The position numbers and the translations under genes are program-made. From assembly GCF_003703475.1 (NCBI RefSeq), contig NZ_RDQM01000014.1, positions 1 through 59,114 of the forward strand: 59,114 bases of DNA, written 5' to 3'. Below the pieces are notes generated by a model. The model saw nothing but the letters and a program-made list of their open reading frames with translations, did no database searches and was not told the origin of the DNA. The stretch comes from Allofranklinella schreckenbergeri. Its GTDB lineage: Bacteria; Pseudomonadota; Gammaproteobacteria; Burkholderiales; Burkholderiaceae_C. The first letter of the stretch is position 1. Each line of letters begins with the position of its first letter. Positions 1 through 59,114 of the stretch are shown piece after piece.

Positions 1-125
1 AGATCAGATAAGGGGCGACAAAGCTCCATTCTTCATCGCTGACATCACTGGGGTAAGGCTTGCGAGACATGCTGGCACTGTATCCAAGCTCAGCACCACC
101 TCTCGGAAAAGTGCATAACACGCTC
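1..125 (-). mobile_element. IS5-family element IS-A, 5' end (cut by window edge)
   Basis: The minus strand holds the 5' end of an insertion sequence. Its terminal inverted repeat GAGCGTGTTATG is at 125-114 and the transposase starts with ATG at 70-68, reading MSRKPYPSDVSDEEWSFVAP before leaving the window. The same transposase type ends at 58998 at the other edge, with the matching repeat CATAACACGCTC, so both edges lie in copies of one element or in one copy split by the window. The element interrupts the transposase of IS-B just after a TTTA sequence. Assignment to IS5 rests on the N-terminal motif. Confidence 0.8.
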
Positions 126-430
126 TAAAGCCTGCTGCAGCAAGCTGGTGCCTTGTTCATTGGGCTGGCTCCAGATCTGGAAGTAGGCGTGTACGGTGCG
201 CCATTTGGGAAAGTCACTCGGTAGAGCTCTCCATTGGCAACCTGTGCGCAGCAGGTACAGCACGGCGCAGAACACCTCATACAGATCCACCGTGCGCGGG
301 CGGGTGCTTTTGCGTGCGCTCTCCAGCAAAGGGCGCACATGCTCAAATTGCTCTGGGCTGATGTCGCTTGGGTATTTCGCTCTCATGCAACGAGCATAAA
401 CAAACTGGCAAAAAGATTTTGAACAGGTTC
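126..430 (-). mobile_element. IS5-family element IS-B remnant with truncated transposase ORF A
   Basis: A minus-strand ORF starts at ATG 386 and reads MRAKYPSDISPEQFEHVRPL, the typical first-frame product of two-frame IS5/IS427-group elements. It includes the conserved region around GCQWRALPSDFPKWRTVHAY. After about 86 codons the frame runs into the end of IS-A at 125, so the catalytic half is missing. The outer end GAACCTGTTCAAAATC lies at 430-415. This element was present before IS-A jumped into it and is not functional. Confidence 0.75.
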
Positions 431-449
431 TGAGACTGAACACCTAGCC

Positions 450-799
450 TTGGGTTTATCTCGCAAGCCTTATCCCAGTGATGTAAGCGGCGAGGAATGG
501 AGCTTTGTTGTCCCTTTCCTGATCTTCTTGGATCAAGAGGTGCCGCAGTGTCAGCACGATTTACGTGAAGTTTTCAAAGTATTGTGCTGGTGCTCCCTGC
601 CCCACGCTGCCAAACGACTCGCCACTGTGGAAGCTGTGTATCAGCAAAGCAGGCGCTGGCTGCATGCAGGTTGTTTCGAGGCGAGGCCATCGTGTCGGAT
701 TTACGCTCCATCATCCGGAGCGCTCAAGGTCGATAGGGCCTCCAGGCGCAGTGGCCATTGATGATTGCATCTTACAGTCCAGTTTTCTGCTGCCGAGGC
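450..799 (+). pseudogene. IS5-family transposase pseudogene, part upstream of the prophage
   Basis: The frame reads LSRKPYPSDVSGEEWSFVVP, very close to IS-A, but the ATG is lost (TTA in its place). The reading frame breaks near 690 and the segment after LQS lacks about 100 residues compared with complete IS5 transposases. It ends at the prophage left end. Joined to 41448-41611 it continues as SFLLPRRWVEERSFGWLARF, the normal C-terminal motif, so the prophage inserted into a transposase gene that was already degenerate. Confidence 0.8.
794..799. repeat. Left copy of 6-bp target duplication (CGAGGC)
   Basis: CGAGGC here directly precedes the prophage terminus TGAAGG. The same six bases at 41442-41447 directly follow the terminus GCTTCA. 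Transposable phages of the Mu/B3/BcepMu groups duplicate 5-6 bp on insertion. Confidence 0.85.
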
Positions 800-810
800 T
801 GAAGGGAGGA

Positions 811-880
811 GAGATAAATCCCGGCTGCAGAGTGCGATAAATCCGGGAAATAGTGGGAAATAGAGGGAAATAAAAACGGG
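811..880. promoter_or_regulatory. Left-end transposase binding sites L1, L2 and weak L3
   Basis: L1 GAGATAAATCCCGG (811-824) and L2 GCGATAAATCCGGG (834-847) begin 11 and 34 bp from the left terminus. A weaker copy GAAATAAAAACGGG lies at 867-880. The right end has inverted copies at exactly the same distances. By analogy with MuA binding sites at the Mu ends they are probably transposase (A) sites. GGGAAAT also recurs at 845-872 and resembles half of the repressor-operator palindrome at 9685-9702. Confidence 0.75.
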
Positions 881-949
881 CCGAAAGAAAAAAGTTTTCA
901 AGGAGTGAAAACAAAAAACGGCCTCAAGAATCGGGCCTTGGACACTTCC

Positions 950-1333
950 TCAAGTGTCGTCGTGCTCGTTGTTGAAAAGATCGCGCTGATTGCGGCGAGC
1001 TGCCGCCGCCAGGCGCTTGCGGATGCGATCAATATAGCGGCGCGCGGTGCGCTCCGAAATTCCGTAGTGGCGGGCCAGCTCATCGTAGTTGTCGCCGGTG
1101 AACTTGTTGTAAATCTCCAGCTCCAGCTGTGTCAGCGCCCGTCGCCAATCCATGGGCACATTGAGATTTTGCCCGCCCCAGTGGCTGGCAATGTGATCGG
1201 CCATTGCGCTGGCGGCCAGAGCGCTTTCTGCCTGGCTTATCCCCAGCTCAACAAGAATACGCGTAGCCGCCGCCACGAAATCTTCGAAGAATTCGTGCCG
1301 CCTGATACGCATGCGGCCTTCACGCTCCATCAT
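950..1333 (-). CDS. Mor-like middle/late transcription activator
   Basis: 127 aa, start ATG 1333 overlapping the stop of the preceding gene (ATGA). The C-terminal half contains SHWGGQNLNVP followed by NYDELARHYGISERTARRYIDRI, the dimerisation-plus-HTH arrangement of the Mor/C activator family of Mu (PF08765). In Mu, Mor switches on middle transcription and C the late promoters. This is the only such gene seen in the prophage, so it may directly drive the three late operons headed by the 18-nt element. It is the last gene of the leftward early operon. Confidence 0.85.
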   Translation of the reverse strand: MMEREGRMRIRRHEFFEDFVAAATRILVELGISQAESALAASAMADHIASHWGGQNLNVPMDWRRALTQLELEIYNKFTGDNYDELARHYGISERTARRYIDRIRKRLAAAARRNQRDLFNNEHDDT

Positions 1334-1980
1334 GCAGCGGCCTCCTTGCCGCTGCGTTTTTGGGGCGCTACCTCGGGCGGGATCGCCCGGCCCATGGCCC
1401 GCATGCAATGCACCCAGGCGGCGTAATAAATATCAAACCCCTCGCCAGCGGCCAGGCGGCGCACGGCTGCTGCGGCATGCGCCGCACGCTCAGGCGGCAG
1501 CTCCATCTCCATCAGATCGGCCAGCATCTGTTCGACCTGTCCTGGCAAAAAACGCATCGCCCATTTTTTGAGCGCCTCAATCAGTGGCACGTAATCGCGC
1601 ACAAACCGCAAATCATCCACGTGAGCGATGCGTTTGACAAACTCTGCCAGCGCCATTTCAGACGGGTCCTGCACCACGCCCAGAGCATGCAGGAACAGCC
1701 ACAGCGCGCGCACCTTGCGCGCCTGCTCGTTGTCGATGTAGATCGTGCGGCCGCTCTGCTGGCCTGTGGGCTTGACCCGGAACCCGGCCCGCTTGAGATG
1801 GTCGAGCACCTTGATCAGATGCGCCATGTCCATGTGGCTGGTCGAATCCGCGCCGCCCACGGTGCGCAGCACTGTGCGATAGGTCTCCTCGTCCAGGCCC
1901 AATTGACGCTTGGCCACATGGATCAACTTGCGCCACTTGGCCGCGCGTGGCGTGTTTGCGGGGCGTTGTGTAGCAGCCAT
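1330..1980 (-). CDS. gemA: GemA / gp16-family regulatory protein (DUF1018)
   Basis: 216 aa; ATG 1980 chosen because GAGGAGG lies 7 nt upstream. It opens with the lysine/arginine-rich KWRKLIHVAKRQLGLDEETY segment typical of phage GemA/gp16 proteins (PF06252), followed by a central HMDMAHLIKVLDHLKRAGF helix. In Mu, GemA modulates host gene expression and DNA topology. It sits directly upstream of the Mor-like gene, as gemA and mor do in Mu, and is translationally coupled to it. Confidence 0.85.
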   Translation of the reverse strand: MAATQRPANTPRAAKWRKLIHVAKRQLGLDEETYRTVLRTVGGADSTSHMDMAHLIKVLDHLKRAGFRVKPTGQQSGRTIYIDNEQARKVRALWLFLHALGVVQDPSEMALAEFVKRIAHVDDLRFVRDYVPLIEALKKWAMRFLPGQVEQMLADLMEMELPPERAAHAAAAVRRLAAGEGFDIYYAAWVHCMRAMGRAIPPEVAPQKRSGKEAAA

Positions 1981-1982
1981 GC

Positions 1983-2459
1983 TCACACCTCCTCACACAA
2001 CATCATCCCGACCGATGGCTCTTGCGGCATCACAGCGTCCGACGTGTAGAACACGACGCCTTTGATGCGGCCTGCTTTGGCCCTAGCCTGGCATTTGTTC
2101 AGCCATGCGTCCACTGCCAGGAGCTTCTCTCGCACGGCCTGCGCTTGCCCGACGTTGGGTACCAGCCAGCCGTCACGCTCGAAAACACGTTGCGCCATCA
2201 TGCCCATGATGAGCTCCAGCTCGCAGCGCGGCCCGGCAGCGATCAGCAAAGGCCCGCTGTCGGGCTCATGGTGCATTCGTTCGCCCATTTGCACGAGTCC
2301 ATCGCGAAAAATCCAGAGCACCTGGGGCGCCATGTCGAAAAAACTCCGGCATCCGCAACGCGGGCAGGCGCCCTCAGTGGCATTGGCAAATTTTTTGCTG
2401 GGCACGTCCACCCACTCGCTTTGCGCGCAGGCGTATCTACAGCGCGTGCATTTGATCAT
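1983..2459 (-). CDS. Phage early protein with zinc-ribbon N-terminus, function unknown
   Basis: 158 aa, ATG 2459 with AGGAGG 5 nt upstream. Two CxxC pairs (CTRC near residue 4 and CPRCGC near residue 33) suggest a small zinc ribbon. The rest (LELIMGMMAQRVFERDGWLV...) is not recognised. It is the third gene from the end of the leftward early operon, between the Gam-like gene and gemA. A nucleic-acid-binding role is plausible but not shown. Confidence 0.7.
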   Translation of the reverse strand: MIKCTRCRYACAQSEWVDVPSKKFANATEGACPRCGCRSFFDMAPQVLWIFRDGLVQMGERMHHEPDSGPLLIAAGPRCELELIMGMMAQRVFERDGWLVPNVGQAQAVREKLLAVDAWLNKCQARAKAGRIKGVVFYTSDAVMPQEPSVGMMLCEEV

Positions 2460-2469
2460 GTGCACCTCC

Positions 2470-3012
2470 TCAAACTGCCTCGCCAGCCTCTTCCTCCGCG
2501 CCCTTGAGAAGCGCGGCCACCAATTTGTCTACGGTGGCCGTTGTGTCCTTGATGACGACCTCGTCATCAGAATCGCTGATGCTCACGCCCACGCGCTTGA
2601 GCTCGGCGGCGCTGAGGCCCGCCAATGCCGCCTTGATGGGCACCTCGCGGCTTTGGATCAGCGCATCGGCGGCATCTGGCAGGTGGCGGCGGATCAGCCG
2701 CACGACCTGCGCGTCATCGTCCCAACTGATCTTGCCCTTGCCCTTCTGGTAGCCCAGCTTGATGCCCTCCAGCACCACCGTGCGCGGCCGGATGAACAGT
2801 TGCGGGCTGGCCTCGATGGCCGCGCGCAGCGCCGCCTCGGCCTCGGTCACGCGCGCCACGGCGCTGCGCAGACCGGCCAGGCGCTGGCGCTTGATGGCCT
2901 CCAGCGCGTCATGCAGGCCCTGGGCGCGCTCGGTCAGCACATCCTTGTGCTGGCGGTAGCTGCGTGCAGCAGCGGCAATGGCAGTCATGGGGTTGGTGGT
3001 TTGGGTGTCCAT
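2470..3012 (-). CDS. Putative Gam-like host-nuclease inhibitor
   Basis: 180 aa, ATG 3012 with GAGGA upstream. The N-terminal half is a long helix (residues about 10-70). The second half reads VVLEGIKLGYQKGKGKISWD, then a helix with SREVPIKAALAGLSAAELK and a C-terminal DDEVVIK strand. This organisation resembles Mu Gam, which binds free double-stranded ends and protects phage DNA from RecBCD. The position among early genes near B also fits. Sequence identity to Mu Gam is low by eye, so the assignment is tentative. Confidence 0.55.
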   Translation of the reverse strand: MDTQTTNPMTAIAAAARSYRQHKDVLTERAQGLHDALEAIKRQRLAGLRSAVARVTEAEAALRAAIEASPQLFIRPRTVVLEGIKLGYQKGKGKISWDDDAQVVRLIRRHLPDAADALIQSREVPIKAALAGLSAAELKRVGVSISDSDDEVVIKDTTATVDKLVAALLKGAEEEAGEAV

Positions 3013-3029
3013 GGTGTCCTCTCTCAAAA

Positions 3030-3278
3030 TCAACAATCACGGTTTATCTGCGCCAGGTGCTGCAACACCAGCAGCGCGGCGCGGTCCAGGTCTGTGGCGG
3101 CACGCAGCGGCGTCAGCGTGGGCGAATACAGGCCGCGCCCGTCATCGGCCAGCAACAGGCCGTGCTCAATGGCCTCGCCGCCGCTCAGCAGCTCAATCAG
3201 CACGCGGATCGCCACGCCGCGCGCCTGGCCCGGCGTCAGCTGCACCTGCGCCTGCAGGGCGATGGGGGCGCTGCTCAT
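3030..3278 (-). CDS. Small early phage protein, unknown
   Basis: 82 aa. ATG 3278 overlaps the stop of the upstream gene (ATGA-type coupling). One hydrophilic domain with ARGVAIRVLIELLSGGEAIEHG. No motif recognised. Its position inside the tightly packed leftward operon supports it being a real gene. Confidence 0.6.
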   Translation of the reverse strand: MSSAPIALQAQVQLTPGQARGVAIRVLIELLSGGEAIEHGLLLADDGRGLYSPTLTPLRAATDLDRAALLVLQHLAQINRDC

Positions 3279-4012
3279 TGGGCGGCCTCCCCATTGCTTG
3301 GCTCGCCCGGCTCGCCCGGCCCGTTGCCGCCAGCGTCGCTGCCCTGCGTGCGCTGCAGCATGCGCTCGCGCCGCTGCAGGTTGCGCAGCCGCTCCTCCTG
3401 CATGCGCCGGATGGCCAGGCTGGTGTAGCGTGGCGGCTCGCCCGCCGGCGCAGCCGGCGGCTGGGCCCCGGCGCTGGCCTCTGCGCCTGGCACGGCATCC
3501 GGGCGCAGAGCCTCGTCCAGCGCCTGGCCAATGCTGGTGGCGGCGCCCTGCACATGCGCGCCGCGCGGCCCCGCGCGCCGCTCCATCTCCGCCTTCGCCT
3601 CGGCAATCGCCTCGCTCTTGTCCACCCGCCGCACCAGGATCGCGTACAGATAGGCGTTATCCTTGAGCGGCAACACCAGCGTCCCCTTGCCCTGCGCCTC
3701 AAACACCGCCTCGAACGCCGCCTGCCAATCCTCCACCCCCACCGGCCAATCGCGCCCGGCCCGGTTAACCTTGCGGCTGCGCATCGCCTCCACCAACTCC
3801 CCCAACACCCGCCGCACCCGCGCCCAGCTCAGGCGCTGCTTGGCCGGCGTATGCAGCCGCAAATAGCGCAGCGTGGCAGCGCCCAGCGACGGCTGATACG
3901 TCTTGATCAGGTACTCGATCATCTGCCGCGCCTGGGCATCGTCCACCGCCTGGCAAATCACCAGCTCCAGGCTCGCCTGGCTACGGCACACCGGGCACAC
4001 ATAACTCAACAT
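3275..4012 (-). CDS. Early phage protein, unknown, CxxC motif at N-terminus
   Basis: 245 aa, ATG 4012. It begins MLSYVCPVCRSQASLELVIC, suggesting half of a zinc finger, followed by a basic helical domain (SWARVRRVLGELVEAMRSRK), a mixed region to about residue 150, and a proline/glycine-rich C-terminal tail. Not assigned to a characterised family. Overlaps the next upstream gene by 7 bp, consistent with one operon. Confidence 0.65.
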   Translation of the reverse strand: MLSYVCPVCRSQASLELVICQAVDDAQARQMIEYLIKTYQPSLGAATLRYLRLHTPAKQRLSWARVRRVLGELVEAMRSRKVNRAGRDWPVGVEDWQAAFEAVFEAQGKGTLVLPLKDNAYLYAILVRRVDKSEAIAEAKAEMERRAGPRGAHVQGAATSIGQALDEALRPDAVPGAEASAGAQPPAAPAGEPPRYTSLAIRRMQEERLRNLQRRERMLQRTQGSDAGGNGPGEPGEPSNGEAAQ

Positions 4013-4269
4013 GCCGCCGCCCCCTCCAGCGCATACCCCGGCAAAGCCCGGCAATGCGGCGTCACCGCATACATCAGCGCCCCCCAATCAATACTCAGGC
4101 GCTGCACCGCAAACCCGTGCATGCACAAGTAATCCAGCATCTGCTGCACCTGCTCCAAATCAAACACCGGCCGCCAGTAATCGAACAAACCCTGCGCCGT
4201 CCACCACGCCCCGTCATCGCGCAAATGCAGCCACAGCCGCGCGGTCCCGTAATCCAGCCCCACGCTCAT
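4006..4269 (-). CDS. Small early phage protein, unknown
   Basis: 87 aa, ATG 4269 overlapping the upstream stop. Contains WWTAQGLFDYWRPVFDLEQV and a hydrophobic middle, with no transmembrane segment. Function not recognised. The overlap with both neighbours supports translation. Confidence 0.6.
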   Translation of the reverse strand: MSVGLDYGTARLWLHLRDDGAWWTAQGLFDYWRPVFDLEQVQQMLDYLCMHGFAVQRLSIDWGALMYAVTPHCRALPGYALEGAAAC

Positions 4270-4454
4270 ACAGCCCCCCACAGCAGCAACAAAACCACCC
4301 GCGCCAACAACATAGGCAGCCCCGCCAGCAAAGCCACCAGCACCGCCGCCAACACCGCCGCCAGGACCAGGCGCCGCCAATCGCGCCGCCTGCGCGCATA
4401 ACCCACGATCACCCCATGCAGCGGCTGCGGCTCATACGGAAAACGCTCCCTCAT
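4266..4454 (-). CDS. Small early membrane protein
   Basis: 62 aa. A basic N-terminus (ARRRRDWRR) is followed by about 34 hydrophobic residues (LVLAAVLAAVLVALLAGLPM...), enough for one long or two short membrane helices with the positive end inside. Function unknown. Early-region membrane peptides of transposable phages sometimes act on host physiology, but nothing here specifies that. Confidence 0.6.
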   Translation of the reverse strand: MRERFPYEPQPLHGVIVGYARRRRDWRRLVLAAVLAAVLVALLAGLPMLLARVVLLLLWGAV

Positions 4455-4642
4455 TCCTCATACTCCTCATCTGCAAGAAGTTCTGCGGCAATGCCATCGG
4501 CACGGTCTGCCAAGGCAGTCAATTCGCTGCGGTTGAATTCATCCATGCCATCCCACGCCTCTGCCATCTTCAGCAAGGTTTGTTGAATCTTCCGGAGAGT
4601 TCTTCGTTGGTAGGCAGCAAGCTGCTTTTTAGTCAGGCTCAT
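4451..4642 (-). CDS. Small acidic/helical early protein, unknown
   Basis: 63 aa, ATG 4642. Strongly helical, basic N-terminal half (LTKKQLAAYQRRTLRKIQQT) and acidic C-terminus (LLADEEYEE). Overlaps both neighbouring genes by 4 bp. No family recognised. Confidence 0.55.
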   Translation of the reverse strand: MSLTKKQLAAYQRRTLRKIQQTLLKMAEAWDGMDEFNRSELTALADRADGIAAELLADEEYEE

Positions 4643-4821
4643 GCTGCCACCTCCACCACGCGCGCGCCCTCTGCAATGCGGCAAGTGTCGATGCGCACCG
4701 GCATCGCCGCGCCCAGCCAATCGAGCAGCCCGAACAACGCCCGCGCCTGGGTACGTTCGCGCACCTCAAACGTGCGCTCGGATGAATCAAAAAACACCCG
4801 CATCTGCCATGTGTGGTACAT
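4639..4821 (-). CDS. Small early protein, unknown
   Basis: 60 aa, MYHTWQMRVFFDSSERTFEV at the N-terminus; a compact alpha/beta protein by appearance. Lies 2 bp after the B gene and overlaps the next gene. No family recognised. Confidence 0.55.
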   Translation of the reverse strand: MYHTWQMRVFFDSSERTFEVRERTQARALFGLLDWLGAAMPVRIDTCRIAEGARVVEVAA

Positions 4822-4823
4822 CG

Positions 4824-6062
4824 TCAGTCCCCCTTCGCCGCTGCCGCAATCAATGCGCCGTTGACCTTGGCCGCGCCAATGCGCACCGCCTGATTGAGCG
4901 CCCGCGTCACCAGGTTATTGACCGCCAGCGGGTGGCAAATACTGCGCTCGGCCACCACGCGCCGCCCGCCCTGAACCTCCGCCACATGGGCGCGCAGCAC
5001 GCCGCGAATGGCATCTGCCACATCGCGCTCAAAAATCGCGTCGTAATCGAGCTCCACCCGCTTGAGCTTGTGGCGCAGGTACTGCTCCACATGGTTGTCC
5101 AATGGGGGCAACTTGATCAGCTCGCCGCGCTGCTGCACCTCGCGGATCGTCGGGTCGTAGTTCTCCCACTTGCGCGCCAGCTCATCCTGGCCGATCACGA
5201 TGATCGCCAGCAGCTTCTTGAAGCCGTCCTCCACCTCAAAAAACCGCTTGAAACTGCGCAACGTCGGCTTGGCAATGTCGTGGCCCTCCTCAATGATCAC
5301 CACGTGCTTTTGCCCCATGTTGGCGCTGTCCTTGAGCATCTTGTGCATCTGCGCCATGCGCGCCTGCATCGTCTGGCGAATCGGCGCCGAATCGTCCAGC
5401 GTGCGGATGATCGCGCTCACAATGTCCGCCGCATTGAACTTCTTGCCGCGCTGGTCATCGCCCGTCATGTTGATCACATACGGCTCAATCACCGTGATCG
5501 GCTCGCGATCGGTGTGAATCCAATCGACCAGCGCCTTGCGCAGCACACTCTTGCCGCTGCCCGACTGCCCCGCCAGGATCAACATCCCGCCGTGCTTGGC
5601 CGTCTGCCGCATCGCCGCGTAGGCATAGCTGATATCGGGCGACATGAACACATCGTCCATGCCCGCCAGCTCATTGACAAACGGGTCCCGTACAATCCGG
5701 AACTGCCGGCGCGCCTCTGGCGTCAACGTTTGGTGTGTCAACAACATACTCAAATCCTCAGTGTCGTTATCGGCCTGCTGGCCGGGGATCAATGCCTCTG
5801 CTGCCGCGCCGCTACGCAGCAGCAGGGGCACCTCGTTTTCAGGGGCTGTCTGCCACAACGTGGCCAATTCATCCGCGCGCGCCCCACGCTCGCGCAAATA
5901 ATCCTCAACACGCACCTTCATGGTCTCAGCCAGGCCCGCACGCCTGGGCCAGACGCCGTGGTTCATGGCCTGCGCAATCGTCGCGTCGCTCACACCCACA
6001 TGCGCTGCCAGCTCACGCTGACGCACGTACAAGCGCACCATCACGTTCTTGGCTCTCAGCAT
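4824..6062 (-). CDS. B: Transposition ATPase, MuB-like (AAA+)
   Basis: 412 aa. An N-terminal HTH (RQRELAAHVGVSDATIAQAM, residues about 15-34) precedes an AAA ATPase with Walker A GQSGSGKS (165-172) and Walker B VVIIEEG (254-260). The domain order matches MuB, which coats target DNA, gives target immunity and activates the transposase. The start ATG overlaps the stop of the transposase gene (TGATG), so the two are translationally coupled. Confidence 0.9.
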   Translation of the reverse strand: MLRAKNVMVRLYVRQRELAAHVGVSDATIAQAMNHGVWPRRAGLAETMKVRVEDYLRERGARADELATLWQTAPENEVPLLLRSGAAAEALIPGQQADNDTEDLSMLLTHQTLTPEARRQFRIVRDPFVNELAGMDDVFMSPDISYAYAAMRQTAKHGGMLILAGQSGSGKSVLRKALVDWIHTDREPITVIEPYVINMTGDDQRGKKFNAADIVSAIIRTLDDSAPIRQTMQARMAQMHKMLKDSANMGQKHVVIIEEGHDIAKPTLRSFKRFFEVEDGFKKLLAIIVIGQDELARKWENYDPTIREVQQRGELIKLPPLDNHVEQYLRHKLKRVELDYDAIFERDVADAIRGVLRAHVAEVQGGRRVVAERSICHPLAVNNLVTRALNQAVRIGAAKVNGALIAAAAKGD

Positions 6063-7861
6063 CAGTTCCCCCCGTTCACAATGCGCAGGCCACCACCGCC
6101 CCCGGCAGCGCGCAATAGCTCCGGCTGCGGCGTCTTGAGTTGCTCAATCAGCACCTGCAATTGCCCTTCGGCAATCCCCTCATCGCCCAAACGGCCTGAG
6201 AGGAATCGGTTTTCTTCGGGCGACAAATTACGTCCCAGCTCGCGGCTGATGCGCAGCATCGCCGTCACGCTGTCCACCATGATCGGCGCCACCTGCGCAT
6301 GCGCCGGCGCCTCGATCTCCGTGCCCTGGCGCACCAGGTACGTCGGCATCTGCACCTCGCGCAAATGGCTGTGCGCATCCAGCTGCCCGCCAAACGGCAC
6401 CGCCTTCTTCTGGCGCGCCTGCTCGGCATCGGCATGCTCCGGGTACGCCATCGCATCCATCGCCCGCGCCGCGCGCTGCGCAGGCGTGGCCGGCTGGGCC
6501 AGATACTCCTGCCCCGCCACCGCCGCGCTCATCGGCGCGCCCCACTCGTCGTACTCAACCTGTGGCTCAGCGCGGTAAATCAGCGGCGCGCCGTCGTAAC
6601 GCTCCAGCTCCACCTGCACCGCACACTCGCCATACACCAGCGGCCGCACGCGTACCACATCGCCCTCATTAATGCCGTCAAAGCCGCGCAGGCTGTAGGT
6701 TTGCGTGCGCCCGGCCTGTGGGTGCTTGAAGCGGATCGACAAATCGGCCTTCACCTGCCGCTCCTCCAGCCGCCCGGCCATCAGCGCCCGGCACACCTCA
6801 ATGGGCGGCAGCAGCCGCAGCTGTTCGGGCTTGATGCGCATCCACAGCCCATAGCGTGCCATCGGCTGCGCCAACCCCTCACGCCGCAGCCGCGTGTCCT
6901 GGCCAGGAATCCGGTTCGCGTTGTACGCCTCGCACCACGCCTGCGCCGCCGCGTTGAGCTGCGCCACATTCGCCACCGGCTCAAAGCGCAAGCGGCTTTC
7001 AAACTGCGTCTCCACCAGGTTATTGGCGTTCTCCACGCCCCCCTTGGCCCGCGCATTGCCTGCGCGGTGCGCCTCATGGCGCACCTCCAACTGCAACAGC
7101 AGCCCCTTGATCGCCTCGGACTGGTTCGCGCTGCCCTTGTCCCACAACAGCAGCTGCGGCACCCCATGCAACACCCGGCCCGGCTGCTTGCCCCAGGCGA
7201 ACATCAAAAACTCAAACAAGTTGTGCTGATCCTCGCCCGCCGCCTCGCGGTACTGCACGCAAATCGCCCCGCTGGCCATGTCCCACAGCACATAGCGAAA
7301 CACCTTGAACTTCACCTTCGCAAAGTTCTCCAGCTTGTTCTTGTAAAATTCGCTGTCGCGCATGATGTGCTGCTCATTGCCCAGGTAGTACACTAGGCAC
7401 AGCGACGGGTCCACCTCATGCACATGGTTGGGGTGCAGGGCGCGCAAACGCTGCACTGGCGCCGCCTGCCGCTTGACTGCCGCGCGCAGCCTGCGCTCGC
7501 GCATCAACCGGTTCAGCTGGCTGTTGCTCACCCCCAGCTGAGCGCCATTGCCCTGCAACACACTGCGCGCCACCGGCGTGAACATCGTCTGCTTGTCGTT
7601 GTCGCGCACGCTCTCGCGCTGCACCGCGCCCAGCTGCGTCAACGCCTGCAATGGCACCGAAGTCGTGCCCTTGTCAGCGCGGCACTTGCGCCCGCTGCTC
7701 CAGCCCGCCACCGCTTTGAGGTGGCGATACACCGTCTGGCGGCTCATGCCCAAAAACTGCGCCGCATCGTCAACCAGCGCGCCGCGCGCGCTGTGCGCCG
7801 CCCCATCCAGCCGGCGCGCCAGCTCGCGGATGTACGCAGCCGCTTCAGGGGACAAGGCCAT
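6062..7861 (-). CDS. A: Phage transposase A (DDE family, MuA-like)
   Basis: 599 aa; ATG 7861 chosen for the GAGGAGG 5 nt upstream. N-terminal HTH (ALVDDAAQFLGMSRQTVYRHL), then an RNase H-like core with D151 (HEVDPSLC), D241 (LLLWDKGSANQ) and E277 (KGGVENAN), then a beta-barrel-like Mu-C region ending near residue 430 and a C-terminal tail that would contact B. It cuts and joins the phage ends for integration and replicative transposition. The likely targets are the GATAAAT sites at both prophage ends. Confidence 0.93.
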   Translation of the reverse strand: MALSPEAAAYIRELARRLDGAAHSARGALVDDAAQFLGMSRQTVYRHLKAVAGWSSGRKCRADKGTTSVPLQALTQLGAVQRESVRDNDKQTMFTPVARSVLQGNGAQLGVSNSQLNRLMRERRLRAAVKRQAAPVQRLRALHPNHVHEVDPSLCLVYYLGNEQHIMRDSEFYKNKLENFAKVKFKVFRYVLWDMASGAICVQYREAAGEDQHNLFEFLMFAWGKQPGRVLHGVPQLLLWDKGSANQSEAIKGLLLQLEVRHEAHRAGNARAKGGVENANNLVETQFESRLRFEPVANVAQLNAAAQAWCEAYNANRIPGQDTRLRREGLAQPMARYGLWMRIKPEQLRLLPPIEVCRALMAGRLEERQVKADLSIRFKHPQAGRTQTYSLRGFDGINEGDVVRVRPLVYGECAVQVELERYDGAPLIYRAEPQVEYDEWGAPMSAAVAGQEYLAQPATPAQRAARAMDAMAYPEHADAEQARQKKAVPFGGQLDAHSHLREVQMPTYLVRQGTEIEAPAHAQVAPIMVDSVTAMLRISRELGRNLSPEENRFLSGRLGDEGIAEGQLQVLIEQLKTPQPELLRAAGGGGGLRIVNGGN

Positions 7862-7871
7862 GGCCGCCTCC

Positions 7872-8939
7872 TCATGCACCGGCATCGGCATAGGCCGCCT
7901 CGCCCTCATCCACGCCATCGCCATCCTGCCCCGCATCGCCCATCTGCCCGCCCATCGGGTCGCGCATCAGGTACTGCGGCTGCATCTCCAGCTCCGCGCC
8001 AAACGCCTGCGCCACCTTGTGCTGCAAGGCCCCCACGCCGCCGGCCAGCAACTCGATGTGCTCAGCCAGCGCGCGCGCCGTATCCAGCAGCTCAGGCGGC
8101 ATGCGCACCGGCGCCTGCGGGTCGTAATCCGGCGCGGCCAGCACCTCCTGCTGCCACCACTGCGCCAATGCATCGATCTGCTTGGCCATCTGCACCAGTG
8201 ACTTACCCGCTACATCCTGCAGCTCGCCCACGCCCGTGCGGAACTCCGCCAGGCGCTCGCTGTAGGGCTGCACCTGCGGGCCGCCCTTGCGCAGCTGTTT
8301 TTCCAGCTGCTCCGTTTTGGCTTGCAACTTCTTGCGCTGCTCGGCCTCGTACTCGTTGTCCACTTTCAACTGAGCCACATCCGCCTCCAGCTTCTCGCGA
8401 GCCTTGGCGTTGCGCGCGGCCAGTTCCTGCAACACATCCAGCACCTCATCGCGGCTTTGCGCCTCTTCCACCGCGCGGCGGATCAGCTCCTGATCGGGCG
8501 CGGGCAGCGCCTTGATGGCGTTGTAGTCCACTTGGCGCAGCCCGAGTTTTTCGGCTTGCTCGAAGGCTTCTTGGCCGATCAGATTGCGGTTGGCGGTCAA
8601 CTCCTGCATACGTTGATAAGACCGTCCAAGTTTGACTGTGCAGAACTCTTGCAGGCTCTCAAAATTCCGACCGTCGGAATTTTTGGGATTCCTCAAAAAT
8701 CGCCAACCCTTTGATTTTTTTAAATTTTCGTATATGGACAAGAGAGCCGAATTTCCGACCGTCGTAATGAAATCCAATGCCTCAATTCGCCCAATGTCCA
8801 CCCCTGCGGCAAACACCTCGTCCTTGTCGCGATCAAAATTTGCCTGCGCATCCAGCGCCTGCTGCGTCAACTGCTCATACTGCGGCGCCACCTCGATCAG
8901 CTCGACGGGGGCGGCAGTGCCTGTGGGTTTTCTTGCCAT
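7872..8939 (-). CDS. Conserved early phage protein with long coiled coil, unknown
   Basis: 355 aa, ATG 8939. Residues about 60-120 read like an HTH-bearing DNA-binding region (LQEFCTVKLGRSYQRMQELT). Residues about 165-230 are a charged coiled coil (KAREKLEADVAQLKVDNEYE...). The C-terminus is methionine/glycine/aspartate-rich. It lies directly upstream of the transposase gene, 10 bp away. A DNA-binding role is inferred only. Confidence 0.7.
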   Translation of the reverse strand: MARKPTGTAAPVELIEVAPQYEQLTQQALDAQANFDRDKDEVFAAGVDIGRIEALDFITTVGNSALLSIYENLKKSKGWRFLRNPKNSDGRNFESLQEFCTVKLGRSYQRMQELTANRNLIGQEAFEQAEKLGLRQVDYNAIKALPAPDQELIRRAVEEAQSRDEVLDVLQELAARNAKAREKLEADVAQLKVDNEYEAEQRKKLQAKTEQLEKQLRKGGPQVQPYSERLAEFRTGVGELQDVAGKSLVQMAKQIDALAQWWQQEVLAAPDYDPQAPVRMPPELLDTARALAEHIELLAGGVGALQHKVAQAFGAELEMQPQYLMRDPMGGQMGDAGQDGDGVDEGEAAYADAGA

Positions 8940-8948
8940 TGTTTACTC

Positions 8949-9278
8949 CTAACCAAAAAGTGCTCTTGTCTCGGCATCGCTCGTGACGCCCGTCATCGCG
9001 CGGCGCTGCTCTTGCATGCGCTCTATGGCGCGATCAAAGTCGTCGTGCACGCGAAACACCAGCCGCGTGAACTGCGTCGTCGGGTAAAAGCGCCCCGTGT
9101 CCTCGGCCTTGCGGCACCAGCCGTAATCGATCAACGTCTGCGTCGCCCGCGTAATCGCCACCGGCGTCGTGCGGCAGGCCGCCGCCAAGTCCTTGTTCGT
9201 CGCGCCGTTGGCGGCAAAGCCGCACAGCGCCTCCAGCACCGCCAGCACGGGGGCGGCCGATTTGGTGGGTGCGCTCAT
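8949..9278 (-). CDS. Winged-helix (IclR-like) DNA-binding protein
   Basis: 109 aa, ATG 9278. The core LAVLEALCGFAANGATNKDLAAACRTTPVAITRATQTLIDYGWCRK matches the winged-helix HTH seen at the N-terminus of IclR regulators, without the ligand-binding domain. It is the second gene of the leftward early operon, overlapping the stop of the first, and probably regulates early expression or works in transposition. Confidence 0.75.
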   Translation of the reverse strand: MSAPTKSAAPVLAVLEALCGFAANGATNKDLAAACRTTPVAITRATQTLIDYGWCRKAEDTGRFYPTTQFTRLVFRVHDDFDRAIERMQEQRRAMTGVTSDAETRALFG

Positions 9279-9529
9279 GCCGCAGCCCTTTCTTCTTGCT
9301 GACGCTGCGCCGGGCTGACGCGCGCCGGTTTGTCCGTCAACTGCCCGTGCTTCATACCCAGCAGCACGGCGATGTTGTGGCTCTTGCCGCGCAGGCAACG
9401 CTTGCGGCCGTAGAGCACCTCAAAAACCAGGCTGGTGCTGAACCCGTGATCGCGCGCCCATTGGGTGACCGTGATGCCCTGCTCACTGAGCCACTGGCGC
9501 GCCTGGGCCGATGTGCGAAGTTTCTTCAT
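9275..9529 (-). CDS. BcepMu gp16-family DNA-binding protein
   Basis: 84 aa, ATG 9529. The sequence QARQWLSEQGITVTQWARDH and the later YGRKRCLRGKSHNIAVLLGM match the phage family named after BcepMu gp16, an HTH protein found next to the repressor in transposable phages. It is the first gene of the leftward operon and faces the repressor across the operator region, a position like Ner in Mu. Confidence 0.8.
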   Translation of the reverse strand: MKKLRTSAQARQWLSEQGITVTQWARDHGFSTSLVFEVLYGRKRCLRGKSHNIAVLLGMKHGQLTDKPARVSPAQRQQEERAAA

Positions 9530-9742
9530 GGCTAAAATGGTGTAATTTGGTGTAACAAGATCGAAGGGGCGGTAGTGGACTTCGTCAGCTTGATGGCCAG
9601 CCATCTGGAGTGCGTATTGAGGTCATTTTTTTGCTCCTTGCAGTGTGGTTAGGGCCGGGTTAGGCCGTTTGTTGGTGTGAATTATTTCCCAGCCCTGGGA
9701 AATTCGCAAGGCTGGGAAATTTCTTGACTATTTAGTAGGGAT
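9530..9742. promoter_or_regulatory. Divergent early/lysogeny control region with repressor operators
   Basis: A 213-bp gap between the leftward early operon and the rightward repressor gene. It contains the perfect palindrome TTTCCCAGCCCTGGGAAA at 9685-9702 and a further half site GCTGGGAAATTTC at 9711-9723, ending 19 bp before the repressor ATG. A direct repeat GGTGTAA occurs at 9538-9557. The palindromes are the most likely repressor operators and would let the repressor control both directions. No exact -35/-10 pair could be fixed. Confidence 0.7.
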
Positions 9743-10183
9743 ATGCCGAAACGAGAACTCACCGAGGAAGAAGTGGCGCTCCGCATAGGCTTGGGTGCAG
9801 CAATCCGTGTGGCATCAGGCAAAAAGAAGCTGAAGCCAGGAGATTTGGCCGCCGCCGCTGGAGTGGCGCTCTCTCAGCAGTACCGAATAGAAAACGGCGA
9901 GGTGACAGCCGACTTTTTGTATTTAGTGAAGATCACCCGTCTTCTTGGCATGTCTCTCGACGAGTTGCTTCATGCCGCTTTAGATGAAGTGCCTCCCGCA
10001 CTGCCGGCCAAAGACCCTGTGGACGCAACAGCACAGGCTGGTTTCAGCCTGCACCAATCAGGCAGCGGCAACGTGCAAATAGGCCAACAGGCAGGCGCCA
10101 TCCACAACGCCGGGGCGATCGGTTTTTTCAAACAACAAAAAGGAGACAAACCCAATGCAAGAAAGCGCTCTGGCAAGGGCTGA
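9743..10183 (+). CDS. XRE-family lysogeny repressor
   Basis: 146 aa. An XRE HTH fills residues about 15-75 (LKPGDLAAAAGVALSQQYRI, then a helix ending MSLDELLHAAL). The C-terminal tail (residues 85-146) is low-complexity with repeated IGQQAGAIHNAGAIG-type sequence and lacks a LexA-like peptidase, so induction would not be by self-cleavage. It stands divergent to the early operon beside the operator palindromes, the position of the c repressor in transposable phages. RBS AGTAGGG precedes ATG 9743. Confidence 0.85.
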   Translation: MPKRELTEEEVALRIGLGAAIRVASGKKKLKPGDLAAAAGVALSQQYRIENGEVTADFLYLVKITRLLGMSLDELLHAALDEVPPALPAKDPVDATAQAGFSLHQSGSGNVQIGQQAGAIHNAGAIGFFKQQKGDKPNARKRSGKG

Positions 10184-10355
10184 GGCCGCAAGTGCCGGGC
10201 ATGGCGCGCTGACCACGGCCAGCGCCCGGCAAATCGCGCAAGCCGCGCACGCCATCCACAACTGGGGCAGCCACACCCACGTGCACATCTATGTGCAGGC
10301 GCCCCCGCCCCAACAAAAAAAGCCCGCATCAAGCCATGCGGGCGCGGGTGCTTGA
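10155..10355 (+). CDS. Small protein downstream of repressor, unknown
   Basis: 66 aa. ATG 10155 has AAGGAG 9 nt upstream and overlaps the end of the repressor gene, so it is probably co-translated. Alanine-rich helix followed by a HTHVHIYVQAPPPQQKK segment. It shares the phrase AGAG with the end of the next small ORF but no family is recognised. Confidence 0.5.
   Translation: MQESALARAEAASAGHGALTTASARQIAQAAHAIHNWGSHTHVHIYVQAPPPQQKKPASSHAGAGA
10315..10343 (-). terminator. Minus-strand intrinsic terminator
   Basis: GCCCGCAT (10322-10329) pairs with ATGCGGGC (10336-10343); on the minus strand the stem is followed by seven Ts (10321-10315). It lies inside the 3' end of a small plus-strand ORF and would stop antisense transcription before it reaches the repressor gene. 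Confidence 0.65.
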
Positions 10356-10388
10356 GACGCCCCCGATCACGCAATGCAGGAGAGACAA

Positions 10389-11555
10389 ATGGACGCTTTT
10401 ACCGAACGAATGAGCAAGCATGCCGAGCACGTCAAAGCCGTGGCGGCGCATTGCAACAGTGAGGAAACCACTAAACAAGCGCTGATCTTGCCGGTGCTCG
10501 ACATTCTTGGTTTCTCACCTTTTGACCCGACAAAAGTCAAAGCCGAATACGGTGCCGACTTCCCGGGCGTGAAAAGCAGCGAGCGCGTGGACTACGCCTT
10601 GTTCTGCCACGGCGTGCCTGTCATGTTCATCGAAGCCAAGGCACATAGCGAAAAGCTCAACAACCATTGCCCGCAGCTTTCGCGCTACTTCAATGCCACC
10701 CCGGAAGTGACCATCGCCGCCATCACCAATGGGGAGGAGTGGCGCTTTTTCACCGACTTGAACAACAAGAACGTGATGGACAGCACCCCGTTTCTAACGG
10801 TGGACTTTGGCGATATGGACATCACGTTCTTGCAGCGCCTGCGCCGCTTTCGCCACGACGAGTTTCAGCCCGAAGCACTGCGCACGCTGGCAGAAGAGAC
10901 GGTTTATCTCAATGCGTTTACTGAAGTGATCAGCAGTAGCCTGCGCGAACCCGATGTGGACTTTGTGCGCTACGTGGCTGGCCGCGCCGACATCCAGCGC
11001 CAATTCAACGCCCGATTCCTAGAAAGCATCGCACCGCTTGTCAAGCAGGCTGTTGAGCGTGCCGTGAGCAATATGGTGGTTTCCGGCCTGTCCATGAAAG
11101 CGCCCGCTGCCGCCCCAGCAGAGGTTTTGGCTGCGGAGCCAGAGCCTGAGATTGACCCTATGGCCGATATCGTGGATGCCGATAACCCACGTATCGTGAC
11201 CACATACGCAGAGCGGCGTTTGTTGGAAGTGGCCTTGGAGATTCTGGGCGCGCAGGCAGACATTACGGCCAAGGACACCGAAAGCTACTACTCCCTTCTT
11301 TACCAAGGCAAAGTCAACCGCTGGCTCCTGCGCTATCAGGCAGACAAGCGACAACCCTGCATCTTTGTGTGTGTGCCATTGACGGAACATCGAAAGAAAG
11401 AGATTGAGCGCGCAGGCCTGCAGATCGGCACGGGCGACAGCATCCTGCTCAACCAGCCCGAGCACTTGGCCCGCATTGCAGGGATTGTGTTTGACGCGCT
11501 TGAGTATTGCCGTGATGACAACAACTTCAAGCGAACCCGAGGGGACTCAGCTTGA
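10389..11555 (+). CDS. HSDR_N-type (PD-(D/E)xK) restriction-like protein
   Basis: 388 aa from ATG 10389 (AGGAGA 6 nt upstream; an in-frame ATG at 10374 is less likely). The N-terminal domain matches the type I restriction subunit N-terminus: EETTKQALILPVLDILGFSP, then D68 (RVDYALF) and E82-x-K84 (FIEAKAH), the PD-(D/E)xK catalytic signature. No helicase motor follows. Residues about 265-385 form a second alpha/beta domain (VNRWLLRYQADKRQPCIFVC). Stand-alone proteins of this type are frequent prophage cargo and may degrade foreign DNA or act in exclusion. Second sizeable gene of the lysogeny operon. Confidence 0.8.
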   Translation: MDAFTERMSKHAEHVKAVAAHCNSEETTKQALILPVLDILGFSPFDPTKVKAEYGADFPGVKSSERVDYALFCHGVPVMFIEAKAHSEKLNNHCPQLSRYFNATPEVTIAAITNGEEWRFFTDLNNKNVMDSTPFLTVDFGDMDITFLQRLRRFRHDEFQPEALRTLAEETVYLNAFTEVISSSLREPDVDFVRYVAGRADIQRQFNARFLESIAPLVKQAVERAVSNMVVSGLSMKAPAAAPAEVLAAEPEPEIDPMADIVDADNPRIVTTYAERRLLEVALEILGAQADITAKDTESYYSLLYQGKVNRWLLRYQADKRQPCIFVCVPLTEHRKKEIERAGLQIGTGDSILLNQPEHLARIAGIVFDALEYCRDDNNFKRTRGDSA

Positions 11556-11625
11556 AGTCCCTGTGCGGCGCGGCATCTGGTCAGACCCGCCCATGGCAAT
11601 GGCGCAAACAGCAACGGAGCAAGCA

Positions 11626-11733
11626 ATGAGCGACAAACCCGATGAAGCAGCAATCATCAAGTACCTGCTCAACGAACTGATAGAGGCCAAGGCAAGCATT
11701 GCACATGCGGGCGCGGGCGTTTATCTCGAGTGA
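11626..11733 (+). CDS. Possible 35-aa small protein
   Basis: MSDKPDEAAIIKYLLNELIE followed by 15 residues ending GAGVYLE. ATG 11626 has a GGAGC box 5-8 nt upstream. It lies between the restriction-like gene and the next gene on the same strand. Helical and acidic, no family known. Real coding status is uncertain. Confidence 0.35.
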   Translation: MSDKPDEAAIIKYLLNELIEAKASIAHAGAGVYLE

Positions 11734-11750
11734 CTAGAAAGGTGGCCTCT

Positions 11751-12806
11751 ATGAGTGCGAGAGGAAAGCGGGTTCAAAAAGCCGTTGTCTACAAAAGGGT
11801 TCAATTCCACACCAGCGTCGAGGGGCAGACGCTCAAGAGCCTGCTGGCTGCTGCGCTACGGAAGAGAAAAACCCTTGGCGAGCGCAGAAAGAACGTGGCG
11901 GCTGAAGATGATCCGATCTACCACGCCTTGGGCATCCCCAAAGATGAGCCCAACGGGTTCGTGTTTGGCACTTTGATGACGTACACGCCAGGCACCGATC
12001 CACTGTGCTTCATTGATGATGAGCTTTGTGAAGAGGTTGTGCTGGAGAAGGTCGCCGCGCCCCAGGCGGAAAACGGCAAGAGGCGGGAGTTTCTGGCATC
12101 CATGATGTACTTTGGCGTGGTTGACAACCACATGGTGCTGATGCAATCGCAGGCATTGAAAGCCGTCCATCTAGAATCCTATCTGCAATGGTATTTGCAC
12201 GCCTCAGGAGTTCTGGAGGGCACCAACACGTTGCAGCTGCTCGATACGCCCAGTGAGGCATTGCAGAAAAAAGTCAGCCAAGGCAAGGGGGTCAAGGCCA
12301 TCAAGATTGGCGGGCAGGTCATGCCCCCGTCGATCATGCCCCCCGTGAAAGACACCGAAGACGGCAGTGCGGCCAGCGCGCCTGAAAAGCAGCCCACAAC
12401 CCGGCAGGTTGCCTTGCATACAACGGCAGTTGCCACGTCTGAGGATTACGGGGTGCTGGCTGCGCTGAAAAAGCTGATGAGGCCCATTGATGCGGCAAAG
12501 ATAGACTTTGACCAGTTGGCGGGCTCCAACATTGAGATGAGCGTCACGCTGCGCTATGGCCGCAGCACGACAGAGGATGGGGAAAAGTTGATGACATCGC
12601 TGGGAGCTGCGCTGCGCAACTCTGAGGATGTGGAGACCGAAATTGAACTGATTGGTGGCGGCAGCATCAAAGGCTCCGAGCTGAAGCTCAAAGGGGATAT
12701 TCGCCTCACGTCTTACGATGGCCAGCTTAACGCCACAGATGTTTACGAAGGGCTGCGGCAATGGCTGCTCAACAAAGTGTCATCGCAAGAGCTGCCAGCC
12801 AGCTAG
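11751..12806 (+). CDS. RexA-like cytoplasmic protein of a putative exclusion module
   Basis: 351 aa; ATG 11751 chosen for AAAGG 8 nt upstream. Soluble, no signal or membrane helix. Three parts are visible: an N-terminal alpha/beta region with FGTLMTYTPGTDPLCFIDDE, a middle segment (FGVVDNHMVLMQSQALKAVH) followed by a linker of about 50 residues, and a C-terminal domain with SVTLRYGRSTTEDGEKLMTS. The order short N-domain, sensor-like strand-rich middle, then a C-domain of this kind recalls lambda RexA, but similarity is structural-looking rather than clear identity. The next gene encodes a four-helix membrane protein, as rexB follows rexA. Confidence 0.6.
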   Translation: MSARGKRVQKAVVYKRVQFHTSVEGQTLKSLLAAALRKRKTLGERRKNVAAEDDPIYHALGIPKDEPNGFVFGTLMTYTPGTDPLCFIDDELCEEVVLEKVAAPQAENGKRREFLASMMYFGVVDNHMVLMQSQALKAVHLESYLQWYLHASGVLEGTNTLQLLDTPSEALQKKVSQGKGVKAIKIGGQVMPPSIMPPVKDTEDGSAASAPEKQPTTRQVALHTTAVATSEDYGVLAALKKLMRPIDAAKIDFDQLAGSNIEMSVTLRYGRSTTEDGEKLMTSLGAALRNSEDVETEIELIGGGSIKGSELKLKGDIRLTSYDGQLNATDVYEGLRQWLLNKVSSQELPAS

Positions 12807-13387
12807 TCATCTGGCTGGTCGCCCCGCGGCCGATTACTTTGTTGGTATTGCTTGCAGTTTGTGTCGGGCTGGGGGAGTTGGCCTGGCGGCTGCTGGCCGG
12901 TAGCGGGCAAATCATTGCCTGGGCCTCTGGCGTGCTTTCGCCTTTTTGCATGATGTGCGCCACGGCGATCTGGGGCATGAGAGACCGGATGGATGACCTG
13001 CTGGACACAGACCAGATGACCGCGCAGGCATATCAGCGATTTGTTGATTTAAGCGCCGCTCAGCGCCGCAAAGCCACCCGATGGGCCGCACTGGCTGCGT
13101 TGGCCGCGCTCGCGGCGGCGGCTCCGGCCATCTCCCACCAGTTGGCAGGAGTGATCTGGTATCCCATGGTGCTTGGCTGTGGCGCTGCCGTTGCCATAGC
13201 GATCTTTGGCTATTTGCTGGCCCGCTGCTGGGATGAGCAAATTCGCGCGCAGCGGGGCGCCCAGAAGCTGGAAAGCAAGAGGCGTCAGGAGCGGCAAGAG
13301 CTACTGGAAAAAATACAAAGCGGCGCTTCCGTGAATGCCGCAAAAGGATGGGTAGAAGGGCCGCCCCTCGAAATAAGCAAACATTAA
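12761..13387 (+). CDS. RexB-like polytopic membrane protein
   Basis: 208 aa, ATG 12761, overlapping the preceding gene by 46 bp. Four predicted membrane helices in two pairs: about 25-46 (TLLVLLAVCVGLGELAWRLL), 50-71 (AWASGVLSPFCMMCATAIWG), 108-128 and 133-156 (YPMVLGCGAAVAIAIFGYLL), separated by a charged cytoplasmic loop, then a basic C-terminal tail. Lambda RexB is also a four-helix ion-channel-like protein acting with RexA to abort infections. Here the pairing with a soluble partner in the repressor operon supports an analogous role, but function is inferred. Confidence 0.6.
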   Translation: MAAQQSVIARAASQLVIWLVAPRPITLLVLLAVCVGLGELAWRLLAGSGQIIAWASGVLSPFCMMCATAIWGMRDRMDDLLDTDQMTAQAYQRFVDLSAAQRRKATRWAALAALAALAAAAPAISHQLAGVIWYPMVLGCGAAVAIAIFGYLLARCWDEQIRAQRGAQKLESKRRQERQELLEKIQSGASVNAAKGWVEGPPLEISKH

Positions 13388-13444
13388 AAACGCTTGATTG
13401 ACCCACCCCCCCGCAGGTACGGCGCAGCTTTGCCGCGCATCTTC

Positions 13445-13462
13445 TGACACCTGTCAAAAGAC
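13445..13462 (+). promoter_or_regulatory. Late-operon element, copy 1 (lysis operon)
   Basis: TGACACCTGTCAAAAGAC, containing the dyad TGACA-CC-TGTCA. Identical copies occur only at 22696-22713 and 34430-34447, each just upstream of a predicted late operon. The best explanation is an activator or promoter element for the Mor-like regulator. No convincing -10 could be assigned. Confidence 0.65.
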
Positions 13463-13488
13463 AAGGGCTACCCCAAAAAGCACCATCA

Positions 13489-13518
13489 CGGGCATCCCAA
13501 CGGATGCCCGTTTTTTTT
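13489..13518 (+). terminator. Intrinsic terminator after the lysogeny operon
   Basis: CGGGCATCC (13489-13497) pairs perfectly with GGATGCCCG (13502-13510), loop CAAC, followed by eight Ts. It lies 27 bp downstream of the late element and 20 bp before the lysis genes, so it would end transcripts from the repressor operon. It could also attenuate any late transcript that starts upstream of it. Confidence 0.85.
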
Positions 13519-13538
13519 GCCTTTTGGAAGTAGCCGCC

Positions 13539-13889
13539 ATGCCCGATACCCGTACCCCCGAAACCCTATCCACCGATGCCTACACCTTCGGCCGCTTGCC
13601 GCGCCTGACCAGCTGGTGGGCCATTGCCGCTGTGCTCTCTGCCCTGGTGCTGCTGATTGCGCCGGGCCAATTGCCCGTCACGCTCTACAAGCTCAATCTC
13701 ATCGCGCTGGCCGCCGTGGCCGGGTACTGGATTGACCGCGCCATCTTCCCCTATGCGCGCCCTCAGCTGGATGCGCTGCGCGATCTGTACCCGCCCGATC
13801 ACAGCCGGCTGTACTTCCTGGCCGCCGTCATGCTGCGCCGCGCGCTGATCGTCGCCGCCACTGTGCTGGCCGTGGCGCTGGGGGCCTGA
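13539..13889 (+). CDS. Putative holin (2-3 transmembrane segments)
   Basis: 116 aa, ATG 13539. Hydrophobic helices at about 25-45 (SWWAIAAVLSALVLLIAPG), 48-66 (LYKLNLIALAAVAGYWIDR) and 95-115 (LIVAATVLAVALGA). Length, topology and position directly ahead of the lysozyme-type gene fit the two/three-helix holins of transposable phages, which form the membrane lesions that time lysis. Confidence 0.75.
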   Translation: MPDTRTPETLSTDAYTFGRLPRLTSWWAIAAVLSALVLLIAPGQLPVTLYKLNLIALAAVAGYWIDRAIFPYARPQLDALRDLYPPDHSRLYFLAAVMLRRALIVAATVLAVALGA

Positions 13890-13890
13890 T

Positions 13891-14613
13891 ATGGGATGGC
13901 CTCAATGGGCCATGCTGGCCTTGCTCCTGGCTTCACTGCTGGCCGCCGCCTACCTGCACGGCAAGGCCCACAGCGGCCCGCACAACTTCTGGACCACGGT
14001 GGCGTCCGTGGTGATTCATCTGGCGATCTTGTATGCGGGCGGATTTTTCTCCTCCTCCGCCCAGGCCCAGACCATCCCCGCCGCTGCCCAGCACTACCGG
14101 CGCGATCTCGTCCGCGCCGCGCACAGCGCCTGGGGGCTGGATGCGCCCATTGCCGTCTTTGCGGCCCAGGTGCATCAGGAGAGCGCCTGGCGTCCCAATG
14201 CCATCAGCCACGTGGGCGCTCGCGGCCTGGCGCAGTTCATGCCTGCCACGGCGCGCTGGTGGTGCGAGCGCACAGGCACGCCGCCCGATGCCTGCCTGCC
14301 GCACAACCCCACCTGGGCGCTGCGCGCGCTGGTGGGCTACGACCGCTGGCTGTACGAGCGCACGCCCGCACGCTACAGCGCATTTGACCGCTGGTGGGTG
14401 GCCCTGCGCGCCTACAACGGCGGCCTGGGCCACTGGCAGCGCGAAGCCGCCGCCACCGGCCTGGCGCAGCCCAGCCGCCAGCGGGTGGACGCTGCCTGCG
14501 GCCAGGCGCGCCGCCATGCCAGCCATTGCCCCGAGAACCTGGGCTACCCCGCCCGCATCCTGATCGCCCTGCAGCCGCGCTATGCGAGCTGGGGCCAAAC
14601 GGTGGAGCCATGA
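13891..14613 (+). CDS. Membrane-anchored lytic transglycosylase (endolysin)
   Basis: 240 aa. Two hydrophobic segments (residues 5-22 and 36-52) and an AQA signal-like cleavage region precede an SLT domain with the catalytic glutamate E97 in QVHQESAWRPNA, then GARGLAQFMPATARW and a later LRAYNGG motif. It cuts the glycan strand of peptidoglycan with formation of the anhydro product. The N-terminal helices suggest Sec-dependent export and membrane tethering, as in signal-arrest endolysins. Overlaps the next small gene. Confidence 0.88.
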   Translation: MGWPQWAMLALLLASLLAAAYLHGKAHSGPHNFWTTVASVVIHLAILYAGGFFSSSAQAQTIPAAAQHYRRDLVRAAHSAWGLDAPIAVFAAQVHQESAWRPNAISHVGARGLAQFMPATARWWCERTGTPPDACLPHNPTWALRALVGYDRWLYERTPARYSAFDRWWVALRAYNGGLGHWQREAAATGLAQPSRQRVDAACGQARRHASHCPENLGYPARILIALQPRYASWGQTVEP

Positions 14614-14696
14614 CCATGCCCGTGCCCCTGCAAATCGCATTGCTGAGCGCCGTGCTCTGGCGCTGCCTGTTGGGCAGTCTGTGGGGTGCCCTATGA
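14610..14696 (+). CDS. 28-aa hydrophobic peptide in the lysis cassette
   Basis: MTMPVPLQIALLSAVLWRCL plus eight residues. Its ATG overlaps the endolysin stop (ATGA) and its stop overlaps the next start, so it is embedded in a chain of coupled genes. A single membrane helix; possibly an accessory holin or antiholin. Evidence is only the coupling and hydrophobicity. Confidence 0.4.
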   Translation: MTMPVPLQIALLSAVLWRCLLGSLWGAL

Positions 14697-15142
14697 CCGC
14701 CATGCTGCCCCGCCTCATCGGCCCGCTGCTGGTGCTGGCCGGCCTGTGCACCGTCTACGCCATCGGCCACCTCAGCGGCCAATCTGCCGCCCAGGCCCGC
14801 GCCGACCGCGCCACTGTGGCCGCCCAGGCCCGGCAACTGGAGCAATACCGCGCCGCCGTGGCCGAGCACACCGCGCTGATTGCGGCCAGCCAGGCCGCCA
14901 GCCAGGCCATCCGGGCCACGGCCAGCGCCATGGAAACCACCAACCGGAGAACGACCCATGCCCTCAAGCAAGCCCTGGAGTTGGACGCTGCCGAGCGCGC
15001 TGATTGCCGCTATGACGACGGCGTCATGCAGCACCTGGTCAACGCCCGCCAGCGCGCCGCTGACGCTGCCGCAGGCCGCGCCGCCGGCAGCCCTGATGCA
15101 AAGCTGCCCGCCCCCGGCGCAGGTGCCGATAGCGGAGGCTGA
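14693..15142 (+). CDS. Rz-like inner-membrane spanin
   Basis: 149 aa, ATG 14693. One N-terminal membrane anchor (IGPLLVLAGLCTVYAIGHL), then a long alanine/glutamine-rich helix (residues 30-115) and a flexible C-terminus. This is the form of i-spanins, which link inner and outer membranes in the last step of lysis. A second lipoprotein frame (14958-15239) is nested in its 3' half, as with Rz/Rz1. Confidence 0.75.
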   Translation: MTAMLPRLIGPLLVLAGLCTVYAIGHLSGQSAAQARADRATVAAQARQLEQYRAAVAEHTALIAASQAASQAIRATASAMETTNRRTTHALKQALELDAAERADCRYDDGVMQHLVNARQRAADAAAGRAAGSPDAKLPAPGAGADSGG

Positions 15143-15239
15143 TGCCGTGTTGCTGACGCTCAAAGAGATGTACGACGTCTATGGCCTGTGCGCCTGGCGG
15201 CACCGCCGTTTGATTGATTGGCTGGAGCAGGGGCAGTGA
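14958..15239 (+). CDS. Rz1-like outer-membrane spanin lipoprotein nested in the Rz gene
   Basis: 93 aa in a different frame from the overlapping Rz-like gene, ATG 14958. N-terminal signal with a lipobox-like MTTASC (cysteine near residue 24), then a proline-rich stretch, as in Rz1 proteins, and a C-terminal helix LLTLKEMYDVYGLCAWRHRR that extends past the Rz stop. The classic embedded o-spanin arrangement; the lipobox has threonine at -3 rather than leucine. Confidence 0.65.
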   Translation: MPSSKPWSWTLPSALIAAMTTASCSTWSTPASAPLTLPQAAPPAALMQSCPPPAQVPIAEADAVLLTLKEMYDVYGLCAWRHRRLIDWLEQGQ

Positions 15240-15388
15240 TGGGCGATGTGATGGATCGCGCGCAGGAGCGCGGGCAGGAATGGTTGCACGACCAGCTCGC
15301 CCACCAGGCCGCGCGCCGCCAGGCGTTGCCGGGCGTGCGGCGCTGCGTGGGTTGTCAGACAGCCCTGGAAAGAGAGCAAAAGCGATGA
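15239..15388 (+). CDS. Short DksA/TraR-like protein with a single CxxC
   Basis: 49 aa: MGDVMDRAQERGQEWLHDQL, then a basic segment and CVGC near residue 38. The N-terminus resembles phage TraR/DksA-type C4 zinc-finger proteins, but the second cysteine pair is missing, so it cannot form the usual finger alone. ATG 15239 overlaps the preceding stop, and its stop overlaps the next start at 15385. Confidence 0.5.
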   Translation: MGDVMDRAQERGQEWLHDQLAHQAARRQALPGVRRCVGCQTALEREQKR

Positions 15389-15765
15389 CTTTAGAGATTG
15401 AATTCACTTGGTTAGTGGGGCTGCTGATCACGATTTTTGGTGCGGCCGCCGGTGTGGGCAAGCTGCTGCTGGCCCAGCACCAAAAGCACCAGGACGCCAA
15501 GTTTGCCGCGCTGGAGCGCGCGGGCCAGGGCATGCAAGCCAGCCTGCATAAGCGCCTGGACGGCATCGAAATCTCGCAAAAAGAGGAGTCCGTGCGGGTG
15601 CAGAAGCTGGAGCGGGAGTTTCTGGTCTTCAAGGCGGAGCTGCCCATGACGTATTTGCAGCGCACCGACCACATCCGCAGCGAGAGCGTGACGCAGGCCC
15701 GGCTTGATGCCATTGCCGGGCAATTGACCAATGTCCAAATGTTGATAGGAGGCCAAAAGCCATGA
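15385..15765 (+). CDS. Membrane-anchored coiled-coil protein, unknown
   Basis: 126 aa, ATG 15385 overlapping the previous stop. One helix at residues 8-30 (LVGLLITIFGAAAGVGKLLL) followed by a charged coiled coil to residue 100. Similar small anchored proteins lie between lysis and terminase genes in Mu-like phages (gp25/gp26 region). Function unknown. Confidence 0.6.
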   Translation: MTLEIEFTWLVGLLITIFGAAAGVGKLLLAQHQKHQDAKFAALERAGQGMQASLHKRLDGIEISQKEESVRVQKLEREFLVFKAELPMTYLQRTDHIRSESVTQARLDAIAGQLTNVQMLIGGQKP

Positions 15766-16082
15766 CCACCGCCACCCCGCTTGATCTGGCCCGCGCGCGC
15801 CGTGAAGGTTTGCGCTGGCTGATTGTGCTGACCCTCAACAATGCCCGCCCGATTGGCGCGACCGATGCCCTGGTGCTGACCGTGGCCCAGACCCAATACC
15901 CGGATGCCACGCTGCTGGATTTGCGCCGTGAGCTGGAGTACTTGAGCGACCGCGATCTGGTGGCGCTGGAGCGCCGCCCCGATGGCATTTGGCAGGGCAA
16001 GCTCACGCGCCACGGCGTGGACGTGGCCGAGTACACGGTCGATTGCGAGCCGGGCATTGCCCGGCCCGCCAAGTACTGGTGA
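15762..16082 (+). CDS. Mu gp26-region winged-helix-like protein
   Basis: 106 aa. ARREGLRWLIVLTLNNARPI, then LRRELEYLSDRDLVALERRP, has the shape of a winged helix. Proteins like this sit immediately before the small terminase gene in many Mu-like prophages. Coupled to the preceding gene by an ATGA overlap. Role not established. Confidence 0.65.
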   Translation: MTTATPLDLARARREGLRWLIVLTLNNARPIGATDALVLTVAQTQYPDATLLDLRRELEYLSDRDLVALERRPDGIWQGKLTRHGVDVAEYTVDCEPGIARPAKYW

Positions 16083-16091
16083 GGCGCGGCC

Positions 16092-16679
16092 ATGGGACGC
16101 AAGAGCAGCATCAGCCGCCTGCCCGCCGAGATCAAAGCCTACATCGAGGCGATGCTGGCCACGGGCGCGCAGACGCTCGATGAGATGATTGCGGATCTGC
16201 AAGAGCGCTTCCCGGCCGAGGCGAAGGCGGGCGAGCTGCCCAGCCGCACGGCATTGCACCGCTATGGCAGCAAGCTCGACCGCCGCCTGGCGGCGATCAA
16301 GGCGAGCACCGAGGCGGCCATGCTGATCCGCAAGCACGCCGCCGACAAAGAAGATGCCCGCAGCGAAGCGCTGACCAGCCTGGTGCAAACCGAGCTGTTC
16401 GAGGCCATCCTCGCCCTACAGGCCGCAGACGAGCCGGGGCCCGATGGTCAGCAGTTGGAGCCTGCCGAGCGCATCGGCTTGCTCAGCGAGGCGGCCAAGC
16501 ACATTGCCACGCTCACCCGCTCCAGCGTGACGCTCAAGCAGTTTCAGGCCAAGGCCGAGGAGGCCGGGCGCAGGAAGTTGCTGGAAGAGCAAAAAGCCGC
16601 ATTCAAGACCCTGGAGGCCAAGCCGGGGGTGTCCGCTGAGGCGATGGCCGAAATCCGCCGCGTGCTGGGCATTGAGTGA
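16092..16679 (+). CDS. Terminase small subunit (DUF3486, Mu gp27-like)
   Basis: 195 aa. It begins MGRKSSISRLPAEIKAYIEA, the characteristic opening of the DUF3486 family, in which a HTH recognises the packaging site. A long helix follows (residues 75-180). It stands immediately before the large terminase gene. In Mu the equivalent protein starts headful packaging near the left end of the integrated genome. Confidence 0.85.
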   Translation: MGRKSSISRLPAEIKAYIEAMLATGAQTLDEMIADLQERFPAEAKAGELPSRTALHRYGSKLDRRLAAIKASTEAAMLIRKHAADKEDARSEALTSLVQTELFEAILALQAADEPGPDGQQLEPAERIGLLSEAAKHIATLTRSSVTLKQFQAKAEEAGRRKLLEEQKAAFKTLEAKPGVSAEAMAEIRRVLGIE

Positions 16680-16688
16680 GGGGCAAGT

Positions 16689-18131
16689 ATGCGCACGCAA
16701 AAGGGCAAGGCCCGCATCATCCCGGCCAATCCAGAGGGCATCTTCTTGCCGTTTCAGGCGGCCTGGATCAAGGACGGCGCGCGGCTGAAGCTGATGGAGA
16801 AATCCCGCCAGATCGGCCTGTCGTGGTCCACCGCCTACGCCTGTGTGGAGCGCACGGCGGCGCAGGGTGCGCGGCACGACCAATGGGTGAGCAGCCGCGA
16901 CGATTTGCAGGCGCGCCTGTTCGTCGAAGACTGCAAGCTGTGGGCGGGCATCATGCAACTGGCCGCGCGCGATCTGGGCGAGGTGGTGCTTGATGACAAG
17001 GCCCGCATCAGCGCCTACGTGCTGGAGTTTGCCAACGGCCGGCGCATCCACAGCATGAGCTCCAACCCCGATGCCCAGGCGGGAAAGCGCGGCGGGCGCG
17101 TGCTGGATGAGTTTGCCCTGCACCCCGACCCGCGCAAGCTCTGGAGCATTGCCTACCCGGGCATTACCTGGGGCGGCAACATGGAGCTGATCTCCACGCA
17201 CCGCGGCAGCGGCAACTTTTTCAATGAGCTGGTGCGCGAGGTCAAGGAGCGGGGCAACCCGAAGAACATCAGCCTGCACACGGTGACGCTGCAACGCGCG
17301 CTGGAAGATGGCTTTCTCTACAAGCTGCAAGAGCGCCTGCCCGACGATGACGAGTGCCAGGCCATGGACGAGGCGGCGTACTTCGACTTCATCCGCGCGG
17401 GCTGCGCCGATGAGGAGAGCTTCCAGCAGGAGTACATGTGCAACCCGGCCGATGACGATGCCAAGTTTTTGGCCTACGACCTGATTGCATCGTGCGAGTA
17501 CGCCGCAGGCGTGGACTGGCACAGCCTGGGCGATGGCCCCTTGTATTGCGGGGTGGACATTGGCCGAAAGCGCGATTTGACGGTGCTGTGGGTGGTGGAG
17601 CAGCTGGGCGATGTGCTGTACACGCGCCATGTCGAAACCATGGAGCGCATGCGCAAGAGTGAGCAGGAAAAAATCCTCTGGCCCTGGTTCGAAAAATGCC
17701 AGCGCATTTGCATTGACGCCACGGGCCTGGGCATTGGCTGGACGGATGACGCGCAGGACAAATTCGGCGCGCAGCGGGTGGAGGGCGTGACCTTTTCCGC
17801 GGGCGTGAAAGAGGCGCTGGCCTACCCGGTGCGCAATGCCATGGAGGACCGCGCGCTGCGCATTCCGCAAGACGCCAAGATTCGCGCCGATTTGCGCCTG
17901 GTGCGCAAGGTGACGACGGCCGCAGGCAATGTCCGCTTTGTGGCCGAGGCCACCGAGGACGGCCACGCCGACCGGTTCTGGGCCTTGGCGCTGGCATTGC
18001 ACGCGGCCAGTAACCCGGCCGCCCCCATCGACTACATCCCCGTGCCCACGCACGCGCGCGGGTTCGACAACACAACGACCGCCCAGGCCGATGCGCTGGA
18101 CTTTGTATTGCCCGAGCCCGAGGGCTGGTAA
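16689..18131 (+). CDS. Terminase large subunit (Mu gp28-like)
   Basis: 480 aa. ATPase domain with a Walker A-like EKSRQIGLSWSTAY (about residues 37-50) and an acidic VLDEFA box (about 139). Nuclease domain with GVDIGRKRDLT (about 288), CIDATGLGIG (about 341) and GHADRFWALALA (about 420), the acidic residues of the RNase H-like terminase nuclease. It pumps DNA into proheads and cuts the concatenated host-phage DNA. Confidence 0.92.
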   Translation: MRTQKGKARIIPANPEGIFLPFQAAWIKDGARLKLMEKSRQIGLSWSTAYACVERTAAQGARHDQWVSSRDDLQARLFVEDCKLWAGIMQLAARDLGEVVLDDKARISAYVLEFANGRRIHSMSSNPDAQAGKRGGRVLDEFALHPDPRKLWSIAYPGITWGGNMELISTHRGSGNFFNELVREVKERGNPKNISLHTVTLQRALEDGFLYKLQERLPDDDECQAMDEAAYFDFIRAGCADEESFQQEYMCNPADDDAKFLAYDLIASCEYAAGVDWHSLGDGPLYCGVDIGRKRDLTVLWVVEQLGDVLYTRHVETMERMRKSEQEKILWPWFEKCQRICIDATGLGIGWTDDAQDKFGAQRVEGVTFSAGVKEALAYPVRNAMEDRALRIPQDAKIRADLRLVRKVTTAAGNVRFVAEATEDGHADRFWALALALHAASNPAAPIDYIPVPTHARGFDNTTTAQADALDFVLPEPEGW

Positions 18132-18145
18132 GGAGAGAGGCCACC

Positions 18146-19852
18146 ATGGCAGAGAGCAAGATTTTGGGGCCCGATGGCAAGCCCATCGAACGCCACGCCC
18201 TGTACGAGCCGCAGACGGCGCACTACGGCCATTTGCAGCGCGAGCTGCAAACGCACCCCACGCGGGGGCTGACGCCGACCAAGTTGGCGGCCATCCTCGA
18301 CAGAGCTGAAAACGGCGACCTGCTCTCCCAGTTTGACCTGTTCGAGGACATGGAAGAAAAGGACGGCCACATTGCCGCCGAGCTGGGCAAGCGCCGCCGC
18401 GCCGCGCTGGTCGATTGGAGCATCGACCCGCCGGACAACCCCAGCGCCGCAGAGCAAAAGGCCGCTGCCGAGCTGACGGAGCTGGTGGCAGAGATCGCTG
18501 ATTTCGAGGACGTGCTGTTCGATGTGACAGACGCTATTGGAAAGGGATTTGCATGCCTTGAAATCGAGTGGCACAAAGTCGGCCCCTACCATGTGCCGCG
18601 GCACATCACGCACCGGCCGCAAAGTTGGTTTACCCTGCACCGCGGCCAGCGCCAGCAGCTGCGCCTGCGCACGGGCAGCACGGATGCCGATGGCATCGTG
18701 GGCGAGCGGCTGTGGCCGTTTGGCTGGATCACGCACGTGCACAAGGCCAAGAGCGGCTATCTGGAGCGCACGGCCATGTTCCGCGCGCTGGTGTGGCCGT
18801 ATTTGTTCAAGAACTACAGCGTGGGCGATCTGGCTGAATTCCTGGAGATCTACGGCATCCCGGTGCGCATCGGAAAGTACCCGCACGGCGCCAGCGACAA
18901 GGAAAAAACCACGCTGCTGCGCGCGCTGGTTGGCATTGGCCACAATGCGGCGGGCATCATCCCCGAGGGCATGCAGCTGGAGTTCATGGACGCGGCGCGG
19001 GGGGACCCGGAGGCGTTCCGTTTGATGATCGAATGGTGCGAGCGCACGCAGTCCAAAGTGATCCTGGGTGCGACGCTGACCAGCAGCGCCGATGGCAAAT
19101 CCAGCACCAACGCGCTGGGCAATGTGCACAACGAGGTGCGCAAGGATTTGCGCGATTCGGACATCCGGCAATTGGGCAGCACGCTCACGCGTGATCTACT
19201 CTACCCGCTGGCCGCGCTCAATGGCCTGGCCCCGGGCGGCATGCGCCGCGCGCCGGTGTTCTCTTTCAAGACGCGCGAACGCGAAGACCTGACGGCCTAC
19301 GCCGATGCCCTGCCCAAGCTGGTGGCCATCGGCATGCAAATCCCGGTGCAATGGGCACAAGAGGAGCTGGGCATCCCGCAGCCGGAAGAAGGGCAGGCGG
19401 TGTTGCAAGCGCCCGCCACACCCGCCGCAAACGGCCCGGCGCATTTTGCGGCCCACACGCGCTTTTTGCCCGCCGCCGGGGCCGATGTACCAAACAGGCC
19501 GCAAAACCCCGCCCAAGCGTTTTATAAAACGCTTCCTGCCGCCGCCTTGTCGGCCCAGCCTGCTGCATTTGCAGAAAACCCCCAGCCTGACCCATTGCAA
19601 GAGGCCATCGACGAGGCCGCGCAGGATTGGCAGCCCGCCATGCAGCCCATGCTGCAACCGCTGCTCGACGCCCTGGAGCGGGCGCGCACCCAGGGCCAAA
19701 GCGCGCAGGAGTTTCTGGCCGCGTTGCCGCAGCTGTTGCAAGACATGGATGCCAGCGCTTTGCAGCGCACGCTGGACGCGCTGACCTTTGCCGCCCGCGC
19801 CGCAGGCGTGGCCGGGCTGCGCGGCGATGCCGCCGATGAGGGGCGGGCATGA
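18146..19852 (+). CDS. Portal protein (DUF935, Mu gp29-like)
   Basis: 568 aa. Recognisable DUF935 blocks: SQFDLFEDMEEKDGHIAAEL near residue 55, the KRRRAALVDWSIDPP region, and LEIYGIPVRIGKYP near residue 233. The C-terminal 120 residues are alanine/proline/glutamine-rich. Dodecameric channel at the head vertex. Overlaps the MuF gene by 4 bp. A perfect 20-bp palindrome (19515-19534) lies in its coding sequence. Confidence 0.92.
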   Translation: MAESKILGPDGKPIERHALYEPQTAHYGHLQRELQTHPTRGLTPTKLAAILDRAENGDLLSQFDLFEDMEEKDGHIAAELGKRRRAALVDWSIDPPDNPSAAEQKAAAELTELVAEIADFEDVLFDVTDAIGKGFACLEIEWHKVGPYHVPRHITHRPQSWFTLHRGQRQQLRLRTGSTDADGIVGERLWPFGWITHVHKAKSGYLERTAMFRALVWPYLFKNYSVGDLAEFLEIYGIPVRIGKYPHGASDKEKTTLLRALVGIGHNAAGIIPEGMQLEFMDAARGDPEAFRLMIEWCERTQSKVILGATLTSSADGKSSTNALGNVHNEVRKDLRDSDIRQLGSTLTRDLLYPLAALNGLAPGGMRRAPVFSFKTREREDLTAYADALPKLVAIGMQIPVQWAQEELGIPQPEEGQAVLQAPATPAANGPAHFAAHTRFLPAAGADVPNRPQNPAQAFYKTLPAAALSAQPAAFAENPQPDPLQEAIDEAAQDWQPAMQPMLQPLLDALERARTQGQSAQEFLAALPQLLQDMDASALQRTLDALTFAARAAGVAGLRGDAADEGRA

Positions 19853-21186
19853 GCGATACCCCCGATGCCCTGACAGCGGCCGAGTTTGCCCAGCTCTGGC
19901 GTCTGCTGCCGCAAGATGCCGTCGCATACATGCAAGCGCGCAGCAAGCTGCTGACCAGCTACAACTGGCTTGACGTGTATGCAGACGAGCACCTGCGCAA
20001 TTTCACGGTCAGCCGCCTTGCCTGCCTGGATACGCTGCAAGCCGTTTACGAGGCCGTGCAGCGCGCCACTGAGGGCGATTTGAGCCGACGCGACTTCATT
20101 CGCGACGTCGAGCGGACATTGCGTGACAAGGGCTGGTGGGGCCTCAACGCTGTGGTGGACCCGGCCACGGGCGAGACCGTGCAAACCCATTTCAATCCGA
20201 GCCGCCTGCAGCTGATCTACGACACCAACACCCGCGCTGCCCACGCAGCCGGGCAATGGCAGCGCATCCAGCGTAACAAGCACCTTTACCCCTATTTGCG
20301 CTACGTGACGGTGGGCGATGAGCACGTGCGCCCCGAGCATGCGCGCTGGCACAACCTGACGCTGCCGGTCGACCACCCGCTATGGCAGCAGATTTACCCG
20401 CCCAACGGCTGGCGCTGCCGCTGCCGCGTGGTCGCCATGCGCCAGGAGGAGGTCGATGCAGGCGCCAGCCCCACCGGAGCGCCCCTGCGCACCGAGCCGC
20501 CCCAGGAGCAGCCCAGGGAATGGATCAACCGACGCACCGGCGAAGTGCGCCAGATCGTGCCGGGCGTCTCGCCAGGCTTTGACTACAACGTGGGCGAGGC
20601 CAGCGCCCAATGGCAAAGCATGGCGCGGCAACTGGCGCAAAAAGCCGCCAGCGCCCCGGCCGAGCTGGGCGCGGCCCTTGGTCAGGCCATCAACCAAAGC
20701 CCCGAAGGCGCTGAACTGGTGGACAAGGCCTGGGCCGCCTGGATCACGGATCTGATGGCCGACCCCATCGCCCGCAAGCGCATGGCGCTGCTGGGATTCG
20801 TGCGCCCGCAAGATGTCGCCGCGCTCAAAAACAAGGGCATCGACGTGCCCAACGCCGCTATCCGGGTCGAAGACAGCCGCGTCATTGGCAAGAAGGCCAA
20901 ACGCCACGAGGGCAAGGGCGACGCCCTGAGCGAGGGCGATTGGCGCGCCCTCAGCGCCAATCTGCGCAGACCCAAGGCCGTGCTGCTGGACAAACACAAT
21001 CAAACCCTGCTGTACGTGCTGGCCCCGCAAGGGGCCCAGGCCCAGCGTGTGGTCGTAGCGCCTGCTTATACAGTCAAGGGGGAAGAATCGGCCAGTCTGC
21101 GCACGGCCTATTGGGCGAGCCTGGCAGACATACGCGGCAACGTCGCCGGTGGCCAGTTGGAGCTGCTCGACGGCAGCCTGGATTGA
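19849..21186 (+). CDS. MuF head morphogenesis protein with C-terminal nuclease-like domain
   Basis: 445 aa. Residues about 110-215 are the MuF/SPP1 gp7 domain, ending VDHPLWQQIYPPNGWRCRCR with the conserved GW-C-C. After a linker, residues about 325-440 (beginning VIGKKAKRHEGKG and including RRPKAVLLDKHNQTLLYVL and SLRTAYWASLADIRG) resemble the BECR-fold nuclease domains often fused to phage MuF proteins. The first part acts in head assembly; the second may be a toxin injected with DNA. The toxin assignment is by pattern only. Confidence 0.82.
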   Translation: MSDTPDALTAAEFAQLWRLLPQDAVAYMQARSKLLTSYNWLDVYADEHLRNFTVSRLACLDTLQAVYEAVQRATEGDLSRRDFIRDVERTLRDKGWWGLNAVVDPATGETVQTHFNPSRLQLIYDTNTRAAHAAGQWQRIQRNKHLYPYLRYVTVGDEHVRPEHARWHNLTLPVDHPLWQQIYPPNGWRCRCRVVAMRQEEVDAGASPTGAPLRTEPPQEQPREWINRRTGEVRQIVPGVSPGFDYNVGEASAQWQSMARQLAQKAASAPAELGAALGQAINQSPEGAELVDKAWAAWITDLMADPIARKRMALLGFVRPQDVAALKNKGIDVPNAAIRVEDSRVIGKKAKRHEGKGDALSEGDWRALSANLRRPKAVLLDKHNQTLLYVLAPQGAQAQRVVVAPAYTVKGEESASLRTAYWASLADIRGNVAGGQLELLDGSLD

Positions 21187-21345
21187 GAAAGCGGGGCCAC
21201 GCATGGAGGGCCTACTGTCCCCTCATCCGGCGCTGCCGGGCCTTGGCCCGGAGCCCCGTGCTCGGCGCGCAGGATTATTTTCCGGCGTCATGCGCGGCAA
21301 AAAACTTACCCCCAATCTACCACAAGCGGTTTAAAGGAGACTGCC

Positions 21346-21831
21346 ATGCCCATCACCATCAAGCTCGAAGACAGCGCGCTGCGCCCCTATCTGCAACAGC
21401 TGCACGAGCGCATGAGCGACCTCAGCCCGGTCATGGACAGCATCGGCCACGCGCTGGAGCAAAACATGCGCGCGCGCTACGAAACCCGCAGGGACCCGGA
21501 CGGCAACAAATGGGGCGATTGGGAGCAGTCCACCAAGAAAAGCTACCCCTGGCGCGGCAGCAAGGCCGCCAAAGGCAAAGACGGCCCCGGCCGCGGCCTG
21601 ATGCTGGAGCGCTACGGCAGCATGTTCGATGGCATCTCCGTCAGCCATGACAAAAACAGCGTCAGCATCGGCTTCGATCAGTTCTACGCGGCCTACCATG
21701 AATGGGGCACCAAACGCATGAAGCGCCGCGGCCTGCTCACTTCCAACCCCAACACCGGGCGCCTGGGCGAGAAGGATGCGCAAACCATCGTAGAAATCGT
21801 GCAGCAGTACTTGCACAAAGACCTCAGGTGA
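21346..21831 (+). CDS. Virion morphogenesis protein (Mu gpG-like)
   Basis: 161 aa; AAAGGAG upstream of ATG 21346. Features of the phage virion morphogenesis family: MPITIKLEDSALRPYLQQLH at the start, RYETRRDPDGNKWGDWEQST in the middle and YAAYHEWGTKRM near residue 120. In Mu, gpG is needed for tail or head-tail joining. It closes the operon started at the lysis genes. Confidence 0.88.
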   Translation: MPITIKLEDSALRPYLQQLHERMSDLSPVMDSIGHALEQNMRARYETRRDPDGNKWGDWEQSTKKSYPWRGSKAAKGKDGPGRGLMLERYGSMFDGISVSHDKNSVSIGFDQFYAAYHEWGTKRMKRRGLLTSNPNTGRLGEKDAQTIVEIVQQYLHKDLR

Positions 21832-22053
21832 AGCCGGTGCAAAAATTCATTCCCGCCAAACGGCGCGCACGGCACGTTTTGCCCCAAGCCTTCGTACCAG
21901 CCCCGCCACGAACGCCCCGCACAGAGGCCATAAACCGCTTTATGAAACGCTTTGCCCGACCACCCCGGGCGCACGCAGCAGCCTTGGACATTGAAAGTCT
22001 TTTTCACCTGACGTAACATCAAGGCCGTTTTTGCACCCACTCAAGGAGAAACC
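21832..22053. other. Non-coding stretch at the G/I junction, centre of the prophage
   Basis: No convincing gene. The stretch is close to the midpoint of the prophage (about 21,120) and just after gene G, which is where Mu carries its strong gyrase site. It contains AAACCGCTTTATGAAACGCTTT (given in two halves: AAACCGCTTTA at 21932 onward and TGAAACGCTTT), related to the palindrome in the portal gene, and an AT-richer part at 21985-22045. Confidence 0.4.
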
Positions 22054-22254
22054 ATGACAGCGCTGCTCAAAGTGCTCGCGCGCGCCGGGGCCTCGGTGGG
22101 CAACCCCTTTAGCCCGGCGCGTCACTACATCCGCCCCCGTCCAGGCGACGCCGCCCGCGACGCCGCACGCATCGCAGCCGATATGCGCGCCGTGGATCTG
22201 GATCTGCGCCGTACCTTGGGACGTCATTTGCGAGTAACCGCGAAAAAACACTGA
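22054..22254 (+). CDS. Small basic protein, unknown
   Basis: 66 aa, AAGGAG 8 nt before ATG 22054. Arginine-rich (HYIRPRPGDAARDAARIAAD). It overlaps the next ATG by one base, so the two look co-translated. Not recognised. Cargo between genes G and I. Confidence 0.5.
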   Translation: MTALLKVLARAGASVGNPFSPARHYIRPRPGDAARDAARIAADMRAVDLDLRRTLGRHLRVTAKKH

Positions 22255-22634
22255 TGTCCAATCGCCAAACCCATGCCCGCGCCCGCTCTTCCAGAGGCGA
22301 TGAGCTGGCCCTTTCGGAGACTACGACCGACGCCCCTTTGTTGCCCATAGAGCAACTGGCGCGCCTCAAGGAAATTGCCCCGGAAAAGGTGCAATGGCTG
22401 TTTGACAAAACCAGTGAAGAAATCGTCTTTCGTCACGCCGAGACGCGACGCGTCAACACCATGACCTTCATCGACCGCATTGCTGGCCTTGTTTTCGCGT
22501 TGCTGATTGCCTGCGCAGGCATAGGCGGCGCCATCTATCTGGCCATGTACGACAAAACCGTTGTGGCCTCCATCATCGGGGGCACAACTCTGGTGGGGCT
22601 TGTAACGGCCTTCATCGCTGCGCGCAAAAGCTAA
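22254..22634 (+). CDS. DUF2335 family membrane protein
   Basis: 126 aa. LARLKEIAPEKVQWLFDKTS, then EEIVFRHAETRRVNTMTFID, then two membrane helices (residues about 85-104 and 108-124), which is the DUF2335 layout. Such genes are scattered in phages and mobile DNA; no mechanism is established. It sits just before a terminator and is probably a moron. Confidence 0.75.
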   Translation: MSNRQTHARARSSRGDELALSETTTDAPLLPIEQLARLKEIAPEKVQWLFDKTSEEIVFRHAETRRVNTMTFIDRIAGLVFALLIACAGIGGAIYLAMYDKTVVASIIGGTTLVGLVTAFIAARKS

Positions 22635-22656
22635 GGCAACGCTCAACAAACACCCG

Positions 22657-22681
22657 GCCCGCCGCTCTGGCGGGCTTTTTT
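22657..22681 (+). terminator. Intrinsic terminator before the I operon
   Basis: GCCCGCC (22657-22663) pairs with GGCGGGC (22669-22675), followed by six Ts. It separates the packaging/lysis operon from the late element at 22696. Confidence 0.85.
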
Positions 22682-22695
22682 GCGCACTCCAGTTT

Positions 22696-22713
22696 TGACA
22701 CCTGTCAAAAGAC
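22696..22713 (+). promoter_or_regulatory. Late-operon element, copy 2 (head operon)
   Basis: Identical 18-nt copy TGACACCTGTCAAAAGAC, here preceded by TT. It lies 15 bp after a terminator and 30 bp before the protease gene. The position equals the late promoter PI of Mu, upstream of gene I. Confidence 0.7.
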
Positions 22714-22743
22714 TTGCGCCGCCTCGCTGCCGATCATGGCGGC

Positions 22744-23907
22744 ATGTCCAGCACAGCACCCGCCCAAACCGCTATTGCCATCGCCGCCTGCGCCTTCGAT
22801 GCCGCGGCGGCCATCCATGCCCAGAGCGCCCAGAGCGCCCAAGGGGCTGCAAACGGGCAGCCGCCGCGCGTGCTGCTGCAACTGACGCCCGCGCGGGATT
22901 TCCGGCCCAGCGACGGCCGCCCCATGGACGTGCCCGCCTGGCGCATCAACGCCGCCATTGCCCAGCGCGTCATCGCCGCCTTCAGCGCTGCGCAGCCGCC
23001 CGTCATCGACTACGAGCACCAAACCCTGCGCAGCGAGGCCAACGGCCAGCCTGCCCCAGCTGCGGGCTGGATACACGGCCTGCGCTGGATTGAGGGCCGG
23101 GGTCTTTTTGCCGAGGCCGAACTCACCGCCCGCGCCCGCGAGCTGATTGCAGGCGGCGAATACCGCTACTTCTCGCCTGTGCTGGAGTACGCCAGCAAAA
23201 CCGGCGAGGTGCGCCGCATCCTGATGGGCGCGCTGACCAACAACCCCGCCATCCACGGCATGCAGGCCATCGACCTGATGGCCGCGGCCACCAGCAAATG
23301 GATGGCTGCCCCCCACACCACCACCCTTGACGAGGAGAGTACGACCATGACCCTGCTGCAAAAACTGCTGGCGGCCCTGGGCCTGCCCGAATCCACCAGC
23401 GAAGACGCGGCCCTGGCCGCCTGCGCCGCCCAACGCGCCCAGGCCGAAGCCGCGCGCGCAGCGCTCAGCCTGGGCATTGACGCCAGCGCCGAGAGCATCA
23501 CCGCCGCCTGCACCAGCCTGAGCGCCCAGGCCACTGCGGCGGCCCAACCCGACCCCGCGAAGTTCGTTCCCATTGCCGCTGTGCAGGAGCTGCAAGCCAG
23601 CGTGGCCGCCCTCACGGCCCGCCAGCGCGAGCGCGAGGTGGACGACCTCGTCGCCCCCGCCCTGGCCGATGGCCGCCTGCTGCCCGCACAAGAGGCCTGG
23701 GCGCGCGATCTGGGCAAAACCAATCTCGCCGCCCTGAGCAGCTATTTGCAAACCGCCCAGCCCATTGCCGCCTTGAGCGGCACGCAAACCAAGGGCCAGC
23801 CACCCGCCGGCACCGCGCCAGGTACGGGCGGTCTGAGCAGCGATGAGCTGGCCGTGGCCGCCGCCTGCGGCCTCACCCCGGAAGTTTTTGCCAGCGGCAA
23901 ACAGTAA
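22744..23907 (+). CDS. Head maturation protease with C-terminal scaffold (Mu gpI-like)
   Basis: 387 aa, ATG 22744. The N-terminal half is the phage I protein domain: PPRVLLQLTPARDFRPSDGR, the VIDYEHQTL motif and the GWIHGLRWIEGRGLFAEAEL and YFSPVLEYA blocks of the Mu-type serine protease. The C-terminal half (residues 202-387) is a helical scaffold. It builds and then digests the inner scaffold of the prohead. An internal start makes the scaffold alone. Confidence 0.88.
   Translation: MSSTAPAQTAIAIAACAFDAAAAIHAQSAQSAQGAANGQPPRVLLQLTPARDFRPSDGRPMDVPAWRINAAIAQRVIAAFSAAQPPVIDYEHQTLRSEANGQPAPAAGWIHGLRWIEGRGLFAEAELTARARELIAGGEYRYFSPVLEYASKTGEVRRILMGALTNNPAIHGMQAIDLMAAATSKWMAAPHTTTLDEESTTMTLLQKLLAALGLPESTSEDAALAACAAQRAQAEAARAALSLGIDASAESITAACTSLSAQATAAAQPDPAKFVPIAAVQELQASVAALTARQREREVDDLVAPALADGRLLPAQEAWARDLGKTNLAALSSYLQTAQPIAALSGTQTKGQPPAGTAPGTGGLSSDELAVAAACGLTPEVFASGKQ
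23347..23907 (+). CDS. Scaffold protein Z from in-frame internal start
   Basis: In-frame ATG at codon 202 of the protease gene, preceded by GAGGAGAG at a good distance. The product, MTLLQKLLAALGLPESTSED onward, is 186 aa of helical scaffold with no protease domain. Mu makes Z from within I in the same way. Confidence 0.7.
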   Translation: MTLLQKLLAALGLPESTSEDAALAACAAQRAQAEAARAALSLGIDASAESITAACTSLSAQATAAAQPDPAKFVPIAAVQELQASVAALTARQREREVDDLVAPALADGRLLPAQEAWARDLGKTNLAALSSYLQTAQPIAALSGTQTKGQPPAGTAPGTGGLSSDELAVAAACGLTPEVFASGKQ

Positions 23908-23922
23908 GCAAGGAGGACACCC

Positions 23923-24318
23923 ATGGCTGCACTCAACAAAGACCGCGCCACGCCCGAGCGCAAGGGCGATCTGGTGGCCGATCCGCTGGATGCGGGCGCC
24001 ACGATTTACGCCGGGGGCATGTACGTGCTCAAGGCAGGCAAGGCCAAACCGGCCGCGGCCAGCGACAGCGGCGCCGTGCGCGCCGTAGCCCGCAAGCGCG
24101 CCAGCGCCGCCGCAGGCGATGCGCACGTCGATGGCCTCATCAGCGTGTTCCGCTTTGACAACGCCGCAGCCAGCGCGGCCATCACCCGCGCAGAGATTGG
24201 CGCCAATGCCTACGTGGTGGACGACCAGACCGTCGGCAAAACCGGCAATTGCATCGCCGGCGTGGTGCTGGACGTGGAGGACGCCGGCGTGTGGGTGCGC
24301 ATCGGCGCCAAAGCTTGA
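23923..24318 (+). CDS. Capsid-associated protein (DUF2190-like)
   Basis: 131 aa. Small beta-rich protein, MAALNKDRATPERKGDLVAD, with repeated glycine/valine strands (VDDQTVGKTGNCIAGVVLDV). Position between protease and capsid genes and the beta fold suit a capsid decoration protein. Good RBS AGGAGG upstream. Confidence 0.65.
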   Translation: MAALNKDRATPERKGDLVADPLDAGATIYAGGMYVLKAGKAKPAAASDSGAVRAVARKRASAAAGDAHVDGLISVFRFDNAAASAAITRAEIGANAYVVDDQTVGKTGNCIAGVVLDVEDAGVWVRIGAKA

Positions 24319-24339
24319 TTGACGACAAGGACAACCACC

Positions 24340-25248
24340 ATGCACATCAACAACACCAACCTCAAGGCGCTCTATACCGCCTTCAACGCCGCTTTCAAGC
24401 AGGGCCTGGGCCAGGCGGCCAGCCAGTACGGGCAGATTGCCACCACCGTGCCCAGCACCACCGCCGCCGAGGAATACGGCTGGCTGGGCCAACTGCCCGG
24501 CCTGCGCGAATGGCTCGGCGATCGCGTGGTGCACGCCATTGGCAACCACGGCTACACCATCAAGAACCGCCCCTTTGAGCTGACCGTGGGCGTGCCGCGC
24601 ACAGCCATTGAAGACGACACCTATGGCGTCTACACCCCGCTGATGCAGGAGATGGGCAGCGCCGTTGCCGCCCACCCCGATCAGCTCGTCTTCGGCCTGC
24701 TCAAGGAGGGGCGCACGGCGCTGTGCTACGACGGCCAGCCGTTTTTCAGTGCGGCGCACAAAGTCCTCAACGACAAGGGCAAGGAAGTGGCCGTCTCCAA
24801 CCTCAGCGATGGCGGCAGCGGCCCGAGCTGGTATTTGCTGGACACGCGCCGCAGCCTCAAGCCGCTGATCTACCAGTCGCGCAAGGCGCCCACGTTCGTC
24901 AGCCTCACGGGTGAGAGCGATGAAAACGTTTTCCATCGCTCCCAGTACATCTACGGCGTGGATTGCCGCCGCAATGCCGGTTTTGGCTTCTGGCAATTGG
25001 CGCACGCCAGCAACAAGGATTTGACGGCCGAGAACCTCAAGGCGGCCATCACCGCCATGGAAACGCTCACCGGCGACCACGGCCGCCCGCTGGGCATCAG
25101 CCCCAACCTGCTGGTTGTGCCCAAGGCCCTGCGATTTGTGGCCAAGAAGCTGCTGGAGTCCGACCTGGTGCCCAACGCCGCAGGCACAGCCACCGAATCC
25201 AACGACGTCAAGAACGTGGTGGATGTGCTGGTGGCCGACTGGCTGTAA
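24340..25248 (+). CDS. Major capsid protein (Mu gpT-like)
   Basis: 302 aa. Starts MHINNTNLKALYTAFNAAFK, the conserved N-terminus of Mu-like prophage major heads, and carries EEYGWLGQLPGLREWLGDRV, the hallmark of this family, plus DGQPFFSAAHKV. It forms the icosahedral shell. No delta-domain is present because the scaffold is a separate protein. Confidence 0.95.
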   Translation: MHINNTNLKALYTAFNAAFKQGLGQAASQYGQIATTVPSTTAAEEYGWLGQLPGLREWLGDRVVHAIGNHGYTIKNRPFELTVGVPRTAIEDDTYGVYTPLMQEMGSAVAAHPDQLVFGLLKEGRTALCYDGQPFFSAAHKVLNDKGKEVAVSNLSDGGSGPSWYLLDTRRSLKPLIYQSRKAPTFVSLTGESDENVFHRSQYIYGVDCRRNAGFGFWQLAHASNKDLTAENLKAAITAMETLTGDHGRPLGISPNLLVVPKALRFVAKKLLESDLVPNAAGTATESNDVKNVVDVLVADWL

Positions 25249-25270
25249 CCCCACATCGACAGCACCGCCC

Positions 25271-25819
25271 ATGCCCTACATCACCCATGCCGATTTGGCC
25301 GAGCGCCCCGGCGCGCTGGAGCTGGCCCAGGTCGCCAGCGACGAGCACGCCGATGAGGTCAGCGCCGAGCTGCTCGACGCCGCCCTGCGCGGCGCAGACA
25401 CCAGTGCCTGGCCCGATGAGCAGGTGCAGGCCGCCCGCCGCGCCCTGGCGCGCATCGACGACGCCGTGCAGGACGCCGCCGCCCTGATCGACGGCTACCT
25501 GGCCAAGCGCGGCTACGCGCTGCCGCTCTCGCCCGTGCCCTCCCTGGTGCAAGCCTGGTGCCGCGCCATCGCCCGCTACCTGCTGCACAAGAACCGCCGC
25601 TCGATGGACGACAAGGACCCCATCGTGCGCGACTGGCGCGACGCCCAGCGCCTGCTGCAACAAACGGCCGATGGCAAGTTCAGCCTGGGCGCCGATGACG
25701 CCGTGGCCGTGCACCAGACCGATGCGCGCTTTGCCAACCAAAACGGCCCAGACCAGCGCTGGGGCCAGTCCGATGGCGGGCGCATCTTCAGCCGCGACGA
25801 GCTGCGCGCCTGGCGCTGA
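25271..25819 (+). CDS. Head-tail joining protein (DUF1320, Mu gp36-like)
   Basis: 182 aa. MPYITHADLAERPGALELAQ at the start and RIDDAVQDAAALIDGYLAKR, then KDPIVRDWRDAQRLLQQTADGK, are diagnostic of gp36/DUF1320. Predicted head-tail connector subunit directly after the capsid gene. Confidence 0.88.
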   Translation: MPYITHADLAERPGALELAQVASDEHADEVSAELLDAALRGADTSAWPDEQVQAARRALARIDDAVQDAAALIDGYLAKRGYALPLSPVPSLVQAWCRAIARYLLHKNRRSMDDKDPIVRDWRDAQRLLQQTADGKFSLGADDAVAVHQTDARFANQNGPDQRWGQSDGGRIFSRDELRAWR

Positions 25820-25831
25820 CAGGGGGCCGTC

Positions 25832-26287
25832 ATGGGGTTTGAGCCATTCGATACCAGCCTGATCGTGCAGCGCCTGGCCAACGCTGTGCCCGCCTTGCAG
25901 GCCGTGGGCAACATGGCCGATTACGCCGCCGTGCAAGAGCTGCGCAGCTTTCGCACGCCCAGCGCCTACGTGGTGTTTGGCGAGGAGCAAAACACCGGCA
26001 AGGTGCCTGCATCCATCGGCGTGTGCACGCAAGAAAGCGTGGTGGAGATCGGCGTGGTGCTGGCGCTGCGCCACTACCGCGAGCAAGGCGGCGGGCAAAT
26101 GGCCGCGCAAACCCGTCAGCTCATCGGCCAGGTGCGCTGTGCCCTGCTGGGCTGGCGCCCCGAAGTCAGCGGCGCGCGCGTGCTGGAGTGGCAGGCCGGG
26201 CGCGTGCTCGATTACGACGCGGGCGTGCTGCTCTTTGCCGACCGCTACGTCCTGCGCTACCTGCTGCACAAGGAGAGCACAGCATGA
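25832..26287 (+). CDS. Gp37-type protein (DUF1834), tail terminator-like
   Basis: 151 aa. IVQRLANAVPALQAVGNMAD near the N-terminus and EIGVVLALRHYREQGGGQMA with a C-terminal FADRYVLRYLL strand match the Mu gp37 family, a likely tail-completion or terminator protein. Overlaps the following gene by 4 bp. Confidence 0.8.
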   Translation: MGFEPFDTSLIVQRLANAVPALQAVGNMADYAAVQELRSFRTPSAYVVFGEEQNTGKVPASIGVCTQESVVEIGVVLALRHYREQGGGQMAAQTRQLIGQVRCALLGWRPEVSGARVLEWQAGRVLDYDAGVLLFADRYVLRYLLHKESTA

Positions 26288-26667
26288 GCACCCCCCCCTG
26301 CACCCCCTGCGGCCCCGGCGGCCCATCGCCCGCCATCACCGTCAAGCGCGGCGACAGCATCGACTGGCACTGCCGCGTGCAAGCCGGCGGCCCCGGCGGC
26401 GGCCTGCCGCTGGACATCACCGGCTGGAGCATCGCCTGCCAGCTGCGCAGCGTGCAACGCAACGCCGCCGCGCGCCTGGTGTATGCCTTTGCCCCCGCCA
26501 TCGTCAACGCCGCCGCCGGTCAGTACGCCTTGCGCGCCAGCAGCGCCCAAACCGCCGCATGGCCCGCAGGCCGCGCCGCGCTGGACGTGCGCTACACCGA
26601 TGCCACAGGCCGCGTCATGCACACCGATACCGTGGCCGTGCTCGTGTGCGAGGCCATCACCCGCTAA
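26284..26667 (+). CDS. Phage structural protein, beta-sandwich-like, unknown
   Basis: 127 aa. SPAITVKRGDSIDWHCRVQA, then LDITGWSIACQLRS and VLVCEAITR form an Ig-like strand pattern seen in small phage baseplate or tail-fibre associated proteins. Coupled to gp37 by overlap. Confidence 0.6.
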   Translation: MSTPPCTPCGPGGPSPAITVKRGDSIDWHCRVQAGGPGGGLPLDITGWSIACQLRSVQRNAAARLVYAFAPAIVNAAAGQYALRASSAQTAAWPAGRAALDVRYTDATGRVMHTDTVAVLVCEAITR

Positions 26668-26704
26668 CCCGCTTGCCAACCCACCACAACCGGAGGCCAA
26701 CGCC

Positions 26705-26935
26705 ATGAGCAGCCCCATCACCATCATCCACACAGGCCACGCCGCCCACACCGTCACCATCGTCGGCGTGCCCGGCCCCGCCGGGCCACCCGGCCCGCCA
26801 GGCGCAGGCAGCGGCGGAGCGCCCCTCATCAGCGCGGACGCCGCCAACCGCCTCAAGCCCGGCAGCGACGGCGGCCTGCACGTGGCCGACACCTTGAGCG
26901 ACCCCGTGGCCTATTACATCCTGGCCAAGTCCTGA
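26705..26935 (+). CDS. Short collagen-like tail-fibre component
   Basis: 76 aa. Middle part VPGPAGPPGPPGAGSGG is a collagen-type Gly-X-Y run, common as a trimeric stalk in phage fibres. Flanked by a beta strand (TVTIVGVPG) and a short C-terminal helix. Likely structural. Confidence 0.6.
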   Translation: MSSPITIIHTGHAAHTVTIVGVPGPAGPPGPPGAGSGGAPLISADAANRLKPGSDGGLHVADTLSDPVAYYILAKS

Positions 26936-26978
26936 TCCCATCAACCCCCATCACCCAAGCACCACAAGGAGCAAACAC

Positions 26979-27485
26979 ATGACCATGGAAGCCCAAATCA
27001 TCACCCTGGCCCAGACCATTGGCGCAGACATCAAAGCCATCAATCTCAAGCAGGGCGATTTGAGCGCGCTGCCCACCACCGCCAAGGCCAGCCTGGTAGC
27101 CGCGCTCACCGAGCTGCACACCGCCATGCAGCAGCTCAGCGCCAGCGCCGGTGCGCAGATCGACGACAGCGCCGGCACGGGCGTGATGGATAAAACCTGG
27201 AGCGCCAATAAGTTGGTCGCCGCCATCGACGAGGCCAAGCTGGCCGTCAAAAACGAGCTCACCGATGGCGCAGGCGCCGCGCTGGACACCCTCAAAGAGC
27301 TGGCTGAGGCCCTCGGCAACGACGCCAACTTTGCGCAAACCATCGCCGCCGACATCGCCAAGCGCGTGCGCTACGACCAGGCCCAAGTGTTGAGTCAAGA
27401 GCAGCAAAAGCAGGCCTGCGCCAACATCGGCGTGGGCGCCCCCACGCACAGCTTCGTGGCCGACTACAACGCCGCCAAGGCCTGA
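26979..27485 (+). CDS. Tail-fibre shaft-like protein
   Basis: 168 aa; AGGAG upstream of ATG 26979. Helical/coiled N-terminus, then VMDKTWSANKLVAAIDEAKL followed by the common phage fibre phrase beginning LKELAEALGNDANFAQTI, as seen in many tail fibres before the receptor-binding tip. Ends THSFVADYNAAKA. Probably carries or chaperones the next gene product. Confidence 0.75.
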   Translation: MTMEAQIITLAQTIGADIKAINLKQGDLSALPTTAKASLVAALTELHTAMQQLSASAGAQIDDSAGTGVMDKTWSANKLVAAIDEAKLAVKNELTDGAGAALDTLKELAEALGNDANFAQTIAADIAKRVRYDQAQVLSQEQQKQACANIGVGAPTHSFVADYNAAKA

Positions 27486-27499
27486 GCGGAGCAGTGGCC

Positions 27500-27928
27500 A
27501 TGACGATGCAACAAAGCATCAGCGCTGCCTTTGCGGCCGTGGGCGGCGACATCAAGGCGCTGCAAGGCGGCGTGATCGTCGATAGCGGCCAAAACGGCAA
27601 CGGCTCGTGGGTGCGCTGGGGCGATGGCACGCTGCTGTGCCGCCACCGGATGCAGATCAGAAGCGCCAATGGCTTTGCCACCAATGCCATCGTGCAAACG
27701 CAGCAAGGCTGGCAGTTTCCGCAGCCCATGCTTGTCTCGCCGCTGCCGCATTTGTACATCACGGACGTCGGCCAAGCGACCGCCATGGCGCTGGTCAAAC
27801 CCAATTGGTTTACCTATGACAGCGTCAGCGGTAAATACCTGGGCGTCAATCACTTCAGAGCCATCAACCTTGGCTCCAAAGAATCCGCGCTGGACATCAA
27901 TCTGATGGCCTGGGGCCGCTGGAAATAA
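27500..27928 (+). CDS. Putative receptor-binding tail-fibre tip
   Basis: 142 aa. ALQGGVIVDSGQNGNGSWVR and later WGDGTLLCRHRMQ is the phage fibre C-terminal beta domain (WxRWxDGTxxC pattern). Strand-rich to the end (LDINLMAWGRWK). The short length suggests it works as the tip of a two-gene fibre with the preceding protein. Confidence 0.7.
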   Translation: MTMQQSISAAFAAVGGDIKALQGGVIVDSGQNGNGSWVRWGDGTLLCRHRMQIRSANGFATNAIVQTQQGWQFPQPMLVSPLPHLYITDVGQATAMALVKPNWFTYDSVSGKYLGVNHFRAINLGSKESALDINLMAWGRWK

Positions 27929-27940
27929 AGGAGCACACAC

Positions 27941-28132
27941 ATGCAAACCACCACCATCCACCTGCTGCGCCCGCACCGCCATGCCGGGCGCGACTACCCC
28001 GCAGGCGCGCAATTGACGCTGCCCGCGCACAAGGCCGCCTGGCTGATGGGCCTTGGCGTGGCCCAAAACGCCCCGGCAGCGGCCCCGGCTGCGGCGCCCG
28101 AAGGTAACCCCACCAAAGGCAAGAAGGAGTAA
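27941..28132 (+). CDS. DUF2635 protein (Mu gp38-like)
   Basis: 63 aa. HLLRPHRHAGRDYPAGAQLT is typical of DUF2635, a small protein before the tail sheath/tube genes in Mu-like phages. The C-terminus is alanine/proline/lysine-rich. Here the next gene is a tube rather than a sheath. Confidence 0.75.
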   Translation: MQTTTIHLLRPHRHAGRDYPAGAQLTLPAHKAAWLMGLGVAQNAPAAAPAAAPEGNPTKGKKE

Positions 28133-28135
28133 GCC

Positions 28136-28927
28136 ATGAGCATCGCATCCACATCGCTGATCTGGAACGGCCAGGGGCCGGTCATGATCGGCACCTTCGA
28201 TCCGCAACGCGGCCGCCCGGAAATGGGCTACCTCACCCATATCTACAGCGTCGGCTGCGGCAACCGCACGCTCACGGCCACGCCATCGCGCGAGACCACC
28301 ACGCTCAAGGAATCCTGCTCCGGCCAGCGCCTGACGCTCAAGGAGCTGGAGACCAGCAAATCCTTGCAAGTGAGCCTGTCCATGGTGCAGTTCGACGCGC
28401 GCACCCTGGCGCAAGCCTTCTTTGGCGAGGCCGTGGTCAAGCAGGCAGGCACCGTCACCGACGAAGTGCTGGCCGAACTCAAGCCCGGCGACTACTTCTT
28501 TTTGAAGTACCCGCGCTCCAAAAGCGTGGTCATTGAAGACAGCACCGGCTCGCCCAAGACCTACGTCGAAGGCACGCACTACAAGATCAGCGACGCCGCC
28601 CACAGCCGCTACCAGCTCATCGCCCACCCCGGCGGGCACACCGAACCGCTGAAGGTCGATTACTCGTACGACGGCTACGTCAACATCGCCGCGTTCTCGA
28701 AAACGAACGTGGAGAAGGGGCTGATTTTTTCGGGCATCAATGGCGACGGGCAAAAGGTGCGCGTCATCATCCCGCGCATTTCGCTGGCCATGAGCGGCGA
28801 CTTCGGGTGGATTTCCGACGAACCATCGGAACTCACATTGGGCGGCCAGGCGCTGTACGTGCCCGAGCTGCAAACGGATGCCGACTTTGGGCCGTTCATG
28901 CGCGTGGATGTGATGCCTGATCTCTGA
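28136..28927 (+). CDS. Tail tube / major tail protein
   Basis: 263 aa, 3 bp after gp38. Beta-rich with no sheath-like domain: IWNGQGPVMIGTFDPQRGRP, ELETSKSLQVSLSMVQFDA, VDYSYDGYVNIAAFSKTNVE and a C-terminal VPELQTDADFGPFMRVDV. The size, position and single copy before the tape measure fit a siphovirus-type major tail protein of B3-like transposable phages. Confidence 0.78.
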   Translation: MSIASTSLIWNGQGPVMIGTFDPQRGRPEMGYLTHIYSVGCGNRTLTATPSRETTTLKESCSGQRLTLKELETSKSLQVSLSMVQFDARTLAQAFFGEAVVKQAGTVTDEVLAELKPGDYFFLKYPRSKSVVIEDSTGSPKTYVEGTHYKISDAAHSRYQLIAHPGGHTEPLKVDYSYDGYVNIAAFSKTNVEKGLIFSGINGDGQKVRVIIPRISLAMSGDFGWISDEPSELTLGGQALYVPELQTDADFGPFMRVDVMPDL

Positions 28928-28956
28928 TCGCCAGCACAGGGCCTTTGCCAGGCCAA

Positions 28957-28997
28957 CAAAAAACCGCGCCGGGCAAGTTGCTGGGCGCGGTTTTTTT
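28957..28997. terminator. Bidirectional intrinsic terminator
   Basis: AAACCGCGCC (28961-28970) pairs with GGCGCGGTTT (28984-28993), with Ts following on the plus strand and As preceding, so it can work on both strands. It ends the head/tail operon on the plus strand and the two minus-strand membrane genes on the other. Confidence 0.85.
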
Positions 28998-29022
28998 ACG
29001 GGAGGCAGGCTGCGCGTTAGAG

Positions 29023-29277
29023 CTACTTGAACAAGCCCGCCAGCAGCGTCCAGGCAAACATGAGCATGGCCACGACAAAGAGCAGGAAAAGCGCCGTGCC
29101 CGCAGCCACCAGGACAGGCCACAGGACGGCCTCAAGGCTTTCTTGCCACACGAAGACCGCATAAAAAAGCACGGGCGCGAGCACGATCACCGCCAGCAAC
29201 AGCAACGCCTGCAACCACTCATTGCGCGTGGGCGGCCAGTGCAGCCAAGGGGATTTTTTTGCAGGAGATTGAGACAT
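29023..29277 (-). CDS. Counter-oriented small membrane protein 1
   Basis: 84 aa, ATG 29277 with AGGAGA upstream (minus strand). N-terminal MSQSPAKKSPWLHWPPTRNE is cytoplasmic, then two hydrophobic helices (residues 21-45 and 51-80). No family recognised. Opposite in direction to all the late genes around it, so it is likely independently expressed cargo. Confidence 0.65.
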   Translation of the reverse strand: MSQSPAKKSPWLHWPPTRNEWLQALLLLAVIVLAPVLFYAVFVWQESLEAVLWPVLVAAGTALFLLFVVAMLMFAWTLLAGLFK

Positions 29278-29313
29278 GGCAAACAGCGATCTTGAAATCC
29301 AACCAGCCCGGCG

Positions 29314-29508
29314 TTATCGCTGGAACACATCGCGCAGGGCAAAGGCCATCAGCGCAAGCCCCCAGGCCGCCAGCGTGGAGCAACCGCACACAAAGCCCAC
29401 CCAAGCCCCTGCCAGGGGATTGATGCCCCAAGCCAGCAGCCCCAGCGCCACCGACAGCAACAAGCCCCAGCGCAGTACGCCAGCGGGAGTCACAAAAAGG
29501 GTTTTCAT
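29314..29508 (-). CDS. Counter-oriented small membrane protein 2
   Basis: 64 aa, ATG 29508. VLRWGLLLSVALGLLAWGIN and GFVCGCSTLAAWGLALMAFA make two membrane helices. Its start codon abuts the tape-measure start head to head (CATATG). It forms a pair with the gene at 29023. Possible superinfection-exclusion function, inferred only from size, topology and orientation. Confidence 0.65.
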   Translation of the reverse strand: MKTLFVTPAGVLRWGLLLSVALGLLAWGINPLAGAWVGFVCGCSTLAAWGLALMAFALRDVFQR

Positions 29509-32500
29509 ATGAGCCAAAAAGACATGAAAGTAAGCCTGTTGCTCAGTGTAGCGCAGACGGGTTTGAGCCACCTGCAAGACGTGATCCGGGAGCTGGAGGG
29601 CGCGGGTGTTGCCACGGACGAGTTCCAGCAAGAGGCCAAAGAGCTGGGCGAGGCGCTGGCGCGGCTGGAGCGCGACAGCGCGCTGATGGATACCTTCGGC
29701 AGCCTCAAGCGGGAAACGGCCGGTTTGAGCAAGCAGCTTGATGTCGCAGCGCAGCAAGTTGATGCTTTGGCAGCAGAGCTCGAGCGCGCGGCCCAGGCCA
29801 GCGCCCAAGCCACCGCGGCGCAGGCCCAATCGGCGCAAAAGCTCAGTGCCGCCCGCGCCTGGCAAGCCCAGTTGCAAGAAGCCATTGCCGCCACGCGGCA
29901 AGAAATGCAGGAGCTCAAACAGGCCTCTGGCGAATCGATTGCGCCGCATCTGACCGAGCGCCTGGCCGATGCGCGCCAGCAGCTCAAATCCTTGCAAGCC
30001 GAAGCTGCCGTTGCCACCCAAAACACCCGCTTGCTGGCTGCGGCCAACAAGGAAAACGAAGCGGCGGCAAAAAATGCCGCACGCGCTGAAGAGGCCCTGA
30101 CCGGGCAATACCAGCGGGCTGTGCAGGAGGCGGGCAAGCTCAGCGCCAGTTTCAACAGCAAGAACAAGGCGCTATCGCAAACGCGCGAGCACATGCAGGC
30201 CGCCGGGCTGCAAACCAGTCAGCTTGCCCTGCAACAAAAGGCGCTGGCAGAGCGCATGCAGCAGATCAGCCAAAGCGGAGACGGCTTGGTCGCGCGCATG
30301 CGCAGCACTGCCGATGCGGCTAAGCTGCAATCGGCTGCCGTCGAGAAGGCGGGCAAAGCCTGGGCAACGTTCCAAAGAGGCATTGCGGCTGGCCTGGGGT
30401 TTGCCGCCGCGCAAATCGGTTTGAGTGGTCTGGGCAGCGCGCTGGGCACGCTGCGCACGGGCATCGAAGAGGTGCTGCGCGTGGGTGGCGGTTTCGAGCA
30501 AATGCGCGCCCAGCTTGCCACGCTATATGGCTCCATCGAGCAAGGCCAAAACGCTTTTGCATGGATTCGAGACTTTGGCAAGACCGTACCCTATGAACTG
30601 GAGGCCGTCACCGGCGCATTCACCAAACTCAAAGCCATGGGGCTTGACCCCATGGACGGCTCCCTGCAAGCCATTGCCGACCAGGCCGCCGCGCTGGGTG
30701 GCGGCGTGCAAACCCTCGAGGGCGTGGTGCTGGCCCTGGGCCAGGCGTGGACCAAGCAAAAGCTCCAGGGCGAAGAGGCCCTGCAATTGATCGAACGCGG
30801 CGTGCCCGTGTGGGATTTGCTCTCGCGTGCCACGGGCAAAAGCGCCGTGCAATTGCAGCAGCTCGCCTCCGCTGGCCAGCTCGGGCGCGAGGCCATTGCC
30901 GCCCTGATCGCCGAAATGGGCAAAGCCAATGCGGGCGCAGCCGCTGGCGCCATGAACACCTGGAACGGCCAGATCGCCCTGCTCAAAAGCAACTGGCAAG
31001 AGTTTCTGGACACCATTGCCACCAGCGGCATATTGGACTTGTTCCGCGAAGAAGTCGTCGCCATCAACCAGGCCATTGCGGAGCTGGCCCGCACGGGCGA
31101 GCTCAAGGCGTGGGCACAAGCAGCTTCTGACGCCATCGTGTCGCTGTACGAGGCCATCAAGTCCGGCATCGGTTTTTTCAAAGACTGGGGCAACGAGCTG
31201 GGCACCCTGACCGAAGTGGCCATTGGCTTCAAGACGCTTTCGCTGGGCAAGACCGCACTGGGCTGGGGCGCTGAAATTGCCTTGAGCGCACAAAACATCG
31301 AGAAGTCGGCCAGCGTGATTGCGGGCGCTGGCAAGCTGGCCGCCGCAGGCTGGATCGGCTGGAACGTGGGCGCGTGGCTGCGCGAAGAATTCCTCGTCAT
31401 CGAACAAGCAGGCATCGCCCTGGCCGCGGGCCTGACCAAAGCCGCCGCGCGCGCGCAGCACTACTGGGAGTCGCTCAAGGCCGTATTCACCGACGACACC
31501 CTGGAGGCCGCAGAGGAACGCTTCTCGCAAAAGCTGAGGCAAATCGACGACGACTACGCCGCGCTGTTTGAATCGGCCGCCCAGGCTCGCCAGGGGCAAG
31601 AGCAGCTGGCCCAAGCGGCAGAAACGGCCGCCGCCGCCGTGCAGCAGCAAGCCGCGCAAACCCAGCAGGCCGCCGCCGCCATGGGCCAGGCCATGGCCGG
31701 GGCTGTCAAAACCATTGACGAGGTCGATCAGGCCATGCAGCGCGCCGGCGTCAGCGCCCAGGCCACCGCATCGGCTCTGGAGGCGGCGTTCTTGCAAGCC
31801 GTGCCCAAGGCGCAAACCCTGGCCGACATCCAGGCCCTGCAAGACAAGCTCCAGGCCCTGGCCGACGCCGGGCGCATTGGCACCGATGGCGTCAAGGCCA
31901 TCACCGGGGCCATTGCCGACCACGCGCAAAGCATCGGCCAGGCCATGGTGGGCGCCATCGCCACCATCGACCAGGTGGACCAGGCCATGCGGCGCGCGGG
32001 GGTGAGCGCCCAGGCCACCGCATCGGCGCTGCAAGAGGCTTTCTCGCAAGCCATCGGCCAGGCCAAAACCCTGGCCGACATTGAGGCGCTGGAGAAAAAG
32101 CTCAAAGACCTGGAGGCCGCCGGGCGCATTGGCGCTGAAGGCGTCAAGGCCATTACCGAGGCCATAGCCAAGCAGCGCCAAAGCATCGAAGCGACCGACC
32201 AGGCGCGCCAAGCCATGCTCGAAGGCTTCAAGGAGCTGGGCACTGACGGCGCGGCCGCCCTGGGGCAAATCAGCGAAGGCGCGCAAAAAGCCATCGACGC
32301 GGTGGACAAAATCGCCGCCGCTGCCAAAGAGGCCGGGCTGGGCGTCAATGAAGCCGCCCAGGCCATCGAAAAAGCCTTCACCGCCGCCGTGCCCAAAGCC
32401 GATTCGTTACAGGCCATCGAAGCCCTTGAGAGCCGCCTCAAGGCCGCCGGCCAGGCCGGGCAAATTGGCGCCGAAGGCATTGCGCGCGTGCAAGCCGCGC

Positions 32501-33639
32501 TGGACAAGCAGCGCGCGGCCATCGAGCAGCAACTGCCCGGCATTCAGAGTTTGGAAGAGGCCCTGAAACAACTGGGCGTGACCCCGCAAAAGGAATTGGA
32601 TCGCCTGGCGCAGAGCGCAAAGGAGGCCTTCGAGGCCGTGAAGCAATCGGGCCAAGCCACCCCACGCGAGATCAACGAAGCGTGGAAGAAGATGGCCGAA
32701 GCCGCCATTGCCGCCAACGACGGCGTAGCCGATGCCAGCCTCAAGGCCGCCGCCCAGCAACACGGCTTTGCCATCGAAACCGACAAGGCCGGCAAATCCA
32801 TCATCAAGTCGATGGAGGAGGCCAAGGAAGCCACCGAAGGCGTGGGCCAAGCCGCAGGCAAGGCCGGTGAAAAAATGGCCGAAGCCGCCCAAAAAGCCAA
32901 AGACGCCTGGGCCGACGGCAGCCTGGTCGAACAAGCCGAAAAACACAACGCCGCCTTAGGCAAGATTGAAGGCAGCTGGATCAGGGCCGACGTCGCCGCC
33001 AGCCAATACGCCAAGCAAATGGCCGAAGTGGTCTGGGAGCAAGGCAAAGCCATTGCCCAAATGAGCGAAGAACACGCCCGGCTGGTGCAGCAAATGGAAG
33101 CGCTGAGCGAGCAGCAGCGCAATTTGGAGGCCGTCAACAACGACGCCGTGCGCGGCTTGGAGGCGCTGCGCCTGCGCTATCTGGAGTTGACCGGCGATCA
33201 GGAAGCCGCCGCCGAGCTGAAAATGCAAATGGCCCGCCAGGAGATCGACCTCAAACTGGCCCTGCTTGAAATCGATTTGCAAAGGGCGCAAATCGCTGGC
33301 GATACGGCCGAGGTCAAGAAAATGGAGCTGCAAATCGCCGCGCTCAAAGAGCAGCTGACCTGGCTGGACAAAATCCACGCCAAGGAAAAAGAACTGCGCA
33401 AGGAGCGCGAGCGGGAAGAGCGCAGCCATGGCCGCAGTAGCGGTGGTGGTGGCAGCGGCAGCAGCAGCGCAGGCAGCCTGCCGCCGCCCGCGCCAGCGCC
33501 CCAGCCCCAGCCAGCCCCGCCCGCGCCACCTGCACCGCCCGTCCACATCACCCTGCACGCCCACGGCATCACCGATCCCGTGCGCCTGGCCAAGGCCATT
33601 GAGCCGGAATTGGCCAGGCTGGCCAGGCTGGCCCGATGA
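29509..33639 (+). CDS. Tail tape measure protein
   Basis: 1376 aa. N-terminal coiled coils to residue about 250 (ELERAAQASAQATAAQAQSA). A tape-measure domain around residues 300-520 (FAWIRDFGKTVPYELEAVTG; GEEALQLIERGVPVWDLLSR) with hydrophobic segments near 590-640, then three copies of an approximately 85-residue repeat (QAMQRAGVSAQATASALEAA type) between about 740 and 1010, and a C-terminal charged coil with a Ser/Gly/Pro-rich tail. It sets tail length, here predicted to be roughly 200 nm if the usual length per residue applies. Confidence 0.92.
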   Translation: MSQKDMKVSLLLSVAQTGLSHLQDVIRELEGAGVATDEFQQEAKELGEALARLERDSALMDTFGSLKRETAGLSKQLDVAAQQVDALAAELERAAQASAQATAAQAQSAQKLSAARAWQAQLQEAIAATRQEMQELKQASGESIAPHLTERLADARQQLKSLQAEAAVATQNTRLLAAANKENEAAAKNAARAEEALTGQYQRAVQEAGKLSASFNSKNKALSQTREHMQAAGLQTSQLALQQKALAERMQQISQSGDGLVARMRSTADAAKLQSAAVEKAGKAWATFQRGIAAGLGFAAAQIGLSGLGSALGTLRTGIEEVLRVGGGFEQMRAQLATLYGSIEQGQNAFAWIRDFGKTVPYELEAVTGAFTKLKAMGLDPMDGSLQAIADQAAALGGGVQTLEGVVLALGQAWTKQKLQGEEALQLIERGVPVWDLLSRATGKSAVQLQQLASAGQLGREAIAALIAEMGKANAGAAAGAMNTWNGQIALLKSNWQEFLDTIATSGILDLFREEVVAINQAIAELARTGELKAWAQAASDAIVSLYEAIKSGIGFFKDWGNELGTLTEVAIGFKTLSLGKTALGWGAEIALSAQNIEKSASVIAGAGKLAAAGWIGWNVGAWLREEFLVIEQAGIALAAGLTKAAARAQHYWESLKAVFTDDTLEAAEERFSQKLRQIDDDYAALFESAAQARQGQEQLAQAAETAAAAVQQQAAQTQQAAAAMGQAMAGAVKTIDEVDQAMQRAGVSAQATASALEAAFLQAVPKAQTLADIQALQDKLQALADAGRIGTDGVKAITGAIADHAQSIGQAMVGAIATIDQVDQAMRRAGVSAQATASALQEAFSQAIGQAKTLADIEALEKKLKDLEAAGRIGAEGVKAITEAIAKQRQSIEATDQARQAMLEGFKELGTDGAAALGQISEGAQKAIDAVDKIAAAAKEAGLGVNEAAQAIEKAFTAAVPKADSLQAIEALESRLKAAGQAGQIGAEGIARVQAALDKQRAAIEQQLPGIQSLEEALKQLGVTPQKELDRLAQSAKEAFEAVKQSGQATPREINEAWKKMAEAAIAANDGVADASLKAAAQQHGFAIETDKAGKSIIKSMEEAKEATEGVGQAAGKAGEKMAEAAQKAKDAWADGSLVEQAEKHNAALGKIEGSWIRADVAASQYAKQMAEVVWEQGKAIAQMSEEHARLVQQMEALSEQQRNLEAVNNDAVRGLEALRLRYLELTGDQEAAAELKMQMARQEIDLKLALLEIDLQRAQIAGDTAEVKKMELQIAALKEQLTWLDKIHAKEKELRKEREREERSHGRSSGGGGSGSSSAGSLPPPAPAPQPQPAPPAPPAPPVHITLHAHGITDPVRLAKAIEPELARLARLAR

Positions 33640-33683
33640 AGCCAACCGGCCACGGTGGCCGGTTTGCATGCTTGACCGAATGC

Positions 33684-33712
33684 TTGACGATAACGCGCGT
33701 TAGGCGGACAAT
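33684..33712 (+). promoter_or_regulatory. Promoter-operator of the toxin-antitoxin pair
   Basis: -35 TTGACG (33684-33689), 17-bp spacer, -10-like GACAAT (33707-33712). The spacer contains the perfect palindrome TAACGCGCGTTA (33691-33702), positioned to block RNA polymerase, as expected for autoregulation. The toxin ATG at 33720 is only 8 nt beyond the -10, so its mRNA may be leaderless. Confidence 0.6.
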
Positions 33713-33719
33713 ACCCCTC

Positions 33720-34034
33720 ATGCTGCCCACCGTCATTGAAGCGACCGAGTATCAGGCCCGCGTCACCAAGATCCTCACCGCCCAGGAGCGCGAGCAATTC
33801 AACGTCTGGATTGCCCACAACCCTTTGGCTGGCGATCTGGTCGTGGGCACGGGCGGCATGCGCAAAGTGCGCTGGGGCGCTGGCGGCAAGGGCAAAAGTG
33901 GCGGCGCGCGCATCATCTACTTTGAAATGCTGGCCGATGGCGTCATCATCTTGCTGACGATTTACAGCAAATCCGAGCGCGCAAGCCTCTCGGCCGCCCA
34001 GATATCGGCCAAGCGGAAAAAATCGGGCCTGTGA
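33720..34034 (+). CDS. RelE/HigB-type toxin
   Basis: 104 aa. The core IEATEYQARVTKILTAQERE, then GDLVVGTGGMRKVRWGAGGK and GGARIIYFEM...VIILLTIYSKSE is the RelE/HigB fold (phage-derived Gp49-like branch). These toxins cleave mRNA on the ribosome. Transcribed from its own promoter and overlapping the antitoxin frame region, 23 bp before it. Confidence 0.88.
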   Translation: MLPTVIEATEYQARVTKILTAQEREQFNVWIAHNPLAGDLVVGTGGMRKVRWGAGGKGKSGGARIIYFEMLADGVIILLTIYSKSERASLSAAQISAKRKKSGL

Positions 34035-34057
34035 TGGCCCAATCAAGGAGTATGGTT

Positions 34058-34432
34058 ATGGAGCAAAAACCAGATGGCGTACAAGCGGCCTTGCGGGCGC
34101 TGCAAAAGCTCGACGTGGATGCCGTGGTTGCCGCCGCCGAGCGCGATGCAGGCCACCCCATCCCCGGCCTGCGCCAGAGTCTGATGGACGCACGCGCGGG
34201 CAACTTCGCCCGCGTGCACACCCCCGAGCAACTGCAAGCGGCCGCGCGCAAGCACCAGGGCGCATACGAGCAGCGCAAACTCCAGGCAGGCAGCGCGCGC
34301 ATTCCCGGCGGCCTGCTTTCTGCCGAGGCGGCCCAGGCCCTGCAAACCCTGCTCGAGCGCGGCGCTCCATCGAAAGCAGCCGCCATCAACGCGGCGCTGA
34401 TTGCCGCCGCGCAGCGCAGCGCCCAGTTCTGA
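34058..34432 (+). CDS. Antitoxin with RHH-like C-terminal domain
   Basis: 124 aa; ATG 34058 with AAGGAG 7 nt upstream. The N-terminal part (VVAAAERDAGHPIPGLRQSL and ARAGNFARVHTPEQ) is the segment found before the HTH in HigA-like antitoxins, but the HTH is absent. Instead residues 85-120 (RIPGGLLSAEAAQALQTLLE, then GAPSKAAAINAALIAAAQ) look like a ribbon-helix-helix unit. Predicted to neutralise the toxin and bind the palindrome at 33691. Confidence 0.65.
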   Translation: MEQKPDGVQAALRALQKLDVDAVVAAAERDAGHPIPGLRQSLMDARAGNFARVHTPEQLQAAARKHQGAYEQRKLQAGSARIPGGLLSAEAAQALQTLLERGAPSKAAAINAALIAAAQRSAQF

Positions 34433-34447
34433 CACCTGTCAAAAGAC
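34430..34447 (+). promoter_or_regulatory. Late-operon element, copy 3 (tail-tip operon)
   Basis: Third identical copy of TGACACCTGTCAAAAGAC. Its TGA forms the antitoxin stop codon. It precedes the tail-tip genes by about 100 bp. In Mu the corresponding late promoter lies before gene P. Confidence 0.65.
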
Positions 34448-34458
34448 TCACCCCCGCA

Positions 34459-34498
34459 AACCCGGCACAGTGCCCGCCACTGGCCGGGTTTTGTTTTT
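34459..34498 (+). terminator. Terminator-like hairpin upstream of tail-tip operon
   Basis: AACCCGGC (34459-34466) pairs with GCCGGGTT (34483-34490), followed by TTGTTTTT. It lies just downstream of late element copy 3, as the terminator at 13489 does after copy 1. Confidence 0.7.
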
Positions 34499-34549
34499 AC
34501 AAAGCGCTTTATTCATGCCGCGCGGCCAGTGCATCCCACACTTGCCGCC

Positions 34550-37500
34550 ATGCCATCCGTCCAACGCTTTCTCTCCGGCCACAACAACGCCGCCCGCACT
34601 GCCGCATTGAGCGCCTCCAGCGTACGCGCCAGCCGCGCCATTGAGCGCGTGCGCGCCGCGCGCACGGGCGGGGGTAATGTGCGCTTGAGCGGCGATTACA
34701 CCGGGCATGAGGCCACGGCCATTGATGTGGAGATCGTCGCCGCAGGCGGCATCCCCCGCGCATCGCGCCCCCAGTTCGCGGGCGTGGGCAATGGGCAGCT
34801 CTCGGTGCAGGGCGTCGAGGCCGCCGCGCCGCTGCAATCGCTCACGCTCACGCTGGCCGATCTGGGCATCCCCACACAAACGGCATCGCTGGACGTGCGC
34901 ACGGTGCAAATCCGCGCCCGCGCCGCCGGGGCAGCGGGCAACCAGATTCGCCTGTCGGTGCAGCCCAAGCTCACGCGCGCGCCCACCGATTGGGCGCTGC
35001 TGTCCGATTGGCCCGCAGGCGGGGCGCTGCAACAAGGCGAGCAATGGGATTGGGGTGCGTTGCCGCTGTCGGCTCAAGGCGAGCTCGACGAGCGCAGCCC
35101 TCGTATTCAAGTTGGGCACGATCCGCAGGTCTATCGCCCCTACCGCGTGTACAAGGATGGGGCTTGGCAGTTTGGCCTCTCGCCCGCGCCCGAGCGCGCC
35201 TTGCCCAAAGGGGCGGCGGTGTGGCTGATCTCGGGCGGCTACGTCGTCACCGTCACCGATGGCCAGGCGACACAAACCTATGGCGACACCGGCGCAGGGC
35301 AGGGCGAGATCGCCAGTTTTTATGACCTGCTGCGCGCCCTGCAAGGCTCTGCGCTGGTGGAGGTGGCGGGCGTCGTAGCCGCAGACCGCGCCGTTGGCGG
35401 CATGGCCGCCATCGACGTGCCGCTGCGCACGCAGGCCTGGCTGCACAGCTTATCGGGCAAGGTGGAGCTGAAAGATGTGACCATCCCGCCGCTGGCCCCC
35501 ACGCAGTCGCTGATCGTGCGCTGCATCAATGCCGATGTGGTCGGGCGTGAGAGGTGGAGCGTCGTGGGCGATGTCTCCGGCGCATTGGCCGAGGCCGTGA
35601 CGGGCCAGCCCTACGCCAGCGCGGCGGCGCGGTTTGTGATCCCGGCCAAGGCGGCCAATAGGGAAAGCAGCGGCGAGCACTCGTTCAAGTACCAGCCCAT
35701 GCCCCGCGCAGAAGGCGAGGGCGTGCCCAGCGTATGCCTGCGCCCGTTTCGCTTCGGGCGCAACGCCAAGGCGCGCACGGTGACGTTTCGTTATCAACTG
35801 CGCCCGCCCGCTGATTGTTCGTGCAGCGACATGCCCACGCCCCGGCTGTCGTTGTCGTGTCTGGGGCTGGATTCATCAGGAGGGGATATGCCACTTGACC
35901 CCGCGCATCAGTCGCGGCTGCAAACGCTGTATGAATGGCGCAAAAACTTCATCGCCAGCAATACGGCGCAGTACTACGCCATAGCCAAGGATATGGACTT
36001 TGCCGATTTGGTGACCAGGCATTTTGCGGAGGCGCTCGCGGAGATTTACGAAGTGGCAGCCGCCCTGGCCGAGTGGGATGCTGCGTTAGTAGACATGCGC
36101 GCCGATCTGCAGGGCTTGGAGGGCTTGCAATGGACAGATTTTTCGGGCAGCAACTTGAACCACTATAACAACATAGATAGGCTGAATAACGAATCTATAG
36201 CCGTAAATACACCAAGCGAGCTGCTGGAAGTTTATGGCGATAATAAAAAATCTTGGATGCGTCAAACTCTTTCTACCAGAATCGCGGACCTGGCGCGCAA
36301 GTACGCCGCACGCATGGACTACTGCCGCGCCCTGGCAGGCATCCTCCCAAAATCTGACACCAGCAGCACAGACGCGGGCGGCTGCTGGATCGACCACGGC
36401 GGCTCCCATTGGTGGGTCGACGCCGAGGGCTATTACCTGCCCGCATTCTCCAACAAACCCTATATCTCATCGCGCCGCGACGCCGATACCGGCAAGCCGG
36501 TTTCGACCATGGAATTCGGCTTCGGGCTTGTGGTGGCATGCCCTGAGCGCCTGAAGGAAGGCGACGAAATCACGCTGCGCATCCTCACCGTATCGGGCGA
36601 GCGGCCGTACCAGGAAGGCGACGAAGCCGTGATCCAAACCGTAGCCGGCGCGCCTGCCTGGCTCTCGGGCGGCGTCGATGGTACGGACGTGCAAACCTGG
36701 CACGTGCTCGGCTCGGTCAGCGGCTCGCTGCCCGACTACATCGTGCCCACCAATGGCGCGGCCGCGCCCGTTTACAACCAGGCCGGGGTGCAATTGCGCC
36801 TGGCCCTGGGCGGCATCCCCTTCGCTTTGGGCGATGCGTTCAGCCTGTCGGTAGAGGCCGGCCAATGGCGCTGGCGCAGGGATGGCGGCCCCTGGAGCGC
36901 CGCCGCCAACATCCCGGCCACGGCCGCCGGAGACGACACCAGCGCTGCCCCGCTGGCCGATGGCCTGCACGTGCAGTTCATCGCCGGCGCCGCCCCCTCG
37001 TTCGTGCCCGGCGATGCCTACAACTTTGCCGTGCATCAGCCCTGGGCCGTGAACCACATACACAATGCACACGAGCGCGCATGGGGCTGGGCGGGCGGTG
37101 CGGGCTCGCTGACCATCGACCTGGGCGCGCCCACGCCCATTGAGGCCATTGCGCTGGCGCGCTACCACCTGCCCGCCGGGGCGCAGGTGCGCATCGCCAT
37201 CGATGGCGGCGCGCCCCACACGCTGGAGACCAGCGGCCCCGTGGCCGTCTGGATGCTGCCCGCGCCCGTGCAGGCTGCGCGCCTGACGATCACCGTGGCC
37301 CAGGCCGAGGGCGGGCACATCGGCTGGGTGTGGGCTGGTGTGCCCCTGTCCACCGACCACCACGCCAGCCAATGCCAGCGCACCCGCCGCTGGGCCGTGG
37401 GCCGCGCCGGCGGCATCAACCCCGCCGGGCTGTACGCGGGCGCGGGCGACGGCTGGCGCCTGGCCTGGTCGCCCAGCGATTGGAGCGCCTCGCGCCTGGT

Positions 37501-37720
37501 GCAGGACGACATGGATCGCCTCATGGCGCTATTGGACTGGGCGCAACAAAAAGACGAGCCGCTGATCCTCGTGCCCCACCACCGCCACCCGCAAGACGCC
37601 GCCCTGGTGCGCCCCGGCGCCGACGCGCTGGAGATCACCGATCAACACGCCTGGCAAGCCGATGATGTGCAGCACCGGCTGCTGTCCGCTACGCTGGAGC
37701 TGGAGCCGGTGTACGCATGA
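34550..37720 (+). CDS. Large tail-tip/baseplate structural protein (B3-like)
   Basis: 1056 aa; ATG 34550. No catalytic motif is recognised. A beta-rich N-terminal third, a central helical part with cysteine pair CSCSDMPTPRLSLSC (about residue 425), and a C-terminal region that includes HIHNAHERAWGWAGGAGSLT and a discoidin-like galactose-binding stretch (IEAIALARYHLPAGAQVRIA). The order tape measure, large tail protein, second large tail protein is typical of siphovirus transposable phages. Codon use around 36115-36350 is AT-richer than its surroundings, hinting at a recombined patch. Confidence 0.8.
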   Translation: MPSVQRFLSGHNNAARTAALSASSVRASRAIERVRAARTGGGNVRLSGDYTGHEATAIDVEIVAAGGIPRASRPQFAGVGNGQLSVQGVEAAAPLQSLTLTLADLGIPTQTASLDVRTVQIRARAAGAAGNQIRLSVQPKLTRAPTDWALLSDWPAGGALQQGEQWDWGALPLSAQGELDERSPRIQVGHDPQVYRPYRVYKDGAWQFGLSPAPERALPKGAAVWLISGGYVVTVTDGQATQTYGDTGAGQGEIASFYDLLRALQGSALVEVAGVVAADRAVGGMAAIDVPLRTQAWLHSLSGKVELKDVTIPPLAPTQSLIVRCINADVVGRERWSVVGDVSGALAEAVTGQPYASAAARFVIPAKAANRESSGEHSFKYQPMPRAEGEGVPSVCLRPFRFGRNAKARTVTFRYQLRPPADCSCSDMPTPRLSLSCLGLDSSGGDMPLDPAHQSRLQTLYEWRKNFIASNTAQYYAIAKDMDFADLVTRHFAEALAEIYEVAAALAEWDAALVDMRADLQGLEGLQWTDFSGSNLNHYNNIDRLNNESIAVNTPSELLEVYGDNKKSWMRQTLSTRIADLARKYAARMDYCRALAGILPKSDTSSTDAGGCWIDHGGSHWWVDAEGYYLPAFSNKPYISSRRDADTGKPVSTMEFGFGLVVACPERLKEGDEITLRILTVSGERPYQEGDEAVIQTVAGAPAWLSGGVDGTDVQTWHVLGSVSGSLPDYIVPTNGAAAPVYNQAGVQLRLALGGIPFALGDAFSLSVEAGQWRWRRDGGPWSAAANIPATAAGDDTSAAPLADGLHVQFIAGAAPSFVPGDAYNFAVHQPWAVNHIHNAHERAWGWAGGAGSLTIDLGAPTPIEAIALARYHLPAGAQVRIAIDGGAPHTLETSGPVAVWMLPAPVQAARLTITVAQAEGGHIGWVWAGVPLSTDHHASQCQRTRRWAVGRAGGINPAGLYAGAGDGWRLAWSPSDWSASRLVQDDMDRLMALLDWAQQKDEPLILVPHHRHPQDAALVRPGADALEITDQHAWQADDVQHRLLSATLELEPVYA

Positions 37721-39363
37721 TCGCCTGGCTCGACATCGACGGCGACGATGCCGCATGCAGCGTCAGCCTCACCGGTCCAGCCGACCGGCAGGCCGCCGCC
37801 GCTGCCACCGGCGCAAGGGTGATGCCCCTGCTGCGCGGCCTCTCGGCCATGGATCGGCCCCTGTCCGTGCCCGGCATCGCCGCCGCGCCCGTGAGCAATA
37901 TGCAGATCACGCTGGATAACGCCGATGGCGCCATCACCGCCCTGTGGGGCGCGCGCCCGCCTATGCGCCGCGCCGCGCGGGTGATGGTGTTGCGCGCTGG
38001 CGTGCCAACCGCCGTGTTCTCAGGTATCGTCACCGGCATCGATCTGGGGCGCGAGGCGCGCCTGACGTTGGAGGCGGGCATGGAGCGGCCGCTGTCGGAC
38101 AATCTGCCCCTGCGCACCAGCGCTGTGTGGGGCGGCTGGCGCGATGTGCGCGTGCTGCCCTGGTGCTGGGGGCGCGTCACGCTCACGCCCATCCAGTACA
38201 GCGGTGACCAGCGCGTCTATGTGCTGGCAGACCACCCGATTGCGGGCGTGGACGAGGTCAAACGCGACGACGTGCCCACCACCGCCTACGCATGGCACAA
38301 CGGCCTGGACAGCACCGGGCGGGCCGTGGCGTTCGTCGAGCTGGCCGAGCCGCTGGCCGAAGGCGAGCGCCTGGCCGTCACCCTGCGCGGGCGCATGCAC
38401 CCGCAAACCGGCCATCTGCTACAAACTCCCGCCGAGATCGTGCACGACCTGCTGGCCAACCTCGCAGGCGCGCCCGTGCAGTGGGCCGACCTAGACGACT
38501 ACCGCACCGAAACAGCCGACATCGCGCTGGGCGGTGTGCTCTCTGACAACAGCATCAGCATCCGCGCCGCCGTGGACAAGATCATTCAAAGCGCAGGCGG
38601 GGCCTGGGCAGCGGCCATGCCTGGCATTGCCCTGACCTGGCCCCCGGCCGCTGATGCCGCCGCCCCCGCGCCGCGCATTGACGCCCTGCGCGCCCATGAC
38701 CTGCATGCTGCCGCCGCCGCCAACGCCATCTACACGGTGTTGCGCGTGCTTTACGACTGGGACGATGCCAGCGACCGCTACCGCCGCGCCGTGCAACTGC
38801 GCGCCCCCGAAGCCGCGCGCCAATACGGCGAGCTGGAGCTGGAGTGGCCTGCCCCCTGGCTGCGCACCCCGCGCCAGGCCGAGGCGCTGGGGCGGCGCAT
38901 GCTCGCCCAACTTGCCCGCCCGCGCTGGCGCGTCACATGGCAGCAAGCCTTTGCAGACCTGCCCACCGGCGCATGGATCGACATGCAACACCGCCTCTCG
39001 CCCATCGGGGGCCGCCACCGTCTCATCACCGCCGAGCTTGACCTGGCAAGCGCCTCCATGCGCTGCCAGATTGAGGCCCCGGTGGGCGATGCGCCTGAGA
39101 TTGAAACCGAGCGCGTCTCCAGTGCATTCGATCCGCTCATTCAGCCCGGCGTCACCGTCGAAGTCGCGGATGGGGAAATTGTTTTTACCGTGCGCGACGA
39201 GCAAGGCCGCGCGCTGGCGGGTGCGCGCGTGACGATCAATGGCGGGGCAACACGTATCGCCGACAACCTCGGGCGCGTGAGTTTTGCCGCTGCGCGAGGG
39301 CGCCACGTGTTGCTGATCGAGGCCGACGGCTACCCGCCATCTGAGGCCGTCGTTGTCATCTAG
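37717..39363 (+). CDS. Tail-tip protein with C-terminal Ig-like domain
   Basis: 548 aa, overlapping the previous gene by 4 bp. Residues 1-440 are a tail assembly module with no motif I can name. Residues about 475-548 (GVTVEVADGEIVFTVRDEQG and RALAGARVTINGGATRIADN) form a carboxypeptidase-regulatory/Ig-like beta-sandwich, commonly used by phages to bind cell-surface carbohydrate. Confidence 0.75.
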   Translation: MIAWLDIDGDDAACSVSLTGPADRQAAAAATGARVMPLLRGLSAMDRPLSVPGIAAAPVSNMQITLDNADGAITALWGARPPMRRAARVMVLRAGVPTAVFSGIVTGIDLGREARLTLEAGMERPLSDNLPLRTSAVWGGWRDVRVLPWCWGRVTLTPIQYSGDQRVYVLADHPIAGVDEVKRDDVPTTAYAWHNGLDSTGRAVAFVELAEPLAEGERLAVTLRGRMHPQTGHLLQTPAEIVHDLLANLAGAPVQWADLDDYRTETADIALGGVLSDNSISIRAAVDKIIQSAGGAWAAAMPGIALTWPPAADAAAPAPRIDALRAHDLHAAAAANAIYTVLRVLYDWDDASDRYRRAVQLRAPEAARQYGELELEWPAPWLRTPRQAEALGRRMLAQLARPRWRVTWQQAFADLPTGAWIDMQHRLSPIGGRHRLITAELDLASASMRCQIEAPVGDAPEIETERVSSAFDPLIQPGVTVEVADGEIVFTVRDEQGRALAGARVTINGGATRIADNLGRVSFAAARGRHVLLIEADGYPPSEAVVVI

Positions 39364-39374
39364 GAGCAAACACA

Positions 39375-40061
39375 GTGACAGAGCGCAGACGATTCTTCCC
39401 AAGCAAGCGACGAAATATCGAACCAGGCCAGCGCGTGGCCGTAGAAGTACAACTGCGCCCCGAGGGCCCCGCCCCGAAACTGGAGGCCGCGCCAGCGCCA
39501 GAAGCGCCGCCGCCGCCACCGCCGCCACCGCCACCGCCACCGCCACCGCCGCCCGCCTGTGCAGTCATTGGGGCAGGCTGGATCGGCCTGTCGGTAGACG
39601 AGTGGGGGATGCAGTCGCGAACATTGCCAGATGGCCGCATCGAGATCTCCGACTGGAACACCCGCACCGTTTGGTCTGGTGCCCCTACTCAGACCAACAG
39701 CGACGGCAACCCCCTGCCCGTGCCCGCCGAAGGCTTTCACTGCCATGAAGCCCGCGTGCATTTCGATGCGTTGCGCCCAGTGCGTGGCGGCATACACGCC
39801 GTGCTGCAAGGCACTGCACTATCGGCCGCACATTGGACGTTTCAGTGGGACGGCGCAGAGATCGGAGCGCCGCAAATGCCGCAGAGCATCCACTACGGCG
39901 GCACTATTGCAGTGAGCACCTGGGGCAACGTGTTGCAGGTGGTCGGCAACGAGGTCACATACGACGGCACGGAGATGACGTTCAGCCTCACGGCCTGGGC
40001 CCATTGCGGCGGCGAACAAGTCGCCGAGCTCAAGCTCGATATCTATTTCCCCGGGCATTGA
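39375..40061 (+). CDS. Tail protein with polyproline hinge
   Basis: 228 aa. Basic N-terminal arm (MTERRRFFPSKRRNIEPGQR) that probably binds the previous tail protein, then 16 consecutive prolines (residues 45-60), then a beta-rich domain (RTLPDGRIEISDWNTRTVWS ... AELKLDIYFPGH). It looks like a tip protein on a stiff proline spacer. The proline codons form a simple repeat at 39507-39554. Confidence 0.7.
   Translation: MTERRRFFPSKRRNIEPGQRVAVEVQLRPEGPAPKLEAAPAPEAPPPPPPPPPPPPPPPPACAVIGAGWIGLSVDEWGMQSRTLPDGRIEISDWNTRTVWSGAPTQTNSDGNPLPVPAEGFHCHEARVHFDALRPVRGGIHAVLQGTALSAAHWTFQWDGAEIGAPQMPQSIHYGGTIAVSTWGNVLQVVGNEVTYDGTEMTFSLTAWAHCGGEQVAELKLDIYFPGH
39507..39554 (+). repeat. CCN trinucleotide tract coding for 16 prolines
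   Basis: Sixteen proline codons, mostly alternating CCG and CCA, one of which is CCC. Slippage in steps of three would change spacer length without breaking the frame. Confidence 0.85.
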
Positions 40062-40206
40062 CAGCGGCCGGGCAAAAAAAGACGGGCGACTGCACTGGTG
40101 TTGCGGGCACCAGCGCAGCCCCCGATCCGCTGAAGGAGCCAGCAAATCAGGCAAGGCCCGCCACACTCGCGAGTGCGGGGCGAGCCTACCACGGGCGTTA
40201 CAGCCT

Positions 40207-40223
40207 GTGCAAAGGATTTGCAC
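40207..40223 (+). promoter_or_regulatory. Hairpin over the Com ribosome-binding site
   Basis: GTGCAAA (40207-40213), loop GGA, TTTGCAC (40217-40223), ending 3 nt before the com ATG. The RBS AAAGGA (40211-40216) spans the stem and loop, so folding would limit translation. Confidence 0.5.
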
Positions 40224-40226
40224 ACC

Positions 40227-40448
40227 ATGCAAAAGGATCACACGCACCAATACACCAATCAGGACATCCGCTGCGGCCAATGCGGCAAAAAGCTCGGCCA
40301 AGGCAGCTATATCTGCCTGGCGATCAAATGCCAGCGATGCAAGACGGTCAATCACTTGAGGGCCCAGAGCCCCCAACCCGCGCCACCCGATGGCCTTCTT
40401 CAAAAGGTAGAGGATGGATGCAAACAAAGCAGCAACAACCAGTTTTGA
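40227..40448 (+). CDS. com: Com-like zinc-finger translational regulator
   Basis: 73 aa. IRCGQCGKKLGQGSYICLAI and then KCQRCK give two CxxC pairs as in Mu Com, which binds mRNA and permits translation of the following DNA-modification gene mom. Here the downstream gene is a cytosine methylase whose start lies inside com (40414). The arrangement com plus modification gene at the right end is as in Mu. Confidence 0.82.
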   Translation: MQKDHTHQYTNQDIRCGQCGKKLGQGSYICLAIKCQRCKTVNHLRAQSPQPAPPDGLLQKVEDGCKQSSNNQF

Positions 40449-41292
40449 CGGGCCAAGCGTCGGCAGCCTCTTTGCAGGCATCGGCGGATTTGATCTCGGA
40501 TTTGAGCAGGCGGGCTTTACCACCGCCTGGCAAGTCGAAATCGAGCCGCGATTACGCGACGTGCTCGCCTTGCGATTCCCGCATGCACGGCAATTTGCCG
40601 ACGTGCGAGATGTCGGCGCCCACAACCTGCGAGCAGTGGATGTGCTCGTTGGCGGATTCCCCTGCCAGGACGTCAGCAGCATGGGCCGCCGGGCAGGCCT
40701 GGCAGGACAACGCACAGGCCTGTTCTGGCAGGTCTGCCGCATCGCAGACGAAATTCGGCCCCAGTGGCTGGTGCTTGAAAACGTCGTGGGCTTGCTCAAC
40801 AGCAACGCTGGGAGAGACTTTGGCACGGTCGTCCAGGCCCTCGCCAAACGCGGGTATGTGGGATGCTGGCGGGTGCTTGATTCTCAGTATTTCGGAGTCG
40901 CCCAGGGTCGCCGCAGGGTTTTCCTGGTCGCAGGTCTTGGACGACAGCCCCCCATTGGGCTGTTGGCTGACGCCGCGCCAGTGGCAGCAATACCTCGCAC
41001 GCTTGCAGCGCAGCAAGAGTCACGGCCTGAGGATGGATGGGCTGCCTATTGTCTGCTTGCCAAGCTCTCGCCAAGCCTGCTGGCCATCGGTGCAGAAAAT
41101 CTCGTCTGTCACCGAGGCGGACGGGGTGCGATGCTTGAGCGGGCCCGAGTCTCTGAAACTGCAAGGATTCCCACCGGACTGGATGCGACCGATCACGCAG
41201 AAGCTCGGGCGGCCGGAAACGCAGTGTGCGTACCCGTGGCCAGATGGATCGCCCAGCACCTGATGGCTGAAATCAGTCAAGGCCAGCAGTAA
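40414..41292 (+). CDS. C5-cytosine DNA methyltransferase
   Basis: 292 aa. Motif I SLFAGIGGFDLG (residues 18-29), IV GGFPCQDVS with catalytic C84, VI VLENVV with E122, VIII QGRRRVF (about 162-168) and X AAGNAVCVPVARW (about 265-277). It methylates phage (and host) DNA, probably against restriction. ATG 40414 has AAAAGG 6 nt upstream; overlaps com by 35 bp. The region between VIII and X lacks the usual RLTPxExxxLQGFP block in this frame, whereas that block is present in the +1 frame (see the overlapping ORF). Confidence 0.88.
   Translation: MDANKAATTSFDGPSVGSLFAGIGGFDLGFEQAGFTTAWQVEIEPRLRDVLALRFPHARQFADVRDVGAHNLRAVDVLVGGFPCQDVSSMGRRAGLAGQRTGLFWQVCRIADEIRPQWLVLENVVGLLNSNAGRDFGTVVQALAKRGYVGCWRVLDSQYFGVAQGRRRVFLVAGLGRQPPIGLLADAAPVAAIPRTLAAQQESRPEDGWAAYCLLAKLSPSLLAIGAENLVCHRGGRGAMLERARVSETARIPTGLDATDHAEARAAGNAVCVPVARWIAQHLMAEISQGQQ
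40418..41263 (+). CDS. Overlapping +1-frame ORF inside the methyltransferase gene
   Basis: 281 aa from ATG 40418, four bases after the methylase ATG (ATGGATG). It stays open for 846 bp. Its parts read SLADSPARTSAAWAAGQAWQ (over motif IV), CLILSISESP and SWSQVLDDSPPLGCWLTPRQ, which resemble uncharacterised phage proteins, then GVRCLSGPESLKLQGFPPDW, a clear methylase motif IX block. Either it is a second product from tandem starts, or the methylase gene has two compensating frameshifts. It could be a shadow frame only, but the LQGFP block argues against chance. Confidence 0.45.
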   Translation: MQTKQQQPVLTGQASAASLQASADLISDLSRRALPPPGKSKSSRDYATCSPCDSRMHGNLPTCEMSAPTTCEQWMCSLADSPARTSAAWAAGQAWQDNAQACSGRSAASQTKFGPSGWCLKTSWACSTATLGETLARSSRPSPNAGMWDAGGCLILSISESPRVAAGFSWSQVLDDSPPLGCWLTPRQWQQYLARLQRSKSHGLRMDGLPIVCLPSSRQACWPSVQKISSVTEADGVRCLSGPESLKLQGFPPDWMRPITQKLGRPETQCAYPWPDGSPST

Positions 41293-41305
41293 CCCACGCA
41301 CAAAA

Positions 41306-41326
41306 AACCGGCTACTCCAGCCGGTT
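41306..41326 (+). terminator. Terminator after the methylase gene
   Basis: AACCGGCT (41306-41313), loop ACTCC, AGCCGGTT (41319-41326) followed by TCTCTT. It stops late transcription before the right end of the prophage. Confidence 0.75.
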
Positions 41327-41393
41327 TCTCTTATTCACAGTGCTGCGCGTTTGGCTGACTGTAATTTCTTTGCACTGGCTGCAATTGCCAGCC

Positions 41394-41430
41394 AACCCAT
41401 TTATCTCACGCAAACTCCCGCATTTATCGC
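41394..41430. promoter_or_regulatory. Right-end transposase binding sites R1 and R2
   Basis: On the minus strand, R1 GCGATAAATGCGGG (41430-41417) starts 11 bp from the right terminus and R2 GAGATAAATGGGTT (41407-41394) 34 bp from it. Spacing and sequence mirror L1 and L2. Confidence 0.78.
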
Positions 41431-41441
41431 GCGCCGCTTCA

Positions 41442-41447
41442 CGAGGC
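41442..41447. repeat. Right copy of 6-bp target duplication (CGAGGC)
   Basis: Repeats 794-799 and directly follows the right terminus GCTTCA. The first bases also belong to the resumed transposase reading frame. Confidence 0.85.
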
Positions 41448-41616
41448 GCTGGGTGGAGGAACGCAGCTTTGGCTGGCTTGCCCGCTTCAGACGCTTGTCT
41501 CGTGATTACGAACGATTGCCAGACGTACTGGGTGGATTGCCCTTTGTGGTCTTTGCCATTTTCATGCTGCCCAATGCCATGCCGTTGATTCGATTGGCAC
41601 AGAGTGCATAACACGC
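41448..41616 (+). pseudogene. IS5-family transposase pseudogene, part downstream of the prophage
   Basis: Continues the interrupted transposase with RWVEERSFGWLARFRRLSRD and ends LIRLAQSA at the stop TAA 41609-41611. The C-terminal 39 residues differ from IS-A at only a few positions. The terminal repeat CATAACACGC (41607-41616) follows with two changed bases, so this old copy has decayed ends as well. Confidence 0.85.
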
Positions 41617-41889
41617 GCCCAAGGGCATTCGCGCCCTGGGCTTGGAAGGGCGCTGCGTCATCTCCTTCCTTTGGGAACTTGAGGCCGATGCGTCCGCGCT
41701 TTAGCGGTAGGTATATCTGGGGCAAGTGGAGGCTTGAGTTCTTCGCAGCGGGTATCCTTCTTTCCGCTTGTCCCGCCCAGCGCCGCCGTCAGCCGCACCC
41801 GTTTCATAGCATGCCTTGCAGATTGCGTGCCAGCTTCGTGGCGCAATGGGATAAGGGACGGTTGTTCTTCCCGTTTCAAGGCTGTTGCC
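41617..41889 (+). other. Non-coding leader region of cobB
   Basis: 273 bp between the IS remnant and cobB. One short hairpin (GGGC...GCCC near 41622-41640) is visible. I looked for the conserved B12-box and CGGTG...CCGG core of a cobalamin riboswitch on both strands and did not find it. Confidence 0.5.
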
Positions 41890-43635
41890 ATGCCATCTCC
41901 ATCCCCTGTTTTTTTCGCTACAGAGGCCCCTGCCGTAGCCCATTGCCCTGCCTTGCTGATTACGGCCCCGGCCTCGGGGCAGGGCAAAACGTTGGTGACG
42001 GCGGCGCTGGCGCGTTTGCTTGCGCGGCAAGGCAAGGTGGTGCGGGTTTTCAAATGCGGGCCGGATTTTCTGGATCCCCACTGGCATGCGCTGGCTAGCG
42101 GCGCGCCGGTGCAAACCTTGGATTTGTGGATGGCGGGCGCGGACGATGGCGCGGCGCGTTTGTATGCGGCGGCGTGTGAGGCCGATGTCATCCTCATTGA
42201 GGGCGTAATGGGCTTGTTTGACGGGCAGCCCAGCGCGGCCGATTTGGCGCTGCGCTGGAATATCCCCGTCATGCCCGTGCTGCAAGCGGGAGCGATGGCC
42301 CAGACTTGCGCGGCCATTGCCCACGGTTTGCGCACTTTCCGGCCGGGGTTGCGTTGGGCGGGGGTGTTGTGCAGCGGGGTGGGTGGCGATCATCATGCCA
42401 GTTTGTTGCGGGAGGCTTTGCGCCCGTTGGGCCATGCGGGCGCTGCCAGCGCGCGCGACCAAACACACGATCCATTACACGACCAATGGCTGGGGGCATT
42501 GCCGCGCTTGCGGGTGCTGGATGATGCTGCCCCGGCCCGCACGGCGGGTGAGGCGCGCGCACCGGGCAGTCTGGGCAGTGCTTTTTTGCCCGAGCGGCAT
42601 TTGGGCTTGATCCCGGCGGCGGAAATGCAGGATGCTCTGGCCCGGCTGGATCAAGCTGCCGATGCTTTGGCGCAAACCCCGCTGGGCCAGCGCGATGCGG
42701 CAGGCTGGGCGCAGTGGCAGGTGGCGTTTGCCGCGCCCAGCGTGCAGTTTGCTGGCGCAGCCACTGCGGATGCGCCGTCGCGGGCCATCGCCCCGCTGCC
42801 AGAGGCGGAGGGTGACGGCAGCGGGCTGCGCGCGCCCGCCGCTGTCCCGCCTTGGGGGGACGATCATGCCCGCTGGCTGGCAGCGCAGCGCTTCATCGCT
42901 AGCCAGCCGTTGCGGGGCCGAACGGTGGCCATTGCCCGCGATGCCGCTTTTGCCTTCATCTACCCGGCCAACGTGCAATGCCTGCAAGACATGGGCGCTA
43001 CGCTGGCGTGGTTTTCGCCTTTGGCGGGCGATGCTTTGCCAGCCTGCGATGCCGTGTGGCTGCCGGGCGGTTATCCGGAGCTGCACGTCCAGCGCCTGGG
43101 CGCGCAAACGGCGTTGCGCGACGCTCTGGCGGAGCATCTGGCGCAGCAGCGCCCCATTTGGGCCGAGTGCGGCGGCATGCTGGCCTTGTGCGAGGGCATC
43201 GCGCTGGCCGATGGCGAGTGGTATCCGCTGTGGGGGCTGTTGCCCGGCACGGCGCGCATGCAAACCCGCCTGGCTGGCCTGGGGCCGCAGCAGTGGCATT
43301 GGGCGGGCGCTGCCGCAGGCCCGGCTGCCGAGCATCCCGCGGCCTGGCTGCGCGGCCACACCTTTCATTACTCGCGCCTGGAGAGCACAGCGCCCGTCAT
43401 CGGCCACACCGAGCGCCCGCCGCATCGCAGGGGCAGCGGTGTTGGCAGCGGCAGCGGCGCACGCGCGGGCGAAGCCGTGTACCAATGCGGCAGCTTGCGC
43501 GCCAGCTACTTCCATGCCTGGTTCCCCTCCAGCCCGCAAGGCGTGGCCTGGCTGCTGGGCGCGCCTGGCGCGCTGGACAGCCTCAACGACGACGGCCCCG
43601 CCGCTGCGTTGCCCGTGCAGGAGCGCCAGCCATGA
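41890..43635 (+). CDS. cobB: Cobyrinate a,c-diamide synthase
   Basis: 581 aa; ATG 41890. Amide-ligase domain with P-loop APASGQGKTLVTAAL near the N-terminus and FKCGPDFLDPHWH; C-terminal class I glutamine amidotransferase domain with C427 in WAECGGMLALCEG and GHTFHYSRLEST. It amidates the a and c side chains of (hydrogeno)cobyrinate with glutamine and ATP. About 100 residues longer than usual because of an insert around residues 280-320. Overlaps cobU by 4 bp. Confidence 0.93.
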   Translation: MPSPSPVFFATEAPAVAHCPALLITAPASGQGKTLVTAALARLLARQGKVVRVFKCGPDFLDPHWHALASGAPVQTLDLWMAGADDGAARLYAAACEADVILIEGVMGLFDGQPSAADLALRWNIPVMPVLQAGAMAQTCAAIAHGLRTFRPGLRWAGVLCSGVGGDHHASLLREALRPLGHAGAASARDQTHDPLHDQWLGALPRLRVLDDAAPARTAGEARAPGSLGSAFLPERHLGLIPAAEMQDALARLDQAADALAQTPLGQRDAAGWAQWQVAFAAPSVQFAGAATADAPSRAIAPLPEAEGDGSGLRAPAAVPPWGDDHARWLAAQRFIASQPLRGRTVAIARDAAFAFIYPANVQCLQDMGATLAWFSPLAGDALPACDAVWLPGGYPELHVQRLGAQTALRDALAEHLAQQRPIWAECGGMLALCEGIALADGEWYPLWGLLPGTARMQTRLAGLGPQQWHWAGAAAGPAAEHPAAWLRGHTFHYSRLESTAPVIGHTERPPHRRGSGVGSGSGARAGEAVYQCGSLRASYFHAWFPSSPQGVAWLLGAPGALDSLNDDGPAAALPVQERQP

Positions 43636-44237
43636 GCGGCCCCATGCACACCCTCATCATCGGCGGCCAAAAAAGCGGCAAATCACGCCATGCCGAGCAT
43701 CTTGCTGCGCACTGGCTGGCCCAGCCCGGCCATGCCGCGACCTTGATCGCCACCGCCCAAGCCTGGGATGACGAAATGCGCGCGCGCATCGCGCGCCATC
43801 AGCAAGAGCGCCTGCAACGCGCCCCCGGCCTGCACACGGTGGAGGAGCCGCTGCAACTGCCCGCAGTGATTGCCGAGCGCAGCCGCGCCGACACCTTGCT
43901 GGTGGTGGATTGCCTCACCCTGTGGCTGACCAATTGGCTGATGCCCATCACGCTGGACCCCGCCGCCATCGATGATGCCGCCCATTTGCGCAAGCGCCGC
44001 CAGCGCTGGCAGCAAGCGCGCGCCGATTTGCTGGGTGCGTTGGCGCAAGCGCCTGGGCCGGTAGTCTTTGTCAGCAATGAAATGGGCTGGGGCGTCATGC
44101 CCCTGGGCCGGGCCGTGCGCGCCTTTGCCGATGAGCTGGGGGCGCTCAACCAAATGCTGGCCGCGCACTGCCCGCAGGTGCTGTTGATGGCGGCGGGCTT
44201 GCCCATGCCGCTCAAATCCGCGCCGCCAGGCGTGTGA
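43632..44237 (+). CDS. cobU: Adenosylcobinamide kinase / adenosylcobinamide-phosphate guanylyltransferase
   Basis: 201 aa. P-loop GGQKSGKS (residues 11-18), RHQQERLQ region for phosphorylated histidine, LLVVDCLTLWLTNWL and VFVSNEMGWGVMP, the classic CobU/CobP blocks. It attaches GMP to adenosylcobinamide in nucleotide-loop assembly. Translation is coupled to cobB by ATGA. No other cob gene is in the window. Confidence 0.93.
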   Translation: MSGPMHTLIIGGQKSGKSRHAEHLAAHWLAQPGHAATLIATAQAWDDEMRARIARHQQERLQRAPGLHTVEEPLQLPAVIAERSRADTLLVVDCLTLWLTNWLMPITLDPAAIDDAAHLRKRRQRWQQARADLLGALAQAPGPVVFVSNEMGWGVMPLGRAVRAFADELGALNQMLAAHCPQVLLMAAGLPMPLKSAPPGV

Positions 44238-44338
44238 TGGGTTGTTGGATTGGTTTGCAAATCAATATGAATTTGAAATAAATGCCAACATGCCAGAATT
44301 GGTTGATTTTTATTCCTATTGATTTGTAAAAATGAAAA

Positions 44339-44365
44339 GCCCTCTGCGCACAAGCGTCAGAGGGC
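44339..44365 (-). terminator. Terminator of ahpF
   Basis: On the minus strand GCCCTCTG...CAGAGGGC (44365-44339) is followed by TTTTCATTTTT. It lies about 50 bp after the ahpF stop and also faces the end of cobU. Confidence 0.85.
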
Positions 44366-44406
44366 GGAGGGGGCTGGGCAGGCGAGCTGCCCTGCCGGGC
44401 CGGAGC

Positions 44407-44419
44407 CTAGAGCGTGTTA
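44407..44419. repeat. IS-A end-like scar at the ahpF stop codon
   Basis: CTAGAGCGTGTTA matches the IS-A terminus with its CTA target side as found in the CRISPR array (GCTCTA-GAGCGTGTTATG). The ahpF stop codon TAA is inside this match. It could be the residue of a former IS-A copy or chance. Confidence 0.35.
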
Positions 44420-45970
44420 CGCGCGAATCAGGTGATCGAACGCGCCCAGCGCGGCTTTGGCGCCTTCGCCTGCGGCGATGATGATTTGCTTGTAGGGCAC
44501 GCTGGTGCAATCGCCCGCCGCAAACACGCCGGGGATATTGGTGGCGCCGTGGGCATCGACCTTGATCTCGCCCGTGGGTGTCAAATCGACCAGACCCTTG
44601 AGCCAGTCCGTGTTGGGCAGCAGGCCGATTTGCACGAAGATGCCTTCCAGCCCCAGATTGACGATTTCGCCCGTCTCGCGGTTTTTATAGGCCAGGCCGT
44701 TGACTTTGCCCTGCGCGCCGGTGACTTCGGTGGTTTGCGCGTTGGTGAGGATGTCCACATTGGGCAGGCTCTTGAGCTTTTTCTGCAACACCTCATCGGC
44801 GCGCAGTTGCGGGGCGAACTCCAGCAGCGTGACGTGCTGTACCACGCCCGCCAGGTCGATGGCCGCCTCCACGCCCGAGTTGCCGCCGCCAATGACGGCG
44901 ATGCGTTTGCCTTTGAACAGCGGGCCGTCGCAGTGGGGGCAGAAAGTCACGCCCTTGGTGCGGTATTGCTCCTCGCCGGGCACGCCCATGGAGCGCCAGC
45001 GCGCGCCGGTGGAGAGGATGACGGTTTTGGATTTGAGACTGGCGCCGCTTTCAAACTGCACCTCGATCAGGCCGCCGGGCTGGGCTGCGGGGATCAGGCG
45101 CGTGGCTTTTTGCAGGTTCATGATGTCCACGTCGTAGTCCTTGACGTGGGCCTCCAGCGCGGCGGCGAATTTCGGCCCTTCGGTGCGGGTGATGGAAGTG
45201 AAGTTTTCAATATCCATCGTATCGAGCACCTGGCCGCCAAAGCGCTCGGCGGCCACGCCGGTGCGGATGCCTTTGCGCGCGGCATAGATCGCAGCCGTGG
45301 CGCCGGCGGGGCCACCGCCGATGACGAGCACATCAAACGCCTCTTTGGCGCTGATGGCCTGGGCGGCTTTTTCGGCCGCGCCCTGGTCGATGCGGCCGAC
45401 GATTTCGGCCAGCTCCATACGCCCCTGGCCAAAGTGCTGGCCGTTGAGGAAGATCGTGGGCACGCCCATGATCTCCCTGGCTTCGATCTCGCCCTGGTAG
45501 AGCGCGCCGTCAATAGCGGTGTGGGTGATGTTGGGGTTGAGCACCGTCATCAGATTCAGCGCCTGGATGACGTCGGGGCAGTTATGGCAGGTGATGGAGT
45601 AATACGTCTCGAAGTGGAAGCGCCCCTGGATGCCCTTGATCTGCTCTTGCAGCTCTTGCGGCTCTTTGGAAGGGTGGCCGCCCACTTGCAGCAGCGCCAG
45701 CACCAGCGAGGTGAATTCATGCCCCAGCGGCACGCCCGCAAAGCGCAGGCCCGTATCCACGCCGGGGTTGGTGATGAGGAAAGAGGGCACGCGCGCATCG
45801 CTGCCATCGGTGCGTACGGTGATTTTGTCGCTCTGGGCGCGGATGTCTTCCAGCAGCTCGCGCATCTGGGCTGCGCCTTGGCTGTCGTCCAGCGTGGCGA
45901 CCAGCTCCACGGGCTTGGTCAGGCGTTCCAGGTAGGCTTTCAATTGGGCTTTGAGTGCGTCGTCCAACAT
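44417..45970 (-). CDS. ahpF: Alkyl hydroperoxide reductase flavoprotein subunit
   Basis: 517 aa; ATG 45970 with AAGGA upstream. N-terminal double thioredoxin-like domain with CHNC (about residues 129-132), FAD-binding [17 protein letters not shown], redox-active [13 protein letters not shown]-binding [14 protein letters not shown]. It passes electrons from NADH to AhpC. Its normal length is kept although the stop codon is within an IS-like sequence. A separate terminator upstream suggests its own promoter or partial read-through from ahpC. Confidence 0.95.
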
Positions 45971-46053
45971 GGGTGCAAATCCTTGCAAAAAGAGGGGGAG
46001 GGTAGGCGGGGGGGCGTTGGGGCCGTCGTTGGGCTGGTTTTTGCGCGTAAAAA

Positions 46054-46085
46054 AGCCCCGTGCCCGCAGGGCAGGCTTCGGGGCT
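46054..46085 (-). terminator. Terminator between ahpC and ahpF
   Basis: On the minus strand AGCCCCG (46085-46079) pairs with CGGGGCT (46060-46054), followed by TTTTTTA. It would reduce ahpF transcription relative to ahpC. Confidence 0.8.
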
Positions 46086-46170
46086 GTGAGCCAAGTGACG
46101 CGCGCTGGGAGGTCAGCGCGCGGCCCTGGCCTTCATCATCGTGGGGCGATGTGGGGGGGGCAGTGAGCGA

Positions 46171-46734
46171 TTAAATCTTGCCGACCAGATCCAGCGAAGG
46201 CGCCAGCGTTTTCTCGCCCTCTTGCCACTTGGCGGGGCAGACCTCGCCGGGGTGGCTGGCCACGTATTGGGCGGCCTTGATCTTGCGCAGCAAATCTTTC
46301 GCGTCGCGGCCAATGCCTTCGGCGGTGATTTCCACAGCCTGGATCACGCCTTGCGGATCAACGATGAACGTGGCGCGATCAGCCAGACCTTCGCCATCGC
46401 GCAGCACGTCGAAGTTGTTGGCCAGTTGGAAGGTTTGGTCGCCCACCATGTAGTACTGGATCTTGCCGATGGTGTCGGAAGAATCGTGCCAGGCCTTGTG
46501 GGTGAAGTGTGTGTCGGTCGAGACGGAATACACCTCGACGCCCATTTTTTGCAGCTCGGCGTAGTTGTCGGCCACATCGCCCAGCTCGGTGGGGCAGACG
46601 AAGGTGAAGTCAGCGGGGTAGAAGAAGAAAACGGCCCATTTGCCCAGCACGTCTTTTTCCGTGATTTCCACGAACTTGCCTTGATGGTAGGCAGTGGCTT
46701 TGAAGGGCTTGATGGGGGTATTGACTTTGGCCAT
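46171..46734 (-). CDS. ahpC: Alkyl hydroperoxide reductase subunit C (peroxiredoxin)
   Basis: 187 aa, ATG 46734 with AAAGGAAA upstream. Peroxidatic C47 in [10 protein letters not shown] and resolving C166 in GEVCPAKW, as in E. coli AhpC (typical 2-Cys peroxiredoxin forming decamers). It reduces hydrogen and organic peroxides using AhpF. Upstream gene order ahpC-ahpF is conserved. Confidence 0.96.
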
Positions 46735-46838
46735 GCTGTTTCCTTTGTTTGGAGAAGGGTTGATGGAGGTAACTCGCAATGGCGGGCAGTGTAGGGGTTT
46801 TCCCTTTTTTAATCTAATTGAATGATTTGATGGTTTCG

Positions 46839-46853
46839 ATAGTTTTTAGTTAT
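46839..46853 (-). promoter_or_regulatory. Possible OxyR half-operator upstream of ahpC
   Basis: Minus-strand ATAACTAAAAACTAT matches the OxyR unit ATAGnTnnnAnCTAT at nine of ten fixed positions. The neighbouring unit 7 bp on is poor. It lies 105 bp upstream of ahpC and overlaps the end of the AraC-type gene. Confidence 0.4.
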
Positions 46854-47875
46854 CTTTTTGGGTGGCTGATCGTGAACAGCCGATCTCGTCGGGCGTTGGC
46901 AAGGGTTTCGGATGGGCGCTCGCCGTAGCGCTTGCGGTAATCGGCGGCAAACTGCCCCAGGTGGGTAAAGCCGCACGCCAGCGCCACTTGGGTGACGGAG
47001 GCTCTGTCCGCGCACAGTTGCCGCCGCGCTGCTTCCAGTCGCATGTTTTTTAGGTGCGCCATAGGGGAGGTGTGCAGATGGTTGCGAAATCCGACATGCA
47101 GACTGCGCACGCTAATGCCCGCTGCCTGCGCTACGTCGGCGATGCCGATGCAGTGGGGTAGATGCTGCTCCATGAATTCCAGCGCGCGCCGAATAACGTG
47201 TGGCAGCACTGTGGCGGGGCGGTTGCTGGCTTGGTTGTGCGCTTGTAATGCCAATAGTGCGTAAGCGAGCGTTTGTTCGAAATGCTGGATGTGCCGGGGG
47301 TGCTCGAACAAGGAGCCGTTTTCGGAGATTTCGGCAAACTGCCAATTGAGCAGGCGGCGCAAACTGGCGCCTGCGGGTTGGCCCCAATCGATACGGGGGT
47401 GAAATTGCAGCAGCGCGCCGGGATCTTGCCCGAAGTAGTCGCGAAAGTGGCGCTCCAGACCGTGCCGGTTGATGCGGACAAACAATTTGTCGGCGTCATG
47501 GCTGTGCTCCATACAGAACTGCTGCGCAGGGCTGATGACCGAGGCCAGGGTGGCGGTGGAGGAAAAACAGGCATTGGGGGTGTGGATTTGCTCTTGCCCG
47601 CGCAATGGAATTTGCAGCAGGTAGAAGTCGTCAAGCGGCTGAGGCTCAATGCGCACTTGCGCGCCGTAGCGCAGACGGCCATAGGCCATATCCTGCCCTT
47701 GACGCAGAAACAAGTGGGTATCCAGGCTGGCACCCTGATCGAGCAGGATCAGCTTGTGGGGGCAGAAGACCTGCGTGATGTGGCGCTGGACATGCCCCAC
47801 ATCGCAGGAGCGTAGCTGCGCATGTTGCGTCAAGAAAGAAGCCATAGCGGACAACGGGCAAAAGCCGATTGCCAT
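46850..47875 (-). CDS. AraC-family transcriptional regulator
   Basis: 341 aa. N-terminal AraC-binding-like domain (residues 20-200, with PLDDFYLLQIPLRGQEQIHT) and two C-terminal HTH motifs (GIADVAQAAGISVRSLHVGF and SVTQVALACGFTHLGQFAAD, YRKRYGERPSETL). Probably controls the flavin reductase/monooxygenase genes that lie upstream of it on the same strand, or an adjacent catabolic function. The inducer is unknown. The start codon lacks an obvious RBS. Confidence 0.85.
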   Translation of the reverse strand: MAIGFCPLSAMASFLTQHAQLRSCDVGHVQRHITQVFCPHKLILLDQGASLDTHLFLRQGQDMAYGRLRYGAQVRIEPQPLDDFYLLQIPLRGQEQIHTPNACFSSTATLASVISPAQQFCMEHSHDADKLFVRINRHGLERHFRDYFGQDPGALLQFHPRIDWGQPAGASLRRLLNWQFAEISENGSLFEHPRHIQHFEQTLAYALLALQAHNQASNRPATVLPHVIRRALEFMEQHLPHCIGIADVAQAAGISVRSLHVGFRNHLHTSPMAHLKNMRLEAARRQLCADRASVTQVALACGFTHLGQFAADYRKRYGERPSETLANARRDRLFTISHPKR

Positions 47876-48033
47876 CTTGGCATGCTTGAGGGCGGCAGGA
47901 AATCAAGGCTATCCCTATTGCTTTGGCTCTCAATGATCGGTACGGCCTCGCGCTTTATTGCCAGGCCAGGCAGCGCAGGTCGTTTGCTGCCTGGCCGCTG
48001 CCATGGGGCAGTTGGTTGCTGTGCGCTGCGCTG

Positions 48034-48597
48034 TTATGCCTGGAAGCGCCCAAAGCGGCCTTGCCAGTACAGCAAAGGCGAATCTTCCAGCGGCTGGGGC
48101 AGATGCACTTGCAGCACTTTGCCCAGCACGATGGCGTGGCTGTGGCGCAGCACGATCTCGACGACTTGGCAGGCCAAGGCCGCCGGCGCAAGGCGCGCCA
48201 GCCAGATGCCGTGTTCGGTACACATCCACTCATGGCCGGCATAGCGCTGTTCGCCTTGCTCGCCTTGGAGTCCGGCAAACTGCTGCGCCAGGCCCATTTG
48301 CGCTGCGCTCAAGATATTGACGCCGAACAGTCCGCTATCGCGCAGCAAAGGCCATGAAGACGCGCTTTGATTGATGCACACCAGGATTTCTGGCGGCTCA
48401 GCCGATACCGATGTCACGGAAGTGGCGGTCAAGCCGCCCCGGCGCCCTTGATGCGCGACGGTGATGACGTTGGCCGTTCCGCCCAAATGGCGCATGGCCT
48501 GCTTGAATTGATCGGCAGACACCGCGCCGGGCAGGCGCCCATCGTGCGGATGGGCAATGGCTGCTGGCAGGGGCTTGGAAACCATAGGGTGACCCAT
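48034..48597 (-). CDS. Flavin reductase (FMN-dependent, RutF/HpaC-like)
   Basis: 187 aa; ATG 48597 chosen (TTG at 48603 also possible). Contains VSADQFKQAMRHLGGTANVI, LTATSVTSVSAEPPEILVCI and FGVNILSA, the flavin-binding core of the FMN_red/flavin reductase-like family. It reduces free flavin with NAD(P)H for the downstream-partner monooxygenase encoded 12 bp away. Confidence 0.88.
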   Translation of the reverse strand: MGHPMVSKPLPAAIAHPHDGRLPGAVSADQFKQAMRHLGGTANVITVAHQGRRGGLTATSVTSVSAEPPEILVCINQSASSWPLLRDSGLFGVNILSAAQMGLAQQFAGLQGEQGEQRYAGHEWMCTEHGIWLARLAPAALACQVVEIVLRHSHAIVLGKVLQVHLPQPLEDSPLLYWQGRFGRFQA

Positions 48598-48609
48598 GTC
48601 CAACTGGCC

Positions 48610-49695
48610 TTAGCGGATGCCGCGTTGTTGGAGCAGGGGAAGCACGGTGTCGCGGAAGTAGGGGAACTCCTGCACGTAGTCGAAAAACGAGAGCGTGGTG
48701 CCGCGAAAACCTGCTTGCTGCAATGCGCACAAGCGCTCGGCCACTTGCTCTGGCGTGCCCACTAAAGGAAAGCCGCCGTGGCCCGTTGCCATGCGCTCGC
48801 GAATTTGCGCCAGCAGCTCGTGGGGGAAGGAGTGGGCGTGTGCAAATTGCAGATGCATGAGATTGTCCAAAGCGCCCTCGTCGGTGTTTTGGAGCTGGCG
48901 CTGCCATTCCTGCTTGGCTTCGGCCTCGGTGGGGCGGCAGATGACATGGGAGAACGTCATGACGTCCACCTTGCGGCCCTGCGCCTGGCCCTGGGCTTTG
49001 AGCGCGGCGATCTCTTCTGCCGAGCGCTCCAGTTGCATGGCGGGCGTAAAGAGAAAGTTGGCATTGCGGCTGGCGAATTCGCGCCCCTGGCCGGAGCCAG
49101 CCGCATTGAAAACGGGAGGATCGAACTCGGGGCGCGGATTGCCATACACGCCTTTGAGCTGGAAATATTGGCCATCCCAATCAAACCGGCCTTCGTGATG
49201 CCAGATTTTCTTGATCACATCGAACCACTCTTGCGCATAGCCGTAGCGTGTTTCGTGGTCATCGGGCAGGGCAATACCCAGGGCGTCGTATTCCGGCTTG
49301 TTCCAGCCCGCCACGATATTCAGGCCCACGCGATTGCCGCTCATTTGCGCCATGGTGGCAATTTGCTTGGCCAGCGCGACGGGATGGTTGGCCACGGTAT
49401 GCACGGTGGCAAAGACGCTGATGCGCCTTGTATGGGCCAGCAAGGCGGTCGCCCACGTGATGGTTTCCAGCACATAGCCGTGGAAGTCGGTTTGGCCGCC
49501 GTAGCCAATCCAGCGTGCAATCGGCAGCATGAAGTCGATGCCCGCCTCGTCGAGCATGCGGCCGAGCTTGAGGTTGTTGTCCCAAGTGGCTTGCCAGCGG
49601 TCGGGCAAGGTGGATACCGTCATGCCCCCGCCGCAGTTGGAAGCAAAAGTGCCGAGCAAAAACTTGTCGTGGGTCAATAAAGCGTTTTGGGCCAT
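48610..49695 (-). CDS. LLM-class flavin-dependent monooxygenase
   Basis: 361 aa, AGGAG upstream of ATG 49695. Bacterial-luciferase-like TIM barrel: LKLGRMLDEAGIDFMLPIAR, ISVFATVHTVANHPVALAKQ, GNRVGLNIVAGWNKPEYDAL (the family's GLNIVxGWxxxE block) and FNAAGSGQGREFASRNANF. Closest in form to RutA, dimethylsulfone (SfnG) and alkanesulfonate monooxygenases. It uses reduced FMN from its partner. Which sulfone, sulfonate or N-heterocycle is the substrate cannot be told. Confidence 0.88.
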   Translation of the reverse strand: MAQNALLTHDKFLLGTFASNCGGGMTVSTLPDRWQATWDNNLKLGRMLDEAGIDFMLPIARWIGYGGQTDFHGYVLETITWATALLAHTRRISVFATVHTVANHPVALAKQIATMAQMSGNRVGLNIVAGWNKPEYDALGIALPDDHETRYGYAQEWFDVIKKIWHHEGRFDWDGQYFQLKGVYGNPRPEFDPPVFNAAGSGQGREFASRNANFLFTPAMQLERSAEEIAALKAQGQAQGRKVDVMTFSHVICRPTEAEAKQEWQRQLQNTDEGALDNLMHLQFAHAHSFPHELLAQIRERMATGHGGFPLVGTPEQVAERLCALQQAGFRGTTLSFFDYVQEFPYFRDTVLPLLQQRGIR

Positions 49696-49973
49696 GGTGT
49701 GTCTCCTGGATATTGTTGGATGAGGCCAGCCCGCGCTGGTGCTGGCGCGGCACAGTCTAGGGAGACGGCCCATGCAGCTCTATCAAAAAAATGCGGTTTT
49801 ATCGAAAGGCTGCAATTGATTGATTGTTGTGGATGGCCGTGGCAGATGCTTTGGGGCGAATGCGCGCGCGAGACGCAGCACACACCGAGGTCGGCGAGCG
49901 GCTGGCTTGGGCAGGCTTTTACAATCGCGCCCGGCCCAAGCAGACCGTGAGGGCTCATCAAAAGGAGCCTTGT

Positions 49974-51506
49974 ATGCCAGAGAGTGCCCGTGCTGCGGCC
50001 GCGCCTGTGGGTGTGGCCGATTCATCCAAAGTCGTCAAAGCCTATCGGCTGAAATTCACCGGCACGGGGGCAGAGTACTTTCGCGTTTGGTTTGTCAACA
50101 TGCTGTTGATGGTTCTCACGCTGGGCATTTACACCCCTTGGGCGCGCAAGCGCACGGTGGAGTATTTTTTCGGCCATAGCGTGTTGGCGCGGAGTCCGCT
50201 GGAGTTCACGGCGGAAACCCGGCGCATGGTGATTGGCTTTTTCGTCTTTCTGGGGCTTTACAGCTTGTTCAAGCAAGCCACCAACAGCCAGAACGCGCTG
50301 CTGGTGGGGCTGGCGCTGCTGGCGGCGGCGGTATCGGTGCCGTTTTTGTGGGGGAGTGCGCGGCGCTTTCGCGTTACCGCCACACGCTGGCGCGGCCTGC
50401 GCTTGCGTTTTGGCACCAGTTGGAAAGAGATTTACTGGGCCAGTTGGCCGGTGTTCGTGATTGCGCTGGTCTGGTTTTGTGTGTACGCGGGCATCGACAT
50501 GCGCCACACCTTCACCTCGCCCAGCCTGCTGGAAGAAACCCGCCCCAAAACGTTTCTGGGCCTGACGGTGATCGATTGGATATTGGTGGCGCTGGGCCTG
50601 GTGGTGAGCTGGCTGTGCTTTGTGCGGGTGATGTTCAATTACCAGCGCTTGACGATTGAGCGCACCTATATCGGGGTGGAACAGGGCGTCTTTCGCGGCA
50701 CTTACGGCGATTTCGTGCGGATTTGGCTGGGCGCAACCCTGATTGCGGTGCTGGGATTTGCGACCGTTGTCACGGGGGCCAGTCTGCTGCTTGCCGAGCA
50801 ATTGCCCAGCCGTTTCGGCTGGGATGAGCAGGTCGAGGCTGCTGTGGAGCAAGCCGCTGCGGAAGAGGACGAATTCAGCCAGGCGCGCAGGCAGCTTTAC
50901 GAAAAAATGCAGGAGCAACTGGAGCGATCGCCCCAATCGGTCGATTGGGAAACCTTCCGCGTCGAGATGCAGGCCATTGAGGAGGCCCGCCAGCAAAAGT
51001 GCCGCGAACCGGGCCAGAGCCAGCAGCCTTACTGCCAAAGCGCTGCCGGGTGGTGGACAGAAGGCGAAGCCGATCCGGCCGAGGCAGAGACCGATGAGGC
51101 AGCGCTGGAGGCGGGCGGCGCCGATTTCGTCTTGATCGCTCTGATAGTGCTGTCCTGGCTGCCCATGCTGCTGGTGTTCGAGATCGCCCACGCCTACCGT
51201 GAGGCCAAGCAGCACCGGCTGGTGTGGAATCTTTCGGGCGTGAGCGATATTGCGCGCTTTCGCTGCAAGCTCAGCGTGGGCGGTTACGTGTGGCTGCGGC
51301 TGCAAAACTGGCTGCTCACCGTCATCACGCTGGGCTTTTTCCGCCCCTTTGCGCGGGTGCGTGAATACCGCGCGCGCTGGACTTCCACCACCGTGCACAT
51401 CCGTGGCGGAGCCTCGCGCCTGCAAAACCTGCTGACCATCCAGCAAGAAGGCGGTGCATTTGCCGATGCCGTTGCCGACTTCGCTGGCTTTGACATCGTT
51501 TCCTGA
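49974..51506 (+). CDS. YjgN/DUF898 family membrane protein
   Basis: 510 aa, AAAGGAG upstream of ATG 49974. KAYRLKFTGTGAEYFRVWFV and LTLGIYTPWARKRTVEYFFG, twice repeated in form (again in the C-terminal half with WLRLQNWLLTVITLGFFRPF), define DUF898. About eight membrane helices with a large acidic, glutamine-rich soluble insert (residues about 285-375). Function unknown; commonly co-occurs with an M48 protease, as here. Confidence 0.85.
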   Translation: MPESARAAAAPVGVADSSKVVKAYRLKFTGTGAEYFRVWFVNMLLMVLTLGIYTPWARKRTVEYFFGHSVLARSPLEFTAETRRMVIGFFVFLGLYSLFKQATNSQNALLVGLALLAAAVSVPFLWGSARRFRVTATRWRGLRLRFGTSWKEIYWASWPVFVIALVWFCVYAGIDMRHTFTSPSLLEETRPKTFLGLTVIDWILVALGLVVSWLCFVRVMFNYQRLTIERTYIGVEQGVFRGTYGDFVRIWLGATLIAVLGFATVVTGASLLLAEQLPSRFGWDEQVEAAVEQAAAEEDEFSQARRQLYEKMQEQLERSPQSVDWETFRVEMQAIEEARQQKCREPGQSQQPYCQSAAGWWTEGEADPAEAETDEAALEAGGADFVLIALIVLSWLPMLLVFEIAHAYREAKQHRLVWNLSGVSDIARFRCKLSVGGYVWLRLQNWLLTVITLGFFRPFARVREYRARWTSTTVHIRGGASRLQNLLTIQQEGGAFADAVADFAGFDIVS

Positions 51507-51523
51507 GCACGAGGCCATTTGCC

Positions 51524-52726
51524 ATGCCCAGCGCAGCCCCTGAACATGCCGCGGCCCCTGCTGCCGCGCCCCCGCCGGTCCTCAAAGCCTTGTGGTTCGA
51601 CGGCACCAGCAGCAGCGGCCAGCGCGTGCTGGCCCTGATTGAGCCAGGCCCCAAGGGGCCGCGGCTGACGCTGGCGCCGCTGGACCCCGAGGCCCTGGGC
51701 CTGACGCTGGACAGCCCCGACGTGAAATGGCCCCAAACCTACGGCAAGGCCGACCCCAAGCGCCGCCTGACGGTGAACTTGGGCGAGCACGGCAGCCTGC
51801 AAGTGGCCAGCGCTGCGCAGTGGCACCGTGCCTATGAGCTGGCAGGCGGGCGGCGCAAGATGGCCGAACGCTTGCAAACGGGCTGGAAAATGCTCATCGG
51901 CTTCACGCTGGCGTGCGTGCTTTTGCTGGTGGCCTTTTTCCGCTACGGCACCCCCTGGGCCGCCGGGCAACTGGCGCGCTTTGTGCCCCTGGGGTGGGAA
52001 ACCGCGATGACGGATGGTTTCCTGGAGCAAATCGAGGGCAAGTTCTTTCGCCCCACCAAGCTCTCTGCCCAGCGGCAAAGCGATTTGAAAGAGCGCTTTG
52101 CCGCCATGCTGGCCGACATCCCCGAGCGCATGCAGCGCTACGGCAGCTACCAACCCTTGTGGCGGCTGGAGTTTCGCGCCAGCTTCATCGGCCCCAATGC
52201 GCTGGCCTTCCCCGGCGGGCTGGTGGTGGTGACGGACGACATGGTCGAACTGGCCCAGGCCAAAGGCTTGGGCGATCACGCCCTGATGGGGGTGATCGCG
52301 CATGAAATCGGCCACATCGTGCACCGCCACTCCAGCCGCATGCTGATTGAGCAAGGCGTGCTCAATGCCACCCTGAGCGTGGCGCTCAACGACGTTTCCA
52401 GCATGGTGGCGCTGGCCAGCACCAGCTTGACGGTCTTGTCCTACAGCCGTGACCACGAGCGCGAGGCCGATTGCTTTGCCCTGGCCCTGATGCGCCACCA
52501 GCGCATCGACCCCAAAGGCCTGGCCCAACTGTTTGCCGCGATGGAGGGCCGGGCCGTGTCTGTCGAGAAAAACGCCCCCGAAAGCACACCTGAAAACGCC
52601 CCCAAAAACGCGCGCAGCCAAGGGCTGGATTGGCTCTCCAGCCACCCCGGCACGCAAGGGCGCATCGGCATGTTCGCCTCGGGGCAAGCCATGCAGTGCG
52701 ATATGGCAACGGGGCGGTTGCGCTAA
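51524..52726 (+). CDS. M48-family metalloprotease
   Basis: 400 aa. One membrane helix at residues 120-140 (MLIGFTLACVLLLVAFFRYG), then a zinc-protease domain with HEIGHIVHRH (H260, E261, H264) and the third ligand in EREADCFAL. The active site faces the periplasm or membrane. N-terminal 100 residues form an SH3-like domain. Follows DUF898 by 17 bp and overlaps the next gene by one base. Confidence 0.9.
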   Translation: MPSAAPEHAAAPAAAPPPVLKALWFDGTSSSGQRVLALIEPGPKGPRLTLAPLDPEALGLTLDSPDVKWPQTYGKADPKRRLTVNLGEHGSLQVASAAQWHRAYELAGGRRKMAERLQTGWKMLIGFTLACVLLLVAFFRYGTPWAAGQLARFVPLGWETAMTDGFLEQIEGKFFRPTKLSAQRQSDLKERFAAMLADIPERMQRYGSYQPLWRLEFRASFIGPNALAFPGGLVVVTDDMVELAQAKGLGDHALMGVIAHEIGHIVHRHSSRMLIEQGVLNATLSVALNDVSSMVALASTSLTVLSYSRDHEREADCFALALMRHQRIDPKGLAQLFAAMEGRAVSVEKNAPESTPENAPKNARSQGLDWLSSHPGTQGRIGMFASGQAMQCDMATGRLR

Positions 52727-53079
52727 TGCTGCGTATGAGCGGCGGCGATGTGCATGGGCCATGCCGGGCGGCAGCGGTGTGCGCTGGCGCGGCGCTTTGC
52801 GTGATCTTGACCGGATGCACTGCGCAGCCTTCAGCCCCTCAAGCCCCTGGGGCACAGCAAGCCGTGGCGGCGGTGCAAGGCTATTTGCGCAGCAAGGGGC
52901 GCGACACCGCCTGGCCCGCCCTCCAGTGCGAAGCGCTGCAAGGGCCCGAGGTGCGGGCGCTGGGCGGGCACTACCTTGTGCTGTGCGACTTCGATGTGCA
53001 GCAGCGCCAGTGGGGCAACCACACCGGCTATTTGCTGGGCAGCCAACTGGAGTTGCTGGAGGTGATTCCGGGTAAATGA
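52726..53079 (+). CDS. Small lipoprotein
   Basis: 117 aa; ATG 52726 overlaps the protease stop (TAATG). Signal with lipobox ILTGC (cysteine at about residue 32), then QQAVAAVQGYLRSKGRDTAW and YLVLCDFDVQQRQWGNHTGY, a small alpha/beta domain. Third gene of the DUF898-M48 operon. Function unknown. Confidence 0.75.
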   Translation: MLRMSGGDVHGPCRAAAVCAGAALCVILTGCTAQPSAPQAPGAQQAVAAVQGYLRSKGRDTAWPALQCEALQGPEVRALGGHYLVLCDFDVQQRQWGNHTGYLLGSQLELLEVIPGK

Positions 53080-53177
53080 ATGTTCCAAATCAATGGAAAA
53101 ATCACTTGAACATGGAATTGCCGAAATGAGGCGATTTATTTTCTTTTTGATTTAGAAAATAAGGTTGCAAAAAGGGC

Positions 53178-53822
53178 TTAGCGTGTGGGTGCGGCCGTTT
53201 TGGGCTGGTAATCACACCAAGCGCTGACGCGGCACTCCCAGCAACGCGGCTTGCGTGCCTGGCACACATAGCGGCCCAGCAGGATCAGCCAATGGTGGGC
53301 ATGCACGGCATAGTCTTTGGGCACGCGCTTGAGTAATTGCTGCTCTACCGCCAGCGGCGTTTTGCCAGGCGCCAGGCCCGTGCGGTTGCTGACGCGAAAG
53401 ATATGCGTATCCACCGCCATCGTCGGCTGACCAAAGGCCACGTTCAGCACCACATTGGCCGTCTTACGCCCCACGCCGGGCAGGGCTTCCAACGCTTCGC
53501 GCGTGCGCGGAATTTCGCCGCCGTAGCGCTCGACCAGAATCTGGCAAGTCGCCAGCAGGTTTTTGGCCTTGGTGCGGTACAGGCCGATGGTTTTGATGTG
53601 TTCCTCCAGCCCCTCCAGGCCCAAATCCAGCATTGCCTGCGCAGTGCCAGCGACGGGAAACAGCCGACGGGTGGCCTTGTTCACCCCCACATCCGTCGCC
53701 TGCGCCGAGAGCAGCACAGCAGCCAGAAGCTGGAAATCGCTGCCGTATTCCAGCTCCGTTTGCGGATGCGGATTGGCCGCCTGCAAGGCGGCGAAGAAGA
53801 GGGGGATGTCGGCTTTCTTCAT
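53178..53822 (-). CDS. nth: Endonuclease III
   Basis: 214 aa; ATG 53822. Helix-hairpin-helix LPGVGRKTANVVL with the catalytic lysine, catalytic aspartate in VDTHIFRV, and the 4Fe-4S loop C-x6-C-x2-C-x5-C (CQARKPRCWECRVSAWC). DNA glycosylase/AP lyase for oxidised pyrimidines. The terminator-like palindrome of the tracrRNA lies 34 bp upstream on the same strand. Confidence 0.95.
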   Translation of the reverse strand: MKKADIPLFFAALQAANPHPQTELEYGSDFQLLAAVLLSAQATDVGVNKATRRLFPVAGTAQAMLDLGLEGLEEHIKTIGLYRTKAKNLLATCQILVERYGGEIPRTREALEALPGVGRKTANVVLNVAFGQPTMAVDTHIFRVSNRTGLAPGKTPLAVEQQLLKRVPKDYAVHAHHWLILLGRYVCQARKPRCWECRVSAWCDYQPKTAAPTR

Positions 53823-53847
53823 AGACAGGGGGCGGATGCGTCGCCCG

Positions 53848-53950
53848 AAAAAGGTGAAAGCCGGGCATGCCCGGCTTTCCATTTTTTGCATCTAGCTACA
53901 AAAGCAATCAGCTTGTTAGCGGCTAAAGCACAAATCCCAGTGAACTGAGT
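53848..53950 (-). ncRNA. tracrRNA
   Basis: The minus strand contains an anti-repeat (about 53945-53912): CACTGGGATTTGTGCTTTAG, then CCGCTAAC, which pairs with the 5' part of the crRNA repeat (GTTCCGGTTAGAGCAC on the minus strand), with one small internal loop. A short nexus-like hairpin AAGCTGATTGCTT and the palindrome GAAAGCCGGGCATGCCCGGC (53879 on) follow, ending in TTTTT at 53852-53848. About 103 nt, from a TATAAT box at 53962-53957. Boundaries are predictions. Confidence 0.8.
53856..53879. terminator. tracrRNA terminator palindrome (works on both strands)
   Basis: A perfect 24-bp palindrome, half GAAAGCCGGGCA. On the minus strand it is followed by ACC and five Ts; on the plus strand by CA and six Ts. 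On the minus strand it ends the tracrRNA before nth. Confidence 0.75.
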
Positions 53951-53956
53951 GCCGAC

Positions 53957-53962
53957 ATTATA
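53957..53962 (-). promoter_or_regulatory. -10 box of the tracrRNA promoter
   Basis: TATAAT on the minus strand, predicted start near 53950. No good -35 at 16-18 bp; the region upstream is AT-rich. It is within the short divergent gap to cas9. Confidence 0.55.
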
Positions 53963-54017
53963 CCTATTTTAAGAAACAATATATTGCATAAAGTTTTAAA
54001 AAGCAGAAAATGTTTTC

Positions 54018-57000
54018 ATGTCAAAACATAAACCTACTATTCGTTACCGATTGGCCCTTGATTTGGGCTCTACCTCGCTGGGCTGGGCCATTCTGCGCCT
54101 GAATGCTGACAACCAGCCCACCGCCATCATCAAGGCTGGTGTGCGCATCTTCAGCGATGGCCGAAGCCCCAAGGATGGTTCCTCGCTGGCAGTGACCCGT
54201 CGCACCGCACGCGCCATGCGCCGTCGGCGCGACCGTTTGCTCAAGCGCAAGGCGCGCATGAGGGACAAGCTGATTGCGCATGGTTTCTTCCCGAAGGATG
54301 AGGCGGCACGCAAGGCACTGGAAGCGCTCAACCCTTACCAGCTGCGCGCCGAGGGTTTGCAGCGCGCACTGACGCCGGGCGAGTTTGCCCGCGCGCTGTT
54401 TCACATCAATCAGCGCCGAGGTTTCAAGAGTAACCGCAAGACTGACAAAGGCGCCAAGGACGCTGGCGCGATGAAGGCGGCCATCAGCAGCCTGCGGGCC
54501 CAACTCGCGCCCTACCCCGTGGATGGCGCAGGCAAGAGACTTGACCCCCATTCTCCGGCGCTACTGCAATGGGCTTGCCGACAAAGCGACGACACCCGCA
54601 ACAGCATGCCGCGAACCGTGGGCGAGCTGCTGGCGCAACGCTTGCAGCAAGGCTTGGGTGCTCGGGCAAAAAACAACGGTCAAAGCGGCGCCAAACTGGC
54701 ATACGACCTCTACGTTGATCGCCAGATGGTGGCCGATGAGTTCGATGCGTTATGGGCTGTGCAAGCGGGCTTCAATCCTGCCCTGTTTCATGAACAGGCG
54801 CGCGCCGAGTTGCGCGACACCCTGTTGCACCAACGCCCATTGCGCCCGGTCAAACCGGGGCGCTGCACCTTGCAGCCGGAAGAAGAGCGCGCCCCGCTGG
54901 CGCTGCCCAGCACGCAGCGTTTTCGCATCCTGCAAGAAGTGAATCACTTGCGCTTGCTTCAGCGCGGTATGCGCGAAGAACCGCTGACGCTGGCGCAGCG
55001 CGATGCCATCGTGAACATGCTGGAAAGCAGCAGCAAGGTCACATTCAAGGCCATGCGCAAAAAGCTCAAGCTGGGCGACGTGGTGCAGTTCAACCTGGAA
55101 GACGCCAAGCGCAGCGAGCTCAAAGGCAATGCCACCACGGCAGCACTGGCCAAAAAAGAGCTGTTTGGCGATGTCTGGCACACATGGACGTTACGGCAAC
55201 AAGACGCCATTGTCCGCCAGCTCGTCACTCAGCAAAATACCGAGCGTTTAATCAAGCGACTTGTTAAATATTGCCGCGTTGACGAAGCGTGCGCTGCAGC
55301 CATTGCCAACACCGGCCTGCCCGAAGGCTACGGCAGCCTGAGCCGCAAAGCACTGGCACGCATCGTGCCTGCATTGCGCGCCGAGGTCATCACCTACGAC
55401 AAGGCCGTGCAGGCCGCTGGCTTTGCCCACCACAGCGACTTGGGCTTTGACTTTGAGCATGGCGATGACGAAGTGGAGCAGCTTGGCGAGCGCATCATTG
55501 CATCCACGGGGGAAATCAAACCGGTGCTTGCCTTCAAGCAACTGCCTTACTACGGTCGTGCCCTGCAACGCCATGTGGCTTTTGGTAGCGGCAATCCCAA
55601 AGACCCGGAAGAAAAGCGCTACGGCAAGATCGCCAACCCCACGGTACACATCGGCCTGAATCAGGTGCGCAAAGTCGCCAATGCGCTGGTTCGACGCTAT
55701 GGCCGACCAACCGAAATCGTGGTGGAACTGGCGCGTGACTTGAAGCAAAGCCGCGAGCAAAAGCTGGAAACGCAAAAGCGCCAAGCTGAAAATCAAAAGC
55801 GCAATGCGCGCATCCGCGCGGAAATCGCGCCCATGCTGGGCATCAGTGAAGAGCGCGTGAAGCACGCCGACATCCAGAAATGGATTTTGTGGGAAGAACT
55901 GAGCTTTGACGCGGCCGACCGCCGCTGCCCCTACAGCGGCGTGCAAATCAGCGCGGCCATGTTGCTGTCGGAGCAAGTGGAAATTGAGCACATCCTGCCC
56001 TTCTCGCAAACGCTGGATGACAGCCTGAACAACAAAACCGTTTCCATGCGGCAAGCCAACCGCATCAAAGGCAACCGCACACCTTGGCAAGCGCGGGAGG
56101 ACTTCGAGGCACAGGGGTGGACGTACGAATGCATGTTGCAACGCGCCGAACGCATGCCCAAGGCCAAACGCTACCGTTTCGCACCCGATGGTTACGAACG
56201 CTGGCTCAAAGAAGACCAGGATTTTCTGGCCCGCGCGCTGAACGATACGCGCTATCTCTCGCGCATCGCCAAAGCCTATCTGCAACTGCTGTGCCCGCAA
56301 GGCACGTGGGCGATACCCGGGCAAATGACGGCTCTGCTGCGCGCCAAGTTCGGCTTGAATGATGTGCTTGGCCTGCATGGCGAAAAAAACCGCGACGACC
56401 ACCGCCATCATGCCGTGGACGCTTGCGTCATTGGCGTCACCGATCAAGCCTTGCTGCAACGCTTTGCCCAAGCCAGCGCCACAGCGCGCCAGCAAGGTCT
56501 GGAAAAACTCGTGGAGGACATGCCCCTGCCCTGGGAAAGCTACCGCGCGCATGTAGAGCGCGCCGTGCAAAACATCTGGGTCAGCCACAAGCCCGATCAT
56601 GGGCATGAGGGGGAAATGTTTGATGCAACGATCTACAGCGCATCCGGTCAAAGCCGGATGGCCGCAAAAGACAGGAAAGTTCTACCGTTCCACGCACGAC
56701 CGGAACATGCACACCTGAATCGCTATCGTGACAAAAACAACGCGCCAAAACCCTACAAAGGCTTGCTGAGCAATAGCAACTACTGTATTGAAATCACACG
56801 CAATGAAAAGCGAGACTGGGCAGGAAAAGTCATTTCAACCTTTGATGCCTACAAGATTGAAAGAGAGCTGCTACGCGCCTATAGAAATAAACATGGAAAA
56901 AATGCCAGCTCACTTGCTTTGCTTGATCTTCTCAGCAATCATGAGTCCTTCGATGGTCAACCTTTGGTCATGCGTTTATGCAAGGGAGACTGCATAGCCA

Positions 57001-57281
57001 TTGGTCAAGGAAAAGAAAGAGAAGTGCTGCAAGTTCTGAAAATCAACAGTTCCGGCTCAGTCACCTTCATCAAACCCAACGAAACCAATATCAGCGCACG
57101 CTATCTGGCAAAGCTTGCAGCGCAAAAAGACCAGAAGGCTGGCAAGTTCTTTGATGAGGCTGCATTGAACGACGTGTTTTTTCAAAAAGCTTTTTCCGCA
57201 GGGAGTTTGCTGGAGGCCAAAGCCCGCCGCGTCACCATCTCGCCCACCGGTGAACTGCGTGACCCCGGCTTCAAAGGCTGA
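54018..57281 (+). CDS. cas9: Type II-C CRISPR effector nuclease Cas9
   Basis: 1087 aa. RuvC-I LALDLGSTSLGWAIL (D15), arginine-rich bridge helix (about residues 60-85, RRTARAMRRRRDRLLKRKAR), RuvC-II IVVELARD (E570), HNH VEIEHILPFSQTLDDSLNNK (H658) and RuvC-III HRHHAVDACVIGV (H798, D801). The length is in the II-C range. It cuts both strands of DNA matching the spacer, guided by crRNA and tracrRNA. All catalytic residues are present. PAM cannot be inferred here. Confidence 0.97.
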   Translation: MSKHKPTIRYRLALDLGSTSLGWAILRLNADNQPTAIIKAGVRIFSDGRSPKDGSSLAVTRRTARAMRRRRDRLLKRKARMRDKLIAHGFFPKDEAARKALEALNPYQLRAEGLQRALTPGEFARALFHINQRRGFKSNRKTDKGAKDAGAMKAAISSLRAQLAPYPVDGAGKRLDPHSPALLQWACRQSDDTRNSMPRTVGELLAQRLQQGLGARAKNNGQSGAKLAYDLYVDRQMVADEFDALWAVQAGFNPALFHEQARAELRDTLLHQRPLRPVKPGRCTLQPEEERAPLALPSTQRFRILQEVNHLRLLQRGMREEPLTLAQRDAIVNMLESSSKVTFKAMRKKLKLGDVVQFNLEDAKRSELKGNATTAALAKKELFGDVWHTWTLRQQDAIVRQLVTQQNTERLIKRLVKYCRVDEACAAAIANTGLPEGYGSLSRKALARIVPALRAEVITYDKAVQAAGFAHHSDLGFDFEHGDDEVEQLGERIIASTGEIKPVLAFKQLPYYGRALQRHVAFGSGNPKDPEEKRYGKIANPTVHIGLNQVRKVANALVRRYGRPTEIVVELARDLKQSREQKLETQKRQAENQKRNARIRAEIAPMLGISEERVKHADIQKWILWEELSFDAADRRCPYSGVQISAAMLLSEQVEIEHILPFSQTLDDSLNNKTVSMRQANRIKGNRTPWQAREDFEAQGWTYECMLQRAERMPKAKRYRFAPDGYERWLKEDQDFLARALNDTRYLSRIAKAYLQLLCPQGTWAIPGQMTALLRAKFGLNDVLGLHGEKNRDDHRHHAVDACVIGVTDQALLQRFAQASATARQQGLEKLVEDMPLPWESYRAHVERAVQNIWVSHKPDHGHEGEMFDATIYSASGQSRMAAKDRKVLPFHARPEHAHLNRYRDKNNAPKPYKGLLSNSNYCIEITRNEKRDWAGKVISTFDAYKIERELLRAYRNKHGKNASSLALLDLLSNHESFDGQPLVMRLCKGDCIAIGQGKEREVLQVLKINSSGSVTFIKPNETNISARYLAKLAAQKDQKAGKFFDEAALNDVFFQKAFSAGSLLEAKARRVTISPTGELRDPGFKG

Positions 57282-57295
57282 TCAAGGGGCGCAGT

Positions 57296-58225
57296 ATGAT
57301 CGGGCGTATTGTTGAAATTGCAGACGACCATCGACATCTCTTCGTTAATCGTGGTTTCATGGTGGTGCGTGACACCGAGGGCGAGCGCAAGGAGCTGGGG
57401 CAGGTGCCGTTGGACGACATCGCCGCCGTCATCGCCAATGCCCACGGCATCAGCTACACCAACAACCTCCTGGTGGCTCTGGCCGAGCGCGGCGCGCCCT
57501 TCGTGCTGTGCGCGGCCAATCACAATGCCGTGGGCATGCTGCTGACGCTGGACGGCCATCACGTACAGGCCAAGCGCATCGAAGCGCAAATCGCCGCCAG
57601 CTTGCCCACGCACAAGCGGCTGTGGGCGGCCATCGTCAAATCCAAACTGGAGCAACAAGCCGCCGCACTGGAGGCCGCAGGCGCGCCCACCGCGCCCTTG
57701 ACTGCGTTGGTGCGCAAGGTCAAAAGCGGCGATCCGGAAAACGTCGAAGGCCAAGGCGCCCGGCGCTACTGGGGCTTGCTGTTCGGCAAGGACTTCCGCC
57801 GCGATCAGAATGCCGGCGGCCTCAACGCCCTGCTGAACTACGGCTACACCGTCCTGCGCTCCGCCACCGCCCGCGCCACAGTGGCCGCCGGCCTGCATCC
57901 CAGCATTGGCCTGCACCACAGCAACGATGGCAATGCCATGCGACTGGTCGATGACCTGATGGAGCCCTTCCGCCCGGTCATCGACCTGAAAGTCTGGCAA
58001 TTGCAGCGCGCCGGTGAAGAACAGGTCACGCCCGAAGCCAAGCGCGCCTTGGCGCATACCCTTTATGACGACATGCAAAGCCGCGCTGGCGTCACCCCGG
58101 TGATGGTCTGCATGCAGAAACTGGCCATCTCGCTGGCCCAAGTGTATCTGGGCGAACGCGACAAGCTGGAACTGCCGCTGCCGGGCTTGCCGCTCGCTCT
58201 GGCGAAAAACTTGAACCCAGAATGA
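57296..58225 (+). CDS. cas1: CRISPR integrase Cas1
   Basis: 309 aa, 14 bp after cas9. Metal-binding residues E151 (NVEGQGARRYW), H207/H208 (GLHHSNDGN) and E223 (LVDDLMEPFRP), with an N-terminal beta-sandwich (MIGRIVEIADDHRHLFVNRG). With Cas2 it inserts new spacers into the array. No csn2 or cas4 is present, as usual for II-C. Confidence 0.96.
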   Translation: MIGRIVEIADDHRHLFVNRGFMVVRDTEGERKELGQVPLDDIAAVIANAHGISYTNNLLVALAERGAPFVLCAANHNAVGMLLTLDGHHVQAKRIEAQIAASLPTHKRLWAAIVKSKLEQQAAALEAAGAPTAPLTALVRKVKSGDPENVEGQGARRYWGLLFGKDFRRDQNAGGLNALLNYGYTVLRSATARATVAAGLHPSIGLHHSNDGNAMRLVDDLMEPFRPVIDLKVWQLQRAGEEQVTPEAKRALAHTLYDDMQSRAGVTPVMVCMQKLAISLAQVYLGERDKLELPLPGLPLALAKNLNPE

Positions 58226-58234
58226 TGCGATGCC

Positions 58235-58561
58235 ATGCTTTCAGGATACCGACTGATGTGGATGCTGGTAATGTTCGATTTACCCGTGCTCACCAAAGCC
58301 GAGCGCAAAGCTGCAGGTAATTTTCGCAAGGCGTTATTGGATATGGGCTTTGAGATGAGCCAACTCAGCGTCTATCTGCGCTTTTGCAGCAGCCAAACCC
58401 AGCTTGATACCTACACCCGCCGGGTAGAGGCCATCTTGCCGGTCGGTGGTAAGGTCAGCGTATTACAGTTCACTGACAAGCAATACGAACGCATCTTGAC
58501 ATTTCAGGGAAGAACCAAGCAGCCACCGTTGAAAACGCCTGAGCAGTTCACACTTTTCTAG
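58235..58561 (+). CDS. cas2: CRISPR-associated protein Cas2
   Basis: 108 aa from ATG 58235; ATG 58256 is an alternative start. RLMWMLVMFDLPVLTKAERK with the conserved aspartate of the ferredoxin fold, FEMSQLSVYLRFC and SVLQFTDKQYERILTF. It holds Cas1 dimers together. Nine bases after cas1. Confidence 0.95.
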   Translation: MLSGYRLMWMLVMFDLPVLTKAERKAAGNFRKALLDMGFEMSQLSVYLRFCSSQTQLDTYTRRVEAILPVGGKVSVLQFTDKQYERILTFQGRTKQPPLKTPEQFTLF

Positions 58562-58593
58562 CCAGAGTGATGTTTTTTCTCTTCTCGAAAAGC

Positions 58594-58621
58594 AGAAAAC
58601 CCCTTGTAAAAACAATGGGTT
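58594..58621 (-). terminator. Terminator for the crRNA transcript (minus strand)
   Basis: On the minus strand AACCCATTGT (58621-58612), loop TTTT, ACAAGGGGTT (58607-58598) with one mismatch, then TTCTGCTTTT. It lies between the array and cas2 and supports transcription of the array toward cas2. Confidence 0.65.
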
Positions 58622-58632
58622 ACTGCATAGGG

Positions 58633-58990
58633 ATTTTAGATCACTGGGATTTGTGCTCTAACCGGAACAACGGCAGGCGCAGCTTGCCGTCCTCCCCAAT
58701 TTTAGATCACTGGGATTTGTGCTCTAACCGGAACACTGGTACAAAAGCGCCGAATTGCACACGGATTTTAGATCACTGGGATTTGTGCTCTAATCGGAAC
58801 CATCGACGAGTGCCACAATGACATGCCTAAATTTTAGATCACTGGGATTTGTGCTCTAACCGGAACAGCGGCAACAGCGCGGCGCTTGGCACGTTCATTT
58901 TAGATCACTGGGATTTGTGCTCTAACCGGAACGGCCCTGCTCAGGGCCGCCGGGTATGCCCGATTTTAGATCACTGGGATTTGTGCTCTA
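58633..58990 (-). CRISPR. CRISPR array, five spacers, sixth repeat truncated by IS
   Basis: Repeats of 36 nt start at 58633, 58699, 58765, 58831, 58897 and 58963, with five 30-nt spacers between them (66-nt period). Repeats 1, 2, 4 and 5 are identical; repeat 3 has one change (CTAATCGG for CTAACCGG). Repeat 6 keeps 28 nt and is cut by IS-A. On the minus strand the repeat begins GTTCCGGTTAGAGCAC and ends GATCTAAAAT. The spacers showed no match to the prophage by eye. Confidence 0.97.
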
Positions 58991-59114
58991 GAGCGTGTTA
59001 TGAACTTTGAGCCAACCGAATCAACGGCATGGCATTGGGCAGCATGAGAATGGCAAAGACCACGAAGTGCAATCCCCCCAGTACGTCTGGCAATCGCTCG
59101 TAATCACGAGACAA
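58991..59114 (-). mobile_element. IS5-family element IS-A, 3' end (cut by window edge)
   Basis: The minus-strand transposase C-terminus LSRDYERLPDVLGGLHFVVF ... LIRLAQSS ends at TAA 59000-58998, followed by the terminal repeat CATAACACGCTC (59002-58991). It is inserted after GCTCTA inside a CRISPR repeat. The remaining 5' part of this copy is outside the window (or is the piece seen at 1-125). Confidence 0.85.

Follow-up and report, generated by a model that had tools for sequence, protein, structure and literature searches.

A prophage region of Allofranklinella schreckenbergeri carries a gene for a C5-cytosine DNA methyltransferase over which a second long reading frame lies open at +1, raising the question whether the same bases encode one protein or two. 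The window, i.e., the complete stretch of 59,114 nucleotides that was analyzed (contig NZ_RDQM01000014.1), had been described before from its letters and open reading frames. This preliminary description left two options, being either that both frames are expressed as separate products, or that a pair of compensating frameshifts has scrambled about 60 residues of the target-recognition part of the methylase.

This paper describes the conservation of both frames among homologues from bacterial genomes and phages. As far as sequences go, the comparisons establish conserved dual coding, conserved arrangements for a dual start, a complementary distribution of methylase motifs over the two frames, and homology of the nested frame to a wider family of nested phage frames. 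The locus, located in the com-mom position of a prophage, probably encodes a nested, two-subunit C5-methylase of the same kind as M.EcoHK31I and yields two proteins from one mRNA segment. In the following, the frame 1 protein is called alpha and the +1 protein is called beta.

Homologue collection

Homologues were collected by pattern scans of GTDB and IMG/VR that yielded 583, 364, 137, and 576 relatives; from each scan the best 80 loci were retained, with many repeats between scans. The resulting 327 sequences included the window, pieces of its own genome, and two phage regions, and 325 of them contained alpha. A profile of the beta core split these 325 cleanly, with 146 scoring at least 117, 77 scoring at most 35, and 102 giving no match, and every match (223/223) lay in the +1 frame of alpha. 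The 146 full-core loci (repeats included), all of which matched the beta profile as far as its end at motif IX, were reduced to 40 nonredundant genes at under 90% alpha identity. On a quick tree these group as a single clade (SH-aLRT 96), next to 16 relatives that do not have the complete beta core.

At the cut-offs used, and with the window's own genome counted, the arrangement was rare, being found in 1 of 369 genomes of the class, 4 of 398 genomes of the phylum (three of them partial and with stops), and 6 of 399 genomes of the order. Loci L332 to L334 are full length, and L333 derives from a single-contig genome (G985). Broken copies were encountered as well: in L335 only the end of the beta core was found, and L336 has an internal deletion. 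With the queries used, the collections of named phages, plasmids, and E. coli contained no beta relative with motif IX; one search returned 14 Streptococcus and Brochothrix records, none of which reaches motif IX, and nothing was found in plasmids searched with the L089 beta or in E. coli genomes searched with L101 DNA.

Two further sets of relatives were compared. The control set consisted of 39 nonredundant near relatives that scored above 150 with the alpha profile and lacked the complete beta core, picked as single-chain relatives that were expected to show nothing; 9 of them came from GTDB genomes and the remaining 30 from IMG/VR or elsewhere. The second set comprised 65 more distant relatives (65 of the 66 loci L019-L084), which are GTDB genome records, including at least one of archaeal origin.

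The methylase locus and its prophage setting

The features of the locus, all on the + strand, are as follows.

40173..40448, +, com homologue (Mu-like Com zinc ribbon; PF10122 E 2.5e-11, phrog_6417 E 2.5e-16)
40402..40413, +, two Shine-Dalgarno-like stretches (AAAAGG 6 nt before ATG 40414; GAGG 4 nt before ATG 40418)
40414..40420, +, tandem start ATGGATG (first ATG for alpha, second for beta in +1)
40414..41292, +, alpha (292 aa), predicted large subunit of a C5-cytosine methyltransferase, containing motifs I-VIII and X
40418..41263, +, beta (281 aa), read in the nested +1 frame and bearing motif IX (homologue stop depletion, frame-specific constraint)
40819..40998, +, segment A, dual-coding, where motifs VII-VIII of alpha overlap the conserved core of beta
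41029..41085, +, stretch variable in both frames, candidate target-recognition region (constraint dip)
41090..41235, +, segment B, dual-coding, where motif IX of beta (41123-41182) overlaps residues 226-274 of alpha
41209..41253, +, motif X of alpha (AAGNAVCVPVARWIA), frame 1 (from alignments)

The assignment of frame 1 to the C5-methylases, made in the preliminary description, was borne out by matches of alpha residues 16-174 to Pfam DNA_methylase (PF00145, E 3e-53), of residues 5-291 to phrog_116 (E 1e-68), and to NCBIfam TIGR00675 (E 3e-50), as well as by the presence of motifs I-VIII and X. The AdoMet, PCQ, and ENV motifs place alpha among proteins with a C5-cytosine DNA methyltransferase catalytic domain. 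A single-chain enzyme holds motifs I-X together, and a search of the alpha frame for motif IX found it in 0 of the 146 loci. The AlphaFold2 model of alpha (mean pLDDT 70.5, pTM 0.72) is good for the catalytic domain and the motif X helix, with pLDDT 61-96 over residues 11-180 and 71-92 over residues 271-292, and falls under 50 for residues 186-197 and 205-267; the best Foldseek matches were M.HhaI and M.HaeIII.

Genes for the phage head and tail, among them those of terminase, portal, and tape measure, lie further upstream of com and the methylase, and a cobyrinate synthase-like gene, presumably of the host, lies downstream. The methylase is the last gene of the IMG/VR copy of the present prophage (L085); the locus is therefore taken as the right end of the prophage, which is the place of mom in phage Mu. 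A com gene is found upstream in 33 of the 40 family members, and overlaps the alpha start in 29 of those 33. In the window, com, alpha, and beta jointly occupy all three forward frames over 40418-40448 (31 bases).

Elsewhere in the window's own genome, a stretch of 71 bp (L003, contig C27, 173231-173301) is 83% identical to 41106-41172, which is the motif IX region. Since no second alpha was found in this genome, L003 is apparently a relic of another copy.

Coding capacity of both frames

The +1 frame is open for 846 bp from ATG 40418 to 41263 (281 codons, with the stop included in the 846), as reported before, and GVRCLSGPESLKLQGFPPDW, which had been singled out as the motif block that alpha lacks between motifs VIII and X, lies in this frame at exactly the claimed position, 41123-41182. 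The openness of the frame thus stands, and its extent needed correction, the stop-free run being longer than first described (39749-41263, 504 codons). Its upstream part, 39749-40417, passes through com and is GC-rich.

For one gene, an open +1 frame is weak evidence by itself, because the gene is GC-rich and the run extends past it. The frame could then be a by-product of GC-rich codon use, in line with the run passing beyond the gene and with synonymous-codon shuffles of the window gene, by which its open +1 frame is mildly unusual (P about 0.01). Across homologues, however, such shuffles, which preserve both codon use and protein, gave 63.1 expected +1 stops in 18 genes (1000 shuffles, minimum 44), where 4 were observed; the +2 frame of the same genes served as control and had 177 stops vs 153 expected. 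All 40 genes together had 2 stops in +1 over codons 61-240, vs about 147 expected, and in successive 60-codon blocks, counted in alpha codons from the start of the alpha match, the numbers were 18 vs 34, 1 vs 67, 1 vs 48, and 0 vs 32, with no depletion in +2. Moreover, homologous nested ORFs persist at GC 0.39-0.50, and the 65 more distant relatives were not depleted (412 stops vs 389), 0/65 being open over codons 66-176. Judged by these counts, the +1 frame is open across homologues far beyond chance, and chance or GC bias, rejected by the shuffles with their +2 control and by the distant relatives, retains next to no probability as its cause. A stop-filled +1 frame in homologues, proposed earlier as evidence against a second product, characterizes neither the family nor the near relatives; it does characterize the 65 distant relatives, where the lack of depletion marks the limit of the phenomenon.

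Conservation was evaluated in 125 pairs under 70% identity. Over segment A, +1 conservation reached z 18-25 vs 10-13 for the +2 control, with a synonymous codon identity of 0.67-0.81 vs 0.32-0.40. Taking both dual-coding segments (40819-40998 and about 41090-41235), constraint beyond the demands of alpha amounted to z 18-31 (+2 control 10-16), and synonymous codon identity to 0.67-0.86 vs 0.32-0.40. Upstream of about 40730, +1 conservation was close to the +2 control, and the first 100 or so residues of beta were conserved no better than the neutral +2 frame. The diversity at the three codon positions of alpha in the 40 genes changed along the gene, from 0.23/0.20/0.50 in the mainly-alpha upstream part, to 0.28/0.14/0.33 in segment A, 0.44/0.38/0.54 in the constraint dip at 41029-41085, and 0.37/0.25/0.24 over motif IX (41090-41215). 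This comparison of codon positions in both frames, suggested previously as a check, revealed that the freest position shifts from alpha position 3 to position 1 over motif IX, so that the free position there is the wobble position of beta.

In the reverse test, beta codons were shuffled in 35 genes. The alpha frame had 0 stops through 41248 and was conserved above expectation, vs about 8-16 alpha-frame stops expected per 20-codon window (35 genes together) if only +1 mattered, bearing in mind that the alphas had been collected as open frames. By these measures both frames are coding at once, which counts against frame switching as well as against scrambling.

Scrambling by two frameshift mutations or sequencing errors within the target-recognition part of frame 1 would account for the absence of motif IX from frame 1 and its presence in +1. 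Nevertheless, the arrangement is common to independent genomes, including single-contig G985, and frame 1 is conserved through the affected region, aligning at 41000-41200 in homologues of 54-83% identity, so that this option of the preliminary description had to be abandoned as extremely improbable. The view that frame 1 alone is conserved and that the motif in +1 is a coincidence was overturned likewise, as family members carry motif IX in +1. The other option, two products from one gene, is supported at the sequence level by both frames being open and conserved, and by a conserved start of its own for the +1 frame.

Arrangements for starting the second frame

The two starts four bases apart were found as described, in ATGGATG at 40414-40420. 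ATGNATG occurs in 20 of the 40 nonredundant homologues (N being G in 7, T in 7, A in 3, and C in 3), the background at the other long ORFs of these sequences being 9 of 788 starts. From the tandem ATG, beta measures 268-292 aa in 19 of these 20 genes; in L277 the tandem start is present, yet a +1 stop follows after 26 codons.

Among the 20 non-tandem genes, 13 carry AGGAGG within the motif I (GIGGF) codons, which was seen in 0/20 tandem genes, and 12 carry a +1 ATG just downstream; both elements coincide in 11, as exemplified by GGCATAGGAGGTTTTGATGTC. The upstream com overlaps alpha in the frame of beta itself in 11 of the 13 AGGAGG genes, and in 10 of these 11 the com stop is the TAG of ATAGGAGG, so that beta can start directly after com ends. 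In the 14 tandem genes with an overlapping com, com is in the third frame, which leaves the frame of beta free. Other or unclear starts, or an internal stop, were noted for L087 (two ATGs in reverse order), L091 (two early stops, no clear start), L096, L170, L228, L244 (internal +1 stop), L277, L282, L287, and L332. The tandem label changed at least three times on the tree, and the mutual exclusion of tandem and internal Shine-Dalgarno starts was not significant, with only 3 independent pairs. Folding of the RNA of the start region was no better than that of shuffles (z 0.19). In E. coli, AUGUG sites can start both frames, including that of tamA with two Shine-Dalgarno motifs, and the term AUGNAUG does not occur in the accessible part of the article concerned (Kohl et al., PMC9841429).

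Beta and the location of motif IX

The early part of the +1 frame had been likened to uncharacterised phage proteins, and this likeness could be made specific: beta matches phrog_16143 ('DNA methyltransferase'), although weakly (E 1.5e-5), and is homologous to nested ORFs of other phage methylases in a profile-profile comparison (E 2e-29). Beta gave no match at E 0.01 in Pfam or at E 1 in NCBIfam, a DUF2065 match (E 0.07) being under its cut-off, and its profile found no match among PDB sequences. The AlphaFold2 model of beta alone is poor (pLDDT 51, pTM 0.21), with only about residues 181-200 and 241-270 reaching 72-85, and yielded one meaningless Foldseek match (E 8.1); such a model might be expected if beta folds on alpha, and proves nothing. 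A helix of beta, WLTPRQWQQYLARLQR, is encoded at 40964-41011, near the end of segment A.

A fixed motif IX pattern was found in the +1 frame of 138 of the 146 full-core loci (repeats included) and in the alpha frame of 0. From the R of this motif to the GN of alpha motif X the distance is 86 nt in 37 of the 38 homologues measured (the pattern missed 2 of the 40), and the sole outlier, L006, could be traced to an earlier AGNA match. In single-chain relatives, motifs IX and X are 31 codons apart in 11 of 21 cases and 21-43 in the rest. Because the spacing in the window's family is close to the single-chain one, motif IX probably underwent an ancient frame exchange before this family arose. Profile-profile comparison of motif IX in beta with that of single-chain enzymes gave 46% over 26 columns at E 0.0021, with a probability of only 13%.

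The order of the motifs, with I-VIII in frame 1, IX in +1, and X in frame 1 again at fixed spacing, would also be obtained if one chain were made through two programmed frameshifts, a +1 shift after motif VIII and a return before motif X. However, both frames are constrained simultaneously over 40819-40998 and 41090-41235, and the +1 frame stays open over a long distance upstream, beginning close to its own start codon, which makes programmed frameshifting very unlikely. An independently started beta remains the preferred reading of the locus.

Nested +1 frames in other phage methylases

The near relatives, chosen as single-chain controls, turned out to be depleted of +1 stops as well (162 vs 237.5 over 180 codons in all 39). 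In 36 of these genes the depletion was confined to codons 66-180 (4 vs 114 stops, as compared to 140 vs 103 in codons 0-66); this count leaves out L016, L017, and L018, with 8, 3, and 1 stops in codons 66-180, respectively, L016 having stops throughout. The +2 frame of the 39 genes was not clearly depleted. Constraint on +1 in 35 genes was almost absent up to codon 120 (z -3 to +4) and became strong over codons 120-200 (z 20-41), and for LRRAERRGKTLPPPL in the 35 genes the values at the codon positions were 0.66/0.46/0.33, with the +1 frame dominant. The first +1 ATG or GTG past the last +1 stop was preceded by a Shine-Dalgarno match of at least 4 nt in 27 of 34 genes, vs a background of 12.6% at 341 other out-of-frame starts; L310 was left out of both the 35-gene and the 34-gene test. 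When scanned, the nested ORFs matched phrog_16143 in 31/31 cases, NCBIfam dcm in 1/31, and Pfam in 0/31.

A search of named phages returned 127 records, 14 of which were inspected (L337-L350). In 13 of the 14 the match lies in the +1 frame of an annotated methylase gene, including phage P1 dmt, Vibrio CP-T1, and Pseudomonas TC7, and the 14th, Mycobacterium phage Thibault, has a split methylase gene. In Thibault, gp104 (L342, 1750-1995) represents the conserved end of the nested ORF as a free-standing gene of 82 aa, adjoining an HNH endonuclease gene. In Streptococcus phage MM1, the nested +1 ORF is annotated as orf14, 'C5 methyltransferase beta subunit' (L165, 2983-3408), and the methylase has motif IX in its own alpha frame. 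An interpretation of orf14 as a spurious annotation was dropped, as the control set places it in the wider nested-ORF family.

Among the 15 intact genes of named phages (the 13 inspected genes, MM1, and Brochothrix BtpYZU01), 11 have motif IX in the alpha frame, and in the other 4 it was not found by pattern. For the 39 near relatives it is in alpha in 18, in +1 in 4, and not found in 17. L013, L014, L323, and L324, which are outside the window's clade, have motif IX in +1; this distribution suggests that the motif changed frame more than once. With nothing left out, +1 stops over codons 66-180 numbered 10 vs 56.4 in the 18 genes with motif IX in alpha (15 of the 18 having none), and 6 vs 73.1 in the other 21.

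As the nested ORF is kept open where alpha has motif IX, those alphas may be complete alone, and beta could accordingly be made as a separate small protein, e.g., a regulator or anti-restriction factor, and be no methylase subunit at all; the 82-aa version annotated as a gene of its own in phage Thibault fits this as well. On the other hand, no motif IX was found in alpha in any of the 146 loci of the window's family, and the presence of motif IX in beta near its ancestral spacing would then be hard to explain. A separate function of beta is thus considered rather unlikely for the window, and beta as a subunit of the methylase is the reading pursued here. Within this branch of phage C5-methylases, a nested gene in +1 thus seems to be ancient and common, the window's family being one lineage that has motif IX in it as well.

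Discussion

In the arrangement proposed, initiation at ATG 40414 would yield alpha, containing the catalytic large domain (AdoMet site, PCQ and ENV motifs, motif X helix), and initiation 4 nt downstream, at ATG 40418, would yield beta, the conserved C-terminal half of which (about residues 135-265) would hold the helix beside the variable, probably target-recognising region, as well as motif IX. Alpha and beta probably join as one active enzyme, to which we infer that alpha contributes catalysis and that beta contributes, besides motif IX, a part of the recognition side. This enzyme would methylate phage DNA and thereby shield it from host restriction, a protective role that is proposed because of the com-mom position at the prophage end. 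From these data we infer translation of both frames, assembly and activity of their products, control by Com, and protection of phage DNA.

A broader generalization would be that the phage C5-methylases of this branch, P1 Dmt included, generally consist of two subunits, the second being hidden in +1 with its own ribosome-binding site, that motif IX has switched frame, perhaps repeatedly, with the hidden subunit holding it in the window's lineage, and that the com stop is part of the hidden Shine-Dalgarno sequence where com overlaps the hidden frame; we consider the arguments for and against this generalization evenly balanced.

The kind of organization is already known from M.EcoHK31I. To our knowledge, the near-complete overlap with an ATGNATG start, the alternative starts linked to com, the evolutionary evidence from 40 genes, and the extension to further methylases of phages are new, and the titles and abstract openings searched, among them few subscription papers, contained no report of a phage C5-methylase with a nested second subunit. 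As far as we know, evolutionary tests have seldom backed long genes nested on the same strand in phages and bacteria, and the nested gene of the window passes several of these. The mechanism suggested here would derive both subunits of one enzyme from a single set of bases, the second frame being started in at least two different ways, and the locus would exemplify the passage of a motif from one reading frame to another with both frames remaining coding. If the nested ORF is a subunit elsewhere too, the annotation of many phage methylase genes, including P1 dmt, covers one of two products, and recoding of alpha codons for cloning would destroy beta and lead to a false negative.

Comparison with known systems

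The methylases of the phrog_16143 type (P1 dmt, MM1 orf13/orf14, and Vibrio CP-T1, among others) have a homologous +1 ORF that covers motifs IV-VIII and just beyond; it differs from beta in that it usually starts near codons 47-118 and stops before motif IX. The locus resembles com-mom of phage Mu in having a Com homologue directly upstream that overlaps the start of the second gene, which here is a putative C5-methylase pair, and not Mom.

The EcoHK31I small chain, of about 176 aa, is encoded within the gene of the large chain in a different frame. Beta, the predicted small chain of the window, likewise lies within the large gene in another frame. In PMC3404938, M.EcoHK31I (YGGCCR) is described as a two-polypeptide enzyme, of which the large chain has motifs I-VIII and X as well as the recognition domain and the small chain has only motif IX, and M.AquI as two polypeptides that share the ten motifs, with motifs IX and X and the distal variable region in the small chain. 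Compared with these descriptions, the window shares with M.AquI the split over two polypeptides and differs from it in having motif X in alpha and in the nesting of the genes. The motif layout of M.EcoHK31I is the same as that of alpha (I-VIII and X) and beta (IX, for which the profile match is short), whereas its recognition domain is in the large chain and the region between motifs VIII and X of the window is variable in both frames. Moreover, M.EcoHK31I belongs to a restriction system, whereas the present gene follows com in a prophage, with beta starting 4 nt after alpha and spanning nearly the whole gene.
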